A DNA stretch of 64,000 nt from the NCBI GenBank assembly GCA_903877645.1, contig CAIRES010000035.1, forward strand, positions 124,001 to 188,000, written 5' to 3'. Below the pieces are notes generated by a model, which saw nothing but the letters and a program-made list of their open reading frames with translations, was not told the DNA's origin and did no database searches. Below, piece after piece: positions 1 to 64,000 of the stretch. The DNA comes from an uncultured Bacteroidota bacterium (lineage in GTDB: Bacteria; Bacteroidota; Bacteroidia; Chitinophagales; Chitinophagaceae). The first letter of the stretch is position 1. Every line of letters begins with the position of its first letter. The position numbers and the translations under genes were made by a program.

Positions 1-1069
1 TTTCCGTTTCTTCATCTTTGGCGATCTTGCCCCTTCTCATGGGGTTGGCTGTGTTGTCGGCATATTGCTGGCGTTGTTCCAGTAACTGTATGGCCTGGAA
101 GACTGCTTCGCGAAAGGACTCCGGCTCTGCAATATTTTTCCCGGCAATGTCGAACCCTGTGCCGTGATCAGGTGATGTGCGAATGATGGGCAGGCCAGCG
201 GTATAGTTGACACCTTCGCCCTGTGCGATGGCTTTAAAGGCCACAAGTCCCTGGTCGTGATACATGGCCAGTACGGCATCGAATTCAGTATAGATGCCAC
301 GCGCAAAGAACGCATCGGCGCCATAAGGGCCAAAAACAAGACTGCCGTTCTGCCGCTGGTTGTCTATTACAGGTTTGATCACCGTTTGTTCTTCATTACC
401 TATCTGTCCTTCATCGCCCGCATGGGGGTTAAGGCCCAATACAGCAATGCGTGGCTTGTCGATACCAAAATCTTTCATCAGCGATTCTTTCAATATGGCC
501 AGCTTTGTTTGTAACAACTCTTTGGTAATGGCAGCAGATACTTTGGAAATAGGTATATGCTCAGTGGCCAGCGCCACGCGAAATCCGCCGCTATACAGCA
601 TCATCAGCACATCCTTAGCGCCGAATTTTTCCTTAAAATAAGGGGTATGCCCTGTAAAAGGAAAATCGGGGATATTGGTATTGCTTTTGTGTATCGGTGC
701 AGTAACAATAGCATCGAGCTGGCCATCTTTTAGGCACTGCGTAGCTACCATCAACGAGCGAATGGCATACTTGCCACCGGCATCAGTAAGTACCCCCGGT
801 TGTATCGGCACTTCTTCTTCCCAGCAGTTGAAGATATTGATCTGTTTTGGATTGAGTTTGGTGAGGTCTTTTGTGCTCGAAAAATTAAACGGATGTTCGG
901 GTACGATGCGCCTGTAATAATTGACCACCTTATTGGAAGTGAAGATGACCGGGGTGCAAAGATCGAGCATACGGTTATCAGAAAATGTCTTGATGATCAC
1001 TTCCATTCCTATCCCGTTGAGATCACCTGTGGTGATGCCGATAATTGGTTTTTCGTTATTTGGTTGCAT
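1..1069 (-). CDS. pdxA: 4-hydroxythreonine-4-phosphate dehydrogenase, partial (3' end outside window)
   Basis: PdxA oxidises 4-phosphohydroxy-L-threonine with NAD in the deoxyxylulose-5-phosphate-dependent pathway to pyridoxal phosphate; it is a cytosolic, metal-dependent dimer. The frame opens at the ATG at 1069 (MQPNNEKPIIGITTGD) and stays open to the window edge, about 356 codons, so only the last few residues can be missing. Family marks visible are the N-terminal GITTGDLNGIG, the TAPIHK segment, GHTPYFKEKFG, the LGLNPHAGDEG metal-site stretch and the MYHDQGL histidine motif. It lies 18 nt behind pepA on the same strand and is probably cotranscribed. In Escherichia coli pdxA neighbours rsmA (ksgA); here rsmA is also close but divergent, beyond pepA. 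Confidence 0.95.
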   Translation of the reverse strand, partial: MQPNNEKPIIGITTGDLNGIGMEVIIKTFSDNRMLDLCTPVIFTSNKVVNYYRRIVPEHPFNFSSTKDLTKLNPKQINIFNCWEEEVPIQPGVLTDAGGKYAIRSLMVATQCLKDGQLDAIVTAPIHKSNTNIPDFPFTGHTPYFKEKFGAKDVLMMLYSGGFRVALATEHIPISKVSAAITKELLQTKLAILKESLMKDFGIDKPRIAVLGLNPHAGDEGQIGNEEQTVIKPVIDNQRQNGSLVFGPYGADAFFARGIYTEFDAVLAMYHDQGLVAFKAIAQGEGVNYTAGLPIIRTSPDHGTGFDIAGKNIAEPESFREAVFQAIQLLEQRQQYADNTANPMRRGKIAKDEETE

Positions 1070-1087
1070 GTCGAGTTTTTTTGTGGG

Positions 1088-2524
1088 TTAAGCTTTAGCA
1101 TAATAAGCAAGGAAATCGAGCAACATGCGCATACCATACGCAGTGCCGCCAATGGGGAAGTATCCCTTCTTCGCGGTTGCAAATGAAACGCCTGCGATGT
1201 CGAAATGCATCCAGGGATAATCGGTAAAATGTTCCAGGAATTTGCCGGCGGTAATAGCGCCACCGGTGGCGCCGCCTACGTTTTTAATATCGGCAATGTC
1301 AGACTTTATCTGTTCGCCATATTCATCCCATAGCGGATATTCAACCAGTCGCTCGTATTGGCGGAAGCCACTTTCGCGGAATGATTGTTTTGTTTTTTCG
1401 TCGGCAGTACCCATGCACACAATGCCATGCTCGCCTACTGCGGCAGATGCTGCGCCGGTAAGGGTGGCGAAATCTACCACCAGTTCCGGTTTGTAGCGTT
1501 TGGCGTAATGCAGTGCATCGCCCAGCAACATGCGCCCTTCGGCATCTGTGTTCAAAACCTCTACCGTAGCGCCGCTATACATAGTGATCACATCACCGGG
1601 CACATAAGCGTCCTCGCCAGGGCGATTGTCTGTTGCCGGTACAAGTGCGATCACGTGCAGCGGTAGTTTCATTTTGGCAATGGCATACATGGCACAGCTT
1701 ACCAATGCTGCGCCGCCCATGTCGCTCTTCATACGGTCCATGGAGTTTGGAGTAGGCTTCAGCGACAGGCCGCCCGTATCATATACAACGCCCTTGCCTA
1801 CAAGCACAATGGGCTTCTTATTGATCGCTTTCTTTGGTGTGTACTCCATTATGGTGAAAGTGGGCGGCTGCTGGCTACCCAGGTTCACGGCGAGGAGGCC
1901 GCCCATTTTCTCTTTTTGTATCTGTGTCTTATTCAGTACAGTTACTTTGAAACCTGCTTCTTTGCCCAGCAATGCGATCTCTTTTGATAACTGAACAGCC
2001 GAGAGGAAGTTAAGTGGTTCGTTGACCAGTGAGCGCGCAGCATATATAGCATTGGTAACAATACTGAGTTTGCTCACATCCTGTAGCGTGGCGGAGTCTT
2101 TGGTAAAGGAAACAGTTTGCAGCGTGTTAGCTATCTTCTTTGCCTCGGTGCGGTATTTAAGGAACTGGTAGTTGGCCAGTGCCATACCTTCTGCAAGTAG
2201 AGTAGCAGCAGCAGCGTTGGCCGATGCATTGGTAATGGTGATATCGGTAAGCTTATGTTTGTTGCATAGCGCCTGTACCTCGGCGCCGGCCTTGCGGCAG
2301 GCTTCATTAGTTTGCCAGTCTGTTTTTTTATTTTTCAGCAGGTAAATGAAAATAAATTGGTTGTAACGGTTTATAGATACCAGCGACTGGTCGGCATTGA
2401 ATGTTGTTTTTGCATAGCCGGCTTCCTGTGCGGTGAGGCCCGGTGCCGCATTTATTTTTTTAACATCGTCAATAATGAATAAGCGGTTGCTCACAGAGGA
2501 TTTTTGCTCTATCTTGAATTCCAT
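1088..2524 (-). CDS. pepA: M17 leucyl aminopeptidase family protein
   Basis: Cytosolic M17 metallo-aminopeptidase that removes N-terminal residues from peptides, normally a hexamer with two metal ions per active site. The M17 signature is intact: N325-T-D-A-E-G-R331, and the metal-binding stretch around K244 to D249 (GKGVVYDTGG), where most family members have GKGITFDSGG. At 478 residues it has normal length, with a degenerate N-terminal macro-like domain of about 160 residues and a C-terminal catalytic domain. The ATG at 2524 is the first start of an uninterrupted frame. It is the first gene of a probable pepA-pdxA operon and is divergent from rsmA; a TACTTTTG -7 element lies upstream. Substrate specificity cannot be read from the sequence, so the symbol is by family. 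Confidence 0.93.
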   Translation of the reverse strand: MEFKIEQKSSVSNRLFIIDDVKKINAAPGLTAQEAGYAKTTFNADQSLVSINRYNQFIFIYLLKNKKTDWQTNEACRKAGAEVQALCNKHKLTDITITNASANAAAATLLAEGMALANYQFLKYRTEAKKIANTLQTVSFTKDSATLQDVSKLSIVTNAIYAARSLVNEPLNFLSAVQLSKEIALLGKEAGFKVTVLNKTQIQKEKMGGLLAVNLGSQQPPTFTIMEYTPKKAINKKPIVLVGKGVVYDTGGLSLKPTPNSMDRMKSDMGGAALVSCAMYAIAKMKLPLHVIALVPATDNRPGEDAYVPGDVITMYSGATVEVLNTDAEGRMLLGDALHYAKRYKPELVVDFATLTGAASAAVGEHGIVCMGTADEKTKQSFRESGFRQYERLVEYPLWDEYGEQIKSDIADIKNVGGATGGAITAGKFLEHFTDYPWMHFDIAGVSFATAKKGYFPIGGTAYGMRMLLDFLAYYAKA

Positions 2525-2565
2525 GCGTAAAAAATTAAAAAATAATGTGTAAAGGTAATCTAAAT

Positions 2566-2573
2566 CAAAAGTA
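2566..2573 (-). promoter_or_regulatory. Candidate -7 promoter element for pepA-pdxA
   Basis: On the minus strand this reads TACTTTTG, a full match to the Bacteroidota -7 consensus TAnnTTTG, about 40 nt before the pepA start codon. I could not see a convincing -33 TTTG at the usual spacing, so only half of the promoter is supported. Confidence 0.4.
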
Positions 2574-2654
2574 AATTTTCAAAAATCAGTGTTTAATGTT
2601 CCCTTTTAAAGCAAAGTGAAGGTATATCCTTCAGGTAAGCAATCACAAATATGA

Positions 2655-2662
2655 TACCTTTG
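2655..2662 (+). promoter_or_regulatory. Candidate -7 promoter element for rsmA
   Basis: TACCTTTG matches the Bacteroidota -7 consensus TAnnTTTG exactly and lies 48 nt before the rsmA ATG in the divergent intergenic region. Transcription would begin near 2669. No clear -33 box is visible. Confidence 0.45.
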
Positions 2663-2710
2663 CGCAAATACGTGATTTTCCCCCGCAAAGCCCGTATAAG
2701 CAACTGAATT

Positions 2711-3526
2711 ATGGCTCATAATATCCGATACACACCTGATAGTAACTTACAGCTGAAAAAAAGCCTGGGCCAGCATTTTCTGCACGATGAAAATATGTGC
2801 AAAAAAATAGTGGAACAACTGACCCGCCAGGAAGGGATGCACCTGCTGGAGGTAGGCCCCGGTGGCGGCGCTATCACCAAGTACCTGCTGCAATGGGAGG
2901 GGATAGACTACAAAGCAATAGAAATAGATGAAGAGAAGGTGGTGTACCTTAATAAAACCTACCCGCAACTGCAGGGCAGGATCATCATGCAGGATATATT
3001 GAAGGCGGATGCACCTTTTGATGCTCATTTTAGTGTTATCGGCAACTTTCCATACAATATATCGTCACCTATATTATTCAAGGTGCTGGAGTGGGAAGAG
3101 CAGGTGGATGAAGTGATCGGAATGTTTCAAAAAGAGGTGGCACAGCGGATCGCGGCAGGTCCCGGCTCCAAAACCTATGGCATACTGAGTGTGCTGATGC
3201 AGGCTTTCTTCAGTGTGGAGTATGTGCTTGATGTACATGAGAATTGTTTTACCCCGCCCCCGAAAGTGAAAAGCGGTGTATTACGGTTCATAAATATTCA
3301 TAACCCCTACGGCATAGCAGATAAACGGCGGTTCATCACCTTAGTGAAAGCGGCCTTCAACCAGCGGCGCAAAACATTGCGCAATGCATTGAAAAGCAGT
3401 GTAGAGGCCGAACTGCTGGCCGATAAGATAATGGAAAAACGTGCGGAACAATTATCGGTTGATGATTTCGCATCATTATACAAGCGTAACCTGGAAATAT
3501 TGAATGCCCGTAAAAATGACAACTAA
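2711..3526 (+). CDS. rsmA: 16S rRNA (adenine1518-N6/adenine1519-N6)-dimethyltransferase
   Basis: RsmA (KsgA) dimethylates two adjacent adenines in the 3'-terminal hairpin of 16S rRNA using SAM, late in small-subunit assembly. The 271-residue protein has the family N-terminus SLGQHFLHD (residues 18-26), the SAM-binding EVGPGGGAIT (47-56), an acidic ribose-binding EIDEE (71-75), and the catalytic N-F-P-Y at 112-115. The C-terminal helical domain (about 190-271) contains AAFNQRRKTLRNAL, typical of the family. The ATG at 2711 follows a good -7 element. The next gene begins inside the last codons of rsmA, so the two are probably translated from one mRNA. Confidence 0.97.
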   Translation: MAHNIRYTPDSNLQLKKSLGQHFLHDENMCKKIVEQLTRQEGMHLLEVGPGGGAITKYLLQWEGIDYKAIEIDEEKVVYLNKTYPQLQGRIIMQDILKADAPFDAHFSVIGNFPYNISSPILFKVLEWEEQVDEVIGMFQKEVAQRIAAGPGSKTYGILSVLMQAFFSVEYVLDVHENCFTPPPKVKSGVLRFINIHNPYGIADKRRFITLVKAAFNQRRKTLRNALKSSVEAELLADKIMEKRAEQLSVDDFASLYKRNLEILNARKNDN

Positions 3527-4454
3527 ACAAGGAAAAGTATTGATAGCAGCTCCCGTACACCATGTGCTCACAGGTGGGCTTAAAGACATGGGTTATGAAT
3601 GTGTGAACGCAATAAAGATCACACAAGCGGATGCATACGGGCTATTGAAAGACTGCAAAGGTGTGATCACATCTACGCGGCTGCAATTAGATAAAGAGCT
3701 GATCGATGCAGCGCCTGCATTGCAGTGGATAGGAAGAATGGGATCAGGTATGGAAGTGGTAGATGTGCCTTATGCGCAGGCAAAAGGGATAGCTTGCTAT
3801 AGCAGCCCTGAGGGCAATTGTAATGCTGTAGCAGAACATGCATTGGGTATGCTGCTGACACTGATCAGGCGGATAACATGGAGCAATAATGAGGTGGCGC
3901 ACGGACAGTGGAAAAGGGAAGAGAACAGGGGTACTGAGCTGGAAGGGAAAACCATAGGGATCATAGGCTATGGGCATACCGGGGCGGCTTTCGCTAAAAA
4001 ACTGCAGGGGTTTGATATGCAGGTACTCGCCTATGATAAGTATAGGCCTGAAGGCATAGCAGCGCCTGTTATCCAATGCAACGACATCAGCCGGATATTT
4101 GAAGAGGCAGATATGGTGAGTTTTCATGTGCCGCTGCAGCCGGATACGATCAGTTATTTTAATGAAGATTTTATAGGCAGGATGCGGAAGCCCTTTATTC
4201 TCATCAATACATCCAGAGGGGTAGTGGCTGATACTGTAGCTGTGAAAAAGGGGATAGATAGCGGTAAGATCAGGGGGGCATGCCTGGATGTAATAGACCA
4301 GGAGCCTATGGATGCTATGAGTACAGAGCTGCGTAAACTGGTAATCGAAATGGCTGGTATGCCAAACGTAGTGATCACACCACATATAGCCGGATATACA
4401 GAAGAAGCGTTATACAAAATGAGCCGGGTGTTGCTGCAGAAGATCATTTCATAG
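3516..4454 (+). CDS. D-isomer-specific 2-hydroxyacid dehydrogenase (phosphoglycerate-dehydrogenase-like)
   Basis: NAD-dependent oxidoreductase of the D-2-hydroxyacid dehydrogenase family. The Rossmann motif GYGHTG lies near residue 151, followed by the acidic YDKYRPEG cofactor loop. The catalytic residues are present: Arg in NTSRGVVAD, Glu in DVIDQEP and His in TPHIAGYT. At 312 residues it lacks the C-terminal regulatory ACT domain of long SerA enzymes. It could be the short-type 3-phosphoglycerate dehydrogenase of serine synthesis, but no serC or other pathway gene is nearby, so I give no symbol. Two in-frame ATGs exist, 3504 and 3516; I chose 3516 because MTTKQGKVLIAAP fits family N-termini better. 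Both overlap the end of rsmA, suggesting translational coupling. Confidence 0.85.
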   Translation: MTTKQGKVLIAAPVHHVLTGGLKDMGYECVNAIKITQADAYGLLKDCKGVITSTRLQLDKELIDAAPALQWIGRMGSGMEVVDVPYAQAKGIACYSSPEGNCNAVAEHALGMLLTLIRRITWSNNEVAHGQWKREENRGTELEGKTIGIIGYGHTGAAFAKKLQGFDMQVLAYDKYRPEGIAAPVIQCNDISRIFEEADMVSFHVPLQPDTISYFNEDFIGRMRKPFILINTSRGVVADTVAVKKGIDSGKIRGACLDVIDQEPMDAMSTELRKLVIEMAGMPNVVITPHIAGYTEEALYKMSRVLLQKIIS

Positions 4455-4675
4455 GCTTGTGGCATTTTTTTTTACTTTTTTTTCACGTTTACCCAAGATT
4501 TGGTGCCTGATATTCGTCTATATAGTATGGGCAACCTTATATACTGTTAAAAATAAGCCATATTTATTTTTGAGATAATATAAGGATTTTGGGAAAATTA
4601 ATTTGTTAAGTGCGGATTTTTAACAGATTTTTTTACCTTTACGCCTCATTTGCTAATAATTTATTAATACAGGAT

Positions 4676-7600
4676 ATGACACGTACTCTACGTTATCTGC
4701 TTTTATTTGTACTTACAGGTTTGTCAGGGCATGCATTTGCCCAGGAAATTGCGGGCCATGTAGTTGATGATAAAAAAGAACCACTACCCAGCGCGGTAGT
4801 GCAGGTTTATTCCGGTGGTATACTTAAAGGTGGTGCCCCTACTGATTATGATGGTAATTACGTGATCAAACCCCTGGAGCCGGGATATTATACCGTTTTG
4901 GTGTTATATAACGGATTTGACTCCGCACAGGTAGATGGTGTGGTAGTAACCCCTAACCAGAGGACCACTCAGAATTTTGCTATGGTCGTGCATACAACCG
5001 GCCTGAAGACGATAGTAGTAACGCAATATAGAAAGCCACTTGTGGACGTAGACCATACAGGTACTCACTCTCTCACTAAGCAGGAAATTGAGGTTTTGCC
5101 TACCAATGAAATAAATGATGCCGTGAGCCTCGCAGGTGGTACCTACCAGGCTACAAGGGGTGGCGCGATAAGTATAGGTGGCGCTCGTGCTGAAGGTACA
5201 GTGTATTATGTGGATGGTGTGATGCTCCAAGGCTCTGCCGGCGCCAACATGGCGCAAGGCTCTGTTGATAACCTTGAAGTGATCACATCGGGTATACCGG
5301 CAAATTATGGTGATGTTTCGGGTGGTGTGGTAAATATCACATCCAGGGGTGTTTCTCAAAAATTCACAGGTGATGTAAGGCTGCAACATTCTATAGACGG
5401 ATACAATAACAACCTTGCTTCTTTTTCGATAGCAGGCCCGTTGTATAAAAAAGGGGAGAAGGGGCATAAAAAGCCTGTTCTTGGTTTTGCATTAAGCGGT
5501 GATTATTATGATGATCATAACCGTTATCCTGCATATTATAATGAATATGTGACAAACGGAGACAAGCTCGCACAATTACAACAGAATCCGTTGGCTATCA
5601 GTACTAATAACAGTGGACAGCCGGTATTTAATTACGCATCCGACTATGTAACTTTTTCCGACCTGCACCAGGTGAAGACCCCTCCTCACGATGTGATACA
5701 GGAGGTGCGCCTGAATGGCAAACTTGATTTCCAGGTAACGGATAATATGCACATTGCCGCAGGTGGTACATTTGATTATACCAAGCAAGACGCTTACAGC
5801 CGCGCAAGGAACCTTTTTAATCCGGAGGCAACACCAACACTCAATACCACATCAGGGCGTGGGTATCTGCGTTTTACTCAAAAATTCAGTAAATCAAGTG
5901 ATACATCGCACGGTATCATCTCCAATGCATATTATACGGTTCAGGCTGATTATCAGAAACTATACCAGGCCGAGCAGGATCCTAAATTCAAGGAAGATAT
6001 ATTCAGTTATGCCTATGTAGGCAAATTCAATGAGACGCACACTCCTTTATATTTCCCACTGCAAACCGACTCGGCCAGTGGCAAGCAGGCGACTGTACTC
6101 GAGTTCAATGTGCCTACATCCCTGACTTATACAAGGGACCCGTTGAACAGAAATCCTGTTTTGGCTAATTATACTTCGCAGTTGTACAACTATTATGCCG
6201 GGTTACATACTTTGCCGGGGGCTACTATTTCACAGATACAAGCTGCGAACGGTATGGCCAACGGTGATGAGCCGAAGTATACCTACAGTTTAGATTATAG
6301 CCCCGGTAACACTCAGTCCGGCTATTCTAAATTCAACTCAGACCAGTATGCCCTTACCGTGGATGCGTCATTTGACCTGCAACTCGGCAAAGTAAAACAC
6401 GCTATACAGTTCGGCCTTTATTACCAACAGCGTATAGAACGCTCTTATTCATTGAGTGCAAATGGCGGTACAGGAACTTATTCGTTGTGGTACCTCATGC
6501 GCAACCTCGTGAGCAGCATTGACAATGGCAACCTGAAACTGGATAAGAACCATCCTATATTTGTTGTTAATGGCCAGCAATACACATTCTCAAAAGACGC
6601 AGCAGGTAATGCGGTTTACACGGATAAAAACGGTAATGTAAAAAACATTAATCCGGGACCATCGGATACTGTTCTTTACAATTATGAAAACATTGGTACC
6701 AGCACATTTGATAAGAACCTGCGCAAAAAACTGCTTGCCAATGGAACGATCAAGACCAATACAGACGACATTAATATTGATAATCTTGACCCTTCCACAT
6801 TCAATATCAATATGTTCTCTGCTGATGAGTTACTGGCAAGTGGTAAATCACTTGTAGGCTACCAGGGATACTCTTATACCGGTGCTGCCCAATCAGGTAC
6901 AGTAAATTTCAACGATTTCTGGACACAGAAAGATGCTAATGGTAACTACACCCGGCCGATAGGTGCATTTGCGCCTAACTATATTGCCGGTTATCTTTTG
7001 GATAATTTCAACTATAAAGATGTGCATTTTAATATTGGTTTACGTATCGACCGTTATTCAGCTAATACTAAGGTGTTGATAGATCCTTATTCATTGTATG
7101 CCGAGCAAACTGTGAGCCAGGTGCCCGGATCAGAGAATATACTCAACGGCGGTAAGCACCCTGCTAATATAGGTGGCAGCTACGTGGTGTATGTAGATGA
7201 TAATAACAGCAGTTCTCCTTCCATCATTGGTTACAGGAGTGGGGACAACTGGTATGATCCGACCGGCAAATTTGTCAATGACCCATCTGTATTAAAGAAT
7301 TATTCAGGTGGACGTGCGCCACAGCCGGCGCTTATTAAGTCGGATACTGCTAATATATCGAGCAATAACTTTAATCCAAACAATTCATTTACAGACTATA
7401 ATCCTGTAGTGACTTTACAACCACGTGTGTCTTTCGCGTTCCCTATATCTGATGTGGCTGATTTTTATGCACACTATGATATTTATTCCCAAAGGCCTAC
7501 AACAGGTATTGATGCCACTGCTGAAACTTATTACTTCCTGCAGAATAATGCCAACCAGATCATCAATAACCCGAATCTGAAAACACAGAAAACGTATGAT

Positions 7601-8503
7601 TACGAAGTAGGTTTCCAGCAGAAGTTGAGCGACCACTCAGCCCTCAGCCTTTCCGCTTTCTATAAAGAGCGTAAAGACATGATCACAGTAGTGCCTTACT
7701 TATATGCATGGCCAACTACTTATTATAGCTATGGCAACCGTGACTTCTCTACAACAAAGGGTACAACCCTTACGTATGACCTTCGTGCCACGAACCATCT
7801 GAAAATGACCATTAACTACACGCTGCAGTTTGCTGAAGGTACCGGTTCAAACCCAACATCTACCAATAGTGGTGGTGGCGGACAGATATCACCAAACGGC
7901 CTGCTGCAAAGCTTTATCGAAGCCGGATTACCTAACCTTCGTTATGTGACTGCTCTTGATTATGATTCGCGCCATACCATTACTGCTGATATAGATTACA
8001 GGTATGGATATGGTGAAGGTCCTGTCGTTCATGGCATGAACATCTTTCAGAATGCAGGTATACACTTTGTGGGCAGGGCGCGCAGCGGCGAGCCATATAC
8101 CAGGCTTGCTGAAGCACAGGGTAATACTGTTATCGGTGGCGTGAACGGTTCCCGCCTTCCATGGCATTATGGCCTTGATATGCGTCTTGATAAGGATTTC
8201 GCGCTTGCATTTGGTAAAAAGCAAAAAGATGCCCCCGAAGGTGTGAAGCCTAAACGCCCGCTCTCTATTAAAGCTATCCTCCAGGTAAATAACCTGCTAC
8301 AGACAAAGGACATACTCGGTGTTTATGGTTATACCGGCAAACCTGATGACAATGGTTACCTTGCATCGTCCTACGGACAGCAGGCTATACCGCAGCAGGT
8401 AAGCCCACAGTCTTTTACCGATCTGTATAAGATCGCGACTAATAGCCCAGGTAGCTACAATTATGCCCGTACTATCAGTTTTGCCCTTGAATTCAATTTT
8501 TAA
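4676..8503 (+). CDS. TonB-dependent receptor with N-terminal carboxypeptidase-regulatory-like domain
   Basis: Outer-membrane active transporter of the SusC/TonB-dependent receptor type, 1275 residues from the ATG at 4676. That start gives a clean signal peptide (MTRTLRYLLLFVLTGLSGHAFAQ); the upstream in-frame ATG at 4610 would bury it. After cleavage comes a carboxypeptidase-regulatory-like beta-sandwich (about 25-100: GHVVDDKKEPLPSAVVQV, DYDGNYVIKPLEPGYY), then the plug domain (about 110-220, with GGARAEGTVYYVDGV and GIPANYGDVSGGVVNITSRG), then a long beta-barrel ending in aromatic ALEFNF. It is followed 30 nt later by a large exported protein and then a PorV-like barrel, so it is probably the first gene of a three-gene unit. 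The substrate cannot be inferred; no SusD-like partner is present. Confidence 0.93.
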   Translation: MTRTLRYLLLFVLTGLSGHAFAQEIAGHVVDDKKEPLPSAVVQVYSGGILKGGAPTDYDGNYVIKPLEPGYYTVLVLYNGFDSAQVDGVVVTPNQRTTQNFAMVVHTTGLKTIVVTQYRKPLVDVDHTGTHSLTKQEIEVLPTNEINDAVSLAGGTYQATRGGAISIGGARAEGTVYYVDGVMLQGSAGANMAQGSVDNLEVITSGIPANYGDVSGGVVNITSRGVSQKFTGDVRLQHSIDGYNNNLASFSIAGPLYKKGEKGHKKPVLGFALSGDYYDDHNRYPAYYNEYVTNGDKLAQLQQNPLAISTNNSGQPVFNYASDYVTFSDLHQVKTPPHDVIQEVRLNGKLDFQVTDNMHIAAGGTFDYTKQDAYSRARNLFNPEATPTLNTTSGRGYLRFTQKFSKSSDTSHGIISNAYYTVQADYQKLYQAEQDPKFKEDIFSYAYVGKFNETHTPLYFPLQTDSASGKQATVLEFNVPTSLTYTRDPLNRNPVLANYTSQLYNYYAGLHTLPGATISQIQAANGMANGDEPKYTYSLDYSPGNTQSGYSKFNSDQYALTVDASFDLQLGKVKHAIQFGLYYQQRIERSYSLSANGGTGTYSLWYLMRNLVSSIDNGNLKLDKNHPIFVVNGQQYTFSKDAAGNAVYTDKNGNVKNINPGPSDTVLYNYENIGTSTFDKNLRKKLLANGTIKTNTDDINIDNLDPSTFNINMFSADELLASGKSLVGYQGYSYTGAAQSGTVNFNDFWTQKDANGNYTRPIGAFAPNYIAGYLLDNFNYKDVHFNIGLRIDRYSANTKVLIDPYSLYAEQTVSQVPGSENILNGGKHPANIGGSYVVYVDDNNSSSPSIIGYRSGDNWYDPTGKFVNDPSVLKNYSGGRAPQPALIKSDTANISSNNFNPNNSFTDYNPVVTLQPRVSFAFPISDVADFYAHYDIYSQRPTTGIDATAETYYFLQNNANQIINNPNLKTQKTYDYEVGFQQKLSDHSALSLSAFYKERKDMITVVPYLYAWPTTYYSYGNRDFSTTKGTTLTYDLRATNHLKMTINYTLQFAEGTGSNPTSTNSGGGGQISPNGLLQSFIEAGLPNLRYVTALDYDSRHTITADIDYRYGYGEGPVVHGMNIFQNAGIHFVGRARSGEPYTRLAEAQGNTVIGGVNGSRLPWHYGLDMRLDKDFALAFGKKQKDAPEGVKPKRPLSIKAILQVNNLLQTKDILGVYGYTGKPDDNGYLASSYGQQAIPQQVSPQSFTDLYKIATNSPGSYNYARTISFALEFNF

Positions 8504-8533
8504 ATAATTATCAGTTAATATAACTTTCAGGTT

Positions 8534-11500
8534 ATGATTTTTAGAAATAATATAAAGTTTGCCGGTGCCATTGCTTTTATAGCTGTTATGGGTATTTGCG
8601 GGCAAACGAGCGCGAAAGAGAATGTAGTGACAGCACACCATAAAAGTGTGGCAGCAAGAACAACCGACCAGGGATGTAACCCCGGCTTGCTGAGTACTGC
8701 CATTGACATGGACATTAACAACGTTCGTGCGCACCTGATGACCGGGGGCGATATGTGGTGGGACATTGGTGAGCAGGTGGCTGCTTATGAAATACCTAAG
8801 GGATCTGGTAAAAGCTCCCAGTTTGCTGCATCATGCTGGATAGGTGGGCTTGATAAACAAGGCCAGTTGAAGGTAGCCGCGCAAACTTATCGCCAGGATG
8901 GTAATGATTACTGGCCCGGAGCATTGGATAATAATGGTAAAATAGTGCGTGATACGTGTGCGCTTTGGGATAAAATATGGAAGGTAGACAGGGCTACTAT
9001 TAACCAGTTCATTCAGCTTTCAAAATCACATGGCTCAACCACGGCATCAACCTTTGATGTGATCAATCAATGGCCGGGTGTTGGTAATACTTATGTAAGC
9101 CAGGCTGGTTTGACCGGAGCTATAGGGTCTGATGGTAAAAGCAAGCTCAACCTTAATCCTACACATACTTACGCACCCTTTAAAGACCTTAACGGCGATG
9201 GCGTATACAACCCTGACCAGGGTGAATATCCTTTGATCAATGGCGATGAATTCCTTTGGTGGGTATTTAATGATGCAGGTAATGTAAAGCAACAGTCGCA
9301 AACCGCATCTATGGGTATTGAAGTTCAGACCTCAGCTTTTGCCTATGCCACACAGGATTTCCTGAACAATGCTACATTTTATAATTATCGTGTGATCAAC
9401 CGTGGCGCATTGACCATAGACAGCACTTACATAGCTGTTTGGGATGATTGTGATCTTGGCTGGTATCTGGATGACTTTATTGGTTGCGATACCTCAAGGG
9501 GGTTAGGTATACAATATAATGGTACCAATGATGATGGCGGCGGCGGTGGCCACCCGGTAAACAGTTATGGCCTTAACCCGCCACAGGTAGGCCTTGACTT
9601 TTTCCAGGGTCCTAAAAGGTTAAACCCTTTGACAGATAGTTTCCAGCAATTGGGGATGACCAACTTTACTTATTATAACAATGATGCGAGTATTATCGGT
9701 AACCCGGTCAATGGTATAGAGATCTATTTTTACATGACAGGTTCTATCAGGAATGGCCAGCGCTTTTCTGATGACTTCCAGGGGCCGGGCGTTCAGTCAA
9801 GAGGATATGGATCAGGGCCAAACTCGAATTTTGTGTTCTGGGGTGATCCGGGAAATGCAGGCGAATGGTCTGAGTGTGCTTGTAATAATAGCCCGGGCGA
9901 CAGGCGTTTTATCTTCTCTTCCGGCCCGTTCCAGTTGCTCCCCGGCGCTGTTAATGACATCACTTTTGGTTGTATCTGGGCATCAGGCGTAGGTGGCTGC
10001 CCACAGACAAATTTCAAGATCATTAAAAGTATAGATGACCAGGCCCAGGCTTTGTTTGATAATAATTTCAAGACAGTAGAAGGGCCTGAAGCACCTAGAA
10101 TGGTGATCAGGGAACTGGATAGAAGGCTCATCTTCTACCTGTTAAATGATCAGAACAGCAATAACTACCAGGAAAATTATGGCCGTAATGATAAAACACT
10201 TACCGGCAATTATGCGGATTCTCTCCAATACCACCAGCTTGCTTTGAAATCTAAAAATGTAAGCACCGACTCGTTGTATAAGTTTGAAGGCTACAGGGTG
10301 TTTCAGTTAGCTAACAGCCAGGTAACCTCTGCTGAAATATTTGACCAGACAACGGGTGAAGTAGACAATACCAAAGCAACTGAAGTATTTCAGTGTGACG
10401 TTAAAAACGGTGTTACACAGATCGTGAACTATGGTAAGAATATCTCTATCCCGGATCCAAATAACGTTTTCCCGGAAATTAAAGTTACAGGCAGGGATAG
10501 TGGTATTGTGCATAGCTTTGAACTAACAACCGACGCTTATGCAACGGGCTCTGACAAGCGGTTTATCAACTATCATAATTATTACTTTGTTGCGATAGCC
10601 TATGCTTACAATAACTTTAAGGCTTTCGATCCGTTGAACACCGTAAGTACACAGGACCAGCCTTACCTTGGTAGCGCGCATGCTGCCGGCGGAAGCACTA
10701 TACAGGTGATTCCTGCGTTGCCTAACCCTGCGAACATAAATTCAGGATTGAATAACGGCGATATGGGAACCATACTGAATTCTGATTACGGACAAGGTGT
10801 CGTGATCACCAGGCTGGAAGGAAAAGGTAATGGAGGTAATGATGTGGAACTTGACCAGGCCTCAGAAGATGCCGCTGTTGCACATAACAAAGTAGATAGC
10901 GCTGTTTATGTACTTGGCAAGGCGCCTATTGATGTTAAGGTCATTGATCCGGTGACTGTTAGTGCGTATGATTGGATATTACAGATATATGGCCCTGACA
11001 CATCTGCATTTGGTATTGCAGATACCAGTGGCTGGAAGCTTACTGCATTTAAAAATGGAGTACAGCAGGATGTGATCTACAGCGAAGATGCAATTTCAAC
11101 GCTCGATGAACAGATCATTGAAAAGTACGGTATTTCTGTAACCGTACACCAGGTAAGGCCTCCGGGTATTAACCAAAGTTCGGGTAACGGCTATATTACG
11201 TCGCAGATCATATATAATGATCCTAACCAGCCTTGGTTATGGGGTGTTCAGGACCAGGCAGACAGTAACTATGCAAACTGGCTCAGGTCAGGTAAGAACT
11301 ACTCTTTAAGTAATGCATTGTTAAATTCAACATCTAACCCTTGTAATTTTAAAGATTCGCACCTTGATTCAAACAGCGCATACGAAAACATGTTTGCTAA
11401 CCTTACCGCGAATCAGAGCACTTGGGGGCCTTATGTTTTAGCTGCTTCATGGGTTCCGCTAAAACATGGTGGTAATGGTACGAGGTGTGGTTTTGAGGTG

Positions 11501-12574
11501 GCCTATTCATCCGCCACTCAGACTCTTGCTAATTTTGAAAAGTTGGGTGATGTGGACTTGGTGTTTACTTCTGATATGACGAAATGGACTAAGTGCGCTG
11601 TAATTGAAGAGCAGGAAGATAATACGCTCTCACAAGGCGGCGCTAATAAGTTCTATCTGAGAAATCACGCAAGCTGGAACATGGGATTGGATGCTAATGG
11701 AGGACCTGTTTATTCTGACACAGATAAGGGCATGTCTTATTTCCCCGGATATGCAATCGATCAGGGTACCGGCAGAAGGTTGAATATTGTATTTGGCGAA
11801 GATTCGTATCTCGGTACAGAAAATGGCGCGGATATGATTTGGAACCCTACATATACGCAGTTTAATTTTTATGACAATTCGTTGGTATTTGGTGGAAAGC
11901 ATTTTGTCTACATTCTGAATACCGCTTACGATAGTGATAAATCATTTGCAGCTATTGTTAAATCTGCAAACCCTTCGAACACTAACCTGACCTCGGCGTA
12001 TATACCAATGCAATGGGTAGGTATCCCTACCATGAATCCATCTGTTCCTTTAAAATCATTGAAAGATGGCTTGATACCTACACAAACCAAACTCAGGTTC
12101 CGTGTTAATCGTCCGTTTGCTTCCTACAGTGCTGTTGACACTTCTTCATTGACCTTGTCGGCGCCATTAACGGGACACGCAGCTAATCCATACTATTCGT
12201 TCAGCACGAAGGGCCTGGAAACTACATTAAAATCTGATACTACTAACCGTAACAGGCTGGTGGACAGGATATATGCAGTTCCAAACCCTTACTACGGCTA
12301 TTCAGGCTACGAAACAAACCGTTTTGATACGAAGGTGAGGATCATAAACCTACCGCAGAAAGCAACGATCTATATCTATTCACTTGATGGGTCTTTGATC
12401 CGCACGCTTACGAAAGATGATAATACTTCTTATATCGATTGGGATGTGCATAATACAGTAGGCCTGCCTATAGCAAGCGGTATGTATCTTATGGATGTGA
12501 AGGCTGAAGGAATAGGAGAAAAAGTATTGAAATGGTTTGGTGCTATGCGCCCGATAGATGTAACTACGTATTAA
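8534..12574 (+). CDS. Large secreted protein with FlgD-like C-terminal (T9SS-type) domain
   Basis: Predicted exported protein of 1346 residues with an N-terminal signal peptide (MIFRNNIKFAGAIAFIAVMGICGQTSAKE). Near residue 215 there is a calcium-loop-like DLNGDGVYNPDQGEYP. The C-terminal ~100 residues start at YAVPNPYYGYSGYE and contain KATIYIYSLDGSLIRTL and GLPIASGMYLMDVKA, the pattern of FlgD-like/T9SS type A sorting domains, although with an unusual extra tail after the last strand (FGAMRPIDVTTY). The middle has no domain I recognise but is rich in aromatic and Asn residues, like many surface-exposed Bacteroidota proteins. It sits between a TonB-dependent receptor and a PorV-like barrel; I infer it is secreted through or displayed at the outer membrane and works with both neighbours. 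Confidence 0.8.
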   Translation: MIFRNNIKFAGAIAFIAVMGICGQTSAKENVVTAHHKSVAARTTDQGCNPGLLSTAIDMDINNVRAHLMTGGDMWWDIGEQVAAYEIPKGSGKSSQFAASCWIGGLDKQGQLKVAAQTYRQDGNDYWPGALDNNGKIVRDTCALWDKIWKVDRATINQFIQLSKSHGSTTASTFDVINQWPGVGNTYVSQAGLTGAIGSDGKSKLNLNPTHTYAPFKDLNGDGVYNPDQGEYPLINGDEFLWWVFNDAGNVKQQSQTASMGIEVQTSAFAYATQDFLNNATFYNYRVINRGALTIDSTYIAVWDDCDLGWYLDDFIGCDTSRGLGIQYNGTNDDGGGGGHPVNSYGLNPPQVGLDFFQGPKRLNPLTDSFQQLGMTNFTYYNNDASIIGNPVNGIEIYFYMTGSIRNGQRFSDDFQGPGVQSRGYGSGPNSNFVFWGDPGNAGEWSECACNNSPGDRRFIFSSGPFQLLPGAVNDITFGCIWASGVGGCPQTNFKIIKSIDDQAQALFDNNFKTVEGPEAPRMVIRELDRRLIFYLLNDQNSNNYQENYGRNDKTLTGNYADSLQYHQLALKSKNVSTDSLYKFEGYRVFQLANSQVTSAEIFDQTTGEVDNTKATEVFQCDVKNGVTQIVNYGKNISIPDPNNVFPEIKVTGRDSGIVHSFELTTDAYATGSDKRFINYHNYYFVAIAYAYNNFKAFDPLNTVSTQDQPYLGSAHAAGGSTIQVIPALPNPANINSGLNNGDMGTILNSDYGQGVVITRLEGKGNGGNDVELDQASEDAAVAHNKVDSAVYVLGKAPIDVKVIDPVTVSAYDWILQIYGPDTSAFGIADTSGWKLTAFKNGVQQDVIYSEDAISTLDEQIIEKYGISVTVHQVRPPGINQSSGNGYITSQIIYNDPNQPWLWGVQDQADSNYANWLRSGKNYSLSNALLNSTSNPCNFKDSHLDSNSAYENMFANLTANQSTWGPYVLAASWVPLKHGGNGTRCGFEVAYSSATQTLANFEKLGDVDLVFTSDMTKWTKCAVIEEQEDNTLSQGGANKFYLRNHASWNMGLDANGGPVYSDTDKGMSYFPGYAIDQGTGRRLNIVFGEDSYLGTENGADMIWNPTYTQFNFYDNSLVFGGKHFVYILNTAYDSDKSFAAIVKSANPSNTNLTSAYIPMQWVGIPTMNPSVPLKSLKDGLIPTQTKLRFRVNRPFASYSAVDTSSLTLSAPLTGHAANPYYSFSTKGLETTLKSDTTNRNRLVDRIYAVPNPYYGYSGYETNRFDTKVRIINLPQKATIYIYSLDGSLIRTLTKDDNTSYIDWDVHNTVGLPIASGMYLMDVKAEGIGEKVLKWFGAMRPIDVTTY

Positions 12575-12588
12575 TCAAATAATTTAAT

Positions 12589-12610
12589 GTAAAGAAGGTA
12601 ACTTCTTTAC
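12589..12610 (+). other. Perfect intercistronic hairpin before the PorV-like gene
   Basis: GTAAAGAAG (12589-12597), loop GTAA, CTTCTTTAC (12602-12610) make a perfect 9-bp stem in the 64-nt gap between the second and third genes of the unit. No T-tract follows, so it is unlikely to be a terminator; a processing or mRNA-stabilising role is plausible but inferred. Confidence 0.55.
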
Positions 12611-12638
12611 CGGATAATAAAAGTATATTTTATTTGTT

Positions 12639-13724
12639 ATGAAAAATTTTTCAACTAGAGCTTTGATCGCTGTTTGCGCTGTTGGTATTTCTTTCACTGC
12701 ATTTGCAGGAAATAAAGACCGTACCGGTCAATCCGGTGCCCCTGAGTTATTGATCAATCCATGGGCGCGTACTACTGGTGTTTTCGGGATGAATACAGCT
12801 TGTGTGAGCGGTATGGAAGCTATGAAGACAAATATAGCCGGCCTGGCCACTGATTCCAGTACTGAAATAGGATTGTCGCATGGCATATATCTTAGCGGTA
12901 CCGGTATCAATATCAATAACCTGGCTGTGGCTCAAAAAGTAGGAGAGTTAGGCGTTATAGGTGTGAACATAATGTCTATGGGTTTTGGCGATATTCCTGC
13001 TACGGATTATTTTAATCCGGAAGGTTATGGTTCCTACCATCCCCAGTTCCTGAACATACAGGTTGGGTTTGCGAAGCAATTTTCCAGCCATATCAATGCC
13101 GGGTTTGCTGCTACTTATGTTTCAGAGCAGATCAATAACATCAGTGCTCTTGGCCTTGCATTTGACGCAGGCATACAATATGTAACAGGTAAAAGGGATA
13201 ATTTCCATTTTGGGATCACTCTTCGTAACCTGGGTACTAATATGCGTTATACGGGTACCGGGTTTGCGGTAAACGCAGATCAGCCGCAAAGCACCCCTAC
13301 ATTTGCAGTAACAGAAAATTATCCTTCTGATAAATTTGAAATGCCTACTACACTCAATATCGGTGTGTCTTATGACCTGTTTCTTGATGAAAATCATTTG
13401 AAAGGAAAAGATGCGGTACCACAGCACAGGCTTTCTGTAATGGGTAATTTCACATCTAATTCATTCAATAATGATTATCTCGGCGCAGGCCTTGAATATG
13501 GTTTCCGTAACATTTTTATGTTGCGTGCAGCATATCGTTATGAAAACGGAATTGGTAATCCTGCAACCAGCACTACTATGTATATGGGACTTGCTGTAGG
13601 GGCAACAGTGCAGTACAGGATAGGTGGAGAAAAGTCGCCAATGGTAGCTTTGGATTATTCTTACAGGCCTACTGAGCGCCCGGCCAATGGCGTGCATATG
13701 ATAACTCTGCGTATAGCCCGATAG
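12639..13724 (+). CDS. PorV/PorQ family outer-membrane beta-barrel protein
   Basis: Outer-membrane barrel related to PorV/PorQ of the type IX secretion machinery (the UPF0164-like family). The 361-residue protein has a signal peptide (MKNFSTRALIAVCAVGISFTAFA), then the family N-terminal pattern with INPWARTTGVFGMNTACVSGMEAMKTN, where a small barrel-plug segment names the GMEA motif, and alternating amphipathic strands to the end (PANGVHMITLRIAR). Known PorV carries T9SS cargo to the attachment complex. Its position directly behind a secreted T9SS-type protein suggests it serves that protein rather than being the general PorV, but that is inference. A strong terminator follows at 13751. Confidence 0.85.
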   Translation: MKNFSTRALIAVCAVGISFTAFAGNKDRTGQSGAPELLINPWARTTGVFGMNTACVSGMEAMKTNIAGLATDSSTEIGLSHGIYLSGTGININNLAVAQKVGELGVIGVNIMSMGFGDIPATDYFNPEGYGSYHPQFLNIQVGFAKQFSSHINAGFAATYVSEQINNISALGLAFDAGIQYVTGKRDNFHFGITLRNLGTNMRYTGTGFAVNADQPQSTPTFAVTENYPSDKFEMPTTLNIGVSYDLFLDENHLKGKDAVPQHRLSVMGNFTSNSFNNDYLGAGLEYGFRNIFMLRAAYRYENGIGNPATSTTMYMGLAVGATVQYRIGGEKSPMVALDYSYRPTERPANGVHMITLRIAR

Positions 13725-13750
13725 TAATTATTTTTTTGTATTTTTGCATC

Positions 13751-13789
13751 ACAACGCTTCTGATCAAAACAGAAGCGTTGTATTTTTTT
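13751..13789 (+). terminator. Rho-independent terminator after the PorV-like gene
   Basis: ACAACGCTTCTG (13751-13762), loop of 7 nt, CAGAAGCGTTGT (13770-13781): a perfect 12-bp stem followed by ATTTTTTT. It closes the 4676-13724 unit. A TATTTTTG (13739-13746) matching the -7 consensus lies immediately before it, so a greA transcript could start at the foot of the hairpin. Confidence 0.85.
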
Positions 13790-13813
13790 CTGTAGTAACT
13801 AAAAATAGAGAAA

Positions 13814-14287
13814 ATGTCTGACCTGAATTACCTGACAAAAGAAACATTAGCACAAATGAAGGAAGAGCTGACTCAGCTCAAATCTTCCGGCCGTGCTGAG
13901 ATAGCGCGCCAGATAGCTGAAGCAAGGGAAAAAGGTGATCTTAAAGAAAATGCGGAATATGATGCTGCAAAAGAAGCCCAGGGACACCATGAAGCCAAGA
14001 TAGCCCACCTGGAGCGTGCCATCATCAATGCAAGGGTAATGGAAACCAAAGACATAGATATCAGCAAGGCATCTGTACTCAGTAAAGTTACCGTTACCAA
14101 TCTCGCCAACAAGAAAACGAAGATATACCAGCTGGTATCTGAAAAAGAAGCTGATGTGAAACTGGACAAAATATCCGTCAACTCACTTCTTGGTAAAGCG
14201 TTATTGGGCAAAAAAATAGGGGAAGTAGCTGAATATACAGCACCAAGCGGCACATTCAAATTCAAAGTAGAAAGCATTTCCATTTAA
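13814..14287 (+). CDS. greA: Transcription elongation factor GreA
   Basis: GreA enters the secondary channel of backtracked RNA polymerase and stimulates cleavage of the 3' end of the RNA. The 157-residue length is standard. The N-terminal half forms the antiparallel coiled coil, including the conserved EKGDLKENAEYDAAKEAQG (about residues 40-58) with the acidic tip, and the C-terminal half (about 80-157) is the FKBP-like domain ending in GTFKFKVESISI. The ATG at 13814 is followed by SDLNYLTKETLAQMKEEL, typical for the family. The HIT gene starts 2 nt after the stop, so the two form an operon. Confidence 0.97.
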   Translation: MSDLNYLTKETLAQMKEELTQLKSSGRAEIARQIAEAREKGDLKENAEYDAAKEAQGHHEAKIAHLERAIINARVMETKDIDISKASVLSKVTVTNLANKKTKIYQLVSEKEADVKLDKISVNSLLGKALLGKKIGEVAEYTAPSGTFKFKVESISI

Positions 14288-14289
14288 CG

Positions 14290-14688
14290 ATGGCCAGCAT
14301 ATTTTCTAAAATAATAGCCGGCGAAATACCCAGCTATAAGATTGCAGAAAATGAATACTTTTTTGCTTTCCTGGATATTTTTCCATTACGCAAAGGACAT
14401 GTGCTGGTGGTATGCAAAATGGAAGTAGATAAAATATTTGATGTAAGTGATGAACTGCTGAGTAAATGGCTGGTATTTGCCAAACCAATAGCAAAGGCAA
14501 TAGAAAAAGCGTTTCCGTGCGACAGGTGCGGTATCAGTGTGATAGGTCTTGAGGTGCCAAATGCTCATATGCACCTTGTACCCGTTAATAGTGCGGATGA
14601 TCTGAACTTTACGAGGCCTAAGCTAAAGTTAAGTACAGAAGAACTGAAAGAAACGCAGGCCCTCATCCTGGCTCATTTAAGCGTATAA
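14290..14688 (+). CDS. HIT family nucleotide-binding protein
   Basis: Histidine-triad protein of 132 residues, a small cytosolic nucleotide hydrolase or transferase of the Hint/PKCI branch. The N-terminus (MASIFSKIIAGEIPSYKIAEN) and the GHVLVVCKMEVDKIFD strand are typical. The triad region reads VPNAHMHLVPV: the middle (catalytic) and last His are present, while the first triad position is Asn instead of His. The starting ATG at 14290 lies 2 nt after greA, so the pair is cotranscribed. The physiological substrate is not predictable from sequence. Confidence 0.93.
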   Translation: MASIFSKIIAGEIPSYKIAENEYFFAFLDIFPLRKGHVLVVCKMEVDKIFDVSDELLSKWLVFAKPIAKAIEKAFPCDRCGISVIGLEVPNAHMHLVPVNSADDLNFTRPKLKLSTEELKETQALILAHLSV

Positions 14689-14699
14689 ATACTATCCCT

Positions 14700-14993
14700 T
14701 TATAGTACGTGGCGCTGCATCACACTCCAGGCCTGCGGCTTGGCTGCAAAAAGGGCTTTGGTACGTCCCCAGGTGTCTTTAAAGAATTCAGAGAAGCGAT
14801 AGTGGTCGAGCGCTGTTTGTGATTCCCAGGTGCTATAGGTGAAAAAGATGCTCTTGTTGGCATTGTCTTGCCATAGCTCTAAATGCGAACACCCTGCAAA
14901 ATTTCTGATGTCCTGCTTGCGCGATTCGAATAATTCAGTGAACTCATTTACTGCATCATCGCGGAAGGTCATTTGTACGATACGGAATATCAT
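14700..14993 (-). CDS. Antibiotic biosynthesis monooxygenase (ABM) domain protein
   Basis: Small cytosolic protein of 97 residues with a single ferredoxin-like ABM fold, recognised from MIFRIVQMTFRDDAVNEF, a central CSHLELWQD strand and the FTYSTWES strand followed by the FSEFFKDTW helix. Such dimeric alpha-beta barrels include haem-degrading and quinone monooxygenases, but most are uncharacterised. Its ATG overlaps the stop of the upstream SAM-dependent enzyme by 4 nt (ATGA), a strong sign of translational coupling. It converges on the HIT gene with an 11-nt gap and no visible terminator. Confidence 0.8.
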   Translation of the reverse strand: MIFRIVQMTFRDDAVNEFTELFESRKQDIRNFAGCSHLELWQDNANKSIFFTYSTWESQTALDHYRFSEFFKDTWGRTKALFAAKPQAWSVMQRHVL

Positions 14994-15772
14994 TCGAAGT
15001 TGATTTTAATGTCGTTATATTTTCCACCCAGTCTGATGCCGAACAGGCTGGCCGCTTTGCCTCGGTTGACGCAGATCTCCATATAGCCGCTGCTATTGAA
15101 CCTGCAAAGCTTAAAGCCGGGCCTTACATCATTATAGCTGCTGCTTAGCTCATTTATTTCTTCCACAAGCATGAAGTGCAGCCTGAAAGTACGGCCGTTG
15201 ATCAGGGCATCAAATTCCCGTTTAGTGATATTAAGTACTACATTCTCATACTGATCAATATGAATGACCTCGCAATTGACGACATCTTTGTTTTCAATGC
15301 TGATAGTACTGCCGATCGTATTTTTTAGTTGGAGCGGTTTTACCTTAAGGTCTGACGGCGTTTTCTTTTGTTGTAGTTCATTGATGATCTTGCCTGCTGT
15401 ATGCAGCCAGTCGGTATAGGTGGCGCCTGGCACTAATTCGCTCGATTCCCAGGCAGGCAGATCGCTGCCGAGGGCTAATGGCAATATACCGTTGTCAGGA
15501 GCTAAGAAGTAGCTGTCATTGAGCACACATAAAACAAGGCGGGGATTTTTTTCGGAAAAAATATCGCATAGCGCAAGGTGAACACTGCCGACAGGAAAAT
15601 TTTTGTAAACTGAAGCCAGCAGGTATGCTGCCTGCCTCACATTAAAAGGAGTTACCTCGTGGCTGATGTCAATTAGCGGCGTATCGGGTACATACTGCAT
15701 CAGTATACCTTTGGCAACAGCCACTGAGGCATCTTGCAGGCTAAGATCTGAAAGCAATGTGATACAGGACAT
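14990..15772 (-). CDS. SAM hydroxide adenosyltransferase (DUF62 / chlorinase-fluorinase family)
   Basis: Member of the SAM-dependent chlorinase/fluorinase superfamily (DUF62), whose common members use water or hydroxide to split SAM into adenosine and methionine. The 260-residue protein opens with ITLLSDLSLQDASVAVAKGI, corresponding to the family Asp-containing substrate loop, then IDISHEVTPFNVRQAAYLL and the FLAPDNGILPLAL segment; the C-terminal domain holds DQYENVVLNITKREF, matching the family NVVTNI-type strand, and an N-R pair near the end. Nothing identifies it as a halogenase. It is cotranscribed with the ABM protein that follows. Confidence 0.85.
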   Translation of the reverse strand: MSCITLLSDLSLQDASVAVAKGILMQYVPDTPLIDISHEVTPFNVRQAAYLLASVYKNFPVGSVHLALCDIFSEKNPRLVLCVLNDSYFLAPDNGILPLALGSDLPAWESSELVPGATYTDWLHTAGKIINELQQKKTPSDLKVKPLQLKNTIGSTISIENKDVVNCEVIHIDQYENVVLNITKREFDALINGRTFRLHFMLVEEINELSSSYNDVRPGFKLCRFNSSGYMEICVNRGKAASLFGIRLGGKYNDIKINFE

Positions 15773-15943
15773 CTTGAAAAGAGTTTCTTCCGCTATGTAA
15801 GTGCCGGAACCATAACAAAAGTACGCCGCAAAAAATGCAATGCAAACTTTGATACGGCCATCTATTCAACGTAGCCGGATAATATTTTGCCTGATAACAC
15901 GTTATCCATACACTTTAGTTATTTTTACACCAAAGAGCAGGTA

Positions 15944-17374
15944 ATGCCATATAGAGCAGCATATAGGTTTATTTTTTTCATAATGGCAGCAGGCGTGCTG
16001 TTTGGTACATCTTGTAAAAAGACAAGGATACAGACAGTAGGAGGGGTATTGAATTTTTCGGTGGATACGCTGAAGTTTGATACTGTGTTTACAGCGGCAG
16101 GTAGCTTCACGACGGGTGTACTGATCTATAACCCGCAAAATGAAGAGGTAATAGTGAGTTCAATAAAGTTACAAAACGGGGCATCCTCTTACTTTCATCT
16201 GAATGTGGATGGGTTCTCAGGCAATAATGTACCGAACATAAAAATAGCGGCCCATGACAGCGCTTATGTTTTCGCGACAGTGAATATTAACCCCGGCGAT
16301 ACACTTACACCCTTCCTTGTCACAGACGCATTGATAGCAACGCTGAATGGCAAGGATTTTTCTATTCCCTTTACGGCTTATGGACAGAACGCGCATTACA
16401 TTGTGAGTGATAGTTTTTCGGTAGCAAATGGACCTGTTACAACCTGGCTCACGGATAAGCCCTATGTAGTTATCAACTCTATGGAGGTAGGTCCGGGAGC
16501 TACCTTGAATATACCAGCTAATTGCAGAGTATACATGCACCAGAATGCCCGCATGTTTGTGTATGGGACTTTAAATATCAATCCAACAAAAACGGATAGT
16601 GTCGTATTTCAGGGCGATAGATTAGACCGTGCTTACTTTGGGTATGTGGGATATCCGGGAGAGTGGGGAGGTATATATGCAGTACCCGGGGGAGTAGTCA
16701 ACATCAGCCATGCGATCATTAAAAACTGTGGTGGGTCTTCTCCTTATTATAATTATTCCATTCAACCATCGGCGATCGAAGTTGATACAGACGCATTATT
16801 GACTATAGACCACACGGTGATCAAGAATTCTATAGGCTATGGTATACTAAGCATTCAGGGTACAGTAATAGCCAGTAACAGCCTGGTGCAGGGCACAGGT
16901 GCGCAGGCGCTGGCCGTGATACAGGGTGGATACGATTCCGTCATCAACTGCACTTTTGCGAACTATGGTAGTGGCGTACTGAGTCATGGGGATGCCGGTA
17001 CTGTGGCCATACTCAACTACTTTAATAATGGTGATAACACATGGGTGCCGGGAAATTTGAACGGCATTATGGAAAACTGCATCGTATATGGCTCATTGGA
17101 TAGCGAGATCGTTTGTGACTCACTTGGGGGGGCTACCGCAAGGTTCAGGATGAAGAATTGCCTGCTGAATATGGGGACAGTACGTGAAAGCTTTGTGCAC
17201 TATGATGGCACTATCTTTAACCAGGACCCACTATTCAAGAGCACTACTAACGCAGATTTTCATCTCACTTCAGGTTCCCCGGCTATTGGAAAAGGTACAG
17301 GTGGCCTTCCCGGGTTTGACCTGGACAATAACGCCTGGAACGGGCAAGATATAGGTTGTTACTGGTATCATTAG
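15944..17374 (+). CDS. Lipoprotein with right-handed beta-helix repeats
   Basis: Predicted surface or periplasmic lipoprotein of 476 residues. I chose the ATG at 15944 over 15887 because it gives a short signal peptide ending at a lipobox-like FGTSC, with Cys near residue 24 followed by KK. Residues about 35-150 form a beta-sandwich (FSVDTLKFDTVFTAAGS, resembling choice-of-anchor or HYDIN-like domains); residues about 180-470 form a parallel beta-helix (VNISHAIIKNCGGSS, IDHTVIKNSIGYGILSI, IMENCIVYGS), a fold common in carbohydrate-active or adhesive proteins. No catalytic residues can be assigned. Its stop overlaps the stop of the convergent ACMSD gene by 4 nt. Confidence 0.8.
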   Translation: MPYRAAYRFIFFIMAAGVLFGTSCKKTRIQTVGGVLNFSVDTLKFDTVFTAAGSFTTGVLIYNPQNEEVIVSSIKLQNGASSYFHLNVDGFSGNNVPNIKIAAHDSAYVFATVNINPGDTLTPFLVTDALIATLNGKDFSIPFTAYGQNAHYIVSDSFSVANGPVTTWLTDKPYVVINSMEVGPGATLNIPANCRVYMHQNARMFVYGTLNINPTKTDSVVFQGDRLDRAYFGYVGYPGEWGGIYAVPGGVVNISHAIIKNCGGSSPYYNYSIQPSAIEVDTDALLTIDHTVIKNSIGYGILSIQGTVIASNSLVQGTGAQALAVIQGGYDSVINCTFANYGSGVLSHGDAGTVAILNYFNNGDNTWVPGNLNGIMENCIVYGSLDSEIVCDSLGGATARFRMKNCLLNMGTVRESFVHYDGTIFNQDPLFKSTTNADFHLTSGSPAIGKGTGGLPGFDLDNNAWNGQDIGCYWYH

Positions 17375-18369
17375 TGTTGCATTACGCCTAGCCAATCCAT
17401 TGCATTTTTATATAGCAGTTTGTCTTTAAGCTCTTGCGTATAGCTCATGCTTTCTATGAGCTTTCCGGGGTGGTGCTCGCCAAGAGGGAATGGGTAATCA
17501 CTACCCATACATAACTTGTCGCTGCCCATAATGTCTATAACAAAATCGAGTGCTTTAGGGTCATGCACTAAGGTGTCTATCCAGAATTTGCCGATGTAGT
17601 CGCGCGGATTTTTTGCATTGTCTATTGCGCACAGATCAGGCCGCACGTTGAAGCCATGCTCTATGCGGCCTATGGTTAGCGGGAAGCTGCCGCCGCCATG
17701 CGCAAAGGCTACGCGCAATTTTGGGTATCGCTCAAAGATGCCTCCGAATATCATGGAGCAGATAGCCCGGCTTGTTTCGGCGGGCATACCTACCAGCCAC
17801 GGCAGCCAGTACTTGCTCATTTCTTTTTCGCCCATCATCTCCCACGGATGCACAAATATACAGCAGCCCAATTGCTCGGCTGCCTCCCAGAAGGGGTCAA
17901 AACAAGGGTCGCTCAGGTTTTTGGTATTGATGTTGGAGCCTATCTCTACGCCGGGCATTTTCAGATCTTTGATGCAGCGCTCCAGTTCCTTAATGGCCGT
18001 ATCAACATCCTGCATAGGCACTGTGCCTATGCCTATGAAGCGGTTGGGGTGATGATCTACACACTGCGCAATATGGTCATTAAAAAAGCGGGAAGTTTCG
18101 AGTGCGTGTTCGGGCTTCGCAAAGTAGTTGAAGAGCACAGGTATTGTAGAAAGCACTTGCTTGTCTACAGTAGTCATGTCCATCTCCTTTGTGCGCACTG
18201 CCGGATCCCAGCAGTTACTTTCTATCTCTCTGAAAACCTTATCTCCCTTGATCATCTGGGCACAGCAGGGCTTGTGATGCTCCAGCCTGATGAACTCGCC
18301 ATACCCGAACTTCTGAAACCAGTTGGGTATATGCTCCGGCATGATGTGGGTGTGAATGTCTATCTTCAT
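17371..18369 (-). CDS. 2-amino-3-carboxymuconate-6-semialdehyde decarboxylase (ACMSD), amidohydrolase superfamily
   Basis: Zinc-dependent decarboxylase of the amidohydrolase superfamily that diverts aminocarboxymuconate semialdehyde, from tryptophan or 2-nitrobenzoate breakdown, away from quinolinate. The match to animal and Pseudomonas ACMSD is strong across the whole 332 residues: H6 and H8 (DIHTHIMP), H174 (FVHPWEMM), H224 (AFAHGGGSFP) and D291 (MGSDYPFPLGE) fall at the metal and catalytic positions, with substrate-binding R47 in KVFREIESNCW and the family stretch KYWLPWLVGMPAETSRAIC. No other kynurenine-pathway gene is in the window, so the pathway is not shown by context. Confidence 0.92.
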   Translation of the reverse strand: MKIDIHTHIMPEHIPNWFQKFGYGEFIRLEHHKPCCAQMIKGDKVFREIESNCWDPAVRTKEMDMTTVDKQVLSTIPVLFNYFAKPEHALETSRFFNDHIAQCVDHHPNRFIGIGTVPMQDVDTAIKELERCIKDLKMPGVEIGSNINTKNLSDPCFDPFWEAAEQLGCCIFVHPWEMMGEKEMSKYWLPWLVGMPAETSRAICSMIFGGIFERYPKLRVAFAHGGGSFPLTIGRIEHGFNVRPDLCAIDNAKNPRDYIGKFWIDTLVHDPKALDFVIDIMGSDKLCMGSDYPFPLGEHHPGKLIESMSYTQELKDKLLYKNAMDWLGVMQH

Positions 18370-18413
18370 TTTAACTAAGGTTAAGTGTAAATAACTAAAA
18401 GAGTAGTATGAAA

Positions 18414-19673
18414 CTATGGTGCGCCAAAAAGCTCGGAATTGGGAGTCTGGGAGATTTCCATCGCCTGCTCAAGGTCATTAATAATATCCTCTACGTTCTC
18501 TATCCCAACACTCATCCGGATAAGGCCATCTGTGATGCCGAATTTTAATCGCTGCTCTCGTGCTACGCTCATATGCGTGCTGGATGCAGGATGTGAGATC
18601 AGTGTATCGCAAGTGCCAAGAGATACTGCATTGGTGCAAATTTTCAGTTTGTCTATGAATTGCACGCCGGCATCAAAGCCGCCCTTCAATTCAAAGCTGA
18701 GCATAGCGCCGGGATGCTTCATTTGTTTCTTCGCTATTGCTGCATCCGGATGGCTGTCGAGGCCCAGGTAATTGACGTGTGCCACCGCTTCATGTTTTTC
18801 AAGGAACTGTGCTACCTGCATGGCATTGCTGCAATGCCGTTCCATACGCAGGCTGAAGGTGCGCAGGCCATTGGTGAGCAGGAAGGCATCAAATGCGTTG
18901 CTGTTGCCGCCAAGCAGGCGGTGCATTTTGGTCATTCCGGCATTCATCTTGTCTATGTCTTTGCCCACTACTATGCCACCTACTGCGGTGCCGTGTCCGT
19001 TCAGGAATTTGGTGGTGGAGTGCATCACATAATCTACATCGTATTTGAATGGCTGCTGCAGGTAGGGCGTCGCGAAGGTATTATCCACACATACCGTAAG
19101 TCCATAGGTCTTGCCTAAAGAACAGAGTATTTCCAGGTCCAGGCATTGGAGGGTAGGGTTGGCAGGTGTTTCAATATACATCAGCCCGATAGCGTCATCA
19201 GCCTTGATGGCATCTTCTACTTTGTTGATGTCATGAAAATCAATGATCACTGCATCAATGCCCAGGCCCGGGAGTATCTTCTCGGCCAGTTCATGCATAC
19301 CGCCGTAGAGTGAGTAGTGTGTAAGTATCTTTTGCCCGGCTTTAAGATTACCGAGCAGCATAGTGCAGATGGCAGCCATGCCTGATGCATGGAGGATGGC
19401 TTTCAATTGCAGCGGATCGCCCTTCGCATCTTTCAACCCGTAGGCTTCGAGGAGGGCTATTTTCTCTTCTGCTTCGCTGATAGTGGGGTTACCCCAGCGG
19501 CCATAAATATATCCCTTCTCATCCCCTTTGAATACGTCTATGGCCTGCTGAGCGCTGTCAAAAGTATAAGTGCTCGAAGCGTATATAGGAGTGAGGTGTG
19601 CACGGTTGCTTTCGGGGGTATGCCCGCCATGCAGGCATACGGTGTCAAAGCCGAGAGGAGTATTTTCTGCCAT
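18414..19673 (-). CDS. Cys/Met metabolism PLP-dependent enzyme (methionine gamma-lyase / trans-sulfuration family)
   Basis: Fold-type I PLP enzyme of the trans-sulfuration family, 419 residues. The Schiff-base lysine is K222 (HSTTKFLNGHG), the PLP ring contact is D197 (VDNTFATPY), and the phosphate anchors Y57 and R59 (YIYGRWGNPT) are present. Family members include methionine gamma-lyase, O-acetylhomoserine sulfhydrylase, cystathionine gamma-synthase and cystathionine gamma/beta-lyase, and they are hard to separate by eye. The N-terminal GFDTVCLHGGHTPE with a Cys close to the active-site loop region leans towards methionine gamma-lyase or O-acetylhomoserine-type enzymes. The gene is transcribed separately, divergent from dinB. 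Confidence 0.85.
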   Translation of the reverse strand: MAENTPLGFDTVCLHGGHTPESNRAHLTPIYASSTYTFDSAQQAIDVFKGDEKGYIYGRWGNPTISEAEEKIALLEAYGLKDAKGDPLQLKAILHASGMAAICTMLLGNLKAGQKILTHYSLYGGMHELAEKILPGLGIDAVIIDFHDINKVEDAIKADDAIGLMYIETPANPTLQCLDLEILCSLGKTYGLTVCVDNTFATPYLQQPFKYDVDYVMHSTTKFLNGHGTAVGGIVVGKDIDKMNAGMTKMHRLLGGNSNAFDAFLLTNGLRTFSLRMERHCSNAMQVAQFLEKHEAVAHVNYLGLDSHPDAAIAKKQMKHPGAMLSFELKGGFDAGVQFIDKLKICTNAVSLGTCDTLISHPASSTHMSVAREQRLKFGITDGLIRMSVGIENVEDIINDLEQAMEISQTPNSELFGAP

Positions 19674-19708
19674 TTATCCTTAAATTTAGGGTAAAGTTAC
19701 GATTTGCC

Positions 19709-20206
19709 ATGAAGGAAATACTACTGCAATACGCCCGTTACAATATTTGGGCTAACGACCGAATAATTGAAGCATTGCTGAAACTGGATGAAGCTTCGCT
19801 GGATAAGGAGATACTGAGCAGCTTCCCTACTATCCGGGGAACGGTATTGCACACGTGGAGTGCAGAAAATACCTGGCTGCAACGCCTGCAACTGGTAGCC
19901 GAGCCTGAATGGCTACAGGCAACCTTTAAAGGCACCTTTAAAGAAGCCTGTGCCGGGTGGCAAAAAGCATCAGCAAGCCTGGAACAATACACAGCCCAAC
20001 TGGCCGATGATACTGCCACAAAAGCCGTATTGTCATATAGCGACCTCAGGAAGAACGCTCATAATACACCGATACACGAGGTGCTGCACCATGTTTTTAA
20101 CCATTCTACGTATCATAGAGGGCAGTTGGTGACCATGCTGCGCCAGGCGGGTGTAACGGAAATACCAGGGACTGACTTTATTGGGTATGTGAGGATGGTG
20201 AAGTAA
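19709..20206 (+). CDS. DinB family protein
   Basis: Four-helix-bundle metalloprotein of the DinB/YfiT superfamily, 165 residues. The ATG at 19709 (MKEILLQYARYNIWANDRI) is the natural start; the open frame upstream to 19598 overlaps the divergent PLP gene and has no family character. The metal triad His residues are visible in VLHTWSAE and NHSTYHRGQL. Known relatives are thiol-dependent S-transferases or DNA-damage-inducible proteins, but function here is open. It lies directly before the NHEJ genes on the same strand with a 49-nt gap, so a DNA-damage link is possible but not shown. Confidence 0.85.
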   Translation: MKEILLQYARYNIWANDRIIEALLKLDEASLDKEILSSFPTIRGTVLHTWSAENTWLQRLQLVAEPEWLQATFKGTFKEACAGWQKASASLEQYTAQLADDTATKAVLSYSDLRKNAHNTPIHEVLHHVFNHSTYHRGQLVTMLRQAGVTEIPGTDFIGYVRMVK

Positions 20207-20255
20207 AAGCCTTAGCGGCACACTTTTTTTATCCATTCTAACTTAAAACACGCTT

Positions 20256-21032
20256 ATGCACGCTATATGGACAGGAGCAATAGGTTTCGGGCTGGTGAAT
20301 ATACCGGTAAAGCTGTACAGCGCTACCCAGGAAAGTTCGCTGGACCTGGATATGCTGGATAAGAATGGCCATGCCAACATTCATTATGCGCGTATAAATG
20401 CCAATAGCGGCAAAGAAGTGCCATGGGCCAATATTGTGAAGGGTTATAAATACCATGATGAGTATGTGGTACTCACTGATGATGATTTTGCAAAGGTAAG
20501 CCCGAAGAAAAGCAAGGTTATAGACATCAATGAGTTTGTAAAGGCGGAATCCATTGACGCAACTTACTACGACACCCCATACTACCTCTCACCTACTAAG
20601 GGCGGCGAGAAAGCCTATGTATTGTTGCGAGAAGCTTTGAAGCACAGTGGCAAGATAGCGATAGGTGTTTTTGTATTGCGCAATAAAGAAAATCTGTGTG
20701 TATTAAGGCCACAGGCTGATGTACTGCTTCTACAGAAAATCAGGTTCGCAGAGGAAATAAGAGATTATGACGACTTGGAGATACCCAAGGACATAGCAGT
20801 GAAGCCTGCTGAAATGAAGATGGCCCAGTCGCTCATCAACCAGCTTACGCCAAAGAAATTCTCGATGGCGAAGTACAAAGATACCTATGACGAGGAGCTG
20901 ATGAAGATCATAGTAGCTAAATCAAAAGGAAAGAAAATAACTGCACCTAAATTCAAGATCATACACAATAAGAGTAAAGACCTGATGGAGCAACTCAAAG
21001 CCAGCCTGGAGCCAAAGAAAAAAGCATCGTAA
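20256..21032 (+). CDS. ku: Non-homologous end joining protein Ku
   Basis: Bacterial Ku homodimer that threads onto DNA double-strand ends and recruits ligase D. The 258-residue protein has the family N-terminus AIWTGAIGFGLVNIPVKLYSAT, followed by the bridge and core barrel (DIDEFVKAE-like INEFVKAESIDATYYD, YYLSPTKGGEKAYVLLREAL), and a Lys-rich C-terminal tail (KSKGKKITAPK, LEPKKKAS) that in other Ku proteins binds DNA or LigD. Its stop overlaps the start of the next gene in TAATG, so translation is coupled. With the two genes that follow it forms a full bacterial NHEJ cassette. Confidence 0.97.
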   Translation: MHAIWTGAIGFGLVNIPVKLYSATQESSLDLDMLDKNGHANIHYARINANSGKEVPWANIVKGYKYHDEYVVLTDDDFAKVSPKKSKVIDINEFVKAESIDATYYDTPYYLSPTKGGEKAYVLLREALKHSGKIAIGVFVLRNKENLCVLRPQADVLLLQKIRFAEEIRDYDDLEIPKDIAVKPAEMKMAQSLINQLTPKKFSMAKYKDTYDEELMKIIVAKSKGKKITAPKFKIIHNKSKDLMEQLKASLEPKKKAS

Positions 21033-21625
21033 TGAGCCTGACCAAGTACAACAGCAAACGAAACTTTGAAGATACGCCCGAGCCTTCCGGAAAAAAGGGA
21101 AAGGATATGGGCAAGCTGACTTTTGTGGTGCAACGGCATCATGCCAGCCACCTGCATTACGACTTCAGGCTAGAGTTGGGCGGAACTCTCAAAAGCTGGG
21201 CGGTGCCCAAGGGCCCCTCCTTGAATCCCAAAGACAAGCGCCTGGCCATGATGGTGGAAGATCACCCCATCAGCTATGCTACTTTTGAAGGCGATATACC
21301 TGCAGGTAACTATGGTGCAGGGCATGTGGATGTATGGGATCACGGCACTTATGAGCCTATTGATGAAGATGGGGAGGTGATCTCCCCTAATAAATTCGCG
21401 CAATCATTGCATGCAGGCAATATGAAATTCAGGATGCATGGTAAGCACCTGAAAGGTGACTTTGCCTTGGTAAATATGAAGAAGGATGAGAAGACATGGC
21501 TGCTCATCAAGCACAAAGACAAGTATGCAACTGATGAACCGTACAACAGCGAAGATTATGCTAAGAAAAGCTCGCTGGCCTATACAGCGGAGCGTAATAA
21601 AGACAAAGTGGTAAAAAAAAAGTGA
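21032..21625 (+). CDS. DNA ligase D 3'-phosphoesterase (PE) domain protein
   Basis: Corresponds to the N-terminal phosphoesterase domain of LigD, which trims 3'-phosphates and 3'-ribonucleotides at broken ends. The metal and catalytic residues are visible: H36/H37, then H42, D44 and R46 in LHYDFRLELGG, H78 in EDHPISYATF, and the GNYGAGHVDVWDHG strand. The 197-residue frame ends on NKDKVVKKK and stops at TGA 21623-21625 immediately after an A9 run. The ligase-polymerase frame begins at GTG 21622 inside this stop. In most Bacteroidota LigD proteins I know of, PE, ligase and polymerase form one chain, so this piece may be made both alone and as the front of a frameshifted fusion. Confidence 0.9.
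   Translation: MSLTKYNSKRNFEDTPEPSGKKGKDMGKLTFVVQRHHASHLHYDFRLELGGTLKSWAVPKGPSLNPKDKRLAMMVEDHPISYATFEGDIPAGNYGAGHVDVWDHGTYEPIDEDGEVISPNKFAQSLHAGNMKFRMHGKHLKGDFALVNMKKDEKTWLLIKHKDKYATDEPYNSEDYAKKSSLAYTAERNKDKVVKKK
21616..21622 (+). other. Slippery heptamer A AAA AAG at the PE/LigD frame junction
   Basis: In the reading frame of the phosphoesterase gene, positions 21616-21622 read A AAA AAG, followed directly by TGA (21623-21625). This is the same heptamer that drives -1 frameshifting in Escherichia coli dnaX. A -1 shift here enters exactly the LigD frame. The heptamer is part of an A9 run (21613-21621), so transcriptional slippage or a sequencing indel are alternatives. No strong downstream stem-loop is visible; only a 5-bp CCGGT/ACCGG pairing (21628-21632 with 21660-21664). 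Confidence 0.55.
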
Positions 21626-23589
21626 AGCCGGTACTATTAAAGCACATCAAAACACCCGAACCGGAACCCAAAACCTACGCCCAAAAAAATCATGGCAGCC
21701 GGAATCCGAAGTTCACTCACTTCATAAAGCCCATGCTGGCCAAGCTGCAAGATGCGGCATTTGATGATCCCGGTTGGATATACGAGATCAAGTGGGATGG
21801 TTACCGCGCAATAGCAGAGATCAATAAAAATGAAACAAGGCTGTATTCCCGCAATGGCCTGTCGTTCGCTACTGACTATCCGGCGATATTTGAAGAACTA
21901 CAAAAGATAAAAAAGAATGTAGTGCTCGATGGCGAGATAGTAGCCATAGATGCTAATGGTAAGCCTTCCTTCCAACTGATTCAGCAATACGCGCAAGGAG
22001 GTGAGGTGGCTATCTGCTATTATGTATTTGACTGCCTTTCTGTAAACGGAAAGTCTACAGAAGGCAAGCCGCTTATTGAGCGTAAAGAAATACTTAAATC
22101 AATATTGCCGCAAAGTGAACTGATCAAATATTGTGATCACATAGAGGGGCAGGGCATTGCTTTTTTTAAGGCAGTAAAAAAGCAGGGGCTGGAAGGCATG
22201 ATAGCCAAGCGTGCAGATAGTACATACACCGAAGGCAGCCGCTCTGCCGACTGGCTGAAGGTAAAGAATGTGGTAATGGAAGAAGCTGTGATAGCCGGCT
22301 ATACGGAGGCCGGTGGCAGCCGTAAATATTTCGGAGCACTCGTGCTGGGATTGTATAAAAAAGGAAAGTTTATTTACATTGGGCACACAGGCACAGGCTT
22401 CAATAATGCTACCTTAAAACAAGTATACCAGCAACTGCAATCACTTAAAACAAGCAAGTCGCCTTTTGATGTAAAGGTTCCGGTTAATGCGCCTGTGACA
22501 TGGGTGAAGCCGAAACTGGTATGTAATCTTAAATACAGTGAGATAACGCAAGACGGCCACCGGAGGCACCCCGTATTCATGGGCCTACGGATAGATAAGG
22601 AGGCAAAAGAAGTACACGAAGAAGTACGGGATGATGAAAACATAGCTGATGAAGAAGTGCAAATAACTAAAAGCAAGAAAATGGAAGCGACACAAACCAT
22701 AGGCGGTAAAAAGATGGAATTCTCCCATCTTGATAAAGTGTATTTCCCTGATGATGGATATACCAAGGGTGATGTGATAGACTATTACAACAAAGTATAC
22801 CCGCACATCATTAAGTATATGAAAGACTGGCCCGAATCTTTACTACGAATGCCCAATGGCCTTGCCGATAAAGGCTTTTTTCATAAGGATGCCGGACTTA
22901 ATGCTCCTTCTTGGGTCAAGCACACAGCACTCTATTCGGAGAGTGCAGAGAAGGAGATTAACTACATCATCTGTAATGATAAGCCAACATTGCTATACCT
23001 CGCTAACCTGGGCTGTATAGAAATGAATCCATGGAATTCACGTATTAAAACGCTTGATAAGCCGGACTACCTTGTGATGGATCTGGATCCTTCAGAACGT
23101 AACACTTTTGAGCAGGTAATAGAAACGGCAAAGGTGATCAAAACCATATTGGATAAAGCAGGCGCTGCTTCCTTTCCTAAAACATCAGGTGCCACCGGTA
23201 TTCATATCTACGTGCCGCTGGGTGCAAAATATACTTACGATCAGGGCAAAGAATTTGCACACATGATAGCTATGCTGGCTCACGACCAGTTGCCTGAGTT
23301 TACCAGCCTGGAGCGCTCGCTCAGCAAGCGGGGCAAAGACCACATCTACATAGATTTTCTACAGAACCGCAAGGGCCAAACGCTCTCTTGTGCCTATAGT
23401 CTACGCCCCAAGCCCGGCGCCTCTGTCAGCACGCCGCTCGACTGGAAAGAAGTAAAAAAAGGACTACACCCCTCCGACTTCACCATAAAGAACATCATGC
23501 AGCGGATCGAAAAAAGAGGTGATCTCTTTAGTGGTGTATTACTAAAAGGCATTGATATGATGAAGTGCATTAAAAAACTACAACAGTAG
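21622..23589 (+). CDS. ligD: DNA ligase D, ligase and polymerase (primase-like) domains
   Basis: ATP-dependent ligase plus archaeo-eukaryotic-primase-like polymerase that fills and seals double-strand breaks with Ku. Order: linker (1-30), adenylation domain with the nucleotidyl-accepting K57 (EIKWDGYRA), OB-fold domain with motif EGLEGMIAK and the WLKVKN motif (about 190-220), then from about residue 360 the polymerase domain with metal ligands D487 and D489 (VMDLDPS), KTSGATGIHIYVPL and D578 (IYIDFLQN). The only usable start in frame is GTG 21622, overlapping the preceding stop as GTGA. The absent PE domain is encoded just upstream in the other frame; reinitiation or frameshifting are both compatible. 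Confidence 0.95.
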   Translation: MKPVLLKHIKTPEPEPKTYAQKNHGSRNPKFTHFIKPMLAKLQDAAFDDPGWIYEIKWDGYRAIAEINKNETRLYSRNGLSFATDYPAIFEELQKIKKNVVLDGEIVAIDANGKPSFQLIQQYAQGGEVAICYYVFDCLSVNGKSTEGKPLIERKEILKSILPQSELIKYCDHIEGQGIAFFKAVKKQGLEGMIAKRADSTYTEGSRSADWLKVKNVVMEEAVIAGYTEAGGSRKYFGALVLGLYKKGKFIYIGHTGTGFNNATLKQVYQQLQSLKTSKSPFDVKVPVNAPVTWVKPKLVCNLKYSEITQDGHRRHPVFMGLRIDKEAKEVHEEVRDDENIADEEVQITKSKKMEATQTIGGKKMEFSHLDKVYFPDDGYTKGDVIDYYNKVYPHIIKYMKDWPESLLRMPNGLADKGFFHKDAGLNAPSWVKHTALYSESAEKEINYIICNDKPTLLYLANLGCIEMNPWNSRIKTLDKPDYLVMDLDPSERNTFEQVIETAKVIKTILDKAGAASFPKTSGATGIHIYVPLGAKYTYDQGKEFAHMIAMLAHDQLPEFTSLERSLSKRGKDHIYIDFLQNRKGQTLSCAYSLRPKPGASVSTPLDWKEVKKGLHPSDFTIKNIMQRIEKRGDLFSGVLLKGIDMMKCIKKLQQ

Positions 23590-23600
23590 TAACAAAATAA

Positions 23601-23627
23601 AAGCGGCCGGTACAAGACCGGCCGCTT
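23601..23627 (-). terminator. Terminator between convergent dnaK and ligD
   Basis: AAGCGGCCGGT (23601-23611), loop ACAAG, ACCGGCCGCTT (23617-23627): a perfect 11-bp GC-rich stem. On the minus strand it is followed by a T-rich tract (TTATTTTGTT), so it mainly serves dnaK but probably also stops ligD. Confidence 0.85.
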
Positions 23628-23633
23628 ACTATT

Positions 23634-23660
23634 GTCATCCTGAGCTTTCGCCGAAGGATT
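23634..23660. repeat. Short palindromic sequence abutting the dnaK stop codon
   Basis: A 27-nt stretch beginning GTCATCCTGAGC and ending GAAGGATT, with ATCCT and AGGAT as outer arms. It resembles short dispersed palindromic sequences I recall from many bacterial genomes; whether it is repeated in this genome cannot be seen here. Confidence 0.3.
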
Positions 23661-25557
23661 ATTTCACTTCTTCATACTCAGCATCAGCTACATTGCCATC
23701 GTGGCCGCCTGCGTGCTGTGGTTGCTCCTGGCCTGCGCCATCGGCCGGCCCTTGGTTGCCTGCTTTGTACATGTCTTCACTGGCAGTCATCCATGCTGCG
23801 TTCAGCTCGGTTTCTGCTGCGTCTATACCATCAAGGTCTTCCGCTTTATGAGCTTCTCTCAGCTTGTTCAATGCAGTTTCTATAGTTGCTTTTTTATCAG
23901 CAGGCACTTTATCTCCGTACTCTTTCAATTGCTTTTCAGAATTGAAGATCAGGCCATCTGCTTTGTTCAGCTTTTCGATGCGCTCACGCACTTTCTTGTC
24001 GCTTTCTTCATTTGCTTTAGCCTCATTCTTCATGCGCTCTACTTCTGCCTTATCCAGGCCGCTTCCTGCTTCTATACGAATGTTCTGCTGTTTGCCGGTT
24101 CCTTTGTCCTTTGCTGTTACATGCAACATACCATTGGCATCAATATCGAAGATCACTTCGATCTGTGGTACACCACGTGGTGCGGGTGGTATGCCATCCA
24201 GTATGAAACGGCCCAGGTTCTTGTTGTCCTTAGCAAGCGGGCGCTCACCTTGCAATACATTGATCTCCACACTTGGCTGGCTTTCGCTGGCCGTAGAGAA
24301 GGTTTCGCTCTTCTTGGTAGGGATGGTAGTGTTCGATTCAATGAGGCGTGTCATTACGCCACCCATTGTTTCGATACCAAGGGAAAGTGGCGTTACGTCA
24401 AGCAACAGCACATCTTTTACATCGCCGGTAAGTACACCACCTTGTATTGCAGCTCCGATAGCTACCACTTCATCGGGGTTTACACCCTTATGTGGTTTTT
24501 TGCCAAAGAACTTTTCTACTACTTCCTGTACTTTAGGGATACGTGTAGAACCACCTACCAGTATCACTTCATCAATATCACTTGGGTTGATGCCTGCATC
24601 CTTCAATGCTTTGCGGCAAGGCTCCAGCGTACGCTCTATCAGTTTGTCAGAAAGCTGCTCGAACTTAGCACGGCTCAGCTTGCGTACCAGGTGCTTTGGT
24701 GCGCCATCGATAGCGGTGATATAAGGCAGGTTGATCTCAGACTCCTGTGAAGAAGACAATTCTATTTTCGCTTTTTCAGCAGCTTCCTTCAGGCGCTGCC
24801 ATGCCATCGGATCTTTACGCAGGTCCATTGACTCGTCTTTCTTGAATTCGTCAGCCAGCCAGTCCATGATCACCTTATCAAAGTCGTCACCACCCAGGTG
24901 CGTATCACCGTTGGTCGATTTTACTTCAAATACGCCATCGCCCAGCTCCAGTACCGATACATCGAATGTACCACCACCAAGGTCAAATACTGCGATCTTA
25001 CTGTCTGTGTGCTGCTTGTCCATACCGTAAGCAAGCGCTGCTGCGGTAGGCTCATTGATGATACGGCGAACGGTAAGGCCCGCGATCTCGCCTGCTTCTT
25101 TAGTAGCCTGGCGCTGTGCATCATTAAAGTATGCAGGCACGGTGATCACAGCTTCCTTTACTTCATAACCAAGAAAGTCTTCAGCTGTCTTCTTCATTTT
25201 CTGAAGGATCATAGCTGATATTTCCTGTGGTGTGTACAGGCGGCCGTCTATATCCACACGTGGGGTGTTATTATCACCTTTTACCAGTTTGTAGGTAAAG
25301 TGCGACATTTCATCTGTCACTTCATTAAAGCCGCGGCCCATGAAGCGCTTTATAGACTGAATAGTATTAATTGGGTTAGTGATCGCCTGGCGTTTTGCAG
25401 GGTCACCTACTTTGCGCTCGCCATTCTTCAAAAAAGCGACAACCGAAGGTGTCGTGCGACGGCCTTCATCATTTGCAATAACAACAGGCTCATTGCCTTC
25501 CATTACAGAAACGCATGAGTTTGTGGTTCCTAAATCAATTCCGATAATTTTTGCCAT
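23659..25557 (-). CDS. dnaK: Molecular chaperone DnaK (Hsp70)
   Basis: Cytosolic Hsp70 of 632 residues. The actin-like ATPase domain (1-380) begins [16 protein letters not shown] and includes [17 protein letters not shown] and [14 protein letters not shown]; the interdomain linker is [16 protein letters not shown]; the substrate-binding domain runs from about 390 to 500, the lid from about 505, with a Gly/Gln-rich tail ending EYEEVK. No grpE or dnaJ adjoins it. No TAnnTTTG element is obvious upstream, in line with a separate heat-shock control, which I cannot demonstrate. The long open frames on the opposite strand here are shadows of this gene. Confidence 0.98.
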
Positions 25558-25697
25558 AGTATACTTATATATTTATTAATTAATCTAATGCTTTTAACCC
25601 GAAATGGGAAATAAAGCACCAATTGTTATTTATCAATGAATATGCCATTCTGTTTTTTCTGCAACATTGGCAGTAATACTGACAGGTATATAAAAAT

Positions 25698-25726
25698 AAT
25701 GCCTTAAAGATGGTCTTTAAGGCATT
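25698..25726 (-). terminator. Terminator downstream of the lipoprotein gene
   Basis: AATGCCTTAAAGA (25698-25710), loop TGG, TCTTTAAGGCATT (25714-25726): a perfect 13-bp stem. Read on the minus strand it follows the 25751-26824 gene and is succeeded by ATTTTTATAT. It also insulates dnaK transcription. Confidence 0.8.
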
Positions 25727-25750
25727 GTAACAGAATGTTTATATGACATT

Positions 25751-26824
25751 TTAATAGGCAGTCCCTTTCAATAAAGTGTTTGCCATGATCGGGCTGGCGA
25801 TCAGCGAATCAACAGTAGCATTACTAATGGTAACCTTTCCTGTCCTGTTTGCTTTTGCGGTAAATAATCCCAAAACATTGGCTCCGGCTATATTGGTATA
25901 AACCGGCTCTATTTCCGTGCCTGTCAGGCCGGTTCCCTGCACCAGGCTATTATTAATATAGGTGTTGAACTCGGGTGTGCCGAGGTAGAGGTAGAAGTCG
26001 CACCTGTCTATTAGTCGAATAACATTGGCTGGGGCTGTTCCCATTCCGTTGCTCAAATCATAATATAGGTCAATATTCTTTTTCTGAAAACTTGTACTTG
26101 TGGCATAAGAAAGGTAACCAAAGTTATCGTCAAAGTAATTCCTGGTAATGCTATGAGTAACAATATTTGAATCAACCCAATTGAACCTGATGATGGCCTG
26201 AGCTATTGCCACAGGTGAGTACGTTTGGTTATATCCAAGGACGTAAGCATAGTTAAGGCTGTATGTTGAATTAGGAAGTGTGGAATTAAAATCCATACCG
26301 GCATCTGCAGTGCGCACGTTATCAAAAAGTGGTATCAGAAAGGAGCCGGGGTCGTCATTGATGATGTGGGTTGTTGCCGAGTCTACTTCACCCGTAGCAA
26401 AATTGGAAACAACAATGCGATAAACATATTGAGAGTCAAGCAGTCCGGTGAACTTGTAAGCATAATTGGGGGAAGTGAAAAATGTTCCTTGCTGCTTGGG
26501 ATAGCCTTCCAGGTCAAGGTCTACAAGGTTAAGGTGGATGGTGTCATGTATATGCGTTGTATCAGCAATAAACAGGCGTTCTATCCTTACATTCAGGTGG
26601 GCAAAATAGCTGGAGTCCCATACTTTCGCCATGTCCAGTGCGCTTTTGTTCTGGTCAAGGAACGCTTTTTCAATGCGGATGTAATGGGCTGTGTCACCGG
26701 CATCCAGCAGGCCGTATATAACGGTGATATTTTTATAAGGAGCTGCTATATTGAATTTTGTGGAACAGCTTGCAAAACAGAATATCGTGCAGATCACGAT
26801 AATCGAAGCAAATATTTTTTTCAT
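25751..26824 (-). CDS. Hypothetical lipoprotein (DUF4249-like)
   Basis: Predicted lipoprotein of 357 residues. The ATG at 26824 gives a classical signal peptide with lipobox (MKKIFASIIVICTIFCFASCS; Cys20); the open frame upstream of it is not part of the protein. The mature part begins with a beta-sandwich-like segment (ITVIYGLLDAGDTAHYIRIEKAFL) resembling the start of DUF4249 lipoproteins, which are common in Bacteroidota and often encoded near TonB receptors, but the match is by general pattern only. Function is unknown. It is followed by a strong terminator and is divergent from the RDD gene. Confidence 0.75.
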   Translation of the reverse strand: MKKIFASIIVICTIFCFASCSTKFNIAAPYKNITVIYGLLDAGDTAHYIRIEKAFLDQNKSALDMAKVWDSSYFAHLNVRIERLFIADTTHIHDTIHLNLVDLDLEGYPKQQGTFFTSPNYAYKFTGLLDSQYVYRIVVSNFATGEVDSATTHIINDDPGSFLIPLFDNVRTADAGMDFNSTLPNSTYSLNYAYVLGYNQTYSPVAIAQAIIRFNWVDSNIVTHSITRNYFDDNFGYLSYATSTSFQKKNIDLYYDLSNGMGTAPANVIRLIDRCDFYLYLGTPEFNTYINNSLVQGTGLTGTEIEPVYTNIAGANVLGLFTAKANRTGKVTISNATVDSLIASPIMANTLLKGTAY

Positions 26825-26943
26825 GAAAACATTTATTATTAAAGGCAGACAAAGATAAGGGGTTTCGGTTATAGGGTTTTGTATTTTTTGCAATAAAGGC
26901 ATAGTTTAGCTGTCAATTGCTCAGTTGAGGTATTTTTCTATTT

Positions 26944-27729
26944 ATGGCGATCATCACGGTATCTACACCTTTTAATATAGACCTGGAATTTAAAGTAGCC
27001 CTGTTTGGCAAGCGGGTTTTTGCATGGCTAACCGATATGGTCGTCATCACGCTGTACTATTACCTGATGCTGAAGTTCATCTATCCTTTCGCCGGCATCA
27101 GTGAATCTTTTGACTCCACATCTTCCGTCCTGATCATCATCATCCCGGTTATGCTCTACCAGGTTGTCTTTGAAATGCTGATGAATGGACAGACTATAGG
27201 TAAACTGATCACCGGCATAAAAGTAATTGATAAGGAAGGCAAGGAGCCAACTTTAGGCCAATACATTACCCGGTGGCTGCTATGCCTGGGCAACCTCTTT
27301 ATTTATATAGTGCCGTACATATTGTTTGAGCATCCCTGGATGATGTTCGGATTCATCATGTTGTACATCCCCGATGGCATCTCGATGCTGGTATCTGCCA
27401 AATCACAAAAGATCAGCGACCTCGCAGCAGGTACGGTGGTTATAGATAAGAATTACAGGCCCGATATTCATGAAACCATTTACCTCCAGATCGAAAATAA
27501 AGATTACATCCCTTTATATCCGCAGGTGATGCGGCTCACCGACAGGGATATTAACGGGATCCGTAACCTTTTGAAAAACAGAAAAAATACAAAAAGCGAT
27601 GATCATTACATGATCAGTATTGCTCAAAAAGTGAAAACGGTGCTGGGGATCACCTCTGATATGTATGCGGCTGATTTTCTACAGCAATTACTTTGGGATT
27701 ATAACTACTATACTACTAAAAGCAAGTAA
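26944..27729 (+). CDS. RDD family integral membrane protein
   Basis: Inner-membrane protein of 261 residues. The RDD domain occupies residues about 10-165: VALFGKRVFAWLTDMVVITLYYYLML contains the Arg and Asp that name the family, followed by a second membrane helix (SSVLIIIIPVMLYQVVFEML), the NGQTIGKLITGIKVIDKEG loop and further hydrophobic helices (LLCLGNLFIYIVPYILF). The C-terminal ~95 residues are soluble. Some RDD proteins have been linked to ion or osmotic tolerance, but function here is unknown. The ATG at 26944 is the only sensible start. Confidence 0.88.
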   Translation: MAIITVSTPFNIDLEFKVALFGKRVFAWLTDMVVITLYYYLMLKFIYPFAGISESFDSTSSVLIIIIPVMLYQVVFEMLMNGQTIGKLITGIKVIDKEGKEPTLGQYITRWLLCLGNLFIYIVPYILFEHPWMMFGFIMLYIPDGISMLVSAKSQKISDLAAGTVVIDKNYRPDIHETIYLQIENKDYIPLYPQVMRLTDRDINGIRNLLKNRKNTKSDDHYMISIAQKVKTVLGITSDMYAADFLQQLLWDYNYYTTKSK

Positions 27730-27890
27730 GGGCAATCAGCTTTTGCTTCCATGAAAGATGTATCTTTATTTCATAAAATAAGTACAGAGGCAAATCAAAT
27801 TGCAAAAAAACGGTAAAGGGTATGCCTTTGAGCGAAAGCACCTGAAACCAGGAATGGGAAGCGGTGATATAGGTGCTGACAATCTTGAAC

Positions 27891-28493
27891 ATGAGAATAC
27901 GAGTCCTGGTAATATATTTGATCCTTCAAAGCATTGTTCTGAATGCAAAGGGGCAAAATACGCCCTTACCTGCCGGATTTGTTTTTGACCCTCACTCCGA
28001 CCTGCGCAACTATACACCGTACATTGTACCATGTGTCAACTGGCTACAACAAACGCCCTTGGGGCTGCAAAGACAGGAAAGGAATGAAGTGAATAATTTT
28101 GTATTGAACTGGCTGCAGATTAACCCGGATGTCAACATCGGCCTGCCGGATTATTCACTCAAATTCAATAATATAGATAAGGAATTGCTTTATCTTTTTA
28201 TGGAGAGCTGGATAAAGTATACACTACAAACTAATGATAAGGATGTAACAAGGTGCAGTATTGCAGGCCTCAACGGAATGCTTGATTATTACCACCAGGG
28301 AAAGGCTGCCAGGATAGGGACGAGCAAATATCTTGAAGACCTTTTGGAGATAAGGCAACGAGGTAAACTGGCTGATCTTTTTGATACCGGTCATGCAGCA
28401 ATGAATACTTATCTATACTTGGATACACCGGCAAACAAAACAAATTTTAAATACGCTGAAAATTATTTCCAATTACTACACTGGTTTCGGTAA
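27891..28493 (+). CDS. Hypothetical exported protein, possibly frame-disrupted at its 3' end
   Basis: I do not recognise a named family. The ATG at 27891 gives a signal peptide (MRIRVLVIYLILQSIVLNAKGQ) and a largely helical mature domain: PYIVPCVNWLQQTPLG, VNNFVLNWLQINPDV, LYLFMESWIKYTLQ, GLNGMLDYYHQGKAARIG. This core resembles short (~170 residue) exported proteins of Chitinophagaceae and seems complete by about residue 165. The last ~35 residues (from DTGHAAMNTYLYL) look foreign to it and run into the region where the next frame, encoding Ig-like repeats, is already open (from 28460). A single missing base near 28469 would join the two frames. Confidence 0.6.
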   Translation: MRIRVLVIYLILQSIVLNAKGQNTPLPAGFVFDPHSDLRNYTPYIVPCVNWLQQTPLGLQRQERNEVNNFVLNWLQINPDVNIGLPDYSLKFNNIDKELLYLFMESWIKYTLQTNDKDVTRCSIAGLNGMLDYYHQGKAARIGTSKYLEDLLEIRQRGKLADLFDTGHAAMNTYLYLDTPANKTNFKYAENYFQLLHWFR

Positions 28494-28528
28494 ACACAGC
28501 GCCACCTGCTATCACAGGCCCTGCGTCT

Positions 28529-30775
28529 GTGTGCGAGGGAGCCGGGATCACAGAACTGAATAGTACAACCGGCGGATCATGGAGTATCAGCAATACTAAT
28601 GCCACAATTGGCAGTGTATCCGGCGATGTTACCGGTGTTACTGCCGGCACATCTGTGGTTACGTATACAACACCTATTGGCTGCACAGTGCTAAGGCCTG
28701 TAACCGTAAATACATTGCCATCTGCTATTTCAAGCACTACATCACTTGTCTGTGTCCATGCAGCAACTTCGTTTACAGATGCATCGGCAGGTGGTACATG
28801 GGATATAGCGCCAATCGGAATAGCTACAGTGACGCCAACCTCCGGCGCTGTTACAGGCAGGCTTGCCGGTACAGCGCTACTTACTTATACATTGGCAGGC
28901 TGCTCTACAACTACAATTATTACTGTTAACCCTGCTCCCTCAGCTATAGGTGGTACTGCTAACGTTTGCGTGGGCCTCACTTCTACATTAACAGATGCAG
29001 GAGGTGGTACATGGAGCAGCAACCCTTCCACAGTTGCTACAGTTGGCCTCACATCAGGGGATGTTTTAGGTATATCAGGAGGGAGCGCGATCGTTACCTA
29101 TACATTACCTACAGGTTGTCAAATCACAAAGCCATTTACAGTAAACACACTGCCCGTGGCCATTTCAGGCACAGGGGCAGTATGTATCGGTTTTACAACC
29201 ACTCTTTCTGATGCCGGTGGCGGCGCCTGGATCAGCAGCGATGCCGGTGAAGCTGCAATAGGCGCTACCAGTGGCATTGTTACAGGTATCAGTACAGGCA
29301 CACCGGATATTACTTACACCCTTCCAACAGGCTGTATGGTCACAAAAACAATAACGGTCAATGCGCTGCCTGCGCTTATTTCAGGGACATCTGTTTTCTG
29401 TGCAGGAGATACAGCAACATTATCCGATGCTTCTGGTAGCGGTGTATGGAGCAGCAGCAACCCTGCTGCAAATGTGGGGTCAGCATCCGGTTTTGTTACC
29501 TGCGTGTCTGCGGGTACACCTGTAATCAGTTACAGATTGCCGTCAGGCTGTGCATCAACTTATACGGTCACTATTAATGCCCTGCCGTCAGCCATTGGCG
29601 GACTACTGCATCTATGTGCAGGTACAGCAGGTTCATTGAGCGACGCAGGTGGCGGAGCGTGGAGCAGCAGTAGTAGTGCTACTGCTACAATAGGTTCCTT
29701 CAGCGGATCGGTTTCAGCAATAAGCGCAGGTACAAGTACGATCACATATACACTCCCTACCGGGTGTATGCGTACAGCCGTTCTGACGGTAAATCCATTA
29801 CCAGTTGCGGGTACTATTGCAGGCCCTTCCAGCGTATGTGTGGGTGCTACTATACCGTTAACGGATACTGCACCCGGTGGGGCATGGCTGAGCCTGCATA
29901 GTGGCACTGCTACTATCCTTTTAACCACCGGTGTTGTATCAGGTGTTAGTGCAGGCGTTGATACTATCAATTACAGGGTGACCAATGGTTGCGGTTCTAT
30001 AGCTGCTGTAGCAGTAGTTACCGTGAATCCGTTGGCTGTTGCAGGTACTATTTCAGGGCCTTCATTAGTTTGCATCAGTTCACCGGCAACATTGGCTGAG
30101 ACCGTACCAGGTGGTATATGGAGCAGCAGTAATACTGCTGTTGCTACTGTGGGTGCTACAGGTATAGTGAGTGGTGTAAGCGCAGGTGTAGTATCCATTT
30201 TCTATTCTGTTACCAATGGTTGCAATACCGCTGTAGCCGGGTTCAGGGATACGGTTGTTACTGTACCTTCTGCGGGCACTATTGTAGGCTCAGACAGTGT
30301 ATGCGTATCAGGAACACTTACGCTTACAGATGTAGTGACAGGTGGCACATGGACTGCCAGCAACGGTAATGCTACTGTTTCATCTACGGGAGTGGTAACA
30401 GGTGTAGCCGCAGGGACTGACACCGTCTACTACTCGATCGAAACGATCTGTGGCCCGGTAGCTGTAAAGCTTATAGTGCATGTTAAGGCTGTCGGCACTT
30501 GCAATACAGGTGTTAGCCAGGTTGCCTCAGCAGGTGAATTCAATGTATATCCTAATCCTTCGACCGGGTCATTTATAATTGACATCCCCGAAACGGCAGA
30601 TGGCTCGGTAGTGACCGTATGCGACGTGCTGGGTAAGGTGATAGAAAGGAGAATGATCGGTGATCATAACCCGCAAAAGGCCCTATTTAATTTGAAGAAT
30701 GTTGCCCCTGGGAGCTATATCATCAGGGTAGATGCCGGAGACATGGTCTACAGAAACAAAATAGTTATCTGGTAA
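28529..30775 (+). CDS. Ig-like repeat protein with T9SS type A sorting domain, N-terminus missing
   Basis: Nine tandem bacterial Ig-like (BIG2-type) repeats of about 75 residues, each with the pattern ...G..SVC.G..TTL.DA..GGTWSSS...ATVG..SG.VTGVSAGT..ITYTLPTGC, followed by a T9SS type A sorting domain (NVYPNPSTGSFIIDIP to YRNKIVIW). The only available start is GTG 28529, and it lacks a signal peptide although the protein family is exported. The frame is open back to 28460, and the codons there (PITTLVSVNTAPPAITGPASVC) clearly continue the first repeat, so the true N-terminus lies further upstream or has been lost. It may be the 3' part of a frameshifted or fused gene that begins at 27891. Confidence 0.7.
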   Translation: MCEGAGITELNSTTGGSWSISNTNATIGSVSGDVTGVTAGTSVVTYTTPIGCTVLRPVTVNTLPSAISSTTSLVCVHAATSFTDASAGGTWDIAPIGIATVTPTSGAVTGRLAGTALLTYTLAGCSTTTIITVNPAPSAIGGTANVCVGLTSTLTDAGGGTWSSNPSTVATVGLTSGDVLGISGGSAIVTYTLPTGCQITKPFTVNTLPVAISGTGAVCIGFTTTLSDAGGGAWISSDAGEAAIGATSGIVTGISTGTPDITYTLPTGCMVTKTITVNALPALISGTSVFCAGDTATLSDASGSGVWSSSNPAANVGSASGFVTCVSAGTPVISYRLPSGCASTYTVTINALPSAIGGLLHLCAGTAGSLSDAGGGAWSSSSSATATIGSFSGSVSAISAGTSTITYTLPTGCMRTAVLTVNPLPVAGTIAGPSSVCVGATIPLTDTAPGGAWLSLHSGTATILLTTGVVSGVSAGVDTINYRVTNGCGSIAAVAVVTVNPLAVAGTISGPSLVCISSPATLAETVPGGIWSSSNTAVATVGATGIVSGVSAGVVSIFYSVTNGCNTAVAGFRDTVVTVPSAGTIVGSDSVCVSGTLTLTDVVTGGTWTASNGNATVSSTGVVTGVAAGTDTVYYSIETICGPVAVKLIVHVKAVGTCNTGVSQVASAGEFNVYPNPSTGSFIIDIPETADGSVVTVCDVLGKVIERRMIGDHNPQKALFNLKNVAPGSYIIRVDAGDMVYRNKIVIW

Positions 30776-30838
30776 ATTACGGCGCTTTGCAGCGTGTTCT
30801 GAAAATAATGATCCGGGATACTTCGGGCAGTTGACACT

Positions 30839-30856
30839 GCCGGGATGTATCCCGGC
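30839..30856 (+). terminator. Possible terminator after the Ig-repeat gene
   Basis: GCCGGGA (30839-30845), loop TGTA, TCCCGGC (30850-30856): a perfect 7-bp stem, followed by only a weak TCTATTTATG tract. Confidence 0.5.
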
Positions 30857-30889
30857 TCTATTTATGGTATGTTTATTAGGATTTTTTTC

Positions 30890-30897
30890 TAAATTTG
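30890..30897 (+). promoter_or_regulatory. Candidate -7 element for the NHL-repeat gene
   Basis: TAAATTTG matches TAnnTTTG and sits 49 nt before the ATG at 30947, downstream of the possible terminator. No definite -33 box. Confidence 0.4.
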
Positions 30898-30946
30898 TTT
30901 CATCTCCCGGGATATTAGCTAATATTAATTGAATCATCTATATTAT

Positions 30947-32311
30947 ATGAGATCAAAATCTACATTATTATTCCTACTGTCAATAGTTATTTGCTCGCAG
31001 CAGCTTAGGGCTCAGTACATCTCTGCTTTTGCAGGAAATGCTTATGGTGCCAGTACCGGTACCGGAGGATATACAGGCGATAATGGTTATGCCGTATCGG
31101 CAGAATTAAACAGCTGTACAGGGGTAACTTTTGACGGCGCAGGTAATGTGTATATCGCAGACCGTGGCAATAATGCAGTGCGTAAGGTGAACACGCTTGG
31201 TGTGATCACTACAATAGCAGGTACCGGCACAGCAGGGTATAGCGGGGACAATGGCCCGGCAATATCAGCAACGCTGAGCGCGCCATATAGTGTGGCTATA
31301 GACGGAGCAGGCAATGTTTATGTGGCCGATGGCGGCAACAATGTGATCAGGACAATAAATTCGGGTGGCGGTATCAGTACTTATGCAGGTACGGGAAGTG
31401 CAGGCTACTCAGGTGATGGATTTGCGGCAAGTACAGCACAACTGAATAATCCTGAGGGCATATCACTGGACAATTATGGTAACTTGTACATTGCAGATGC
31501 CGGTAATCATGTGATTCGCGAAGTATACAGCACGGGACAGATCAACACTATTGCAGGTACCGGAGGTTCATTTGGGTATAGCGGAGATCATGGGCCGGCA
31601 AATGCGGCTCAGTTGCATTCGCCATCTGCTGTGGCTATTGATATTTACGGTAATGTATACATAGCTGACCGCAATAATAATGCGATCAGGAAAATAGACA
31701 ATGCAGGAGATATAACTACCATCGCCGGTAATGGATTTGTCGGGTCGGGTGGGGACAATGGCCCTGCTGCATCGGCTCAATTGCACTCGCCATCGGGTAT
31801 CTCGATATACGGTTTCGGGAACATTTACATTTCCGACGAAGGAAATAATGTGATCCGAAAAATTGACACGGCAGGTACTATCACAAAATTTGCAGGCTCT
31901 TACCTGAACGGGTACAGCGGAAACGGCGGGTTAGCTGTGAATGCTGAAATGAGCACACCTTCGGGCCTGGCAGTTGATGGACTGGAAAGGGTGTATATTG
32001 CTGATTACGATAATAATGTCGTAAGACTGGTGAGCAGCACTGTGCCGGCAGGAGTATCCATAGTAGCCAATGCAGGCACTATGAATGTATATCCTAACCC
32101 TACATCAGGTAACGTTACCATTGATGTGCCAGGCAGCGGAACCACTACAATTACAGTGATGAATGTTGCCGGAAGCACTGTAAAAGAGGTTTCTTCATCA
32201 ACACAGAAAATATCGCTTGACCTGGGTGATCTGGCGGCCGGCACTTATCTTCTGAAAGCAACAACGGCTGATAAAGTATACAGCCATACGTTACAGCTTA
32301 CGGGTAATTAG
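30947..32311 (+). CDS. NHL-repeat protein with T9SS type A sorting domain
   Basis: Secreted beta-propeller protein of 454 residues. The ATG at 30947 gives a clear signal peptide (MRSKSTLLFLLSIVICSQQLRAQ); the earlier in-frame TTG at 30929 is unnecessary. Six NHL units follow, each with the pattern AGTG..GYSGD.GPA..AQL..P.G...D..GN.YIAD..NN.IRK, together enough for one six-bladed propeller. The C-terminal ~75 residues (NVYPNPTSGNVTIDVPG, LAAGTYLLKA, YSHTLQLTG) form a T9SS type A sorting domain. NHL propellers bind protein, carbohydrate or nucleic acid; the ligand is unknown. The same unit type makes up the large array inside the adhesin at 43266. Confidence 0.88.
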   Translation: MRSKSTLLFLLSIVICSQQLRAQYISAFAGNAYGASTGTGGYTGDNGYAVSAELNSCTGVTFDGAGNVYIADRGNNAVRKVNTLGVITTIAGTGTAGYSGDNGPAISATLSAPYSVAIDGAGNVYVADGGNNVIRTINSGGGISTYAGTGSAGYSGDGFAASTAQLNNPEGISLDNYGNLYIADAGNHVIREVYSTGQINTIAGTGGSFGYSGDHGPANAAQLHSPSAVAIDIYGNVYIADRNNNAIRKIDNAGDITTIAGNGFVGSGGDNGPAASAQLHSPSGISIYGFGNIYISDEGNNVIRKIDTAGTITKFAGSYLNGYSGNGGLAVNAEMSTPSGLAVDGLERVYIADYDNNVVRLVSSTVPAGVSIVANAGTMNVYPNPTSGNVTIDVPGSGTTTITVMNVAGSTVKEVSSSTQKISLDLGDLAAGTYLLKATTADKVYSHTLQLTGN

Positions 32312-32429
32312 TAGGGCTTGCGCTTTACAAAAGCATATTGATGATGCTCCTATTGAGGGCATGGTTTTTTTGTATACCCCTATATAAATTTGTTATTCCC
32401 CACTTACTTTTTTTCATTCGCGATTGAGC

Positions 32430-32437
32430 TAACTTTG
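32430..32437 (+). promoter_or_regulatory. Candidate -7 element for superoxide dismutase
   Basis: TAACTTTG matches TAnnTTTG and lies 26 nt before the sod ATG, giving a leader of about 20 nt. A second match, TAAATTTG at 32385-32392, is further upstream. Confidence 0.45.
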
Positions 32438-32463
32438 GTTTATAAAATATAAAAACAAAAACT

Positions 32464-33066
32464 ATGACACATTCACTTTCCCCTTTACCGTATGCATATG
32501 ATGCCCTGGAACCGCACATAGATGCGCAGACCATGCAGATACACCACGATAAACACCACCAGGCTTATGTAGACAACCTGAACAAAGCCCTTGCAGGCAC
32601 CGATGGTGAAGACAAGACGCTTGAAGAACTGATGGCCAACATATCATCCTATCCGGCAGCAGTGCGCAACAATGGTGGCGGGCATTATAACCACACCCTT
32701 TTCTGGAATATACTGGGTAACAACGGCAGCCAGCCAACAGGCGAGCTTGCCGCAGCTATCAATGAAGCATTCGGGTCGCTGGATGCACTTAAAGAAAAAA
32801 TGAGTACAGCAGGCGCTACCCGTTTTGGCAGCGGCTGGGCATGGTTGCTGGTGAGCGATGGTAAGCTGGTCGTAAGCTCTACACCGAACCAGGACAACCC
32901 ATTGATGGATATTGCTGAGGTACAAGGCCATCCGATCCTGGGCATTGATGTATGGGAACATGCTTATTACCTCAAATACCAGAACAAGCGCCCGGATTAC
33001 CTGAAAGCCATCTGGAATGTAATAAACTGGGATGCGGTGAACATGCGCTACAAAGCAGCATTATAA
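32464..33066 (+). CDS. Superoxide dismutase (Fe/Mn family)
   Basis: Cytosolic Fe- or Mn-dependent superoxide dismutase of 200 residues that converts superoxide to oxygen and hydrogen peroxide. All metal ligands are in place: His in [11 protein letters not shown] (about residue 28), His in GHYNHTLFW (about 75), and Asp and His in [13 protein letters not shown] (about 162 and 166). The N-terminal Fe/Mn-SOD helical hairpin ([17 protein letters not shown]) and the GSGWAWLL strand are typical. Metal preference cannot be decided by eye, so I do not choose between sodA and sodB. It is monocistronic: own promoter element upstream and a strong terminator downstream. Confidence 0.96.
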
Positions 33067-33093
33067 GCTATTCAAAGATCATATTTTTGAGGA

Positions 33094-33126
33094 AGACCAC
33101 ACTGCCAAAACAGTGTGGTCTCTTTT
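33094..33126 (+). terminator. Rho-independent terminator after superoxide dismutase
   Basis: AGACCACACTG (33094-33104), loop CCAAAA, CAGTGTGGTCT (33111-33121), then CTTTTT: perfect 11-bp stem. It separates sod from the convergent outer-membrane protein gene. Confidence 0.9.
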
Positions 33127-33131
33127 TATGC

Positions 33132-33749
33132 CTAATGCACTCCGAAAGAAAAACCGCAGCCTACGATAAGGCCACCGGGAGCAAGCAGGTTCATTTCATT
33201 ATTCGCGTTATCGCTGATCTGGTCACCGGCAGTCTGGTCGAACCTGTTGCCGCTGAGTGCTACCGACCAGCCGAGCTCAAGATAGATCCTGTTGGCTCGT
33301 CGGCCCAGTTTCCAGTAGCGATATGCAGCAAGAAACACATTGGTTTGCGGGTGCAGGTCAAGTTGTACTACTTCATTGGTGTTATAAATGGTTTCGAGTG
33401 TAGGCTGATAATTTGATATGCCGGTATTGTAGGTAAGGCCACCACCGAAAGCCCATCCGCGATGGCCGGGTTGTAAGAAGTATTTGCCACCAATATATAG
33501 TTTGTCTCCCCATGTGCTGAGGCCCGCCCCACCTTCTATAGATACCTTTTGAGTAACGGGTACATCAAGGCTCACACCCACAAGACCTGTATTGTTATTG
33601 ATACCCGTGCTGGGAGTTATATAAAGTACAGGTGGACGGTTAGACGACTCCCGCTTTTCTTTTTTATAATTGGGTTTTTCGGAGCCATCCTGTGCAAATG
33701 AATGAGCGCAAAACAGCAAGGCGAGTAATGTAGCAGTGAGTTGTTTCAT
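33132..33749 (-). CDS. Hypothetical outer-membrane beta-barrel protein
   Basis: Exported protein of 205 residues with a signal peptide (MKQLTATLLALLFCAHSFAQ). After a charged linker (EKPNYKKEKRESSNR) come alternating strands with aromatic ends (LYITPSTGINNNTGLVGVSLDV, SIEGGAGLSTWGDKLYIGGKYFL, WAFGGGLTYNTGISNY, NVFLAAYRYWKLG, IYLELGWSVAL) and a terminal GLIVGCGFSFGVH, the form of a small outer-membrane barrel. No named family can be given and no function is inferred. It lies 49 nt downstream of the cytochrome gene on the same strand and may be cotranscribed with it. Confidence 0.7.
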   Translation of the reverse strand: MKQLTATLLALLFCAHSFAQDGSEKPNYKKEKRESSNRPPVLYITPSTGINNNTGLVGVSLDVPVTQKVSIEGGAGLSTWGDKLYIGGKYFLQPGHRGWAFGGGLTYNTGISNYQPTLETIYNTNEVVQLDLHPQTNVFLAAYRYWKLGRRANRIYLELGWSVALSGNRFDQTAGDQISDNANNEMNLLAPGGLIVGCGFSFGVH

Positions 33750-33798
33750 CTTTAAAAATGTTAGGTATAGTTATTTATTGGGGTGCAATTTACAATAA

Positions 33799-35754
33799 TT
33801 ATCGCTCAAGGTCAAGCAGCATGGCTTTCCCCTTATCATTGTCGGGGTGCTTTTTGACCAGGTGCTCCAGGCATTTTTTTGCTTTTTCAGGCTGGTTATT
33901 GTTGTGATACCATACCGCGAGGTTCACGAGGTTTTGTTCGTAGTCGGGGTCAAGGGCATTTGCCCGTGTCATGTAATCGTAGGCCATCGCATTATTGCCC
34001 TGCTGCATATAGATGTAACCAAGGTTGGTATTTGCGCTTACATGGTTTGGGTTTTCATTGAGCACGAACTGAAAGACCTTTTGCGACGCTTGTACTTTAT
34101 TAAGTGAAAGGAGGCAGGTGGCATACTTATTTTCAAAGTCGAGGGCGTAAGGCCATATCTGTGTGGCGCGTTGATACCAGGGCAATGCACTATCTGCCTG
34201 CTGTAAGAGATAATATGCCTCACCCGAACGATAGGCTGTCCATGCATCGTTAACGGCCGAAGGCTGTAGCTGTGTAGCGTATGCTGTAACTTTCTGATAG
34301 TTATGTAGCAGGAAGTATGCGCGGATATAATCGCGGTTTTGTTTTTTACGGGCTTCGACATCACCCTGTATACCAAGATAGTACAATGCGGAATCGAGCA
34401 GTCCTTTTGACGGAGCATAGCGCTCATAGAATTCCATGTAGCCACGTGCCTTGGTTATGGCATCGGGCTTGTCGTTGTTAAAGCATTTAAGGCCAAGGAA
34501 AGCTGTTATCTTTTCTTTCATACTGTCTTCTACAGGCCGCTTGCGAATGAAGTGGTCGGTAACCGCCACGTGCGGTATATCTATGCTGCCATTGTGCGGC
34601 ATATGGCAGGTGACACAGTCATTGTTCTTCGCCGCCCGGGCCTGCATGGTCTCTGTACACTGATGCTGGCCCGGCGCATTGCTGTGGCAACTCTGGCAGG
34701 CATTGAGGTATTGGGTGCGCGGGGTGAACTTAACACTGATGTGCGGATTGTGACAGGTGATGCAGCTCATTTTACCGCTCTGCACATAGCACTGGCTTTT
34801 CTTCATTCGCTCTACATGCGAAGCCATGATCATTTTGTCTTGCGCGCCCTCGTACTCAGGCATAAATACATTCATTACTTCCGATAGCTTCATGCCGGGA
34901 TGAAAATCGAAAAATGTTTTACCGTCATTAAGCACCGCTATGCCCTGCAGGTGGCAGCGCTGGCATACATTGTTCTGCAACTCTGTTGACAACCTGCGTG
35001 GGTTTACAATGGTATAGTCAGGCCCTTTTGAGGTGTCAACGGGTACATTGTTTTTTCTGTCTTCCACATGCAGGCTGCCGGGGCCATGGCAGCGCTCGCA
35101 GTCTATACCTGTTTTGAGGGAGGTGTATTTATTTTCGCTGTTGGCTACAAATTGCGGGTAGCCGTTGTGGCAACTCATACATTCTATTTCTATCATCCGG
35201 TGAAAACGGCTATTGGCCCCCTTCTCAAAGCCGGGTGCGAGGTCCCACCGGTGTTTCTGGGTATAAAAGGTAATAGGTGCCTGGTACAGATAGCCATTGA
35301 CGTCAAAAATGTGGGAGTTGGTGTGCTGGCCGGAGCCTACAATGTAGTTGACCCTTTGGATGCGCTTATGTACAGTATCGCCATTCTCAATCCTAAACTC
35401 CATGATATAAAAAGAGTCATTGGTAAAGTAGGGTTTGTAGTAATAGTCGAGTGCGGAGTCGTAAACAAGGGCATGTGCGGGCGCGAAGTCGGCTCCAGTT
35501 TTCTCCTTTGTGGCCAGTCCGAATGATTGCCCCATGCCTGTTTGTATAAAAGTCTGGTACACACTCTCGTGGCAGGTACGACAGGTTTGCATACCTACAT
35601 AGTGCGCGCTGGTATCATATACATTTTTCCACAGAGAGGTTTCATGTGGTTCTTCGTCATTTGTGGTTGCCGGTGTATTGCAAAAGAATGCGGGCAATGT
35701 TATGGTGAACAGTGCAAGAAGCAGGAGCAGTCTTTTGAGCAGGCGTGAGGACAT
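33799..35754 (-). CDS. Seven-haem c-type cytochrome with C-terminal TPR domain
   Basis: Exported multihaem protein of 651 residues. The N-terminus has a hydrophobic signal (LLKRLLLLLALFTITLPAFFC) with a Cys, but the residue before it (Phe) does not fit a lipobox. Seven CxxCH haem sites are at about 58, 192, 219, 264, 331, 353 and 380. Between the first and second lies a ~130-residue beta-rich stretch without haem sites. From about residue 430 to the end are TPR-like helical repeats (AWTAYRSGEAYYLLQQADSA, VSANTNLGYIYMQQGNNAMAYDYMTRANALDPD). The arrangement suggests a periplasmic or surface electron-transfer protein with a protein-binding tail; the partner and reaction are unknown. No terminal reductase or maturation gene is adjacent. 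Confidence 0.88.
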   Translation of the reverse strand: MSSRLLKRLLLLLALFTITLPAFFCNTPATTNDEEPHETSLWKNVYDTSAHYVGMQTCRTCHESVYQTFIQTGMGQSFGLATKEKTGADFAPAHALVYDSALDYYYKPYFTNDSFYIMEFRIENGDTVHKRIQRVNYIVGSGQHTNSHIFDVNGYLYQAPITFYTQKHRWDLAPGFEKGANSRFHRMIEIECMSCHNGYPQFVANSENKYTSLKTGIDCERCHGPGSLHVEDRKNNVPVDTSKGPDYTIVNPRRLSTELQNNVCQRCHLQGIAVLNDGKTFFDFHPGMKLSEVMNVFMPEYEGAQDKMIMASHVERMKKSQCYVQSGKMSCITCHNPHISVKFTPRTQYLNACQSCHSNAPGQHQCTETMQARAAKNNDCVTCHMPHNGSIDIPHVAVTDHFIRKRPVEDSMKEKITAFLGLKCFNNDKPDAITKARGYMEFYERYAPSKGLLDSALYYLGIQGDVEARKKQNRDYIRAYFLLHNYQKVTAYATQLQPSAVNDAWTAYRSGEAYYLLQQADSALPWYQRATQIWPYALDFENKYATCLLSLNKVQASQKVFQFVLNENPNHVSANTNLGYIYMQQGNNAMAYDYMTRANALDPDYEQNLVNLAVWYHNNNQPEKAKKCLEHLVKKHPDNDKGKAMLLDLER

Positions 35755-35782
35755 GATGGTCTTGGCTCATTTTTAGCTGAAC

Positions 35783-35862
35783 ATAGCCAGCGTATAATTC
35801 GATTTTCCTTTTTGTATCAATACATATTGCCCGTTCAGCAGGTGGCTTTCTTTTATTTTAGC
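35783..35862 (-). repeat. Duplicated 3' end of tyrS (distal copy, flank of TA islet)
   Basis: This 80-bp stretch matches 36612-36691, within the 3' end of tyrS, with a single difference (79/80). Read on the minus strand it encodes the last S4-domain residues of TyrS and continues in frame to its own stop at 35773-35775 (ending NYTLAMFS, compared with NYTLAIFG in the intact gene). It has no start codon and is a remnant. Together with the copy in tyrS it brackets the higBA genes. Confidence 0.9.
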
Positions 35863-35889
35863 CGTGAAGATGTTGAAAGCCCTTCTGTT

Positions 35890-36204
35890 TTACAGGATAA
35901 CATTAATAGATGTTGCAGGCAACTCAATTTGCAATTTTACTTTAGCCTTTAGCGCGGAAAATACGCGCATAACAGTATCTATGGTTGAGTTACCTGCACC
36001 ACTTTCAAGTTTTGAGATCTGAGCTTTTTGAACTCCAACAAGCCTGCCCAATTCTTCCTGGGTAAGATGTTGTTCTTTGCGTGCTTGTTTAATAGCATTG
36101 CCAATCATATCCATTTGCAGTTCATACTCGAATTTATCCCTATTCGGTGAGCCTATCGTGCCTATCAATTTATCCTGCACTTCATTTAAAGTGTATGTTT
36201 TCAT
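35890..36204 (-). CDS. higA: HigA-type helix-turn-helix antitoxin
   Basis: DNA-binding antitoxin of 104 residues with an Xre-type helix-turn-helix at about 37-90 (IKQARKEQHLTQEELGRLVGVQKAQISKLESGAG, shown here by its start and end). The N-terminal ~35 residues (MKTYTLNEVQDKLIG) are typical of antitoxins paired with HigB-like RNases. Its ATG overlaps the toxin stop by 4 nt (ATGA), and the order toxin then antitoxin is that of higBA modules. It would repress its own promoter, probably through the inverted repeat at 36567-36588. The pair is AT-richer than its neighbours and is bounded by a tyrS duplication, signs of acquisition. Confidence 0.85.
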   Translation of the reverse strand: MKTYTLNEVQDKLIGTIGSPNRDKFEYELQMDMIGNAIKQARKEQHLTQEELGRLVGVQKAQISKLESGAGNSTIDTVMRVFSALKAKVKLQIELPATSINVIL

Positions 36205-36560
36205 TTCGAGCTTTTTTTCTGTGTTTCTTTATCTTTAAAATATATTGTGCGCATTTGTTTGGCTTTTTGCACTTCTTTGCCCGGTACTTTATCTTGCTTT
36301 TTTATGAATCCATGTGTTGAAACAACAAGGGTATCTGATTCGGTAGTTTTATCCCAAAATGCAAGCATCCTGTATTGCAAGCCCATAAAATGTGTTCTGA
36401 ATTCCCATATTTCTTCAGTTAGTTTTTTGAATAATTCAGGATCTTTTGCGACTTGCGCTTTTCGAATGTTGTATAATATTTTTTCACGTTGATTTGCAGC
36501 AATTTTTTCTAAAAAACTAACAGCTTCTTCTAAGAATAATATTTCGAAACGCTTGTCCAA
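36201..36560 (-). CDS. higB: HigB-type RelE/ParE-superfamily toxin
   Basis: Likely ribosome-dependent mRNA interferase of the HigB (phage-derived Gp49-like) group, 119 residues. Characteristic segments are FEILFLEEAVSFLEKI, LFKKLTEEIWEFRTHFMGLQYRMLAFWD, with the conserved E-x-R and Y-R residues, and VVSTHGFIKKQDKVPGKEVQKA, the usual C-terminal signature. The start is TTG at 36560; no ATG or GTG is available earlier in the open frame. Stop overlaps the antitoxin start. The toxin frame appears intact, so the module is probably active. Confidence 0.85.
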   Translation of the reverse strand: MDKRFEILFLEEAVSFLEKIAANQREKILYNIRKAQVAKDPELFKKLTEEIWEFRTHFMGLQYRMLAFWDKTTESDTLVVSTHGFIKKQDKVPGKEVQKAKQMRTIYFKDKETQKKSSK

Positions 36561-36566
36561 CTACGT

Positions 36567-36588
36567 AAAGATAGATAAAAGTATCTTT
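36567..36588 (-). promoter_or_regulatory. Inverted repeat, possible HigA operator
   Basis: AAAGATA (36567-36573) and TATCTTT (36582-36588) form a 7-bp inverted repeat with an 8-nt spacer, just upstream of the toxin start codon. The spacing and position fit an autoregulatory antitoxin operator; binding is inferred. Confidence 0.35.
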
Positions 36589-36601
36589 TTAAGGAAACTT
36601 G

Positions 36602-37879
36602 TTATCCAAATATAGCCAGCGTATAATTCGATTTTCCTTTCTGTATCAATACATATTGCCCGTTCAGCAGGTGGCTTTCTTTTATTTTAGCGTCCACTTC
36701 GGTTACTTTTTCTTTATTAATGCTGATGCCGCCATTCTGGAGCATTTTGCGGGCTTCGCCTTTTGAGGGGAGTACCTTGCTTTCAGCCAGGAAGGTGATG
36801 AGGTCTATGCCCTCGGCAAGGCCTGCTTTGGCGCCGGTTACCTGTGGCACGCCATCCATCACTTCGAGGAGTTGCTGCTCGTTGAGCGAACGCAATACAT
36901 CAATAGACGACTGCCCGAAAAGAATATCGGATGCCTGTTTGGCAAAGGCCAGGTCTTCTTCGCTATGTACGAGTATGGTCATTTCATCGGCTATGGCCTT
37001 TTGCAACTTTCGCTGGTGCGGGGCAGTTTCATGTTCAGCTATCAACGCCTTTATTTCATCAACCGGTTTGAAGGAGAATACCAGCGCCATTTTTGCTGCA
37101 TCGGCATCGGGCAGCTTCATCCAGAACTGGTAGAATGCATAAGGGGAAGTACGTTCACGATCGAGCCATACATTACCACCTTCAGATTTACCGAATTTAC
37201 TGCCGTCGCTCTTGGTGATGAGTTTACAGGTGAAAGCAAAGCCTTCGCCACCGCCTTTGCGGCGGATGAGTTCGGTGCCGGTGACGATATTACCCCACTG
37301 GTCGGCACCGCCCATTTGCAGCTTTACATTGTGGTTATTAAAAAGGTAGTAAAAGTCGTAGCCCTGTATGAGCTGGTAAGTGAACTCAGTAAAAGACATA
37401 CCCGTTTCCAGGCGTTTTTGTACCGAGTCTTTGGCCATCATATAATTGACAGGGATGTGTTTGCCCACATCGCGTATAAAGTCGAGGAAACTGAAAGACT
37501 TAAACCAATCATAGTTATTGACCATTACCGCACCGTTTGGAGAGGTGCTGCTGAAGTCGAGGAATCTCCCGAGCTGATTGCGGATGCCATTGCAGTTATG
37601 CTCAATAGTTGTCACATCAAGTAAGTTACGTTCCTGTGATTTGCCTGATGGGTCTCCGATCATACCTGTAGCGCCGCCAACTAGTGCGTAAGGCTTGTGG
37701 CCGGCCCGTTGCAGGCGCATGAGCAGGGTGATGGGCAACAGGCTGCCCACATGCAGGCTATCGGCGGTAGGGTCGAAGCCTATATAGGCAGAGGTCATTT
37801 CTTTTTGTAACAGCTCGGTGGTACCGGGCATAATGTCCTGTATAAGATTTCGTTGCTGTAAGTCGGCTATGAGGTCCAT
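36602..37879 (-). CDS. tyrS: Tyrosyl-tRNA synthetase
   Basis: Class I aminoacyl-tRNA synthetase that charges tRNA-Tyr, 425 residues. I chose the ATG at 37879 (MDLIADLQQRNLIQD); the open frame reaches a TTG at 37903 but this adds residues not found in the family. Signature motifs: HVGS in DSLHVGSLLPITLLMRLQRAGH, the tyrosine-pocket stretch FTYQLIQGYDFYYL, GGADQWGNIVTG, and KFGKSEGGNVWLD as the KMSKS loop. The C-terminal ~65 residues are an S4 RNA-binding domain (KGEARKMLQNGGISINKEKV). The last 80 bp are duplicated beyond the TA module, implying that the present 3' end was brought in with, or copied during, insertion of higBA. Confidence 0.97.
   Translation of the reverse strand: MDLIADLQQRNLIQDIMPGTTELLQKEMTSAYIGFDPTADSLHVGSLLPITLLMRLQRAGHKPYALVGGATGMIGDPSGKSQERNLLDVTTIEHNCNGIRNQLGRFLDFSSTSPNGAVMVNNYDWFKSFSFLDFIRDVGKHIPVNYMMAKDSVQKRLETGMSFTEFTYQLIQGYDFYYLFNNHNVKLQMGGADQWGNIVTGTELIRRKGGGEGFAFTCKLITKSDGSKFGKSEGGNVWLDRERTSPYAFYQFWMKLPDADAAKMALVFSFKPVDEIKALIAEHETAPHQRKLQKAIADEMTILVHSEEDLAFAKQASDILFGQSSIDVLRSLNEQQLLEVMDGVPQVTGAKAGLAEGIDLITFLAESKVLPSKGEARKMLQNGGISINKEKVTEVDAKIKESHLLNGQYVLIQKGKSNYTLAIFG
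36612..36691 (-). repeat. 80-bp direct repeat, copy within tyrS 3' end
   Basis: Proximal copy of the repeat at 35783-35862, offset by 829 bp. Both copies have the same orientation, as expected for a target duplication around an inserted segment. Confidence 0.9.
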
Positions 37880-37900
37880 TTCAAAAGTATATTGAGGGGG

Positions 37901-37908
37901 CAAAAATA
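37901..37908 (-). promoter_or_regulatory. Candidate -7 element for tyrS
   Basis: On the minus strand TATTTTTG, matching TAnnTTTG, 21 nt before the chosen start codon; this supports ATG 37879 over the TTG at 37903, which would leave no leader. Confidence 0.4.
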
Positions 37909-38060
37909 GTATTTAGTAGTGGCCTTATGGGTATCGGGAGGCATTATTATACATTAAACTTTCACAGGTGTGTTTTATTTTTTGTGCAGTAGCCCCCTTT
38001 TTCTATTTTTTTCGGATATTTGTCATTATCTTTCGGTACTACTTAACAAAACTTTAGGCG

Positions 38061-38918
38061 TTGAAACGAATATTACTCGCATTGGCTTTGTTGCTGTCGT
38101 TTGGTGTACAAGCACAGGAGCATCATGAAATAGGGCTTACAGTTGGTATCTCCAATTACTTTGGAGACCTTCAACCGAATATGTTCCCGTCGTATGGCTA
38201 CCAGCCAATGGCGGGCATCGTGTATAAGTATTTCATGAACCCTCATATTGGTTTACGTTTCACAGCTTCCTACACAAATCTATCTGCTGCTGACAGTATG
38301 AGCAACATACCTGTGAACCAGGCGCGTAACCTGAGCTTTGCCACTCACTTATTTGAGTTCAGCGGTGTCATGGAATACAATCTTTTACCCATCGAGATCC
38401 TGAAAAGAAAGGCTACCCCTTACATTTTCGGTGGCGTAGGCGCTTTTTACTTTAATCCTTATGCACTCGATGATAACGGGAATAAGCAATATTTAAGGCC
38501 ATTGAGTACTGAGGGTGAAGGATTGCCAATGTACCCCGACCGGAAGCAGTATAGCCTCGTAAACCTCGCATTTCCCTTTGGTGGTGGTATGAAGTTCTTT
38601 ATTGGCCAGCGTATTATGCTGACAGGTGAGGTAGGCTTCCGCTATACCAATACAGATTACCTGGATGATGTGAGCAAATCTTATGTGAACCTGGACACTT
38701 TGCAGGCTTATAAAGGCAAACTGGCAAGGGCAATGTCCTACAGGGGCAATACAGTGGTAGGTTGGGATCATAATAACCCCGACTACGGCTTTCAGCGTGG
38801 CGACAGCAAGTCGAATGACTGGTACTATTATGTTAACATAACAGCTACCATCTATTTCCGTGCGCTGGGCAACCCAAGGGAATACCTAAAGACCAAATGC
38901 CCTGCATTTTTCCGCTAA
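38061..38918 (+). CDS. DUF6089-like outer-membrane beta-barrel protein
   Basis: Predicted outer-membrane barrel of 285 residues with a signal peptide (MKRILLALALLLSFGVQAQ), starting at TTG 38061; there is no ATG nearby and the signal sequence begins exactly at this codon. The mature N-terminus (HHEIGLTVGISNYFGDLQPN) and the segments PYIFGGVGAFYFNPYA, VNLAFPFGGGMKFFIGQRIMLTGEVGFRYTNTDYLDDVS match the pattern of DUF6089 proteins of Bacteroidota. It ends YLKTKCPAFFR rather than in the usual terminal barrel strand. Function is unknown; relatives are abundant in gliding Bacteroidota. The next 395 nt contain no gene but two copies of a probable small RNA. Confidence 0.8.
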   Translation: MKRILLALALLLSFGVQAQEHHEIGLTVGISNYFGDLQPNMFPSYGYQPMAGIVYKYFMNPHIGLRFTASYTNLSAADSMSNIPVNQARNLSFATHLFEFSGVMEYNLLPIEILKRKATPYIFGGVGAFYFNPYALDDNGNKQYLRPLSTEGEGLPMYPDRKQYSLVNLAFPFGGGMKFFIGQRIMLTGEVGFRYTNTDYLDDVSKSYVNLDTLQAYKGKLARAMSYRGNTVVGWDHNNPDYGFQRGDSKSNDWYYYVNITATIYFRALGNPREYLKTKCPAFFR

Positions 38919-38993
38919 AATAGATTTTCTGATTTAACATTTTTTTTTCGCATTAACATTGGAATATTGAAAAACTCCCTACATTTGTGGTGG

Positions 38994-39054
38994 GTATATT
39001 TTTCATAAGGTGTAAGTAAGGCTTTAGCTATCGTGCTGAGGCCTTACGCTTTTT
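38994..39054 (+). ncRNA. Putative small RNA, copy 1 of a tandem duplication
   Basis: An ~81-bp block (38980-39060) is repeated at 39148-39228 with only two differences. It starts with TACATTTG (38980-38987), a -7 promoter match, and ends in a strong terminator: GTAAGGCTTTAGC (39016-39028), loop TATCGT, GCTGAGGCCTTAC (39035-39047) with two G-U pairs, then GCTTTTT. Transcription from about 38994 would give a ~60-nt RNA. The 5' part (GTGGTGGGTATATTTTTC...) could also encode a 10-codon peptide from GTG to TAA just before the hairpin, which would make it an attenuator-like leader. I do not recognise an Rfam family. Confidence 0.5.
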
Positions 39055-39161
39055 AAGGGAGTTCCATTCTTCTGCACAGCATTTCTCTCCCGTTTTTTTT
39101 AAGTTTTTTTTAATTCTTGAAATCCTTTTTTTTATTCTCAAACAGTGTATATTTGTGGTGG

Positions 39162-39222
39162 GTATATTTTTCATAAGGTGTAAGTAAGGCTTTAGCTATC
39201 GTGCTGAGGCCTTACGCTTTTT
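39162..39222 (+). ncRNA. Putative small RNA, copy 2 of a tandem duplication
   Basis: Second copy of the block described at 38994-39054. Its -7 match is TATATTTG (39148-39155): the position that differs from copy 1 is one of the two free positions in TAnnTTTG, so the promoter motif is kept. The second difference is just after the T-tract. The intervening ~87 bp are unrelated T-rich DNA. Conservation of exactly the promoter-to-terminator span is the main argument for an RNA gene rather than a duplicated terminator. Confidence 0.5.
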
Positions 39223-39313
39223 CAGGGAAGTCCGGTTCTCTACACCTTAACACTTTCTTCTCATTTTTGATCTGTCATTCGTCAGTAGTTGGTACGCATA
39301 TTGATATACCAAT

Positions 39314-39898
39314 GTGATGAACAAGATACCGGCACTCACCACCATTCTTATTGCACTATCGTTGAGCAGCCCTGCACAAAATATAGCGGGCAATGCTGCG
39401 GATACGATCTATGCGATACAACTAAAACCTGTAAGTGTAAAAACAAAATGGCTGAATGATACAGACCGTTATCATTACAACCAGATGAAGTATTATGTAA
39501 CCACTATACTGCCTTATCTGAACGCGGCCTCAAAGCTTTTTACAGAAGTGAATGACCGGCTGCAAAAGGATGATCTGTCGGGAAGGGCGCGCAAAGCCTT
39601 TATCAGGACGAAGGAAGAGGAGATGCGCACACAGTTTGAAGATAAGATACGCACACTGAATGTAACACAGGGGGCATTGCTGGTGAAGCTGATAGCAAGG
39701 CAAACAGACGTGAACATATACGAGATGCTGCAAGAGTTCAGGAACCCGTTTGTGGCGCTTAAATGGCAGGCATGGGCGCGGATGAATGGTATGAACCTGG
39801 ATAGGAAATACCACCCTGAAGAGGAGCGTGACCTGGAGAACATAATGGAAGAACTGGGCTACCCATTGCCTGCCGGTTATGATACGGCAAGCAACTAA
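39314..39898 (+). CDS. DUF4294 domain-containing exported protein
   Basis: Exported protein of 194 residues, restricted to Bacteroidota in my knowledge. Signal peptide MMNKIPALTTILIALSLSSPAQ; the DUF4294 core runs from about 45 to 185 with DRYHYNQMKYYVTTILPYLNAASKLFTEVNDRL, shown here only by its ends, then IRTLNVTQGALLVKLIARQT and PFVALKWQAWARMNGMNLDRKYHPEEERDLE. It is rich in charged helices and has no catalytic motif I can name. It lies downstream of the small-RNA copies, about 90 nt after the second. Confidence 0.88.
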   Translation: MMNKIPALTTILIALSLSSPAQNIAGNAADTIYAIQLKPVSVKTKWLNDTDRYHYNQMKYYVTTILPYLNAASKLFTEVNDRLQKDDLSGRARKAFIRTKEEEMRTQFEDKIRTLNVTQGALLVKLIARQTDVNIYEMLQEFRNPFVALKWQAWARMNGMNLDRKYHPEEERDLENIMEELGYPLPAGYDTASN

Positions 39899-39998
39899 AG
39901 GGATGGTAACAAACAAAAGTTATTGCAGTGTTATTGTGGTGTTATTTGAAGTAAGAATGGTTCAAAAAATCATAAATTGCTAAGTGAAATTTTTTGAA

Positions 39999-40328
39999 AT
40001 GAAACGAGCACCATATACATTACCTGAAGCCGATAAGATATGTGCGGAGTACCAATACCTGGTGGGAGAGCCCTTTACTACCGGCAGTGATCTTAAAATA
40101 GAATGTGTTACTACAACTCCTTTTGACGAGATGAGTAAAGAGCGTTTCCTGATATTGTACTTTCTGCTGAATAGCACAGAAGGAGCAAAGACAAATGAAT
40201 ACAATGGCCTGCTATACGATGTATTGATCATAGGCCGGTCTGCTAAAGACGTGCATGAACTACAGCAGGAGGACATTTATTCGTGGCTGGTAAAAAATAA
40301 AAAGCTTACTGAAGCGGAGGTGAGCTGA
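39999..40328 (+). CDS. Conserved hypothetical small protein
   Basis: Cytosolic protein of 109 residues (MKRAPYTLPEADKICAEYQYLVGEPF). I chose ATG 39999 over the in-frame GTG at 39984. It has no signal peptide, membrane helix or motif I recognise; central strands FLILYFLLNS and GLLYDVLIIGRSA are followed by an acidic helix (DVHELQQEDIYSWLVKNKKLTEAEV). It stands between DUF4294 and the ribosomal protein genes, with a terminator after it. Confidence 0.6.
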   Translation: MKRAPYTLPEADKICAEYQYLVGEPFTTGSDLKIECVTTTPFDEMSKERFLILYFLLNSTEGAKTNEYNGLLYDVLIIGRSAKDVHELQQEDIYSWLVKNKKLTEAEVS

Positions 40329-40364
40329 GCAAAGGACGCCTTCAGCCGTCAAATATAAAAACAG

Positions 40365-40397
40365 AAAATAGCCGAACCATCTGGTCCGGCTATTTTT
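40365..40397 (-). terminator. Terminator after rplT (bidirectional)
   Basis: AAAATAGCCG (40365-40374) through loop ATCT to CGGCTATTTTT, a stem of about 13 bp with one mismatch, A/T-rich on both sides so that it can act in both directions between the hypothetical gene and rplT. Confidence 0.75.
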
Positions 40398-40423
40398 ATG
40401 TATATCGCATAAGCGATGAGAAT

Positions 40424-40768
40424 TTATTTTACCTGAGCAACCAGCTTTTTGAATGATTCGGGCTCATTCATAGCGAGGTCGGCAAGAACTTTACGGTTCA
40501 GGTCGATACCCTTGGTAGCAAGGGCACTGATGAACTTAGAGTAGCTCATACCTTCTTCGCGAACAGCAGCATTGATACGCACGATCCATAAAGAGCGATA
40601 ATCGCGTTTTTTCAGCTTGCGGCCTACAAATTTATAACCCTGCCCTTTTTCGAGGACGTTCTTGGCAACCGTATATACGTTTTTGCGTTTGCCGTAGAAG
40701 CCTTTCGCTTCTTTCAGTATTTTCTTTCTTCTCGTGCGTGATGCAACAGCATTTACGGAACGTGGCAT
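40424..40768 (-). CDS. rplT: 50S ribosomal protein L20
   Basis: L20 binds 23S rRNA early in large-subunit assembly. The 114-residue protein begins [26 protein letters not shown] and contains [16 protein letters not shown], both typical. It follows rpmI by 65 nt on the same strand. The usual upstream partner infC is not adjacent to this pair. In Escherichia coli L20 represses its own operon; no such structure is evident here. Confidence 0.98.
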
Positions 40769-40833
40769 ATGTAAAAAATTAAAATCTTGTTATAAAAATT
40801 CATTATTATCCCTCCATCGCTGGAAGAAGTATT

Positions 40834-41031
40834 CTATCTCAGGCCCAACATACGTTTTACCAACGGCTCATTACTTTTATGAACGAGGCCGTGAATACGC
40901 AAATGGCGTTTGCGGGATTTTGATTTCTTTGTCAGCAGATGGCTTTTAAAAGCTTTATACCTGCGTATCTTGCCGGTGCCGGTAACGTTGAACGTTTTTT
41001 TAGCACGGGAATGCGTCTTCACTTTTGGCAT
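40834..41031 (-). CDS. rpmI: 50S ribosomal protein L35
   Basis: Small basic large-subunit protein of 65 residues, MPKVKTHSRAKKTFNVTGTG, with the typical KIRRYKAFKSHLLTKKSKSRKR middle given here by its ends. It is first in the rpmI-rplT pair and has its own -7 element 23 nt upstream, so infC is not cotranscribed from this site. Confidence 0.98.
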   Translation of the reverse strand: MPKVKTHSRAKKTFNVTGTGKIRRYKAFKSHLLTKKSKSRKRHLRIHGLVHKSNEPLVKRMLGLR

Positions 41032-41054
41032 GGTACTTCTAATTTTTGGGATGG

Positions 41055-41062
41055 CAAAGGTA
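41055..41062 (-). promoter_or_regulatory. Candidate -7 element for rpmI-rplT
   Basis: On the minus strand TACCTTTG, an exact TAnnTTTG match, 23 nt before the rpmI ATG, giving a leader of about 17 nt. Confidence 0.45.
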
Positions 41063-41219
41063 GCAAAAAATTACAATAGAACGCGAATTAGTGTAAATTT
41101 TTTATTTTAAATATGAAATCACCTAAAAAACGTCGTTTCCAGGCAAAGATCGTAATTTATTTGCGCTGTAAAGCAAAGAAGCTATCCTTTTACTATTTTT
41201 ACGGAGAATAATCAGAGAT

Positions 41220-41786
41220 ATGGCAGTATTGCGCTTCAGAGTTTATTGGGAAGAGGACGACCAAACGTACCGGGATATAGAAATTGCAGGCCACCAGACC
41301 TTCCTGGACCTGAATAAGGGGATAATGCAGGGATTTGAGTTTGATGGGAAACATCCTTCTTCATTTTATGAGAGTAATGATAAGTGGATATATGGCAGGG
41401 AGATCAGCTCAGAGGTATTAGTGAATAAAAAGGATGCGCCCGCTTTATCGATGCTCAAAACCCCGGTATCGGCATTGGTATCCCTGCCCGACCAGAAGTT
41501 CATGTATGTATATGACCCGGTGAAGAAGTGGACCTTTATGGTGGAACTGATAGGGGTGAATAAGGATGAAACCCCGCGTAGGGTGTATCCCTTTGTGCTG
41601 CGCAAGGAAGGCATAGCGCCTGCCCAGTATGGCATAAAAGGAGTGAACCCGGATAAGATAATGGAGATAGAAGAAAAGTATGACCTTGGTGCAGAGGAAA
41701 TGGCCGAAGGCTTCGGGAATGAGGGTGAAGGGGAAGCGCCTGCTGCGGAGGAATACACTTCTGATAGCTCAGACGGTATGGAGTAA
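41220..41786 (+). CDS. Plasmid pRiA4b ORF-3-like family protein
   Basis: Protein of 188 residues resembling the pRiA4b ORF-3 (IS1096 passenger TnpR-like) family: the N-terminus LRFRVYWEEDDQTYRDIEIAGHQTF and FLDLNKGIMQGFEFDGKHPSSFY fit its first half, and KFMYVYDPVKKWTFMVELIGV the second. Despite the name, the family has no proven recombinase function and no transposase lies nearby. The last ~40 residues are strongly acidic (EEMAEGFGNEGEGEAPAAEE). It precedes miaA by about 38 nt and may be cotranscribed with it. Confidence 0.8.
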   Translation: MAVLRFRVYWEEDDQTYRDIEIAGHQTFLDLNKGIMQGFEFDGKHPSSFYESNDKWIYGREISSEVLVNKKDAPALSMLKTPVSALVSLPDQKFMYVYDPVKKWTFMVELIGVNKDETPRRVYPFVLRKEGIAPAQYGIKGVNPDKIMEIEEKYDLGAEEMAEGFGNEGEGEAPAAEEYTSDSSDGME

Positions 41787-41824
41787 TACCGTTGTTCCTT
41801 ATAACCATACATTTCAAAAATCAG

Positions 41825-42712
41825 TTGAAAAAAGTTTTTATCATTTGCGGGCCTACTGCGGTGGGTAAGACGGCTGTGGCGATACAGGTAGCCCAAAGGC
41901 TGGGAACTGCCGTTATATCGGCAGACAGCAGGCAGTGCTACCGCGAAATGAGCATTGGTACAGCAAAGCCATCTGCCGAGGAGCTGAATACGGTAAAACA
42001 CTATTTTATTGATGAGTTCCCTGTAACGGCTGATCTTTCTGCTGCCGACTATGAAACACAGGCATTGCATTACCTGGATGGCATCTTTGCAGCACATGAT
42101 ACTGCAGTAGTATGTGGTGGCACGGGGCTTTATATAAAAGCGCTTTGCGAGGGGCTGGATGCTATGCCTGCTGTAGATAGCGTGATAGCCGCAGGCGTGG
42201 AAAAAGGATATGACCAAGGCGGCCTGCTATGGCTGCAGGAATGTGTGCAAAAAGAAGACCCTGAATTTTATGAACAGGGGGAGATACAGAACCCTGCAAG
42301 AATGCTGCGGGCGCTATCTTTTATCCGCAGTACGGGTAAGAGTATTGTGCAATTCCGGTCGGGTAATAAAAAGCAAAGAGATTTTCAGATCATAAAGGTG
42401 GGGTTGCAGTTGCCAAGGGAACAGCTTTACGGCCGTATTAATAAGCGGGTGGAACAGATGATGGCTGCGGGATTGCAGGCAGAGGTGGAAGGACTGTACC
42501 CATACAGAGTGAATAAGAACCTGCAGACGGTAGGGTATACGGAGCTATTTGATTTTATAGAGGGCAAGTATACTTTGGCCGGGGCTGTCGAAAAGATAAA
42601 GCAGCACACACGCAACTACGCAAAGCGGCAAATGACATGGTTTAGTAAGGATAAGGAGATAATGTGGTTTCGCGCTGATGAAGAAGATTTAGTGAAGAAG
42701 ATATTGGCATAG
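41825..42712 (+). CDS. miaA: tRNA dimethylallyltransferase
   Basis: MiaA transfers the dimethylallyl group to N6 of A37 in tRNAs reading UNN codons. The P-loop GPTAVGKT is at the N-terminus, followed by SADSRQCYREMSIGTAKPS, the family DSRQ-Y catalytic stretch, FIDEFPV, GGTGLYIKALCEGLD and the tRNA-binding RNYAKRQMTWF near the end. No ATG is present; I chose TTG 41825 (KKVFIICGPTAVGKT), giving 295 residues, over TTG 41792, whose extra residues are not family-like. Confidence 0.95.
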   Translation: MKKVFIICGPTAVGKTAVAIQVAQRLGTAVISADSRQCYREMSIGTAKPSAEELNTVKHYFIDEFPVTADLSAADYETQALHYLDGIFAAHDTAVVCGGTGLYIKALCEGLDAMPAVDSVIAAGVEKGYDQGGLLWLQECVQKEDPEFYEQGEIQNPARMLRALSFIRSTGKSIVQFRSGNKKQRDFQIIKVGLQLPREQLYGRINKRVEQMMAAGLQAEVEGLYPYRVNKNLQTVGYTELFDFIEGKYTLAGAVEKIKQHTRNYAKRQMTWFSKDKEIMWFRADEEDLVKKILA

Positions 42713-42756
42713 GAATTGGAATAGCCCTTCGTTATTGCACATAGATCTCATCGCTG

Positions 42757-42897
42757 GGTGCAATTCAAATTTTCGCATGAAAAAAATCGCAATTATACCC
42801 ACGCGATAGCGTGGACATTATCACTCCCTCTCCTTCGGAGAGGGTTGGGGAGAGGTCAAACACAGCATGGGAAATACGAAAATTTGAATTGCACCTT
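42757..42897. repeat. MITE-like palindromic element with 19-bp terminal inverted repeats
   Basis: GGTGCAATTCAAATTTTCG (42757-42775) and its exact reverse complement (42879-42897) bound a 141-bp element. Inside are two further palindromes: CCACGC-GATA-GCGTGG (about 42801-42816) and CCCTCTCC-TTCG-type GGAGAGGG (about 42829-42846). No open frame and no obvious target duplication. It may be a small non-autonomous transposable element or a composite of dispersed palindromes. It sits just after miaA and before the first giant adhesin. Confidence 0.65.
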
Positions 42898-43265
42898 TTT
42901 ACTTTAATGCGTAGTAATACCGATGAACACCGAAATCATGCATGGTGGCATTATAGTAGCTAAAAAAGTTGCACATAGAATAGTGCCTGACCTGGTGTAA
43001 ATTTTAAAACTAAAAAATGACATCAGGTTGTTTAACCAACAATTAATATTTTTATTGCATACTCATTAGTTGGAATATATAAATAATATTTTAATAAAAT
43101 TTGAATAAAAAAAATTCAAAAACGCTTATTGTTTATAAAAAGAAAAAAGCTAATTTTAAAGCCGTGTGCCAATAAATTTAACTTTTTGGCAAACCATTTG
43201 TAATTATTTAACTGTCTGTTTTACTAATACGCTATTTAATCATTTTCAATACTTATAGTGCTTTT
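42898..43265. other. AT-rich intergenic region before the giant adhesin
   Basis: No credible gene, tRNA or strong terminator is visible. The region is very AT-rich from about 43015 on, which suits a regulatory region for the 6.5-kb gene, but I found no full TAnnTTTG match near the start. A weak 8-bp stem pairs CCTGGTGT (about 42991) with ACATCAGG (about 43021). Confidence 0.5.
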
Positions 43266-46200
43266 ATGAAAAGAACATTACACTCCTGTCTGCGCGGTAT
43301 CTTATTTTCAGTTGTCTTTCTGTTGCTGAGCTTCAGCTCGCGTGCCTCACACATTGTGGGTGCCGAACTTACTTATAAATGGACGACCGGGCTCACGTAC
43401 GATATTACTGTGGTGCTATACGGCGACTGCGGGCCATCGAGCGCAGGTGCCTTTAGTACCTTACCTACGTCTACCCCTCAGGTGTGTATATTTGATGCCG
43501 CTACGAACGTTGGTAGTATTAACCTGACACTGGATTCTTCTAAAGAAGTGACTCCGGTATGCGCGCGCGATGCATTGCTCACACAATGCCACAACACATC
43601 TTACACCACACCGGGCATTAAAGCCTTTTATTATCACAAGAGCTATACACTGCCTTATTATTCAAGGACATGGAGATTTGTATATACTGGCAGTAATGGC
43701 GGCGGTTCCGCATCAGGAAGGGCCGCAGCGATCACCAATCTGGTAACACCCGGCAGTACGATTATGCAATTGATAGATACCCTGGATAACTATGCCCTCG
43801 TGAATTCGCGACAACATAACTCCAGCCCGCTACTTACCGTATTGCCCACCCCGTTTTTTTGTATCAATACAACCGATTGTTATAATCCCGGGGCGGTTGA
43901 CCTTTATGATGTAAGCTCCCCCAGCGAGCCATCAGGTGATAGCCTTCGCTTTTCACTGATTGCTGCTACAAACGGAACGCAAGCCTGTGGCACAGTAGGT
44001 GGCGACTGGACATATACCGGAACCGCGTGGACACCGCCTTCAACACCTGTATCGGGTACTACACCACTGCGGGTAACTGCGGGTACTTTCTCTTTCGATC
44101 CGGGAACAGGACAGTTATGTTTCTTCCCGCCTGTCTTGCAAAGAGCTGTAGTGGTGTATAATATAGATGAATACCGGAATGATACCATAGGGGAGATAAC
44201 GACCATAGCGGGTACAGGTGCAGCAGGGTTTAGCGGCGATGGCGGCCCTGCACTCAGCGCTGCGCTGAACAGCCCTACGGGTATGTGTTCTGATCCGACA
44301 GGTGCCTATATTTACTTCTGTGATTCGGCTAATAACCGTATCCGCGTAATTGATGGCACCGGCCTCATCACTACTGTTGCAGGTAACGGCGTAGCCGGGT
44401 ATTGCGGCGACGGCGGTGTGGCCTCATCAGCCGAAATTAACGGCCCTATGGGCATCACCTTTACCGGTGGTAACCTGGTATTTGCTGATTATTATAACCA
44501 TGCTATCCGTAAGATAACACTGGCATCGCCCATAACAGGAGTTATTACTACCATCGCAGGCAGCAATGTAGGCACGGCTGGTTTTAAAGGTGATGGTTTT
44601 GCGGCTGCCGGGTATATCAATACAATAGCAGGTACCGGCTTTGGTGGTTTCACCGGAGATGGCGCGGCTGCTACCGGGGCTGAAATAAAGAACCCTACGG
44701 GTTTTGTGATGGATGGCGCAAATAATATTTACTTCTCTGATGCCGGCAATAATGTGATCCGCAAGATCACTGCGGGCGGTATTATTTCTACAATAGCAGG
44801 TACACCGGGCACAGCAGGCTACTGCGGCGATGGCGCTGCGGCATCAGCCGCATTGCTCAATAATCCACAGGGCCTGGCCATCACAGGCACCAGCCTGTAT
44901 GTAGCCGATGCCGGCAATAACGTGGTTCGCCTCATCAATACCGGTACCGGTATCATCACTACAGTAGCAGGTAATACCGGAGGTGTAGCGGGCCTTTCGG
45001 GCGATGGCTCTTTTGCAGTTGGCGGCTCAGTAAGCACTTTTGCAGGCAGTGGCACAGCAGGCTATACAGGTGATGCAAGCCTGGCCACGCTGGCTGATAT
45101 ACATGGCCCGCAGGGTATCTGCAAAAATACAACAACGGGTAATATTTACTTTGCCGACAGCGCCAATAACGTGATCCGCATGGTTACTCCGCTGGGTATC
45201 ATTTCTACCATAGCAGGCAGCACAGCCGGCCTGGCCGGCTATTCCGGCGATGGTGCCGCGGCCTCGGCTGCACGCCTCAATGGGCCCGTAGGCCTCGGCA
45301 TAGATAACACAGGCAACTTATATTTCTCCGACAATAATAATAACGTGATCCGTAAAATTGCGACCACCGGCATCATCACAACAGTAGTGGGTACCGGCGC
45401 AGCAGGTTTTAATAGTGATGGCGCTGCCCTCACGAGGCAGCTTGATCACCCCACTGGTATAGCTGTTGACCCGGCCGGAGCAGCAGTATGGTTCTCTGAT
45501 GCAGGCAACCAAAGGGTGCGCCTCTATAGTATTGGCGGGGGTACTGTCACCACTATTGCCGGTACTGGCACAGCAGGTTATTCCGGCGATGGCGCCACAG
45601 GCAGTACGCTTGATCTGAATAACCCGGACGGGCTGGCATATACTGCCGCCGGCGCCGGCACACTTTACATTGCTGATGCAGGTAATAACCGTGTACGCGC
45701 CCTCAACCTCACTACTTCTATAATGACGACTGTTGCAGGTACGGGCACACCGGGTAGCCTGGGCGATGGCGGAGCGGCAGTAAGTGCACAGCTCAATGAT
45801 CCTACGGGTGTTGCAGCAGATGCCTATGGTAATATATACATAGCAGACCGTGGTAATAACAAGATCCGCAAAACAAATGTGATCTGCCCGATCATCAGTA
45901 CTGTTGCAGGTACAGGTACTGCAGGGTCTGTGGGCGATGGCGGTATTCCTACTGCCGCAGAGTTCAACACAATGACATTAATGATGGAAGACGCGGCCGG
46001 CGATCTGTATATATCAGACCTTGGCAACAACAAGATCCGCAAGATCACTCCGTGCGACCTGAACCACCCTACTGGTGTAGCAGTGAATACTGCCAATACA
46101 GCATTATACATTGCCGATGCCAATAACGATAATATACGCCTCGTGAATTTATCGGCAGGCACCATCACCACTTATGCAGGCACAGGCAGCGCCGGCTATG

Positions 46201-49200
46201 CAGGTGATCCGGGACTGATCTCAGGAGCACGATTTAACTTGCCAACCGGCTTGTATTTAAATAGCGGAACGAACATGTTGTACATCGCTGATGCTGGTAA
46301 TAACCGCGTGCGCAGGATCAATATTATAGCCGGTACTATTGCAAATTTTGCCGGTAATGGTACAGCAGGCTATTGCGGCGATGGCCTGGCCATCACCCAC
46401 TGTTTGAATAATCCTACAAGTGTGTACGGGGATGTTACAGGTAATATATTTATTGCTGATAATGCCGATAACCTGATACGCCGCATAGACCCATGTGGCA
46501 ATATGATCACCTTTGCAGGCAACGGCGTTGCCGCCTATGGCCCTGATCTGGTAGCACCAGGTTCATCAAAGATAAATCAGCCCAACTCAGTATACGTAGA
46601 CCCGCTGGAAAACGTCTATATCACTGATTATGCCAATAACCGCATCCGCCAGGTATACCCTGCCGAGCTGCGCAACCCGGTGGGTGTAGCAGCAGATGGT
46701 GCAACTCCGGCAAATATTTATTTCTCAGATAATGGCAACCAGCGTATTCGTAAGATCAATGGTACTACAGGTGTCATCACTACTATTGCAGGTACAGGTG
46801 TAGTAGGTGCTACCGGCGATGGCGCGGCAGCAACAGGCGCTTTGCTCAACAGTCCGTTTGGCCTGTTTTGGGATAATGCCACCAGCTTCCTCTATATAGC
46901 TGATGCCGGCAACAACAGGGTCCGTTATATCAATACAGGTACAGGCACCATGAATGCTTTTGCAGGTTTTGGTACAGCAGGTTATGGCGGCGATGGCCGG
47001 TCGGCCACAGCAGTAACAGCGCTCATGAGGTTCCCTACAGATATGTATAAGGATGCGGCAGGCAATATGCTGATCAGTGATAATGGTAATAATTGTATCC
47101 GTGAAGTAACTCCGACCGGATTTATATATACCCTTGCAGGAACAACGGTAGCCGGATTTTCCGGGGACCTCGGAGATCCTGTGCTGGCACAGCTCAATAA
47201 GCCATTGTTCCTTATAGGTGATCCTACACGCGATATTTATATCACAGACAACGTGAATAACCGTATCAGGAAGATACTGCCAAACGCAATAATAAAGCCG
47301 GGCCTGGTAGGTACTATGCAGCGCGAAATGACTTTCCTCGTATTAACATGTACAGCAACTGCCCCGGATAGCGCTTATGTGGATACTGTTGGTGCAGGCT
47401 CTCCGGGTATACTTACCCCTGACGGCACACACTATACTGTTTGTGGTAATACAGGCGATATGAATTTATACTTTGACCCAAGGGAGCCGGGTGATACCTC
47501 TGATATTACCGTGACTGCAACGGGCTTGCCTACCGGCTCTTCGTTTAATGTTACAGCCAATAATTCACCGTTTGCGCATGCGGTATTTAATATACCTACT
47601 ACATTGGGTGTTGTTAATCCCGGTACTTATACCTTCTATGTTACCTTCCAGGATAATCATTGCCCGCTTGTGGGCAGTAAAACAACTGCGATCACTATCA
47701 CTATACTGCCCGTGCCTACGATCAGGGATTCGTTGGTGACCAATGCTACATGCGCCACAGCAGGAGTAATAAAAATATTCCCGGGTGGCACAGGCAAGCC
47801 ATGGACCATTAAGGTATCACATCCGGCCCCGGCGCTGGATACCTTCCAGGTATTTACTAATGATTCATTAGCCTTCCTGGATACCGTATCCCCCGGAAAT
47901 GATACTGTAACCATATATACATCTGCCGGAGGGGAGTGCCATGTGGGCATCCCGTTGATCATACCTGTACCATCATTCTCTCTCACCGCTACTTTTACCA
48001 ACCCTACTTACTGTGGCGCTAAAGACGGTAGTATAGTTATTTACGGGCTTTCTGTAGGTAGCCCTGATACTGTATCATTCTTCCACGATGGTGTCATACA
48101 ACCTGATCAGCCCTTTATAGTGTCCTCTATAGGTTCCGACACGATCAAGACCCTGTATGCTGGGGCATACACCAACCTTTATGCGATAGAAGGCTTCTGT
48201 CATACCGACAGCCTGACCGTGAACCTGACCAACCCGTTATTTACGTTCCGGTCTATCTCGCCAACGAACCCTACAAAGTGCGGGTTCTGCAACGGGGTGG
48301 ATACCATCTTCGGCCTGCACCCCGGGCAGTTGGATACGATCTCGTATCAGCGTACTTTACCCGGCAGCCCGATAATGAAAACCTCTTTCTTTGTTACCTC
48401 GGATAGTATGGTGGTCATTACAGGGTTGTGCGATAGTACGTATAAGAATATAGTGGTGAATACCGGAGGCGTGTGCTTAGACAGCTTACCTGGTCCAAGA
48501 TTGATACAACCACATATACATGCTGCATTTGATTCGCTATTCCATTTTGGTTGCCTTGCAGATACGGTAAACCTGACCAACTACTCTACACCTGCGTCAG
48601 ACCTTACTTATCTATGGACATTTGGTGACGGTGGTACCAGCTTTGAAACAAATCCGCAGCACATATATTATTCTACGGTAAACTCGGCAGAGAAAATAAC
48701 ACTGCATATAACGAACACCAGGTGTTATGATAGTACATGGGTGACCTTCACACTCAATAACTTTGTACATTCTGTGTTTACGTTTGCGCCCGATCCGTTT
48801 GTATGCCAGAATGTGCCTGTTGCTTATACTAACTTGTCAACCGGCGCTAATCCTTATACGAATGCCCTGCCTGCCTATATGTGGTACTTCGGTGATGGCA
48901 GCCAGACATCAGTAACCAACCCGACACATACCTACCAAAATACAGGTAAGTACCCTATAATGCTGGTGGCGGCTACTGATGTACCATGTTATGATACCTC
49001 AATACAGTATATCTCTATTGACTCTAACAGCGTGATCTCTATACAGGCAACTGATAGTGTATTGTGTGTAGGGCAGGGGATCACCTTCACAGGGATATTC
49101 TCAAACATTGGAGATACATTGACTTCATGGTCATTCGGCGACGGAAGCAACATACTTAATGTGAACCCGGTAATTCATTCTTATGAGAATGCGCCCGCCA

Positions 49201-49787
49201 CGAACCCGTATACTGTGACACTTGATGTTAAATACAGGTCTTGCCCTGAAAAGGTCATTTCCCGTACGGTTAGTGTGTTTGGCAACCCGAGCATATACCT
49301 GGGCCCTGACCTTGCTATGTGTCCCGGCAGCAATGCGCTGACGCTGGTTGATGAAAGGAATGAATCTAATTCCAAAGCATCGTGGATGTGGAATACAGGC
49401 GAAACCACACCTTCTATTAACGTGGTGAAACCGGGCTACTACTCTGCGGTGGTGACCATAGATGGCTGCTCTTCATCCGACACTGTATGGGTGCAGAAAG
49501 ATTGTTACATGGACATCCCTAACGTGTTCTCTCCGAATAACGACGGAACGAATGATTACTTCTTCCCGCGCCAGATGCTCACAAAGGGTGTCAGCAGCTT
49601 TAAGATGAATATCTACAACCGTTGGGGCCAGGTGGTCTATGAAACTACCAATACTGATGGTCGTGGATGGGATGGCACCTTCAATGGTGTGCCTCAGCCC
49701 GAAGGAGTATATGTATACATGATAGATGCAACTTTCAAGGACGGACAAATAGAACACCACCAGGGTAATATCACCTTGCTGCGGTAG
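43266..49787 (+). CDS. Giant CHU_C-type surface protein with internal NHL-repeat array and PKD domains
   Basis: T9SS type B cargo of 2173 residues. Signal peptide (to about residue 27), then a conserved N-terminal domain beginning SHIVGAELTYKW and shared with the paralogue at 50068. At residue ~310 (nt 44193) this domain is interrupted by about 1040 residues of NHL repeats, and resumes at LVGTMQREMTFLVLTC (residue 1347). Two Cys-containing repeats follow (TNPTYCGAKDG, TNPTKCGFCNG), then three PKD-like domains (YLWTFGDGG, YMWYFGDGS, TSWSFGDGS) and the CHU_C anchor (IPNVFSPNNDGTNDYFFPR to HHQGNITLLR). I infer a large cell-surface adhesin or scaffold. A strong terminator follows. Confidence 0.9.
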   Translation: MKRTLHSCLRGILFSVVFLLLSFSSRASHIVGAELTYKWTTGLTYDITVVLYGDCGPSSAGAFSTLPTSTPQVCIFDAATNVGSINLTLDSSKEVTPVCARDALLTQCHNTSYTTPGIKAFYYHKSYTLPYYSRTWRFVYTGSNGGGSASGRAAAITNLVTPGSTIMQLIDTLDNYALVNSRQHNSSPLLTVLPTPFFCINTTDCYNPGAVDLYDVSSPSEPSGDSLRFSLIAATNGTQACGTVGGDWTYTGTAWTPPSTPVSGTTPLRVTAGTFSFDPGTGQLCFFPPVLQRAVVVYNIDEYRNDTIGEITTIAGTGAAGFSGDGGPALSAALNSPTGMCSDPTGAYIYFCDSANNRIRVIDGTGLITTVAGNGVAGYCGDGGVASSAEINGPMGITFTGGNLVFADYYNHAIRKITLASPITGVITTIAGSNVGTAGFKGDGFAAAGYINTIAGTGFGGFTGDGAAATGAEIKNPTGFVMDGANNIYFSDAGNNVIRKITAGGIISTIAGTPGTAGYCGDGAAASAALLNNPQGLAITGTSLYVADAGNNVVRLINTGTGIITTVAGNTGGVAGLSGDGSFAVGGSVSTFAGSGTAGYTGDASLATLADIHGPQGICKNTTTGNIYFADSANNVIRMVTPLGIISTIAGSTAGLAGYSGDGAAASAARLNGPVGLGIDNTGNLYFSDNNNNVIRKIATTGIITTVVGTGAAGFNSDGAALTRQLDHPTGIAVDPAGAAVWFSDAGNQRVRLYSIGGGTVTTIAGTGTAGYSGDGATGSTLDLNNPDGLAYTAAGAGTLYIADAGNNRVRALNLTTSIMTTVAGTGTPGSLGDGGAAVSAQLNDPTGVAADAYGNIYIADRGNNKIRKTNVICPIISTVAGTGTAGSVGDGGIPTAAEFNTMTLMMEDAAGDLYISDLGNNKIRKITPCDLNHPTGVAVNTANTALYIADANNDNIRLVNLSAGTITTYAGTGSAGYAGDPGLISGARFNLPTGLYLNSGTNMLYIADAGNNRVRRINIIAGTIANFAGNGTAGYCGDGLAITHCLNNPTSVYGDVTGNIFIADNADNLIRRIDPCGNMITFAGNGVAAYGPDLVAPGSSKINQPNSVYVDPLENVYITDYANNRIRQVYPAELRNPVGVAADGATPANIYFSDNGNQRIRKINGTTGVITTIAGTGVVGATGDGAAATGALLNSPFGLFWDNATSFLYIADAGNNRVRYINTGTGTMNAFAGFGTAGYGGDGRSATAVTALMRFPTDMYKDAAGNMLISDNGNNCIREVTPTGFIYTLAGTTVAGFSGDLGDPVLAQLNKPLFLIGDPTRDIYITDNVNNRIRKILPNAIIKPGLVGTMQREMTFLVLTCTATAPDSAYVDTVGAGSPGILTPDGTHYTVCGNTGDMNLYFDPREPGDTSDITVTATGLPTGSSFNVTANNSPFAHAVFNIPTTLGVVNPGTYTFYVTFQDNHCPLVGSKTTAITITILPVPTIRDSLVTNATCATAGVIKIFPGGTGKPWTIKVSHPAPALDTFQVFTNDSLAFLDTVSPGNDTVTIYTSAGGECHVGIPLIIPVPSFSLTATFTNPTYCGAKDGSIVIYGLSVGSPDTVSFFHDGVIQPDQPFIVSSIGSDTIKTLYAGAYTNLYAIEGFCHTDSLTVNLTNPLFTFRSISPTNPTKCGFCNGVDTIFGLHPGQLDTISYQRTLPGSPIMKTSFFVTSDSMVVITGLCDSTYKNIVVNTGGVCLDSLPGPRLIQPHIHAAFDSLFHFGCLADTVNLTNYSTPASDLTYLWTFGDGGTSFETNPQHIYYSTVNSAEKITLHITNTRCYDSTWVTFTLNNFVHSVFTFAPDPFVCQNVPVAYTNLSTGANPYTNALPAYMWYFGDGSQTSVTNPTHTYQNTGKYPIMLVAATDVPCYDTSIQYISIDSNSVISIQATDSVLCVGQGITFTGIFSNIGDTLTSWSFGDGSNILNVNPVIHSYENAPATNPYTVTLDVKYRSCPEKVISRTVSVFGNPSIYLGPDLAMCPGSNALTLVDERNESNSKASWMWNTGETTPSINVVKPGYYSAVVTIDGCSSSDTVWVQKDCYMDIPNVFSPNNDGTNDYFFPRQMLTKGVSSFKMNIYNRWGQVVYETTNTDGRGWDGTFNGVPQPEGVYVYMIDATFKDGQIEHHQGNITLLR
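44193..47303 (+). repeat. In-frame NHL-repeat array inside the adhesin gene
   Basis: About 19 units with the pattern ITTIAGTG.AGY.GDG..A..A.LN.P.G...D..GN.YIAD..NNRIRKI. Most are 50-60 residues, but several are hybrids that lack the GDG part (for example KITPCDLNHPTGVAVN and QVYPAELRNPVGVAAD) or fuse two starts (GFKGDGFAAAGYINTIAG), as unequal recombination between units would produce. Confidence 0.85.
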
Positions 49788-49809
49788 TAAATTGTTCCGC
49801 AAACAATTT

Positions 49810-49845
49810 CAAACGTCCCGATACATTTCGGGACGTTTGCTTTTT
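49810..49845 (+). terminator. Rho-independent terminator after the giant adhesin
   Basis: CAAACGTCCCGA (49810-49821), loop TACATT, TCGGGACGTTTG (49828-49839), then CTTTTT: perfect 12-bp stem. The paralogue at 50068 must therefore use its own promoter. Confidence 0.92.
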
Positions 49846-50067
49846 ATCAGGGTACAGTTTCTATAAAATATAATACACGCTTCTGCGTTATATTAACTGA
49901 AAACCAATGTAGGGGTGAACTGCTTTTATCCTGATGTGAATTAATTGAGATTTATTTTGCTATAAGTAAGAATTGTAATAATTTTATGCTTGGACACTCA
50001 CTACTCAACTGCAATAATATTTATGTGTAACGCGCGCAATTCATTTGCCTAAAAAGTTGAGCTATTT

Positions 50068-53000
50068 ATGAACAGGATACCCGCCTATCTGAAATATTTT
50101 TTATCCGCTTTACTGCTACTGCTGAGTACAGGCTCATTTGCCAACCACCTGGTAGGGATGGACTTTTTCTATACTTACGTGAGCGGTAATACCTACAAGG
50201 TAACACTGATCGCCTATGCCGATTGCGGCTCCAGCGGCTTACCTGCCTATGGCGCTTTATCTACCAATACCCCGGCGGTATATATTTATGACGGCGACAG
50301 CTATATCACTACCATAAATCTATCTATTCAGCCGCCAACAACTGGTGTGGAAATAACACCGGTATGTCCTGCTGACTTGTTGCTCACACAATGCACTAAT
50401 GTGAGCTATGCGATACCGGGCATCAAGAAATTCGTTTACACCGCCAACTATACTTTCTCCGGCACATCGCCTGTATGGCGGTTCTTGTTCACAGGTGATA
50501 TGGGTGGGTCGTATGCCGGGCGAGCGCTCGCTATCACCAATATTTCATCAAGCCCTGTTACCTCCATGCAGCTTGTAGATACACTGAACAATACTACCAG
50601 CCACAACTCCAGTCCCAATCTTTCTGTAATACCTACACCGTTCTTTTGCCTCGATAATAGTGATAACTACAATCCGGGAGCTATAGACCCTGATGGAGAC
50701 AGCCTGAAATTTTCCCTGGTTGATGCCATGAATGGGACCAACACAAGTACCCCCGGTGGTGTAGTTACTTACACAGGGTCTTATACCGGGGCTGCCCCGC
50801 TCAATGCATCGACGTTTTCATTCGACTCGCATACAGGGCAAATATCGTTCTATCCTCCCGGCTTGCAGAGATCCCTGGTAGTATACAATATAGAGGAGCG
50901 AAGAGGAGGGACACTTGTGGGTACCAGCCAGCGCGAGATGACCTTCCTTGTATTGACGTGTACCAACACACCGGCATCTGCGGGCTTCACAGGAGCATCT
51001 GGGGGAACCGTAGACGACAGCACCCATTTTCATATGTGTGCCAATTCCGGAACATTTACGATTCATCTGAATCCAACAGAATCAGATGCACTCAATAATA
51101 TAACTGTTACGGCAGCCGGGCTGCCTACTGGTGCCACCTTCAGTGTAACAGGCAACGGCACACCTACTCCACATGCTACCTTCGCGTGGACATCAACAGG
51201 GATAGCACCCGGTGCGTACACTTTTTATGTTACCTATACCGATAACAATTGCCCGCTGGCAGGCCAGCAAACACTTGCGTACACAATAACCATATCTCCG
51301 CAACCTACCATCAGCGCGACGGTGTTGTCAGCCGCTTCCTGTACAAGAAGAGGGGCCATATCCATAGTGCCCGGTGGATCAGGAAGCCCATGGTTAATAG
51401 ATGTCTCCACTGCCGGAGATACTGTACAGACCTTCCCTGCTGCTACCGGCACATTTACCGATAGCATTGTGGGTGGCAGCTATGTCATCACACTATATTC
51501 ATCTCCGGGTCGTGCATGTTCTGCTTCAACAACTGTAACGCTTACTGTTCCTGCAACACCTGCGCTCACGCCTACTTTTGTCAATCCTACCTATTGTGGC
51601 AACAATGATGGTAAGATCATATTGTACCACCTTACACCGGGCGCGCACGATACCGTGAAATATACTTACAACGGAGTGGCCCATGCGGCTACGGTTTATA
51701 CAGTAGCAACAGATAGTACGATCACGATTACGGGCCTTTTAGCCGGGGTGTACACAGGCATCAGCGCTTCTGCGGGCATCTACTGCACCTCGCCGGTAGC
51801 AGGGCCGGTAACACTTGTTAATCCCCCGTTCACCATGCGTACCTTAACCTCGGTGAACCCCATTTTCTGTGGTATATGCAATGGCTCAGTGACATTGTAT
51901 GGCCTGCACCCCGGCCAGCTCGATACGATCAACTACGATATAAGTGGTGTAGCGCAACCCCCGGTATACCACCTCATAGCTATGGATAGTACAGTGACAC
52001 TCACCGGACTTTGTGCAGGTGTGTACAACAATTTCGTTGCCAATACAGATGGGGTATGTTACTCTAATACTTTAGGCCCGGTTACGCTCTCTGTTCCTCC
52101 GTTCACCATGAGGTCTGTTACTGCTACCAATCCTGTTTATTGCGGTATCTGCAATGGTACGGTCACACTGCATGGCCTGCATCCGGGCGGCTCAGACACT
52201 ATTTATTACAATTACAACGGATCGGCGGCAACACCTGTGCATGTAACGGTAGCCTCCGACAGTACAGTAACAATTTCCGGCCTTTGTGCGGGTGTGTATG
52301 ACAACTTTGTGGCACATGCAGGAGCTTCCTGCGTATCCAATGCGCTGGGACCGATCACGCTTACTGTGCCGCCATTCACTATGCGCTCGCTCACCAGCAC
52401 TAATCCTGATTACTGCGGTATATGTAATGGCACGATCACCTTGCATGGCCTGTATCCCGGTGAGACTGATTCTATACATTATACTTATGGCGGGCTGGCA
52501 CAAACACCGCATGTGGCATTAGTGGGTTCCGACAGTACGATCACGATCACGGGCCTTTGCGCAGGCGTTTATGCCAACTTTGTGGCGCATACCGGCGGCA
52601 CCTGTGTCTCTAATACGCTCGGGCCGGTCACGCTTACTGTGCCGCCGTTTACTATGCGCTCGGTCACCAGCACCAATCCTGATTACTGCGGCATTTGTAA
52701 TGGCACGATCACCTTACATGGCCTGCATCCCGGCGAAACAGACTCAATACATTATACCTACAACGGCGCCGCGCAAATTCCTTATGTAGCTTTAGTAGGC
52801 ACAGACAGTACCATAACGCTCTCCGGTTTGTGTGAGGGGCTGTATGACAACTTTGTGGCGCAGACCGGTGGTACTTGTGTATCTAATACACTGGGCCCTG
52901 TTTCGCTCACGGTTCCTCCTTTCACTATTCGTTCTGTAACGTATACCAATCCCACCAAATGCGGCTTCTGCAATGGCATCATTACACTGCATGGCCTTCA

Positions 53001-54426
53001 TCCCGGAGAAACCGACACCATCTCTTATAACTTCAACGGTGTGCCTCAACCTCATGTGAGTTTTGCTATAGGTACTGACAGTACTGCTGTGCTTTACGAC
53101 GTATGTGAGGGCATCTACAGTAATTTTGTGGCACGCACCGGTGGAATATGTGTTTCAAATGTGCTTGGCCCTGATACTTTGAAAGCTCCGCCGATCATAC
53201 CTGCATTCTCTTTCTCTGTTGGTGAAAATTGTAAGGGTGATACTTTGTATGTCAATAATACTTCCTGGCCTCCTGCTGACCTTACCTATATTTGGGACTT
53301 TGGTGATGGCGGTAGTTCTACTGCGGTAGACCCCTCACATATTTACTACTCGCCGGGTACTTTCAACATAAAGCTGAATATCACCAACACAAAATGTTTC
53401 GACAGCATTACACATCCTGTTACACTCACCAACCTGATCAATGCGGGCTTCACTTCAGATCCCGCGGGCTATGTGTGCCAGGGCAACCCGGTTACGTTTA
53501 CCAATACGTCTACAGGTACCAGCCTGAACTATACGTGGATATTTGGAGATGAGGCAACTGACCATAACAGGGATGAAGTACATACGTATAAAAACAGCGG
53601 GGTGTATAATGTGATACTCGCGGTAAGCAACTATGTACCCTGCTACGATACAGTAAAAGAAACACTCACTGCTGATTCGATCAGCGCCATCAGCATGAGC
53701 GCAACGGACAGTATCATCTGCGAAGGTACATCCATAACTTTTGAAGGCCTGTTCTCTGACCTTGGCAATATTGGCGTGGTATGGTCTTTCGGCTCTGGCG
53801 ACAGCATTAAAAATGTGAATCCCGTATTGCATGTATTTGACGGGCCTGGTACGCACATTGTTACCGTGGAAGCATTGTACAGGGCATGTCCGGATACAAG
53901 CACCAGCAATACATTCACTATCTACGGTCACCCGTCTGTATACCTTGGCGAAGATACCTCGATATGCCCCGGAAGCGACGCTATTGTGATCGGAAGTACC
54001 CGCCAGATTAACGGGGCTACCTGGTTATGGAGTACAGGGCAAACAACAGAAGACATCAGCATTGTAGAACCCGGCACTTATTATGCTATCGCTACTGTAA
54101 ACGGTTGTTCCTCCAGCGATACTATTGAAGTGAAGAACGACTGCTACATGAACCTGCCTAATGCATTCACACCCAATGGTGATGGGCTGAATGATTATTT
54201 CTTCCCGCGTCAGTTGCTTACATCAGGGCTCACTTCGTTCAGCATGCAGATATACAATCGCTGGGGCCAGATGATTTTCACCACCACTAGCCTTGATGGC
54301 AGGGGATGGGACGGGCGTTTTAATGATATGCCACAGCCCGAAGGCGTGTATGTATTCATCATTGAAGCTACCTTCAAAGACGGCCAGAAAGAACACCACC
54401 AGGGCAATGTAACTTTATTGAGATAG
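50068..54426 (+). CDS. CHU_C-type surface protein with six Cys-rich repeats and PKD domains
   Basis: T9SS type B cargo of 1452 residues, paralogue of the 43266 gene. Signal peptide (MNRIPAYLKYFLSALLLLLSTGSFA), then the uninterrupted N-terminal domain (NHLVGMDFFYTYVSG to DPDGDSLKFSLV to LVGTSQREMTFLVLTC, residue ~300). Six tandem repeats of about 91 residues cover 502-1043, each with YCGICNG-type Cys pair, a GLC and a later G-x-C. Then come PKD-like domains (YIWDFGDGGS, YTWIFGDE, VVWSFGSGD) and the CHU_C anchor (LPNAFTPNGDGLNDYFFPR to HHQGNVTLLR). Likely a surface adhesin exported by T9SS. It is convergent with the next gene with only 4 nt between stops. Confidence 0.92.
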   Translation: MNRIPAYLKYFLSALLLLLSTGSFANHLVGMDFFYTYVSGNTYKVTLIAYADCGSSGLPAYGALSTNTPAVYIYDGDSYITTINLSIQPPTTGVEITPVCPADLLLTQCTNVSYAIPGIKKFVYTANYTFSGTSPVWRFLFTGDMGGSYAGRALAITNISSSPVTSMQLVDTLNNTTSHNSSPNLSVIPTPFFCLDNSDNYNPGAIDPDGDSLKFSLVDAMNGTNTSTPGGVVTYTGSYTGAAPLNASTFSFDSHTGQISFYPPGLQRSLVVYNIEERRGGTLVGTSQREMTFLVLTCTNTPASAGFTGASGGTVDDSTHFHMCANSGTFTIHLNPTESDALNNITVTAAGLPTGATFSVTGNGTPTPHATFAWTSTGIAPGAYTFYVTYTDNNCPLAGQQTLAYTITISPQPTISATVLSAASCTRRGAISIVPGGSGSPWLIDVSTAGDTVQTFPAATGTFTDSIVGGSYVITLYSSPGRACSASTTVTLTVPATPALTPTFVNPTYCGNNDGKIILYHLTPGAHDTVKYTYNGVAHAATVYTVATDSTITITGLLAGVYTGISASAGIYCTSPVAGPVTLVNPPFTMRTLTSVNPIFCGICNGSVTLYGLHPGQLDTINYDISGVAQPPVYHLIAMDSTVTLTGLCAGVYNNFVANTDGVCYSNTLGPVTLSVPPFTMRSVTATNPVYCGICNGTVTLHGLHPGGSDTIYYNYNGSAATPVHVTVASDSTVTISGLCAGVYDNFVAHAGASCVSNALGPITLTVPPFTMRSLTSTNPDYCGICNGTITLHGLYPGETDSIHYTYGGLAQTPHVALVGSDSTITITGLCAGVYANFVAHTGGTCVSNTLGPVTLTVPPFTMRSVTSTNPDYCGICNGTITLHGLHPGETDSIHYTYNGAAQIPYVALVGTDSTITLSGLCEGLYDNFVAQTGGTCVSNTLGPVSLTVPPFTIRSVTYTNPTKCGFCNGIITLHGLHPGETDTISYNFNGVPQPHVSFAIGTDSTAVLYDVCEGIYSNFVARTGGICVSNVLGPDTLKAPPIIPAFSFSVGENCKGDTLYVNNTSWPPADLTYIWDFGDGGSSTAVDPSHIYYSPGTFNIKLNITNTKCFDSITHPVTLTNLINAGFTSDPAGYVCQGNPVTFTNTSTGTSLNYTWIFGDEATDHNRDEVHTYKNSGVYNVILAVSNYVPCYDTVKETLTADSISAISMSATDSIICEGTSITFEGLFSDLGNIGVVWSFGSGDSIKNVNPVLHVFDGPGTHIVTVEALYRACPDTSTSNTFTIYGHPSVYLGEDTSICPGSDAIVIGSTRQINGATWLWSTGQTTEDISIVEPGTYYAIATVNGCSSSDTIEVKNDCYMNLPNAFTPNGDGLNDYFFPRQLLTSGLTSFSMQIYNRWGQMIFTTTSLDGRGWDGRFNDMPQPEGVYVFIIEATFKDGQKEHHQGNVTLLR
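51571..53196 (+). repeat. Six tandem ~273-bp coding repeats
   Basis: Repeats 3 to 5 are the most alike at the DNA level (long near-identical runs such as CCTGATTACTGCGG), indicating recent amplification; repeats 1 and 6 are the most diverged. The paralogue at 43266 has only two units of the same family. All six units keep two D-(S/T)-x sequons at the same positions (DTI/DSI/DTV and DST). Confidence 0.88.
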
Positions 54427-54430
54427 TTGA

Positions 54431-56290
54431 TTACTGCTTTAGCAAACGATAATAGCTGGAATCTACGTGGTTATATCCTAACGATATAGCCGTTTCAACA
54501 TCTTTGAGTGCCACCGCCTTGTTGATCATTTGTGTGTCACAAAAAGAGCGCTCGTAGTACACTTCAGCATATTCCGGCTTCAGGGTTCTGGCTGCATTGA
54601 GATCTTCCATGGCCTCAGCAAAATGATTTTCTTTCCTTAATATTTTTCCGCGGCCAAGGTGCGCGGCAAAAAGATCTGGATTTTGTGCGATAGCAGTATC
54701 GTATTGCTGCAAAGCGAGATCGGCTCTGTTGGCCAGTACAAGGAGATTTCCAAAGTTGCTGTGCGCCTCTGCGCCGGGACTTAAGATCACTGATCTGCCA
54801 AAGTAAGCAATGGCTTCTGGTAGCTCATGCTTTGCATAATGCAGCATACCCAGTGCCTGGTAAGGCGCGGCACTGTCTGGCATCAGTTCTACAGACCGGT
54901 TGAACAGGTAAAGAGCTGAATCATAGGCCACACGCCGCTCATTGCGGTCATTGCTGTTGTTCCATATATCAAAGTATATGGCAGACAAATTGCTGTACGC
55001 AACCGTTTCATTATCAGGCTGCTTTTTTAGCTCGTCACTCCACAGCGAAACTGAATCATACCATACAGTACAGCGGTCACGGCTTTGAACACCAAGCCAA
55101 AGGAGGTAAAGAACAGCCAATCCTAATAAAGGTTTCCCGGCCATGCTATTTTTCGCTAACAGTTCCGAAGCATACCACCCTGCAATAAGGAACAAGCCTA
55201 TATAGGGTATATAAGTATAGCGCTCAGCAATAACAGCATCGCCCACGGGTATGAATTGTAGCAGCAAAAAGATGTTGACGATAAAAAAAAGAAAGCCAAA
55301 CACGATCATCTTATTGTTGCGCGCAAACTTCCACAAAACAAATGCAAGGACAGCAATGAGCGGTATAGCTGCATAACAAAACATAGATAGCCCGTCATGC
55401 ATTTCGGGATAAGGATAAAAGCAATGCAGGTTAGTTGGGGCTATTGCTTTCGCTAAATAGGTAACCAATGCATAACAGCCTATGGCCAGCCGGTCAAAGA
55501 CATTATAGCTGAAGCGGTGATGGGCGCCAACAGCGCCAAAAGCATGTTGGGTAGAAAAAGAAATAATACCAAAAGCAATGGCTAAGAGAAAATGAGGCGT
55601 TTTCGCAAGTATAGCCCGCAAAGTCCACTTGCGGTTTTGAAACCGGTCTATAAGCAAAAGGGTAACAGGCAGCGTAACGGCTACTGGCTTGGAGAGCAGG
55701 GCGCAGACAAAAAACAGCAGTGTCAAAGCATACAGCAAAGCTGACCTTGTTTTGGTAGCGGTGGTAGTATTTTTTTGGTACACATAGGCAATACAAGCGC
55801 CTATATAGTATATGGCACAGAGTTCATCCTTTCTTCCCGACAGCCATGCCACTGACTCCACATGCATGGGGTGCAGCCCAAAGAGCAATGCTGTAATAGC
55901 CGCAGCCACAGGCCGTTTGGTGAGCAGCATGGCCAGCCAATACACCAGGATGGTAGCGATGCAATGCAATGCCAGGCTATGCAGATGATAGATATATGGG
56001 TCAGGCCCACCTGCTGCATAGTCGAATGCATAGCTAAGTATAGTGAGCGGATGGTAGTTGCCCAGCACAGGGGTAGAAAATATCGCCTTTAATCCTTCTG
56101 CCGAGAGGTCTTTGATCAGTGGATTGTCTTTGATATACTGTACATCATCCCAGTTGGTGAGGGTGTTATTAAGGCAGGTTTTCAGGAACAGCCATGTTAT
56201 AATAGCAATGCCCGCTGCAATAAGCATAGAGATATATGGCTGATCGCTGTTGGGGTTGCCTTGGTTTAATGGGCCGTTATTTTGCTGCAT
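54431..56290 (-). CDS. Polytopic membrane glycosyltransferase-like protein with TPR tail (TMTC/DUF1736-like)
   Basis: Inner-membrane protein of 619 residues. About ten hydrophobic helices occupy residues 20-410; motifs typical of the TMTC/DUF1736 group of GT-C-like proteins are NWDDVQYIKDNPLIKDL (acidic first loop), NYHPLTILSYAFDY, FGLHPMHVESVAWLSGRKD and IPVGDAVIAERYTYIPYIG. The C-terminal ~200 residues are TPRs (YQALGMLHYAKHELPEAIAYFGRSVILSPG, given by its character rather than in full). Animal TMTC proteins are O-mannosyltransferases with this layout. I infer a periplasm-facing protein glycosyltransferase; the adjoining adhesins with many D-S/T-x sequons are attractive substrates, but this is unproven. 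Confidence 0.75.
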   Translation of the reverse strand: MQQNNGPLNQGNPNSDQPYISMLIAAGIAIITWLFLKTCLNNTLTNWDDVQYIKDNPLIKDLSAEGLKAIFSTPVLGNYHPLTILSYAFDYAAGGPDPYIYHLHSLALHCIATILVYWLAMLLTKRPVAAAITALLFGLHPMHVESVAWLSGRKDELCAIYYIGACIAYVYQKNTTTATKTRSALLYALTLLFFVCALLSKPVAVTLPVTLLLIDRFQNRKWTLRAILAKTPHFLLAIAFGIISFSTQHAFGAVGAHHRFSYNVFDRLAIGCYALVTYLAKAIAPTNLHCFYPYPEMHDGLSMFCYAAIPLIAVLAFVLWKFARNNKMIVFGFLFFIVNIFLLLQFIPVGDAVIAERYTYIPYIGLFLIAGWYASELLAKNSMAGKPLLGLAVLYLLWLGVQSRDRCTVWYDSVSLWSDELKKQPDNETVAYSNLSAIYFDIWNNSNDRNERRVAYDSALYLFNRSVELMPDSAAPYQALGMLHYAKHELPEAIAYFGRSVILSPGAEAHSNFGNLLVLANRADLALQQYDTAIAQNPDLFAAHLGRGKILRKENHFAEAMEDLNAARTLKPEYAEVYYERSFCDTQMINKAVALKDVETAISLGYNHVDSSYYRLLKQ

Positions 56291-56344
56291 TACTGTAAAT
56301 ATAGCACCTCTTTCTTTTCAAAGAGTACAGGGCAGAACAATAAA

Positions 56345-58717
56345 TTACCTGGAGATGATCACTTTTTTTGTAACCATGCTATTGCCCTCAATTGCAAACC
56401 GGCATAGATACATACCGGGTGATATATCGGTAACGCTGACAATGGTGTTGGCCCCGGTTAAAGAAACATGGTGCACCTGCCTGCCTGTCACATCATAGAT
56501 TGTAACACTTGCGTTATCGTAATTGCTTAGCGTGCAACTGATCGTAAATGAATTTGCGGCGGGGTTAGGAGTGATCGTTATACCATCAGTAGTATTTGTA
56601 AAGGCTTCTGTTGCTAATGAGCCACAGGTATGTACGACCACACTATCAGTAGCCACGCAGCCATCAGCTAATTTGTAGGTAATATATGCGGTGCCGGTAG
56701 CAATAGCATGTATAGTGCCGGTCACAGAGTCTATAGCAGCGATAGTTGAATTGTCAGAATGCCATTTGCCACCCGTGGTAGAATCAGTATAAATAACAGT
56801 TGCGCCGGTGCATACGCTGTCGTTGGTGTAGTGAATATTGCCGGGTGCGGGCAACGTAGTTACGGCTACTGAGCCGGACATGGTAACAGTACAGCCAGAT
56901 GATGGGTCTGTGCCTACAACCGTATATATGCTGCCGGCTACTTCAGTGCCAAAGTCGAGCGCCCCGCCTGTTCCCGTTACTGTTGCGCCTACAGGAGTAG
57001 ACACACGGTAAAGCTGGTAGTTAATACCCGTATCCGAATTGCTCAATCCCACATCCGCGCCTGGTTCATTGGCGCAATAGGTGCCACCACCAGTAACGCT
57101 GTAAACAGCAGGAGATGGCAATACAACAATAACAGCGCTGCCCGACATATTGCCTATGCAACCCGTACTATGATTGGTGGCTATGACAGTATATGTGCCG
57201 GAGATAGTTTCTATACCAAAATCAATAGATGCGCCCGTACCTGCATGACGGCTGCCCACAAGGGCAGAGCCACGGTACAACTGGTAGTCAATGCCCGTAT
57301 TTGTAGCGCTCATGCCAATGTGCAGGCCGGATAAACCGGCGCAATAAGGCCCGCCGCCGACGACAGGGAAGGGTGTAGGTGCAGGCAGTACACTCACAAC
57401 CGCGCTGCCCGACATAGTATCTGCGCAACCCGTCGTATGATTGACCGCGATAACTGTATAAGTACCTCCAAGTGTTTCTGACCCAAAGTCAATGGTGCTG
57501 CCGGTTCCGGCTACAGTGCCTCCTATAGGCGTTGTGCCATCATACAGATGGTAATCTACTCCTGAAACTGAATAATCCAATAATACATGCACCCCCGCAC
57601 CTGCCGTACAATAAGACCCTCCGCCGGATACCGTTTCAATGGCAGGCGGCGTAGCAGGTGCTAATGTGGTAGTGCCGGTCATGGTATCTGTACAGCCTGT
57701 GGTATTGGTAGCTGTGACGCTATAAGAACCTCCAATGCTGGAATAAGATCCCATATTCAGTACAGTACCGGTGCCAGCAACAGGGCTTCCTGTTACTGTT
57801 GCGCCATAATAAAGCTGGTAATGCACCCCCGTTTGTGATCCGCCCAAGCTGATCTCAGAACCCGCACTGCCGCTGCAATAGTAGCCGCTGCTCGTCACCG
57901 TATACCTGGTAGGCAATGGAGAAACAGTGATAGCCGCAGTGCCGCTCATAGTGAACATACACACGGTGCCTGATGTAACAGCCACAACAGTGTATGTGCC
58001 TGCTGTATGTAGTCCAAAGGTAAGCCCAAGTCCGGTACCCGCAACTGGGCTACCTACTGGCGTAGTGCCATTATATAGTTGGTAACTCACGCCAGTGTCG
58101 GAGCCACTAAGCCCGATAAAAACGCCCGTGCCGCCCGGGCAATAGGAACTGGCGCTGTAAGTGACGGCATAAGTATTAACAGAAACAACGAAGATGGTAG
58201 TGCTGCCCGTCATGCTGTCTTTGCAGCCGGTGACTGTGCTTGTAGCAATAGCATTATAAGTGCCGGCAAGAGTTTCGAGGCCAAAATCTATAGTACCCGT
58301 AGACCCGGCGATCGTACTGCCTGTTGTTGTGCCATTACGATAAAGCTGGTATTCAATGCCAATAGTACTGGCACTTAAGCCGATATGCAGCCCTGAACCT
58401 CCCAGGCAATAACGGCCACCGCCTGTAATAGAAAAAACCGCTGGCAGGCCATTCACTACTATTGAAGTTGTCACAAACGAAGAACCGACAGTATAAGTAA
58501 TAGTAGTAGTACCCACAGCCATTCCCGTAACAACGCCTGAACCAGAACCTATAGTCGCAACTGAAGGATCATTGCTGCTCCAGGTGCCTCCGGTACTCCC
58601 GTCACTTAAAGTGGCTGAGTCGTGGAGGCATACACTACCTGCGCCGGTAATAGGGCTGATGGCAAATGCCGGTAGGGAGAAACAAAAGGATAAGAATAAC
58701 AGGGTAATGTATTTCAT
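56345..58717 (-). CDS. Repeat-rich T9SS type A secreted protein
   Basis: Exported protein of 790 residues: signal peptide (MKYITLLFLSFCFSLPAFA), one Ig-like (BIG2) domain (20-90), six repeats of about 88 residues (93 to about 622) with the pattern GGG.YC.G..G..IGLS.S..GI.YQLYR...PVG..V.GTG..IDFG.ET..GTYTVIAT...TGC...MSGSA, a second Ig-like domain, and a T9SS type A sorting domain (ITPNPAANSFTISC to NSMVTKKVIISR). The two conserved Cys per repeat could form one disulfide. The ligand or role is unknown. It is followed after 54 nt by the TMTC-like gene on the same strand, so the two may be cotranscribed. Confidence 0.88.
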   Translation of the reverse strand: MKYITLLFLSFCFSLPAFAISPITGAGSVCLHDSATLSDGSTGGTWSSNDPSVATIGSGSGVVTGMAVGTTTITYTVGSSFVTTSIVVNGLPAVFSITGGGRYCLGGSGLHIGLSASTIGIEYQLYRNGTTTGSTIAGSTGTIDFGLETLAGTYNAIATSTVTGCKDSMTGSTTIFVVSVNTYAVTYSASSYCPGGTGVFIGLSGSDTGVSYQLYNGTTPVGSPVAGTGLGLTFGLHTAGTYTVVAVTSGTVCMFTMSGTAAITVSPLPTRYTVTSSGYYCSGSAGSEISLGGSQTGVHYQLYYGATVTGSPVAGTGTVLNMGSYSSIGGSYSVTATNTTGCTDTMTGTTTLAPATPPAIETVSGGGSYCTAGAGVHVLLDYSVSGVDYHLYDGTTPIGGTVAGTGSTIDFGSETLGGTYTVIAVNHTTGCADTMSGSAVVSVLPAPTPFPVVGGGPYCAGLSGLHIGMSATNTGIDYQLYRGSALVGSRHAGTGASIDFGIETISGTYTVIATNHSTGCIGNMSGSAVIVVLPSPAVYSVTGGGTYCANEPGADVGLSNSDTGINYQLYRVSTPVGATVTGTGGALDFGTEVAGSIYTVVGTDPSSGCTVTMSGSVAVTTLPAPGNIHYTNDSVCTGATVIYTDSTTGGKWHSDNSTIAAIDSVTGTIHAIATGTAYITYKLADGCVATDSVVVHTCGSLATEAFTNTTDGITITPNPAANSFTISCTLSNYDNASVTIYDVTGRQVHHVSLTGANTIVSVTDISPGMYLCRFAIEGNSMVTKKVIISR

Positions 58718-58886
58718 GATATAATTGTTGAAGGGTAAGCAATAGCCTCCGCTTTTTTATATTTATTGCAAAAATACTGCTTAATAATATTGTTTGTGTT
58801 TTTTGCCTGTTATGATTGCATAATATGTTTCAAGAGGATTATAGTTTATCATACTTTTTGCATTAAAATGCTGAAATTTGTAACGA

Positions 58887-60917
58887 ATGGATTTTAACAT
58901 ACAACGGCCATACCAACCCGCAGGCGATCAGCCCGAAGCTATACGGCTGCTGTCTGAAGGAATTGAACAGGGCGAGAAGTTTCAGACGCTGCTGGGGGTA
59001 ACCGGATCGGGCAAAACATTTACGGTAGCCAATGTGATACAAAGTGTGCAGAAGCCCACACTGGTACTCACCCACAATAAAACATTGGTAGCACAACTAT
59101 ATGGGGAGTTTCGCCAGTTCTTCCCTGAGAACGCGGTGGAGTATTTCGTTTCTTACTACGACTACTACCAGCCCGAGGCATACATGCCCGTCTCAAATAC
59201 CTACATAGAAAAAGACCTTTCCATAAACGAAGAATTAGAAAAGCTGCGCCTCCGCGCTACCAGTAGCCTGCTCAGTGGCCGCAGGGATATTATTGTGGTG
59301 GCATCAGTGTCCTGTATCTATGGTATCGGTAACCCGACTGAATATGCCAACAGCATCATCAGGTTCAAAAAAGGAGACAATATAGGCCGCAATCATTTTC
59401 TGCACCAGCTCGTCAATTCATTATACAACCGCAGCCAGGGTGAGTTTACACGGGGTACTTTCCGGGTAAATGGAGACACTGTCGACATCAACCTGCCATA
59501 CGTTGACTATGGTTACCGCATTACTTTCTTTGGCGACGAGGTGGAAGAAGTCGAGAGCTTCGAACCCGAGACCGGCAAGCGCATTGGAGTAATGGAAAAC
59601 GCCGCCATCTTCCCTGCAAACCTCTACATAGCCCCACGCGACCAGATGACACAGATCATCTACGAGATACAGGATGAAATGAATGCGCAGGTAGATTATT
59701 TCAAAAGCATCGGCAAACATATAGAGGCGCAACGCATTAAAGAACGGGTGAACTATGATCTCGAAATGATACAGGAACTGGGCTATTGCAGCGGCATTGA
59801 AAACTATTCCCGCTTCCTCGACCGGCGCAAGCCGGGCGCCCGCCCATTCTGCCTGCTCGATTATTTTCCCGATGATTTCCTTATGGTCATTGACGAAAGC
59901 CATGTCACCATTCCGCAGATCAGTGGCATGTATGGCGGCGACCGCTCCCGCAAAATGACCCTCGTTGATTTTGGTTTCAGGCTGCCATCAGCGTTAGATA
60001 ACAGGCCGTTGAATTTCTATGAATTTGAGTCCAAGCTGTCGCAGGCATTGTTTGTAAGTGCCACCCCCGGCAATTACGAACTCGAGCATTGCGAAGGGGT
60101 AGTCGTAGAGCAGATCGTCCGTCCTACAGGCCTTTTGGAGCCACCTATAGAAGTACGACCCAGCATCAACCAGATAGATGATCTGCTCGACGAGATAGAC
60201 AAACGCGTAAAGATGGGCGACCGTGTGCTCGTCACCACACTCACCAAGCGCATGGCTGAGGAACTGGATAAATACCTGAAGCGCATCAACGTAAGTTCTA
60301 AATACATACACTCCGAGGTGGATACACTGGAACGTGTAGAGATACTCCGTGACCTCCGCCTCGGCAACATCAATGTGCTGGTAGGTGTCAACCTTTTGCG
60401 CGAAGGCCTTGACCTGCCCGAAGTCTCGCTCATGGCTATACTGGATGCCGATAAAGAAGGCTTCCTGCGCAATGAACGTTCCCTCACACAGATGGCTGGA
60501 CGTGCCGCCCGTAATGCCGATGGCCTCGTGATCTTTTATGCCGACAAGATAACCGACAGTATGCGTCGTACTATTGACGAAACAGACCGTAGGCGCGAGA
60601 AGCAGATAAAGTATAACATAGACCACGGGATCACCCCAAAGACTATCAAGAAGTCGGTGCAGGAGATAATGCTGCAAGGCTCTGTACTGGACATTAAGGG
60701 CTTTGACAGCGATAAGGAATATGCCACCGGCGATTACCAGTTACCCATAGCTGCCGAAGCTGATGTGGAGTACCGTTCTATAGCCCAGCTCGATAAGATC
60801 ATTAATCAAACAAAAAAGGCCATGGAAAAGGCCGCCAAAGACCTCGATTTCATGGAAGCTGCCCGTCTCAGGGACGAACTCTTCCGGTTTCAGAAAGAGA
60901 AGGCGGAGATGAAATAG
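58887..60917 (+). CDS. uvrB: Excinuclease ABC subunit B
   Basis: Damage-verifying helicase of nucleotide excision repair, cytosolic partner of UvrA and UvrC. The 676 residues are standard. Walker A is GVTGSGKT (about 38-45), the beta-hairpin region contains YFVSYYDYYQPEAYMP, the DEAD-like box is VIDESHVT, and the helicase motifs include SATPGNYELE and QMAGRAARN; the C-terminal UVR motif (AMEKAAKDLDFMEAARLRDE) binds UvrC. The protein start MDFNIQRPYQPAGDQPEAI is family-typical. A near -7 match with one extra base (TACTTTTTG, 58852-58860) lies 26 nt before the ATG. Confidence 0.98.
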   Translation: MDFNIQRPYQPAGDQPEAIRLLSEGIEQGEKFQTLLGVTGSGKTFTVANVIQSVQKPTLVLTHNKTLVAQLYGEFRQFFPENAVEYFVSYYDYYQPEAYMPVSNTYIEKDLSINEELEKLRLRATSSLLSGRRDIIVVASVSCIYGIGNPTEYANSIIRFKKGDNIGRNHFLHQLVNSLYNRSQGEFTRGTFRVNGDTVDINLPYVDYGYRITFFGDEVEEVESFEPETGKRIGVMENAAIFPANLYIAPRDQMTQIIYEIQDEMNAQVDYFKSIGKHIEAQRIKERVNYDLEMIQELGYCSGIENYSRFLDRRKPGARPFCLLDYFPDDFLMVIDESHVTIPQISGMYGGDRSRKMTLVDFGFRLPSALDNRPLNFYEFESKLSQALFVSATPGNYELEHCEGVVVEQIVRPTGLLEPPIEVRPSINQIDDLLDEIDKRVKMGDRVLVTTLTKRMAEELDKYLKRINVSSKYIHSEVDTLERVEILRDLRLGNINVLVGVNLLREGLDLPEVSLMAILDADKEGFLRNERSLTQMAGRAARNADGLVIFYADKITDSMRRTIDETDRRREKQIKYNIDHGITPKTIKKSVQEIMLQGSVLDIKGFDSDKEYATGDYQLPIAAEADVEYRSIAQLDKIINQTKKAMEKAAKDLDFMEAARLRDELFRFQKEKAEMK

Positions 60918-60948
60918 GTACGTGAGTAGAAAATGTTTGGATACGACC

Positions 60949-61425
60949 TTATTTTTTCTTTTTTACATTTTGTACTTGCTGCAGCATTTCAATATCTACT
61001 TTATCCTTCCCTCTTCCTGTGCCCATTTTGGTTAGCACCAGGTGATGAAGATTAATGAACGGGATGGATATGCCGTCATACTCAAAGATATCTTTTTCCT
61101 TATCAGCTTCTTCGTAGGTAACGCCGGAAACTTTCGTCAGAAAGTCTGTTTTGTAAGGTTCATCACCAATACTGAATACAACAGCTTGAGTAAAATCCAG
61201 GTGTGCGATCTGGTCAAGTGATTCAGGATCGAAATCATATTTCTTTAACAGGGAAAGAATTTTATTTTTATTTTCTTCACTTGATTGTAGCCAAACATCG
61301 AGGTCACCCGTTGTACGATTATATCCATGAAAATTCACTGCATAACCCCCAATAAGAATGAACTGAATGCCACCTGCAAGCATGTCTGCAACCAGCATTT
61401 GATGTTCTTCAAGAAAAATATTCAT
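60949..61425 (-). CDS. AbiEii-like nucleotidyltransferase
   Basis: Protein of 158 residues of the nucleotidyltransferase superfamily related to AbiEii/MNT-type toxins. The NTase core is visible: G26-G27 in FILIGGYAVNFHGYNR and the metal-binding D41 and D43 in TTGDLDVW. A possible third acidic strand follows (KTDFLTKVSG). The C-terminus is a short helix with Lys-rich end. Its ATG overlaps the stop of a small upstream partner by 4 nt. Such pairs in Bacteroidota are usually regarded as toxin-antitoxin-like or abortive-infection-like, but which member is toxic is not known here. Confidence 0.8.
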   Translation of the reverse strand: MNIFLEEHQMLVADMLAGGIQFILIGGYAVNFHGYNRTTGDLDVWLQSSEENKNKILSLLKKYDFDPESLDQIAHLDFTQAVVFSIGDEPYKTDFLTKVSGVTYEEADKEKDIFEYDGISIPFINLHHLVLTKMGTGRGKDKVDIEMLQQVQNVKKKK

Positions 61426-61688
61426 GATCCGTTGTTAATGATCGTTATCTTTTTTGAAAAATGTGTGTGTCTGGCATCCTCTTCGGTGATCTTGAATGAT
61501 ATTTTTACCATTTCATATAAATGCCCCAATCGCTGAAAGGGAGTGATTGATGCCCAATATTCAATCATTTCATCTTCCTGTTCCTTGAAAGAATTAAAAA
61601 TGCGCACCTTCTTACCGGAAAATGAACCGTTGGCTGATTTTGGCTTGTTTAACGCCCTGTTATGTGCATTTGGCTTACCGTAGTTCAT
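61422..61688 (-). CDS. Small partner protein of the nucleotidyltransferase pair
   Basis: Protein of 88 residues, MNYGKPNAHNRALNKPKS..., with a basic N-terminus and a helical C-terminal half containing FKEQEDEMIEYWASITPFQRLGHLYEMV. The E-x-x-YW-x-S-x-(S/T)P-x-x-RL pattern recurs in small proteins encoded before DUF1814/DUF6036-type nucleotidyltransferases. The ATGA overlap with the next gene marks it as its obligatory partner, probably antitoxin or cofactor. It is inserted between uvrB and prfA on the opposite strand. Confidence 0.7.
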   Translation of the reverse strand: MNYGKPNAHNRALNKPKSANGSFSGKKVRIFNSFKEQEDEMIEYWASITPFQRLGHLYEMVKISFKITEEDARHTHFSKKITIINNGS

Positions 61689-61769
61689 AAGATAAAGTTA
61701 CATAGTTCTCTGCGAATTTGAATAAACACTTTATACCCGTAACTTCGCACACCTTTAGGGGCCACCTAT

Positions 61770-61777
61770 TATTTTTG
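61770..61777 (+). promoter_or_regulatory. Candidate -7 element for prfA
   Basis: TATTTTTG matches TAnnTTTG and lies 23 nt before the prfA ATG. No confident -33 box. Confidence 0.4.
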
Positions 61778-61800
61778 TATTAATATCTTTTGAATAAGAA

Positions 61801-62886
61801 ATGAGTTCTATTGTAGAAAAGTTGGAAGCCATTAGTGCCAGGTTCAATGACCTGGGCGTTGCGCTCACCAACCCCGAGGTAGTGAGTGACAATAAGCGGT
61901 TCTCGCAGATAAGCAAGGAATACCGCAAACTCGACAAAATAGTAGGTGTTTATAAAACCTACCGGACCTGCATTGACAGCCTCGACTTCGCACGGGAGGT
62001 ATTGGAGACAGAAAGCGATGAAGAACTCCGCTCTCTGGCTAAAGAAGACCTGGAAACGCTGGAAGCTCAAAAGACCCAACTGGAGGAAGAAATGAGGAAC
62101 CTCCTCATACCCAAAGACCCACAGGACGAAAAGAATGCCATCATAGAGATTCGCGCCGGGACAGGTGGCGATGAGGCCAGCATTTTTGCCGGCGATCTGC
62201 TCCGGATGTATATGAGGTATTGCGAGCGTAGGGGGTGGAAAGTTTCTATGGTGTCCGAGACCGAAGGTACTGTGGGCGGCTATAAGGAAGCGCAGTTGGA
62301 GGTGATAGGTGAGGATGTATACGGGATACTCAAATTTGAGAGTGGGGTACACCGTGTGCAGCGCGTACCTGCCACCGAGGCCAGCGGAAGGGTGCATACA
62401 TCTGCCGCCACAGTGGCAGTAATGCCGGAAGCCGAAGAGATCGACTTTGAGCTGAAAGATAGCGATGTGAAGATGGAAACTGCCCGCAGCGGTGGTGCTG
62501 GTGGCCAGAATGTGAACAAAGTAGAAACAAAGGTAATACTAACCCACGTACCTACGGGTACTGTGATCATGTGCCAAACCGAGCGCTCCCAGCTGGGCAA
62601 CCGCGAAAAGGCGATGGGTATGATGCGTACTCGCCTCTACGAGGAGCAGGTGCGAAAGCAGGAGGACGAAATAAGCCGCCGTAGAAAGAGCCTCGTGAGC
62701 ACCGGCGACCGATCGGCCAAGATCAGGACATACAACTATCCGCAGGGCAGGGTTACCGATCACCGCATCAATATGACCATATACAGCCTCGATGATTTTA
62801 TGAATGGAAACATACAGGAAATGGTCGAAGCGCTCCAGTTTGCAGAGAATGCTGAAAAAATGCAGGCCGGCGAAACAGTAATATAA
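61801..62886 (+). CDS. prfA: Peptide chain release factor 1
   Basis: RF1 terminates translation at UAA and UAG. At 361 residues it has standard length. The stop-codon recognition loop reads [15 protein letters not shown], containing the PAT tripeptide that marks RF1 (RF2 has SPF). The catalytic GGQ is in [15 protein letters not shown] (about residue 232). The C-terminal part ([36 protein letters not shown]) is typical. The ATG at 61801 follows a -7 element. No hemK/prmC gene adjoins it in the window. Confidence 0.97.
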
Positions 62887-62952
62887 TTGTGTTATCATAG
62901 CTATTTGTATTAATTTTCATAAGTTTAAGCTTTTAAACATCCCATTTACCAA

Positions 62953-63921
62953 ATGTCTGATTCCGGTTTAAATCTCACCGACGTCGTTCAAAGCGTTCGG
63001 AAACATAAAAGCCTCATAATAGGGATCACCTTTGCAGCCACTGTTGCGGGTGTGATATTTTATTATGCAGGGCCTAAAAAGTATGAAGCAAAGACGGAAT
63101 TTATCTTAAGGAATCCATTGTATGGCGACCGCAATAACCTGTATAACAATGAAACTAAATTCCTTGATTATTTTGCAAGCGAAGATGATGTAGACAGGTT
63201 GATGCTGATGGCCGGTTCAGACCTTGTGCAAAGCCAGGTGATAAAAAACACACACCTTGCCGAAGCCTATGGTATAGACGCTTCCAACCGCAAGGGAGAA
63301 CACCAGCTTGCTAAAAAGTTTGAGAAGAATTTCAATATCACCCGTACCGAATACAAAGACCTTCTGCTTTCTTATGACGATACCGACCCTGAGCGCGCGG
63401 CAACTGTGGCCAATGAGTGTGTGAAGGTATTGGAAAGTACATTTGGTAATTATTACAGAGACATGAGGAAGGGCATGTACATGTCTATTGTGGATAACAT
63501 ACACAGGGAAGACAGCACTATTGATGCCCTTACCGATTCGCTGTCGGCACTACGGGAGCAATATGGTATCTACGACATCATCAGCCCGGCCAGGAACAAC
63601 ATTATGCTCAGCCCTATGAAGGATAATGGCCATAAAAATTATGGCAAAGGCATAGAGCTGGTCCAGAATATAGAATCATTAAAAGACCAAATAGTAAGTG
63701 ACAGGGCAAGGCAAACCACTTTAGTGAACCAATATAAAACGGGGCTCGGTGGTGAACTTCTGCCAATGCTGAAAGTAGTAACAGAAGCTAAGCCGGCTGT
63801 GAGCCCGAAAGGTATTGGTGGGTTGTATACATTGTTGGTTAGTGCATTGCTTGGTTTCTTTTTCAGTACCATGCTGGTGTCGTTTACTGATCGATATGTT
63901 ACTAACCCTGAACGGAAATAA
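62953..63921 (+). CDS. Wzz/GumC-type polysaccharide chain-length or export protein
   Basis: Inner-membrane protein of 322 residues with the Wzz layout: short cytoplasmic N-terminus (LNLTDVVQSVRKHKSL), first membrane helix (about 20-40, IIGITFAATVAGVIFYYAG), a periplasmic domain with coiled-coil propensity (about 45-285), and a second membrane helix near the C-terminus (about 289-312, LYTLLVSALLGFFFSTMLV). There is no cytoplasmic kinase domain. The Pro-x-x-Gly-like pattern just before the second helix (AVSPKGIGGLY) fits the family. It probably opens a polysaccharide cluster beyond the window; the ATG at 63997 may start the next gene. Confidence 0.85.
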   Translation: MSDSGLNLTDVVQSVRKHKSLIIGITFAATVAGVIFYYAGPKKYEAKTEFILRNPLYGDRNNLYNNETKFLDYFASEDDVDRLMLMAGSDLVQSQVIKNTHLAEAYGIDASNRKGEHQLAKKFEKNFNITRTEYKDLLLSYDDTDPERAATVANECVKVLESTFGNYYRDMRKGMYMSIVDNIHREDSTIDALTDSLSALREQYGIYDIISPARNNIMLSPMKDNGHKNYGKGIELVQNIESLKDQIVSDRARQTTLVNQYKTGLGGELLPMLKVVTEAKPAVSPKGIGGLYTLLVSALLGFFFSTMLVSFTDRYVTNPERK

Positions 63922-64000
63922 ACTGTGCAATTGATAAATGCGGGCAGGCCGAAACTAGTTTGATCAGGCAGCTACCCGAAGTTTAATTCATATAAAATGA

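Follow-up and report, generated by a model that had tools for sequence, protein, structure and literature searches.

In the genome analysed here, a toxin-antitoxin pair lies directly behind an intact tyrS gene, and behind the pair stands a second copy of the tyrS 3' end. This raises the question of how such a pair came to settle between a core gene and its neighbour, and of which of the two gene ends belonged to the resident chromosome. The window, i.e., the whole stretch of 64,000 nucleotides that was analysed (G000:C35:124001-188000), is part of a draft assembly of 88 contigs that is 98.3% complete. The features of the locus are as follows.

36602..37903, minus strand: tyrS, tyrosine--tRNA ligase, intact, 433 aa, ending NYTLAIFG-stop (TIGR00234 over cut-off)
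36612..36691, minus strand: proximal 80-bp tyrS tail block, inside the working gene (repeat comparison)
36602..36611, minus strand: last 10 bp of the working tyrS, ATTTGGATAA, coding for ..FG-stop (6/10 versus the distal copy)
35863..36611, minus strand: AT-rich stretch separating the repeat blocks, 35% GC
36201..36560, minus strand: predicted higB toxin gene, Gp49/RelE-like, TTG start (PF05973, 52.4 bits, cut-off 23.9)
35890..36204, minus strand: predicted higA antitoxin gene, helix-turn-helix (PF01381, 45.2 bits, cut-off 23)
35783..35862, minus strand: distal 80-bp tyrS tail block, 79/80, in none of the listed genes (repeat comparison)
35773..35782, minus strand: distal tail end, GTTCAGCTAA, MFS-stop (tail alignment)
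33799..35754, minus strand: multihaem cytochrome c/TPR gene, starting 18 bp past the distal stop

Anatomy of the repeat and the islet

It is clear that the duplication of the tyrS tail reported in the initial annotation is real. The blocks of the 80-bp direct repeat (35783-35862 versus 36612-36691) lie on the same strand at an offset of 829 bp and agree at 79 of 80 positions, the single mismatch being T at window position 35812 versus C at 36641. In BLAST, the match of the repeat to itself has an E-value of 7.6e-34 within the window and of 3e-36 within the short locus, and the stretch 35700-36700 compared with its own genome gave one matching place, its own locus. Both endings that had been read, NYTLAIFG-stop in the proximal tyrS and NYTLAMFS-stop in the distal copy, were found. 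The same holds for the description of the islet: a toxin-first higBA pair alone, with two genes between the repeats, is AT-richer (35.1% GC in 35863-36611) than tyrS (49.6%) and the downstream gene (48.5%), and the working tyrS, with its full length and its family match, is undamaged. As had also been noted, no integrase is visible, given that higB and higA are the only genes of the islet, and that no integrase or transposase family was detected in ten neighbouring ORFs that were scanned between 30.9 and 42.7 kb.

The islet genes are predicted from their protein families and order to form a type II toxin-antitoxin system of the HigBA kind, with a RelE/Gp49-type toxin and a downstream helix-turn-helix antitoxin. 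HigB matches Gp49 (PF05973) at 5.7e-14 and HigA matches HTH_3 (PF01381) at 9.8e-12, both over the Pfam cut-off, and higB precedes higA on the minus strand with a 4-bp overlap. A PDB search with HigA gave 12 matches, led by HipB-type helix-turn-helix antitoxins, and zero matches with HigB. PADLOC returned a part-profile match for HigB (NsnC) and 15 for HigA, none of which was taken as a system call.

Relatives of HigB with less than 60% identity are encoded on 27 plasmid records, almost all of which bear names of Bacteroidota (mainly Bacteroides, Parabacteroides, Phocaeicola, and Hymenobacter), and on 4 phage records, and relatives of HigA are encoded by four viral contigs. Within the genus, a HigB relative occurs in 12 of the 35 genomes and a Gp49 match in 16 of them, and the genome-wide HigB search gave no second higB at the tyrS site. 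The pair in the window is an ordinary member of a mobile toxin-antitoxin family, and its unusual part is its position. The closest HigA found is that of an orphan gene in G008 (78% protein identity), followed by that of G007 (68%). The G008 orphan is located 2 kb ahead of that genome's cytochrome gene, so that other lineages, too, have had this toxin-antitoxin family in the vicinity. This agrees with a donor that carried higBA there, but also with an older, vertical presence of the pair. The initial annotation had considered higBA at this locus with no duplication as contrary to its account, and what was found is this orphan antitoxin gene, which has neither a higB nor a tail copy nearby.

The tyrS/cytochrome junction across the genus

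The genus is placed near Flavipsychrobacter, in the Chitinophagaceae, by named records matching the same protein. All 35 genus genomes, own included, have tyrS, and in 21 of them (own included) a multihaem cytochrome/TPR gene follows next on the same contig. Eight of these 21 junctions are empty, with a gap of 25-89 bp, the start of the cytochrome gene being uncertain in two of the eight (L016 and L021). The other 13 are filled with 218-4010 bp of varied cargo, and toxin-antitoxin- or nuclease-like genes are found in nine of the 13. In a Flavipsychrobacter MAG (L084, tyrS 79%), the junction is apparently empty as well, with about 40 bp. The cargo of the filled junctions is as follows.

G000: higBA
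G030 and G003 (77% identical): YhcG nuclease
G005: DUF6934 and a small antitoxin-like ORF
G004 and G001 (95%): PIN
G016 and G013 (72%): PIN_3 behind a small ORF of the G005 kind
G025: GIY-YIG
G027 and G031: single unassigned ORFs
G028 and G026: no clear gene

The label of antitoxin is given here from position, and no Pfam family matched the two small ORFs scanned next to PIN genes. No integrase was noticed in the other tyrS islets, ten proteins of which were scanned.

Empty and filled junctions are interspersed on the tyrS tree. Given that the two states alternate on this tree and that the cargo is varied, insertions have recurred between tyrS and the cytochrome gene in this genus. The claim that higBA was inserted at the tyrS 3' end is thereby supported, with the junction empty in some relatives, occupied by different cargo in others, and tyrS intact; the comparison with relatives that had been proposed also led to other toxin-antitoxin- or nuclease-like genes in that place. 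Regarding the empty sites that this comparison was expected to reveal, they exist in the genus, but no same-species empty allele was found, and the sister species is itself filled.

This sister species, G023, is joined to G000 with 100/100 support in the tyrS tree, the bootstrap of which is not fully settled. Its junction carries an Abi-like gene, inside which the tyrS contig ends and the cytochrome contig begins. The two pieces are 85% (tyrS contig) and 76% (cytochrome contig) identical to a protein of G015 that is encoded directly behind tyrS and matches Abi_2 at 2.4e-4, below the cut-off; the G023 piece scanned alone gave zero family matches.

TAnnTTTG is a promoter consensus. A promoter-like sequence of this form precedes the cytochrome gene at 14 of 25 computed starts, three of which are not start codons, and is absent at 11, including those of G000 and G023, a distribution that did not settle the ancestral junction.

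The two ends of tyrS

The 90-bp tails of the two copies differ at five positions, at -40, -10, -7, -6, and -4 from the end, and the identity of the repeat does not extend into the final 10 bp, stop codon included. Four of the five lie within these final 10 of the 90 bp (binomial 7e-4; Fisher test of 79/80 versus 6/10, 4e-4; the boundary was picked post hoc for both). At -40, the distal copy and G023 share the same base and, for this reason, the distal 80-bp block may carry no change of its own, in which case the event may be recent, or the block may have been homogenised. The block of G000 agrees with the other tyrS rows at 42-72 of 80 positions, the sister species giving 71-72. Given that the two copies agree with each other at 79 of 80 positions and with any other row at 72 or fewer, the duplicated block appears to be DNA of the resident lineage.

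Phe occupies its position at the tail end in 36 of the 37 tyrS rows; IFG-stop is the commonest ending (11 of the 37 rows, own row included), and MFS-stop is found in one congener. The end of the working gene, ATTTGGATAA, is 8/10 identical to that of the sister species. Over the 10 bp on which this comparison rests, the two tyrS ends, IFG-stop and MFS-stop, look like two alleles. The last 10 bp of the working tyrS, we infer, probably arrived with the islet. Among the congeners, FG-stop and FS-stop are both scattered over the tree, a distribution that does not tell which end is ancestral.

Rarity of gene-tail copies

In 37 genomes (the 35 of the genus and two others of the family), the last 200 bp of tyrS were compared by local alignment with the downstream DNA, which was taken as far as the cytochrome gene, for at most 2.5 kb, or until the contig ended. 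A copy of the tyrS tail was present in G000 and G008 alone, with different extents. The eroded copy in G008 (44-57 bp, 79-84% identity) ends LAILG-stop and sits between an unassigned 163-aa ORF and a different higBA pair, with a HigB_toxin match (PF09907). A duplication lacking higBA in relatives had been regarded in the initial annotation as telling against its account; here a tail copy does occur with other cargo, and its other length and other divergence make it look independent of that in G000. No tail copy was found in the 12 other filled, contig-linked junctions, nor in G023 (469 bp behind tyrS and the contig before the cytochrome gene). Among 80 further tyrS loci from named genomes, two of which are the same contigs as G001 and G006 and one a close relative, 79 have enough downstream DNA and 0 have a tail-end copy. 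It is clear that tail duplication is rare even at the tyrS junction. One of the loci searched, L134, has a single 25-bp internal tyrS match that looks like chance.

A loose scan for gene-end repeats did not separate toxin-antitoxin loci from controls, with 2 repeats flagged in 32 toxin-antitoxin loci (202 kb), 3 in the window, and 14 among the 28 control loci (509 kb). Of these 14, 13 have both copies inside long ORFs, and the remaining one (L262) is an intergenic repeat. A strict rule, which takes the tail of a long ORF with a second copy outside long ORFs, was applied to 1.39 Mb of genus loci (overlapping) and 0.69 Mb of others. It gave five distinct matches (G000, G008, G020, G030, and L292) and matched 0 of the 28 control loci. 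Given that the loci were chosen around toxin-antitoxin genes, tyrS, and dnaJ, these counts give no rate for the association of tail copies with toxin-antitoxin genes. Two of the matches were set aside: the 83-bp gene-tail copy of G030 is accounted for by tandem duplication of a neighbour gene, and the match on the viral contig L292 consists of two ORFs that overlap and resemble paralogous phage genes.

A second case at the dnaJ gene

Repeats were also sought around the 24 HigB matches of the genus. In G020, a Gp49 higBA pair is flanked by the 3' end of dnaJ, a gene identified by eye, and by a 72-bp copy of the dnaJ end. The HigB of this pair is only distantly like that of the window (36%). A dnaJ tail copy is found in G020 alone among the 30 genomes with a scanned dnaJ locus, one locus having 343 bp downstream; three further genomes gave no locus and two gave no dnaJ match.

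The proximal dnaJ tail of G020 is identical to that of the close relative G026 at 70 of 72 positions. The distal copy, which still reads GFFDKLKDVFSS followed by two stops, agrees with the dnaJ tails of G020, G026, and G028 at 60, 58, and 56 of 72 positions, respectively, and with the other rows at 51 or fewer; some of these rows differ in tail length and are out of register. Eight of its 12 differences are from G/C to A/T. Folding indicates a hairpin with a nearby T-run behind the distal copy (z -4.6) and no hairpin behind the proximal tail (z -0.2); a consensus/pattern terminator scan did not flag the former. We take the distal copy to be the old gene end, which has been drifting since its role was lost. 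In G026, the DNA downstream of dnaJ differs, and this is not a clean empty site.

Three other candidates were rejected. The higBA pair of G007 lies between 205-bp repeats of a dispersed family, for which a 1.4-kb query has 43 matches in G007 and 37 in G014. The 83-bp and 133-bp repeats near Gp49 genes in G028 look like dispersed intergenic repeats, and the 21-bp exact repeat around higBA in G015 is too short.

Route of entry of the islet

We consider that there is about an even chance that the higBA islet entered the junction by one-sided, homology-anchored recombination. The incoming DNA would have come from a relative with higBA directly behind its own tyrS. A homologous joint would have formed in the tail of the resident tyrS, about 10 bp short of its end (near -11), by which the working tyrS would have gained the donor's last codons (IFG-stop), followed by higBA. 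The non-homologous far end of the incoming DNA would then have joined the resident tail at about -90. The resident stretch from -90 to -11, i.e., the 80 bp between the joints, would thus end up twice, the resident end (MFS-stop) and the cytochrome gene would be displaced behind the islet, and the distal tail copy would be an inert by-product. Entry of this kind would make an integrase unnecessary.

This route is favoured because a shared resident block with two alleles is the geometry that it predicts, because the site is empty or occupied by unrelated cargo in congeners, and because the hairpin at dnaJ of G020 stands behind the distal copy, as if this were the old end. The fact that the block lengths differ, with 80 bp in G000, 57 bp in G008, and 72 bp in G020, favours illegitimate joints. 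No donor was found. The absence of tail copies from the 12 other junctions and the G008 orphan as nearest HigA pull in opposite ways, and leave the likelihood of this route unchanged.

Insertion with long target duplication, which the initial annotation had named as described for restriction-modification genes, would have brought higBA from elsewhere, the 80 bp of target being doubled by repair or replication with no donor tyrS involved. The architecture and the variable repeat length agree with it, both dnaJ tails of G020 seem derived from the lineage's own dnaJ, and restriction-modification genes insert with long, variable target duplications, according to the part of PMC3031569 drawn on here. 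The product is well described by this idea; the final 10 bp of the proximal tail, however, resemble another tyrS allele, and for this reason a donor's tyrS end probably came with the islet. A plain insertion requires that the insert happened to begin with ATTTGGATAA, completing the frame as IFG-stop, and by our rough estimate the chance of such a start is about 1 in 1000 or less. On the whole, plain target duplication is a serious contender, though a rather doubtful one. If, instead, the tyrS 3' end were the attachment site of an integrative element that rebuilt the gene end and later lost its integrase, in the manner of e14 and phage 21 in icd or of cis-mobilisable remnants, then direct repeats at the 3' end of a gene whose frame is restored, several inserts at the same gene end, and HigB relatives on plasmid and phage records would all be in place. 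Nonetheless, an integrase is missing from the islet, from the ten neighbouring ORFs, and from the scanned proteins of the other tyrS islets, whose filled junctions are also without a shared core repeat. In addition, block lengths and boundaries differ among G000, G008, and G020, and the identity ends 10 bp short of the gene end, where this model expects identity throughout. An integrase-type rebuild of the tyrS end is less likely, and a remnant of such an element is improbable here.

The tail and an islet segment could also have been doubled or exchanged by tandem duplication or unequal exchange at a hotspot, and then trimmed. G030 offers an example at another gene end, where the 83-bp tail copy is accompanied by a diverged duplicate of the neighbour gene, but G000 repeats nothing beyond the tail, and its two tail ends look like different alleles, so that we hold this origin to be very unlikely. 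An assembly artefact, in which two strain variants were joined at their shared 80 bp, is the least probable origin of all. The assembly is a draft, and one strain could be empty and the other filled; however, a false path would need the end of higA to read into the start of the tail, the copies differ at one base of the block, the sequence is free of Ns, and congeners do have both filled and empty alleles.

Relation to known systems

Insertion of restriction-modification genes with long target duplication is said to have been described by Nobusato et al. in 2000, a work cited in PMC3031569 and PMC2654758. The present case shares with it a putatively addictive gene unit, long direct target repeats of variable length, and the lack of an integrase, and differs in that a toxin-antitoxin pair is concerned, that the 3' ends of core genes are used, and that the proximal end seems to hold the codons of another allele. 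The element e14 and phage 21 integrate in icd, where the 3' end of the gene is duplicated and the frame is rebuilt by the incoming DNA. At tyrS, in contrast, there is no integrase, the islet has 0.75 kb, and identity stops before the gene end.

Homology-facilitated illegitimate recombination was proposed for the arrays of orphan immunity genes in Vibrio, as stated in the sections of PMC5361080 considered here, which put its frequency in other organisms orders of magnitude below that of ordinary recombination. In these T6SS effector-immunity arrays, as far as those sections go, there is likewise a homologous anchor on one side and an illegitimate joint on the other, and old gene ends and orphan protective genes remain downstream; the displaced gene is a toxic effector, whereas here it is tyrS or dnaJ, and here the duplicated stretch is resident sequence. 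The tails of G000 fit this geometry of an anchor at one end and a non-homologous joint at the other, the donor allele not having been found. Small variable segments between core genes also combine short variable cargo with conserved neighbours, and in the excerpt of PMC2884548 used here direct repeats flank 10-18% of them, 66-94% of the repeats being shorter than 30 bp. By comparison with the segments of that excerpt, the repeat at tyrS is 80 bp long and is a gene tail.

Toxin-antitoxin pairs are widely called mobile, and the arrival of lone chromosomal pairs free of integrases and insertion sequences is seldom legible in sequence. Here the scar is readable, with a duplicated resident block, two allele-like ends, and the same junction empty or otherwise filled in congeners. 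High mobility is implied by the distribution of toxin-antitoxin systems in the passages of PMC2654758 referred to here; its integrase-free form becomes testable by strain comparison at one defined junction, and its signature, a gene tail repeated within about 2 kb, can be sought in any genome set. It is a speculative and still unlikely generalization that, in this genus, the 3' ends of the core genes tyrS and dnaJ act as integrase-free anchors for interspecies moves of toxin-antitoxin and other small defence genes, the arrivals swapping in the donor's codons and leaving datable, orientable scars of the resident tail.

Exit of the islet

The initial annotation had gone further and made recombination between the repeats the only clean exit. 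This is not supported, given that congeners have empty or otherwise filled junctions with no tail copy. A clean exit by recombination between the two copies is possible, which is not to say that it is the sole one: when the flanks were joined in a script, the product was a 433-aa tyrS with no internal stops and a NYTLAMFS end, with the start of the cytochrome gene at +18 bp.

Region upstream of the cytochrome gene

The multihaem cytochrome c/TPR gene that usually follows tyrS is preceded by the promoter-like motif TAnnTTTG, placed 12-16 nt upstream of its computed start (which in three cases is not a start codon), in 14 of the 25 loci. The motif is absent upstream of the start in the other 11, including those of the genome under study (G000) and of its sister species (G023), and the segment of the window upstream of this gene (35755-35794) does not contain it. 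This distribution suggests, from sequence, that transcription of the cytochrome gene may differ among species.

Immediately upstream of the cytochrome gene, three compared genomes, G005 (locus L007), G003 (L080) and G024 (L076), carry a lone small antitoxin-like ORF (MERIV.VDD...), which is 50-59% identical to the small ORF of G016. In G016 and G013, the small antitoxin-like ORF is followed by a PIN_3 gene. The tyrS tree places G005 as the sister of G016, so the toxin may have been lost after new cargo came in on the tyrS side.

An orphan higA, 78% identical to that of the window, is found in G008 (L075, contig C298, 6145-6456), 2.06 kb from the downstream cytochrome gene and with no higB match beside it. 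Its neighbours, both named by eye, are an adenine-deaminase-like gene on one side and a 638-aa WG-repeat-like gene on the other.

Other toxin genes and repeats

The window's own genome has a second Gp49-type toxin gene (PF05973 match; G000:C68:43374-43646), and no repeat was among those listed by a scan of the 7 kb around it.

In G030 (L244, contig C26, 411-724 and 1867-2211), a gene that resembles a metallophosphoesterase (named by eye) has a second copy of its tail, and a diverged duplicate of the neighbouring gene accompanies that copy. Considered as a target duplication, this copy was rejected, because it is explained by a tandem duplication, including the neighbour, that mimics one.

In G028 (L243, contig C40), a Gp49 toxin gene is surrounded by an 83-bp intergenic repeat (cacaaaatccgcgaaatcc...) that occurs three times, at 182, 426 and 1306. 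A clustered repeat of approximately 100-350 bp occurs at L222 (G007:C42:164-165 kb) and at many other sites of G007 and G014 (43 and 37 matches, respectively). Its clusters adjoin a higB with a shortened 5' end and higA, and they may represent an array of repeats, either cassette-like or intergenic.
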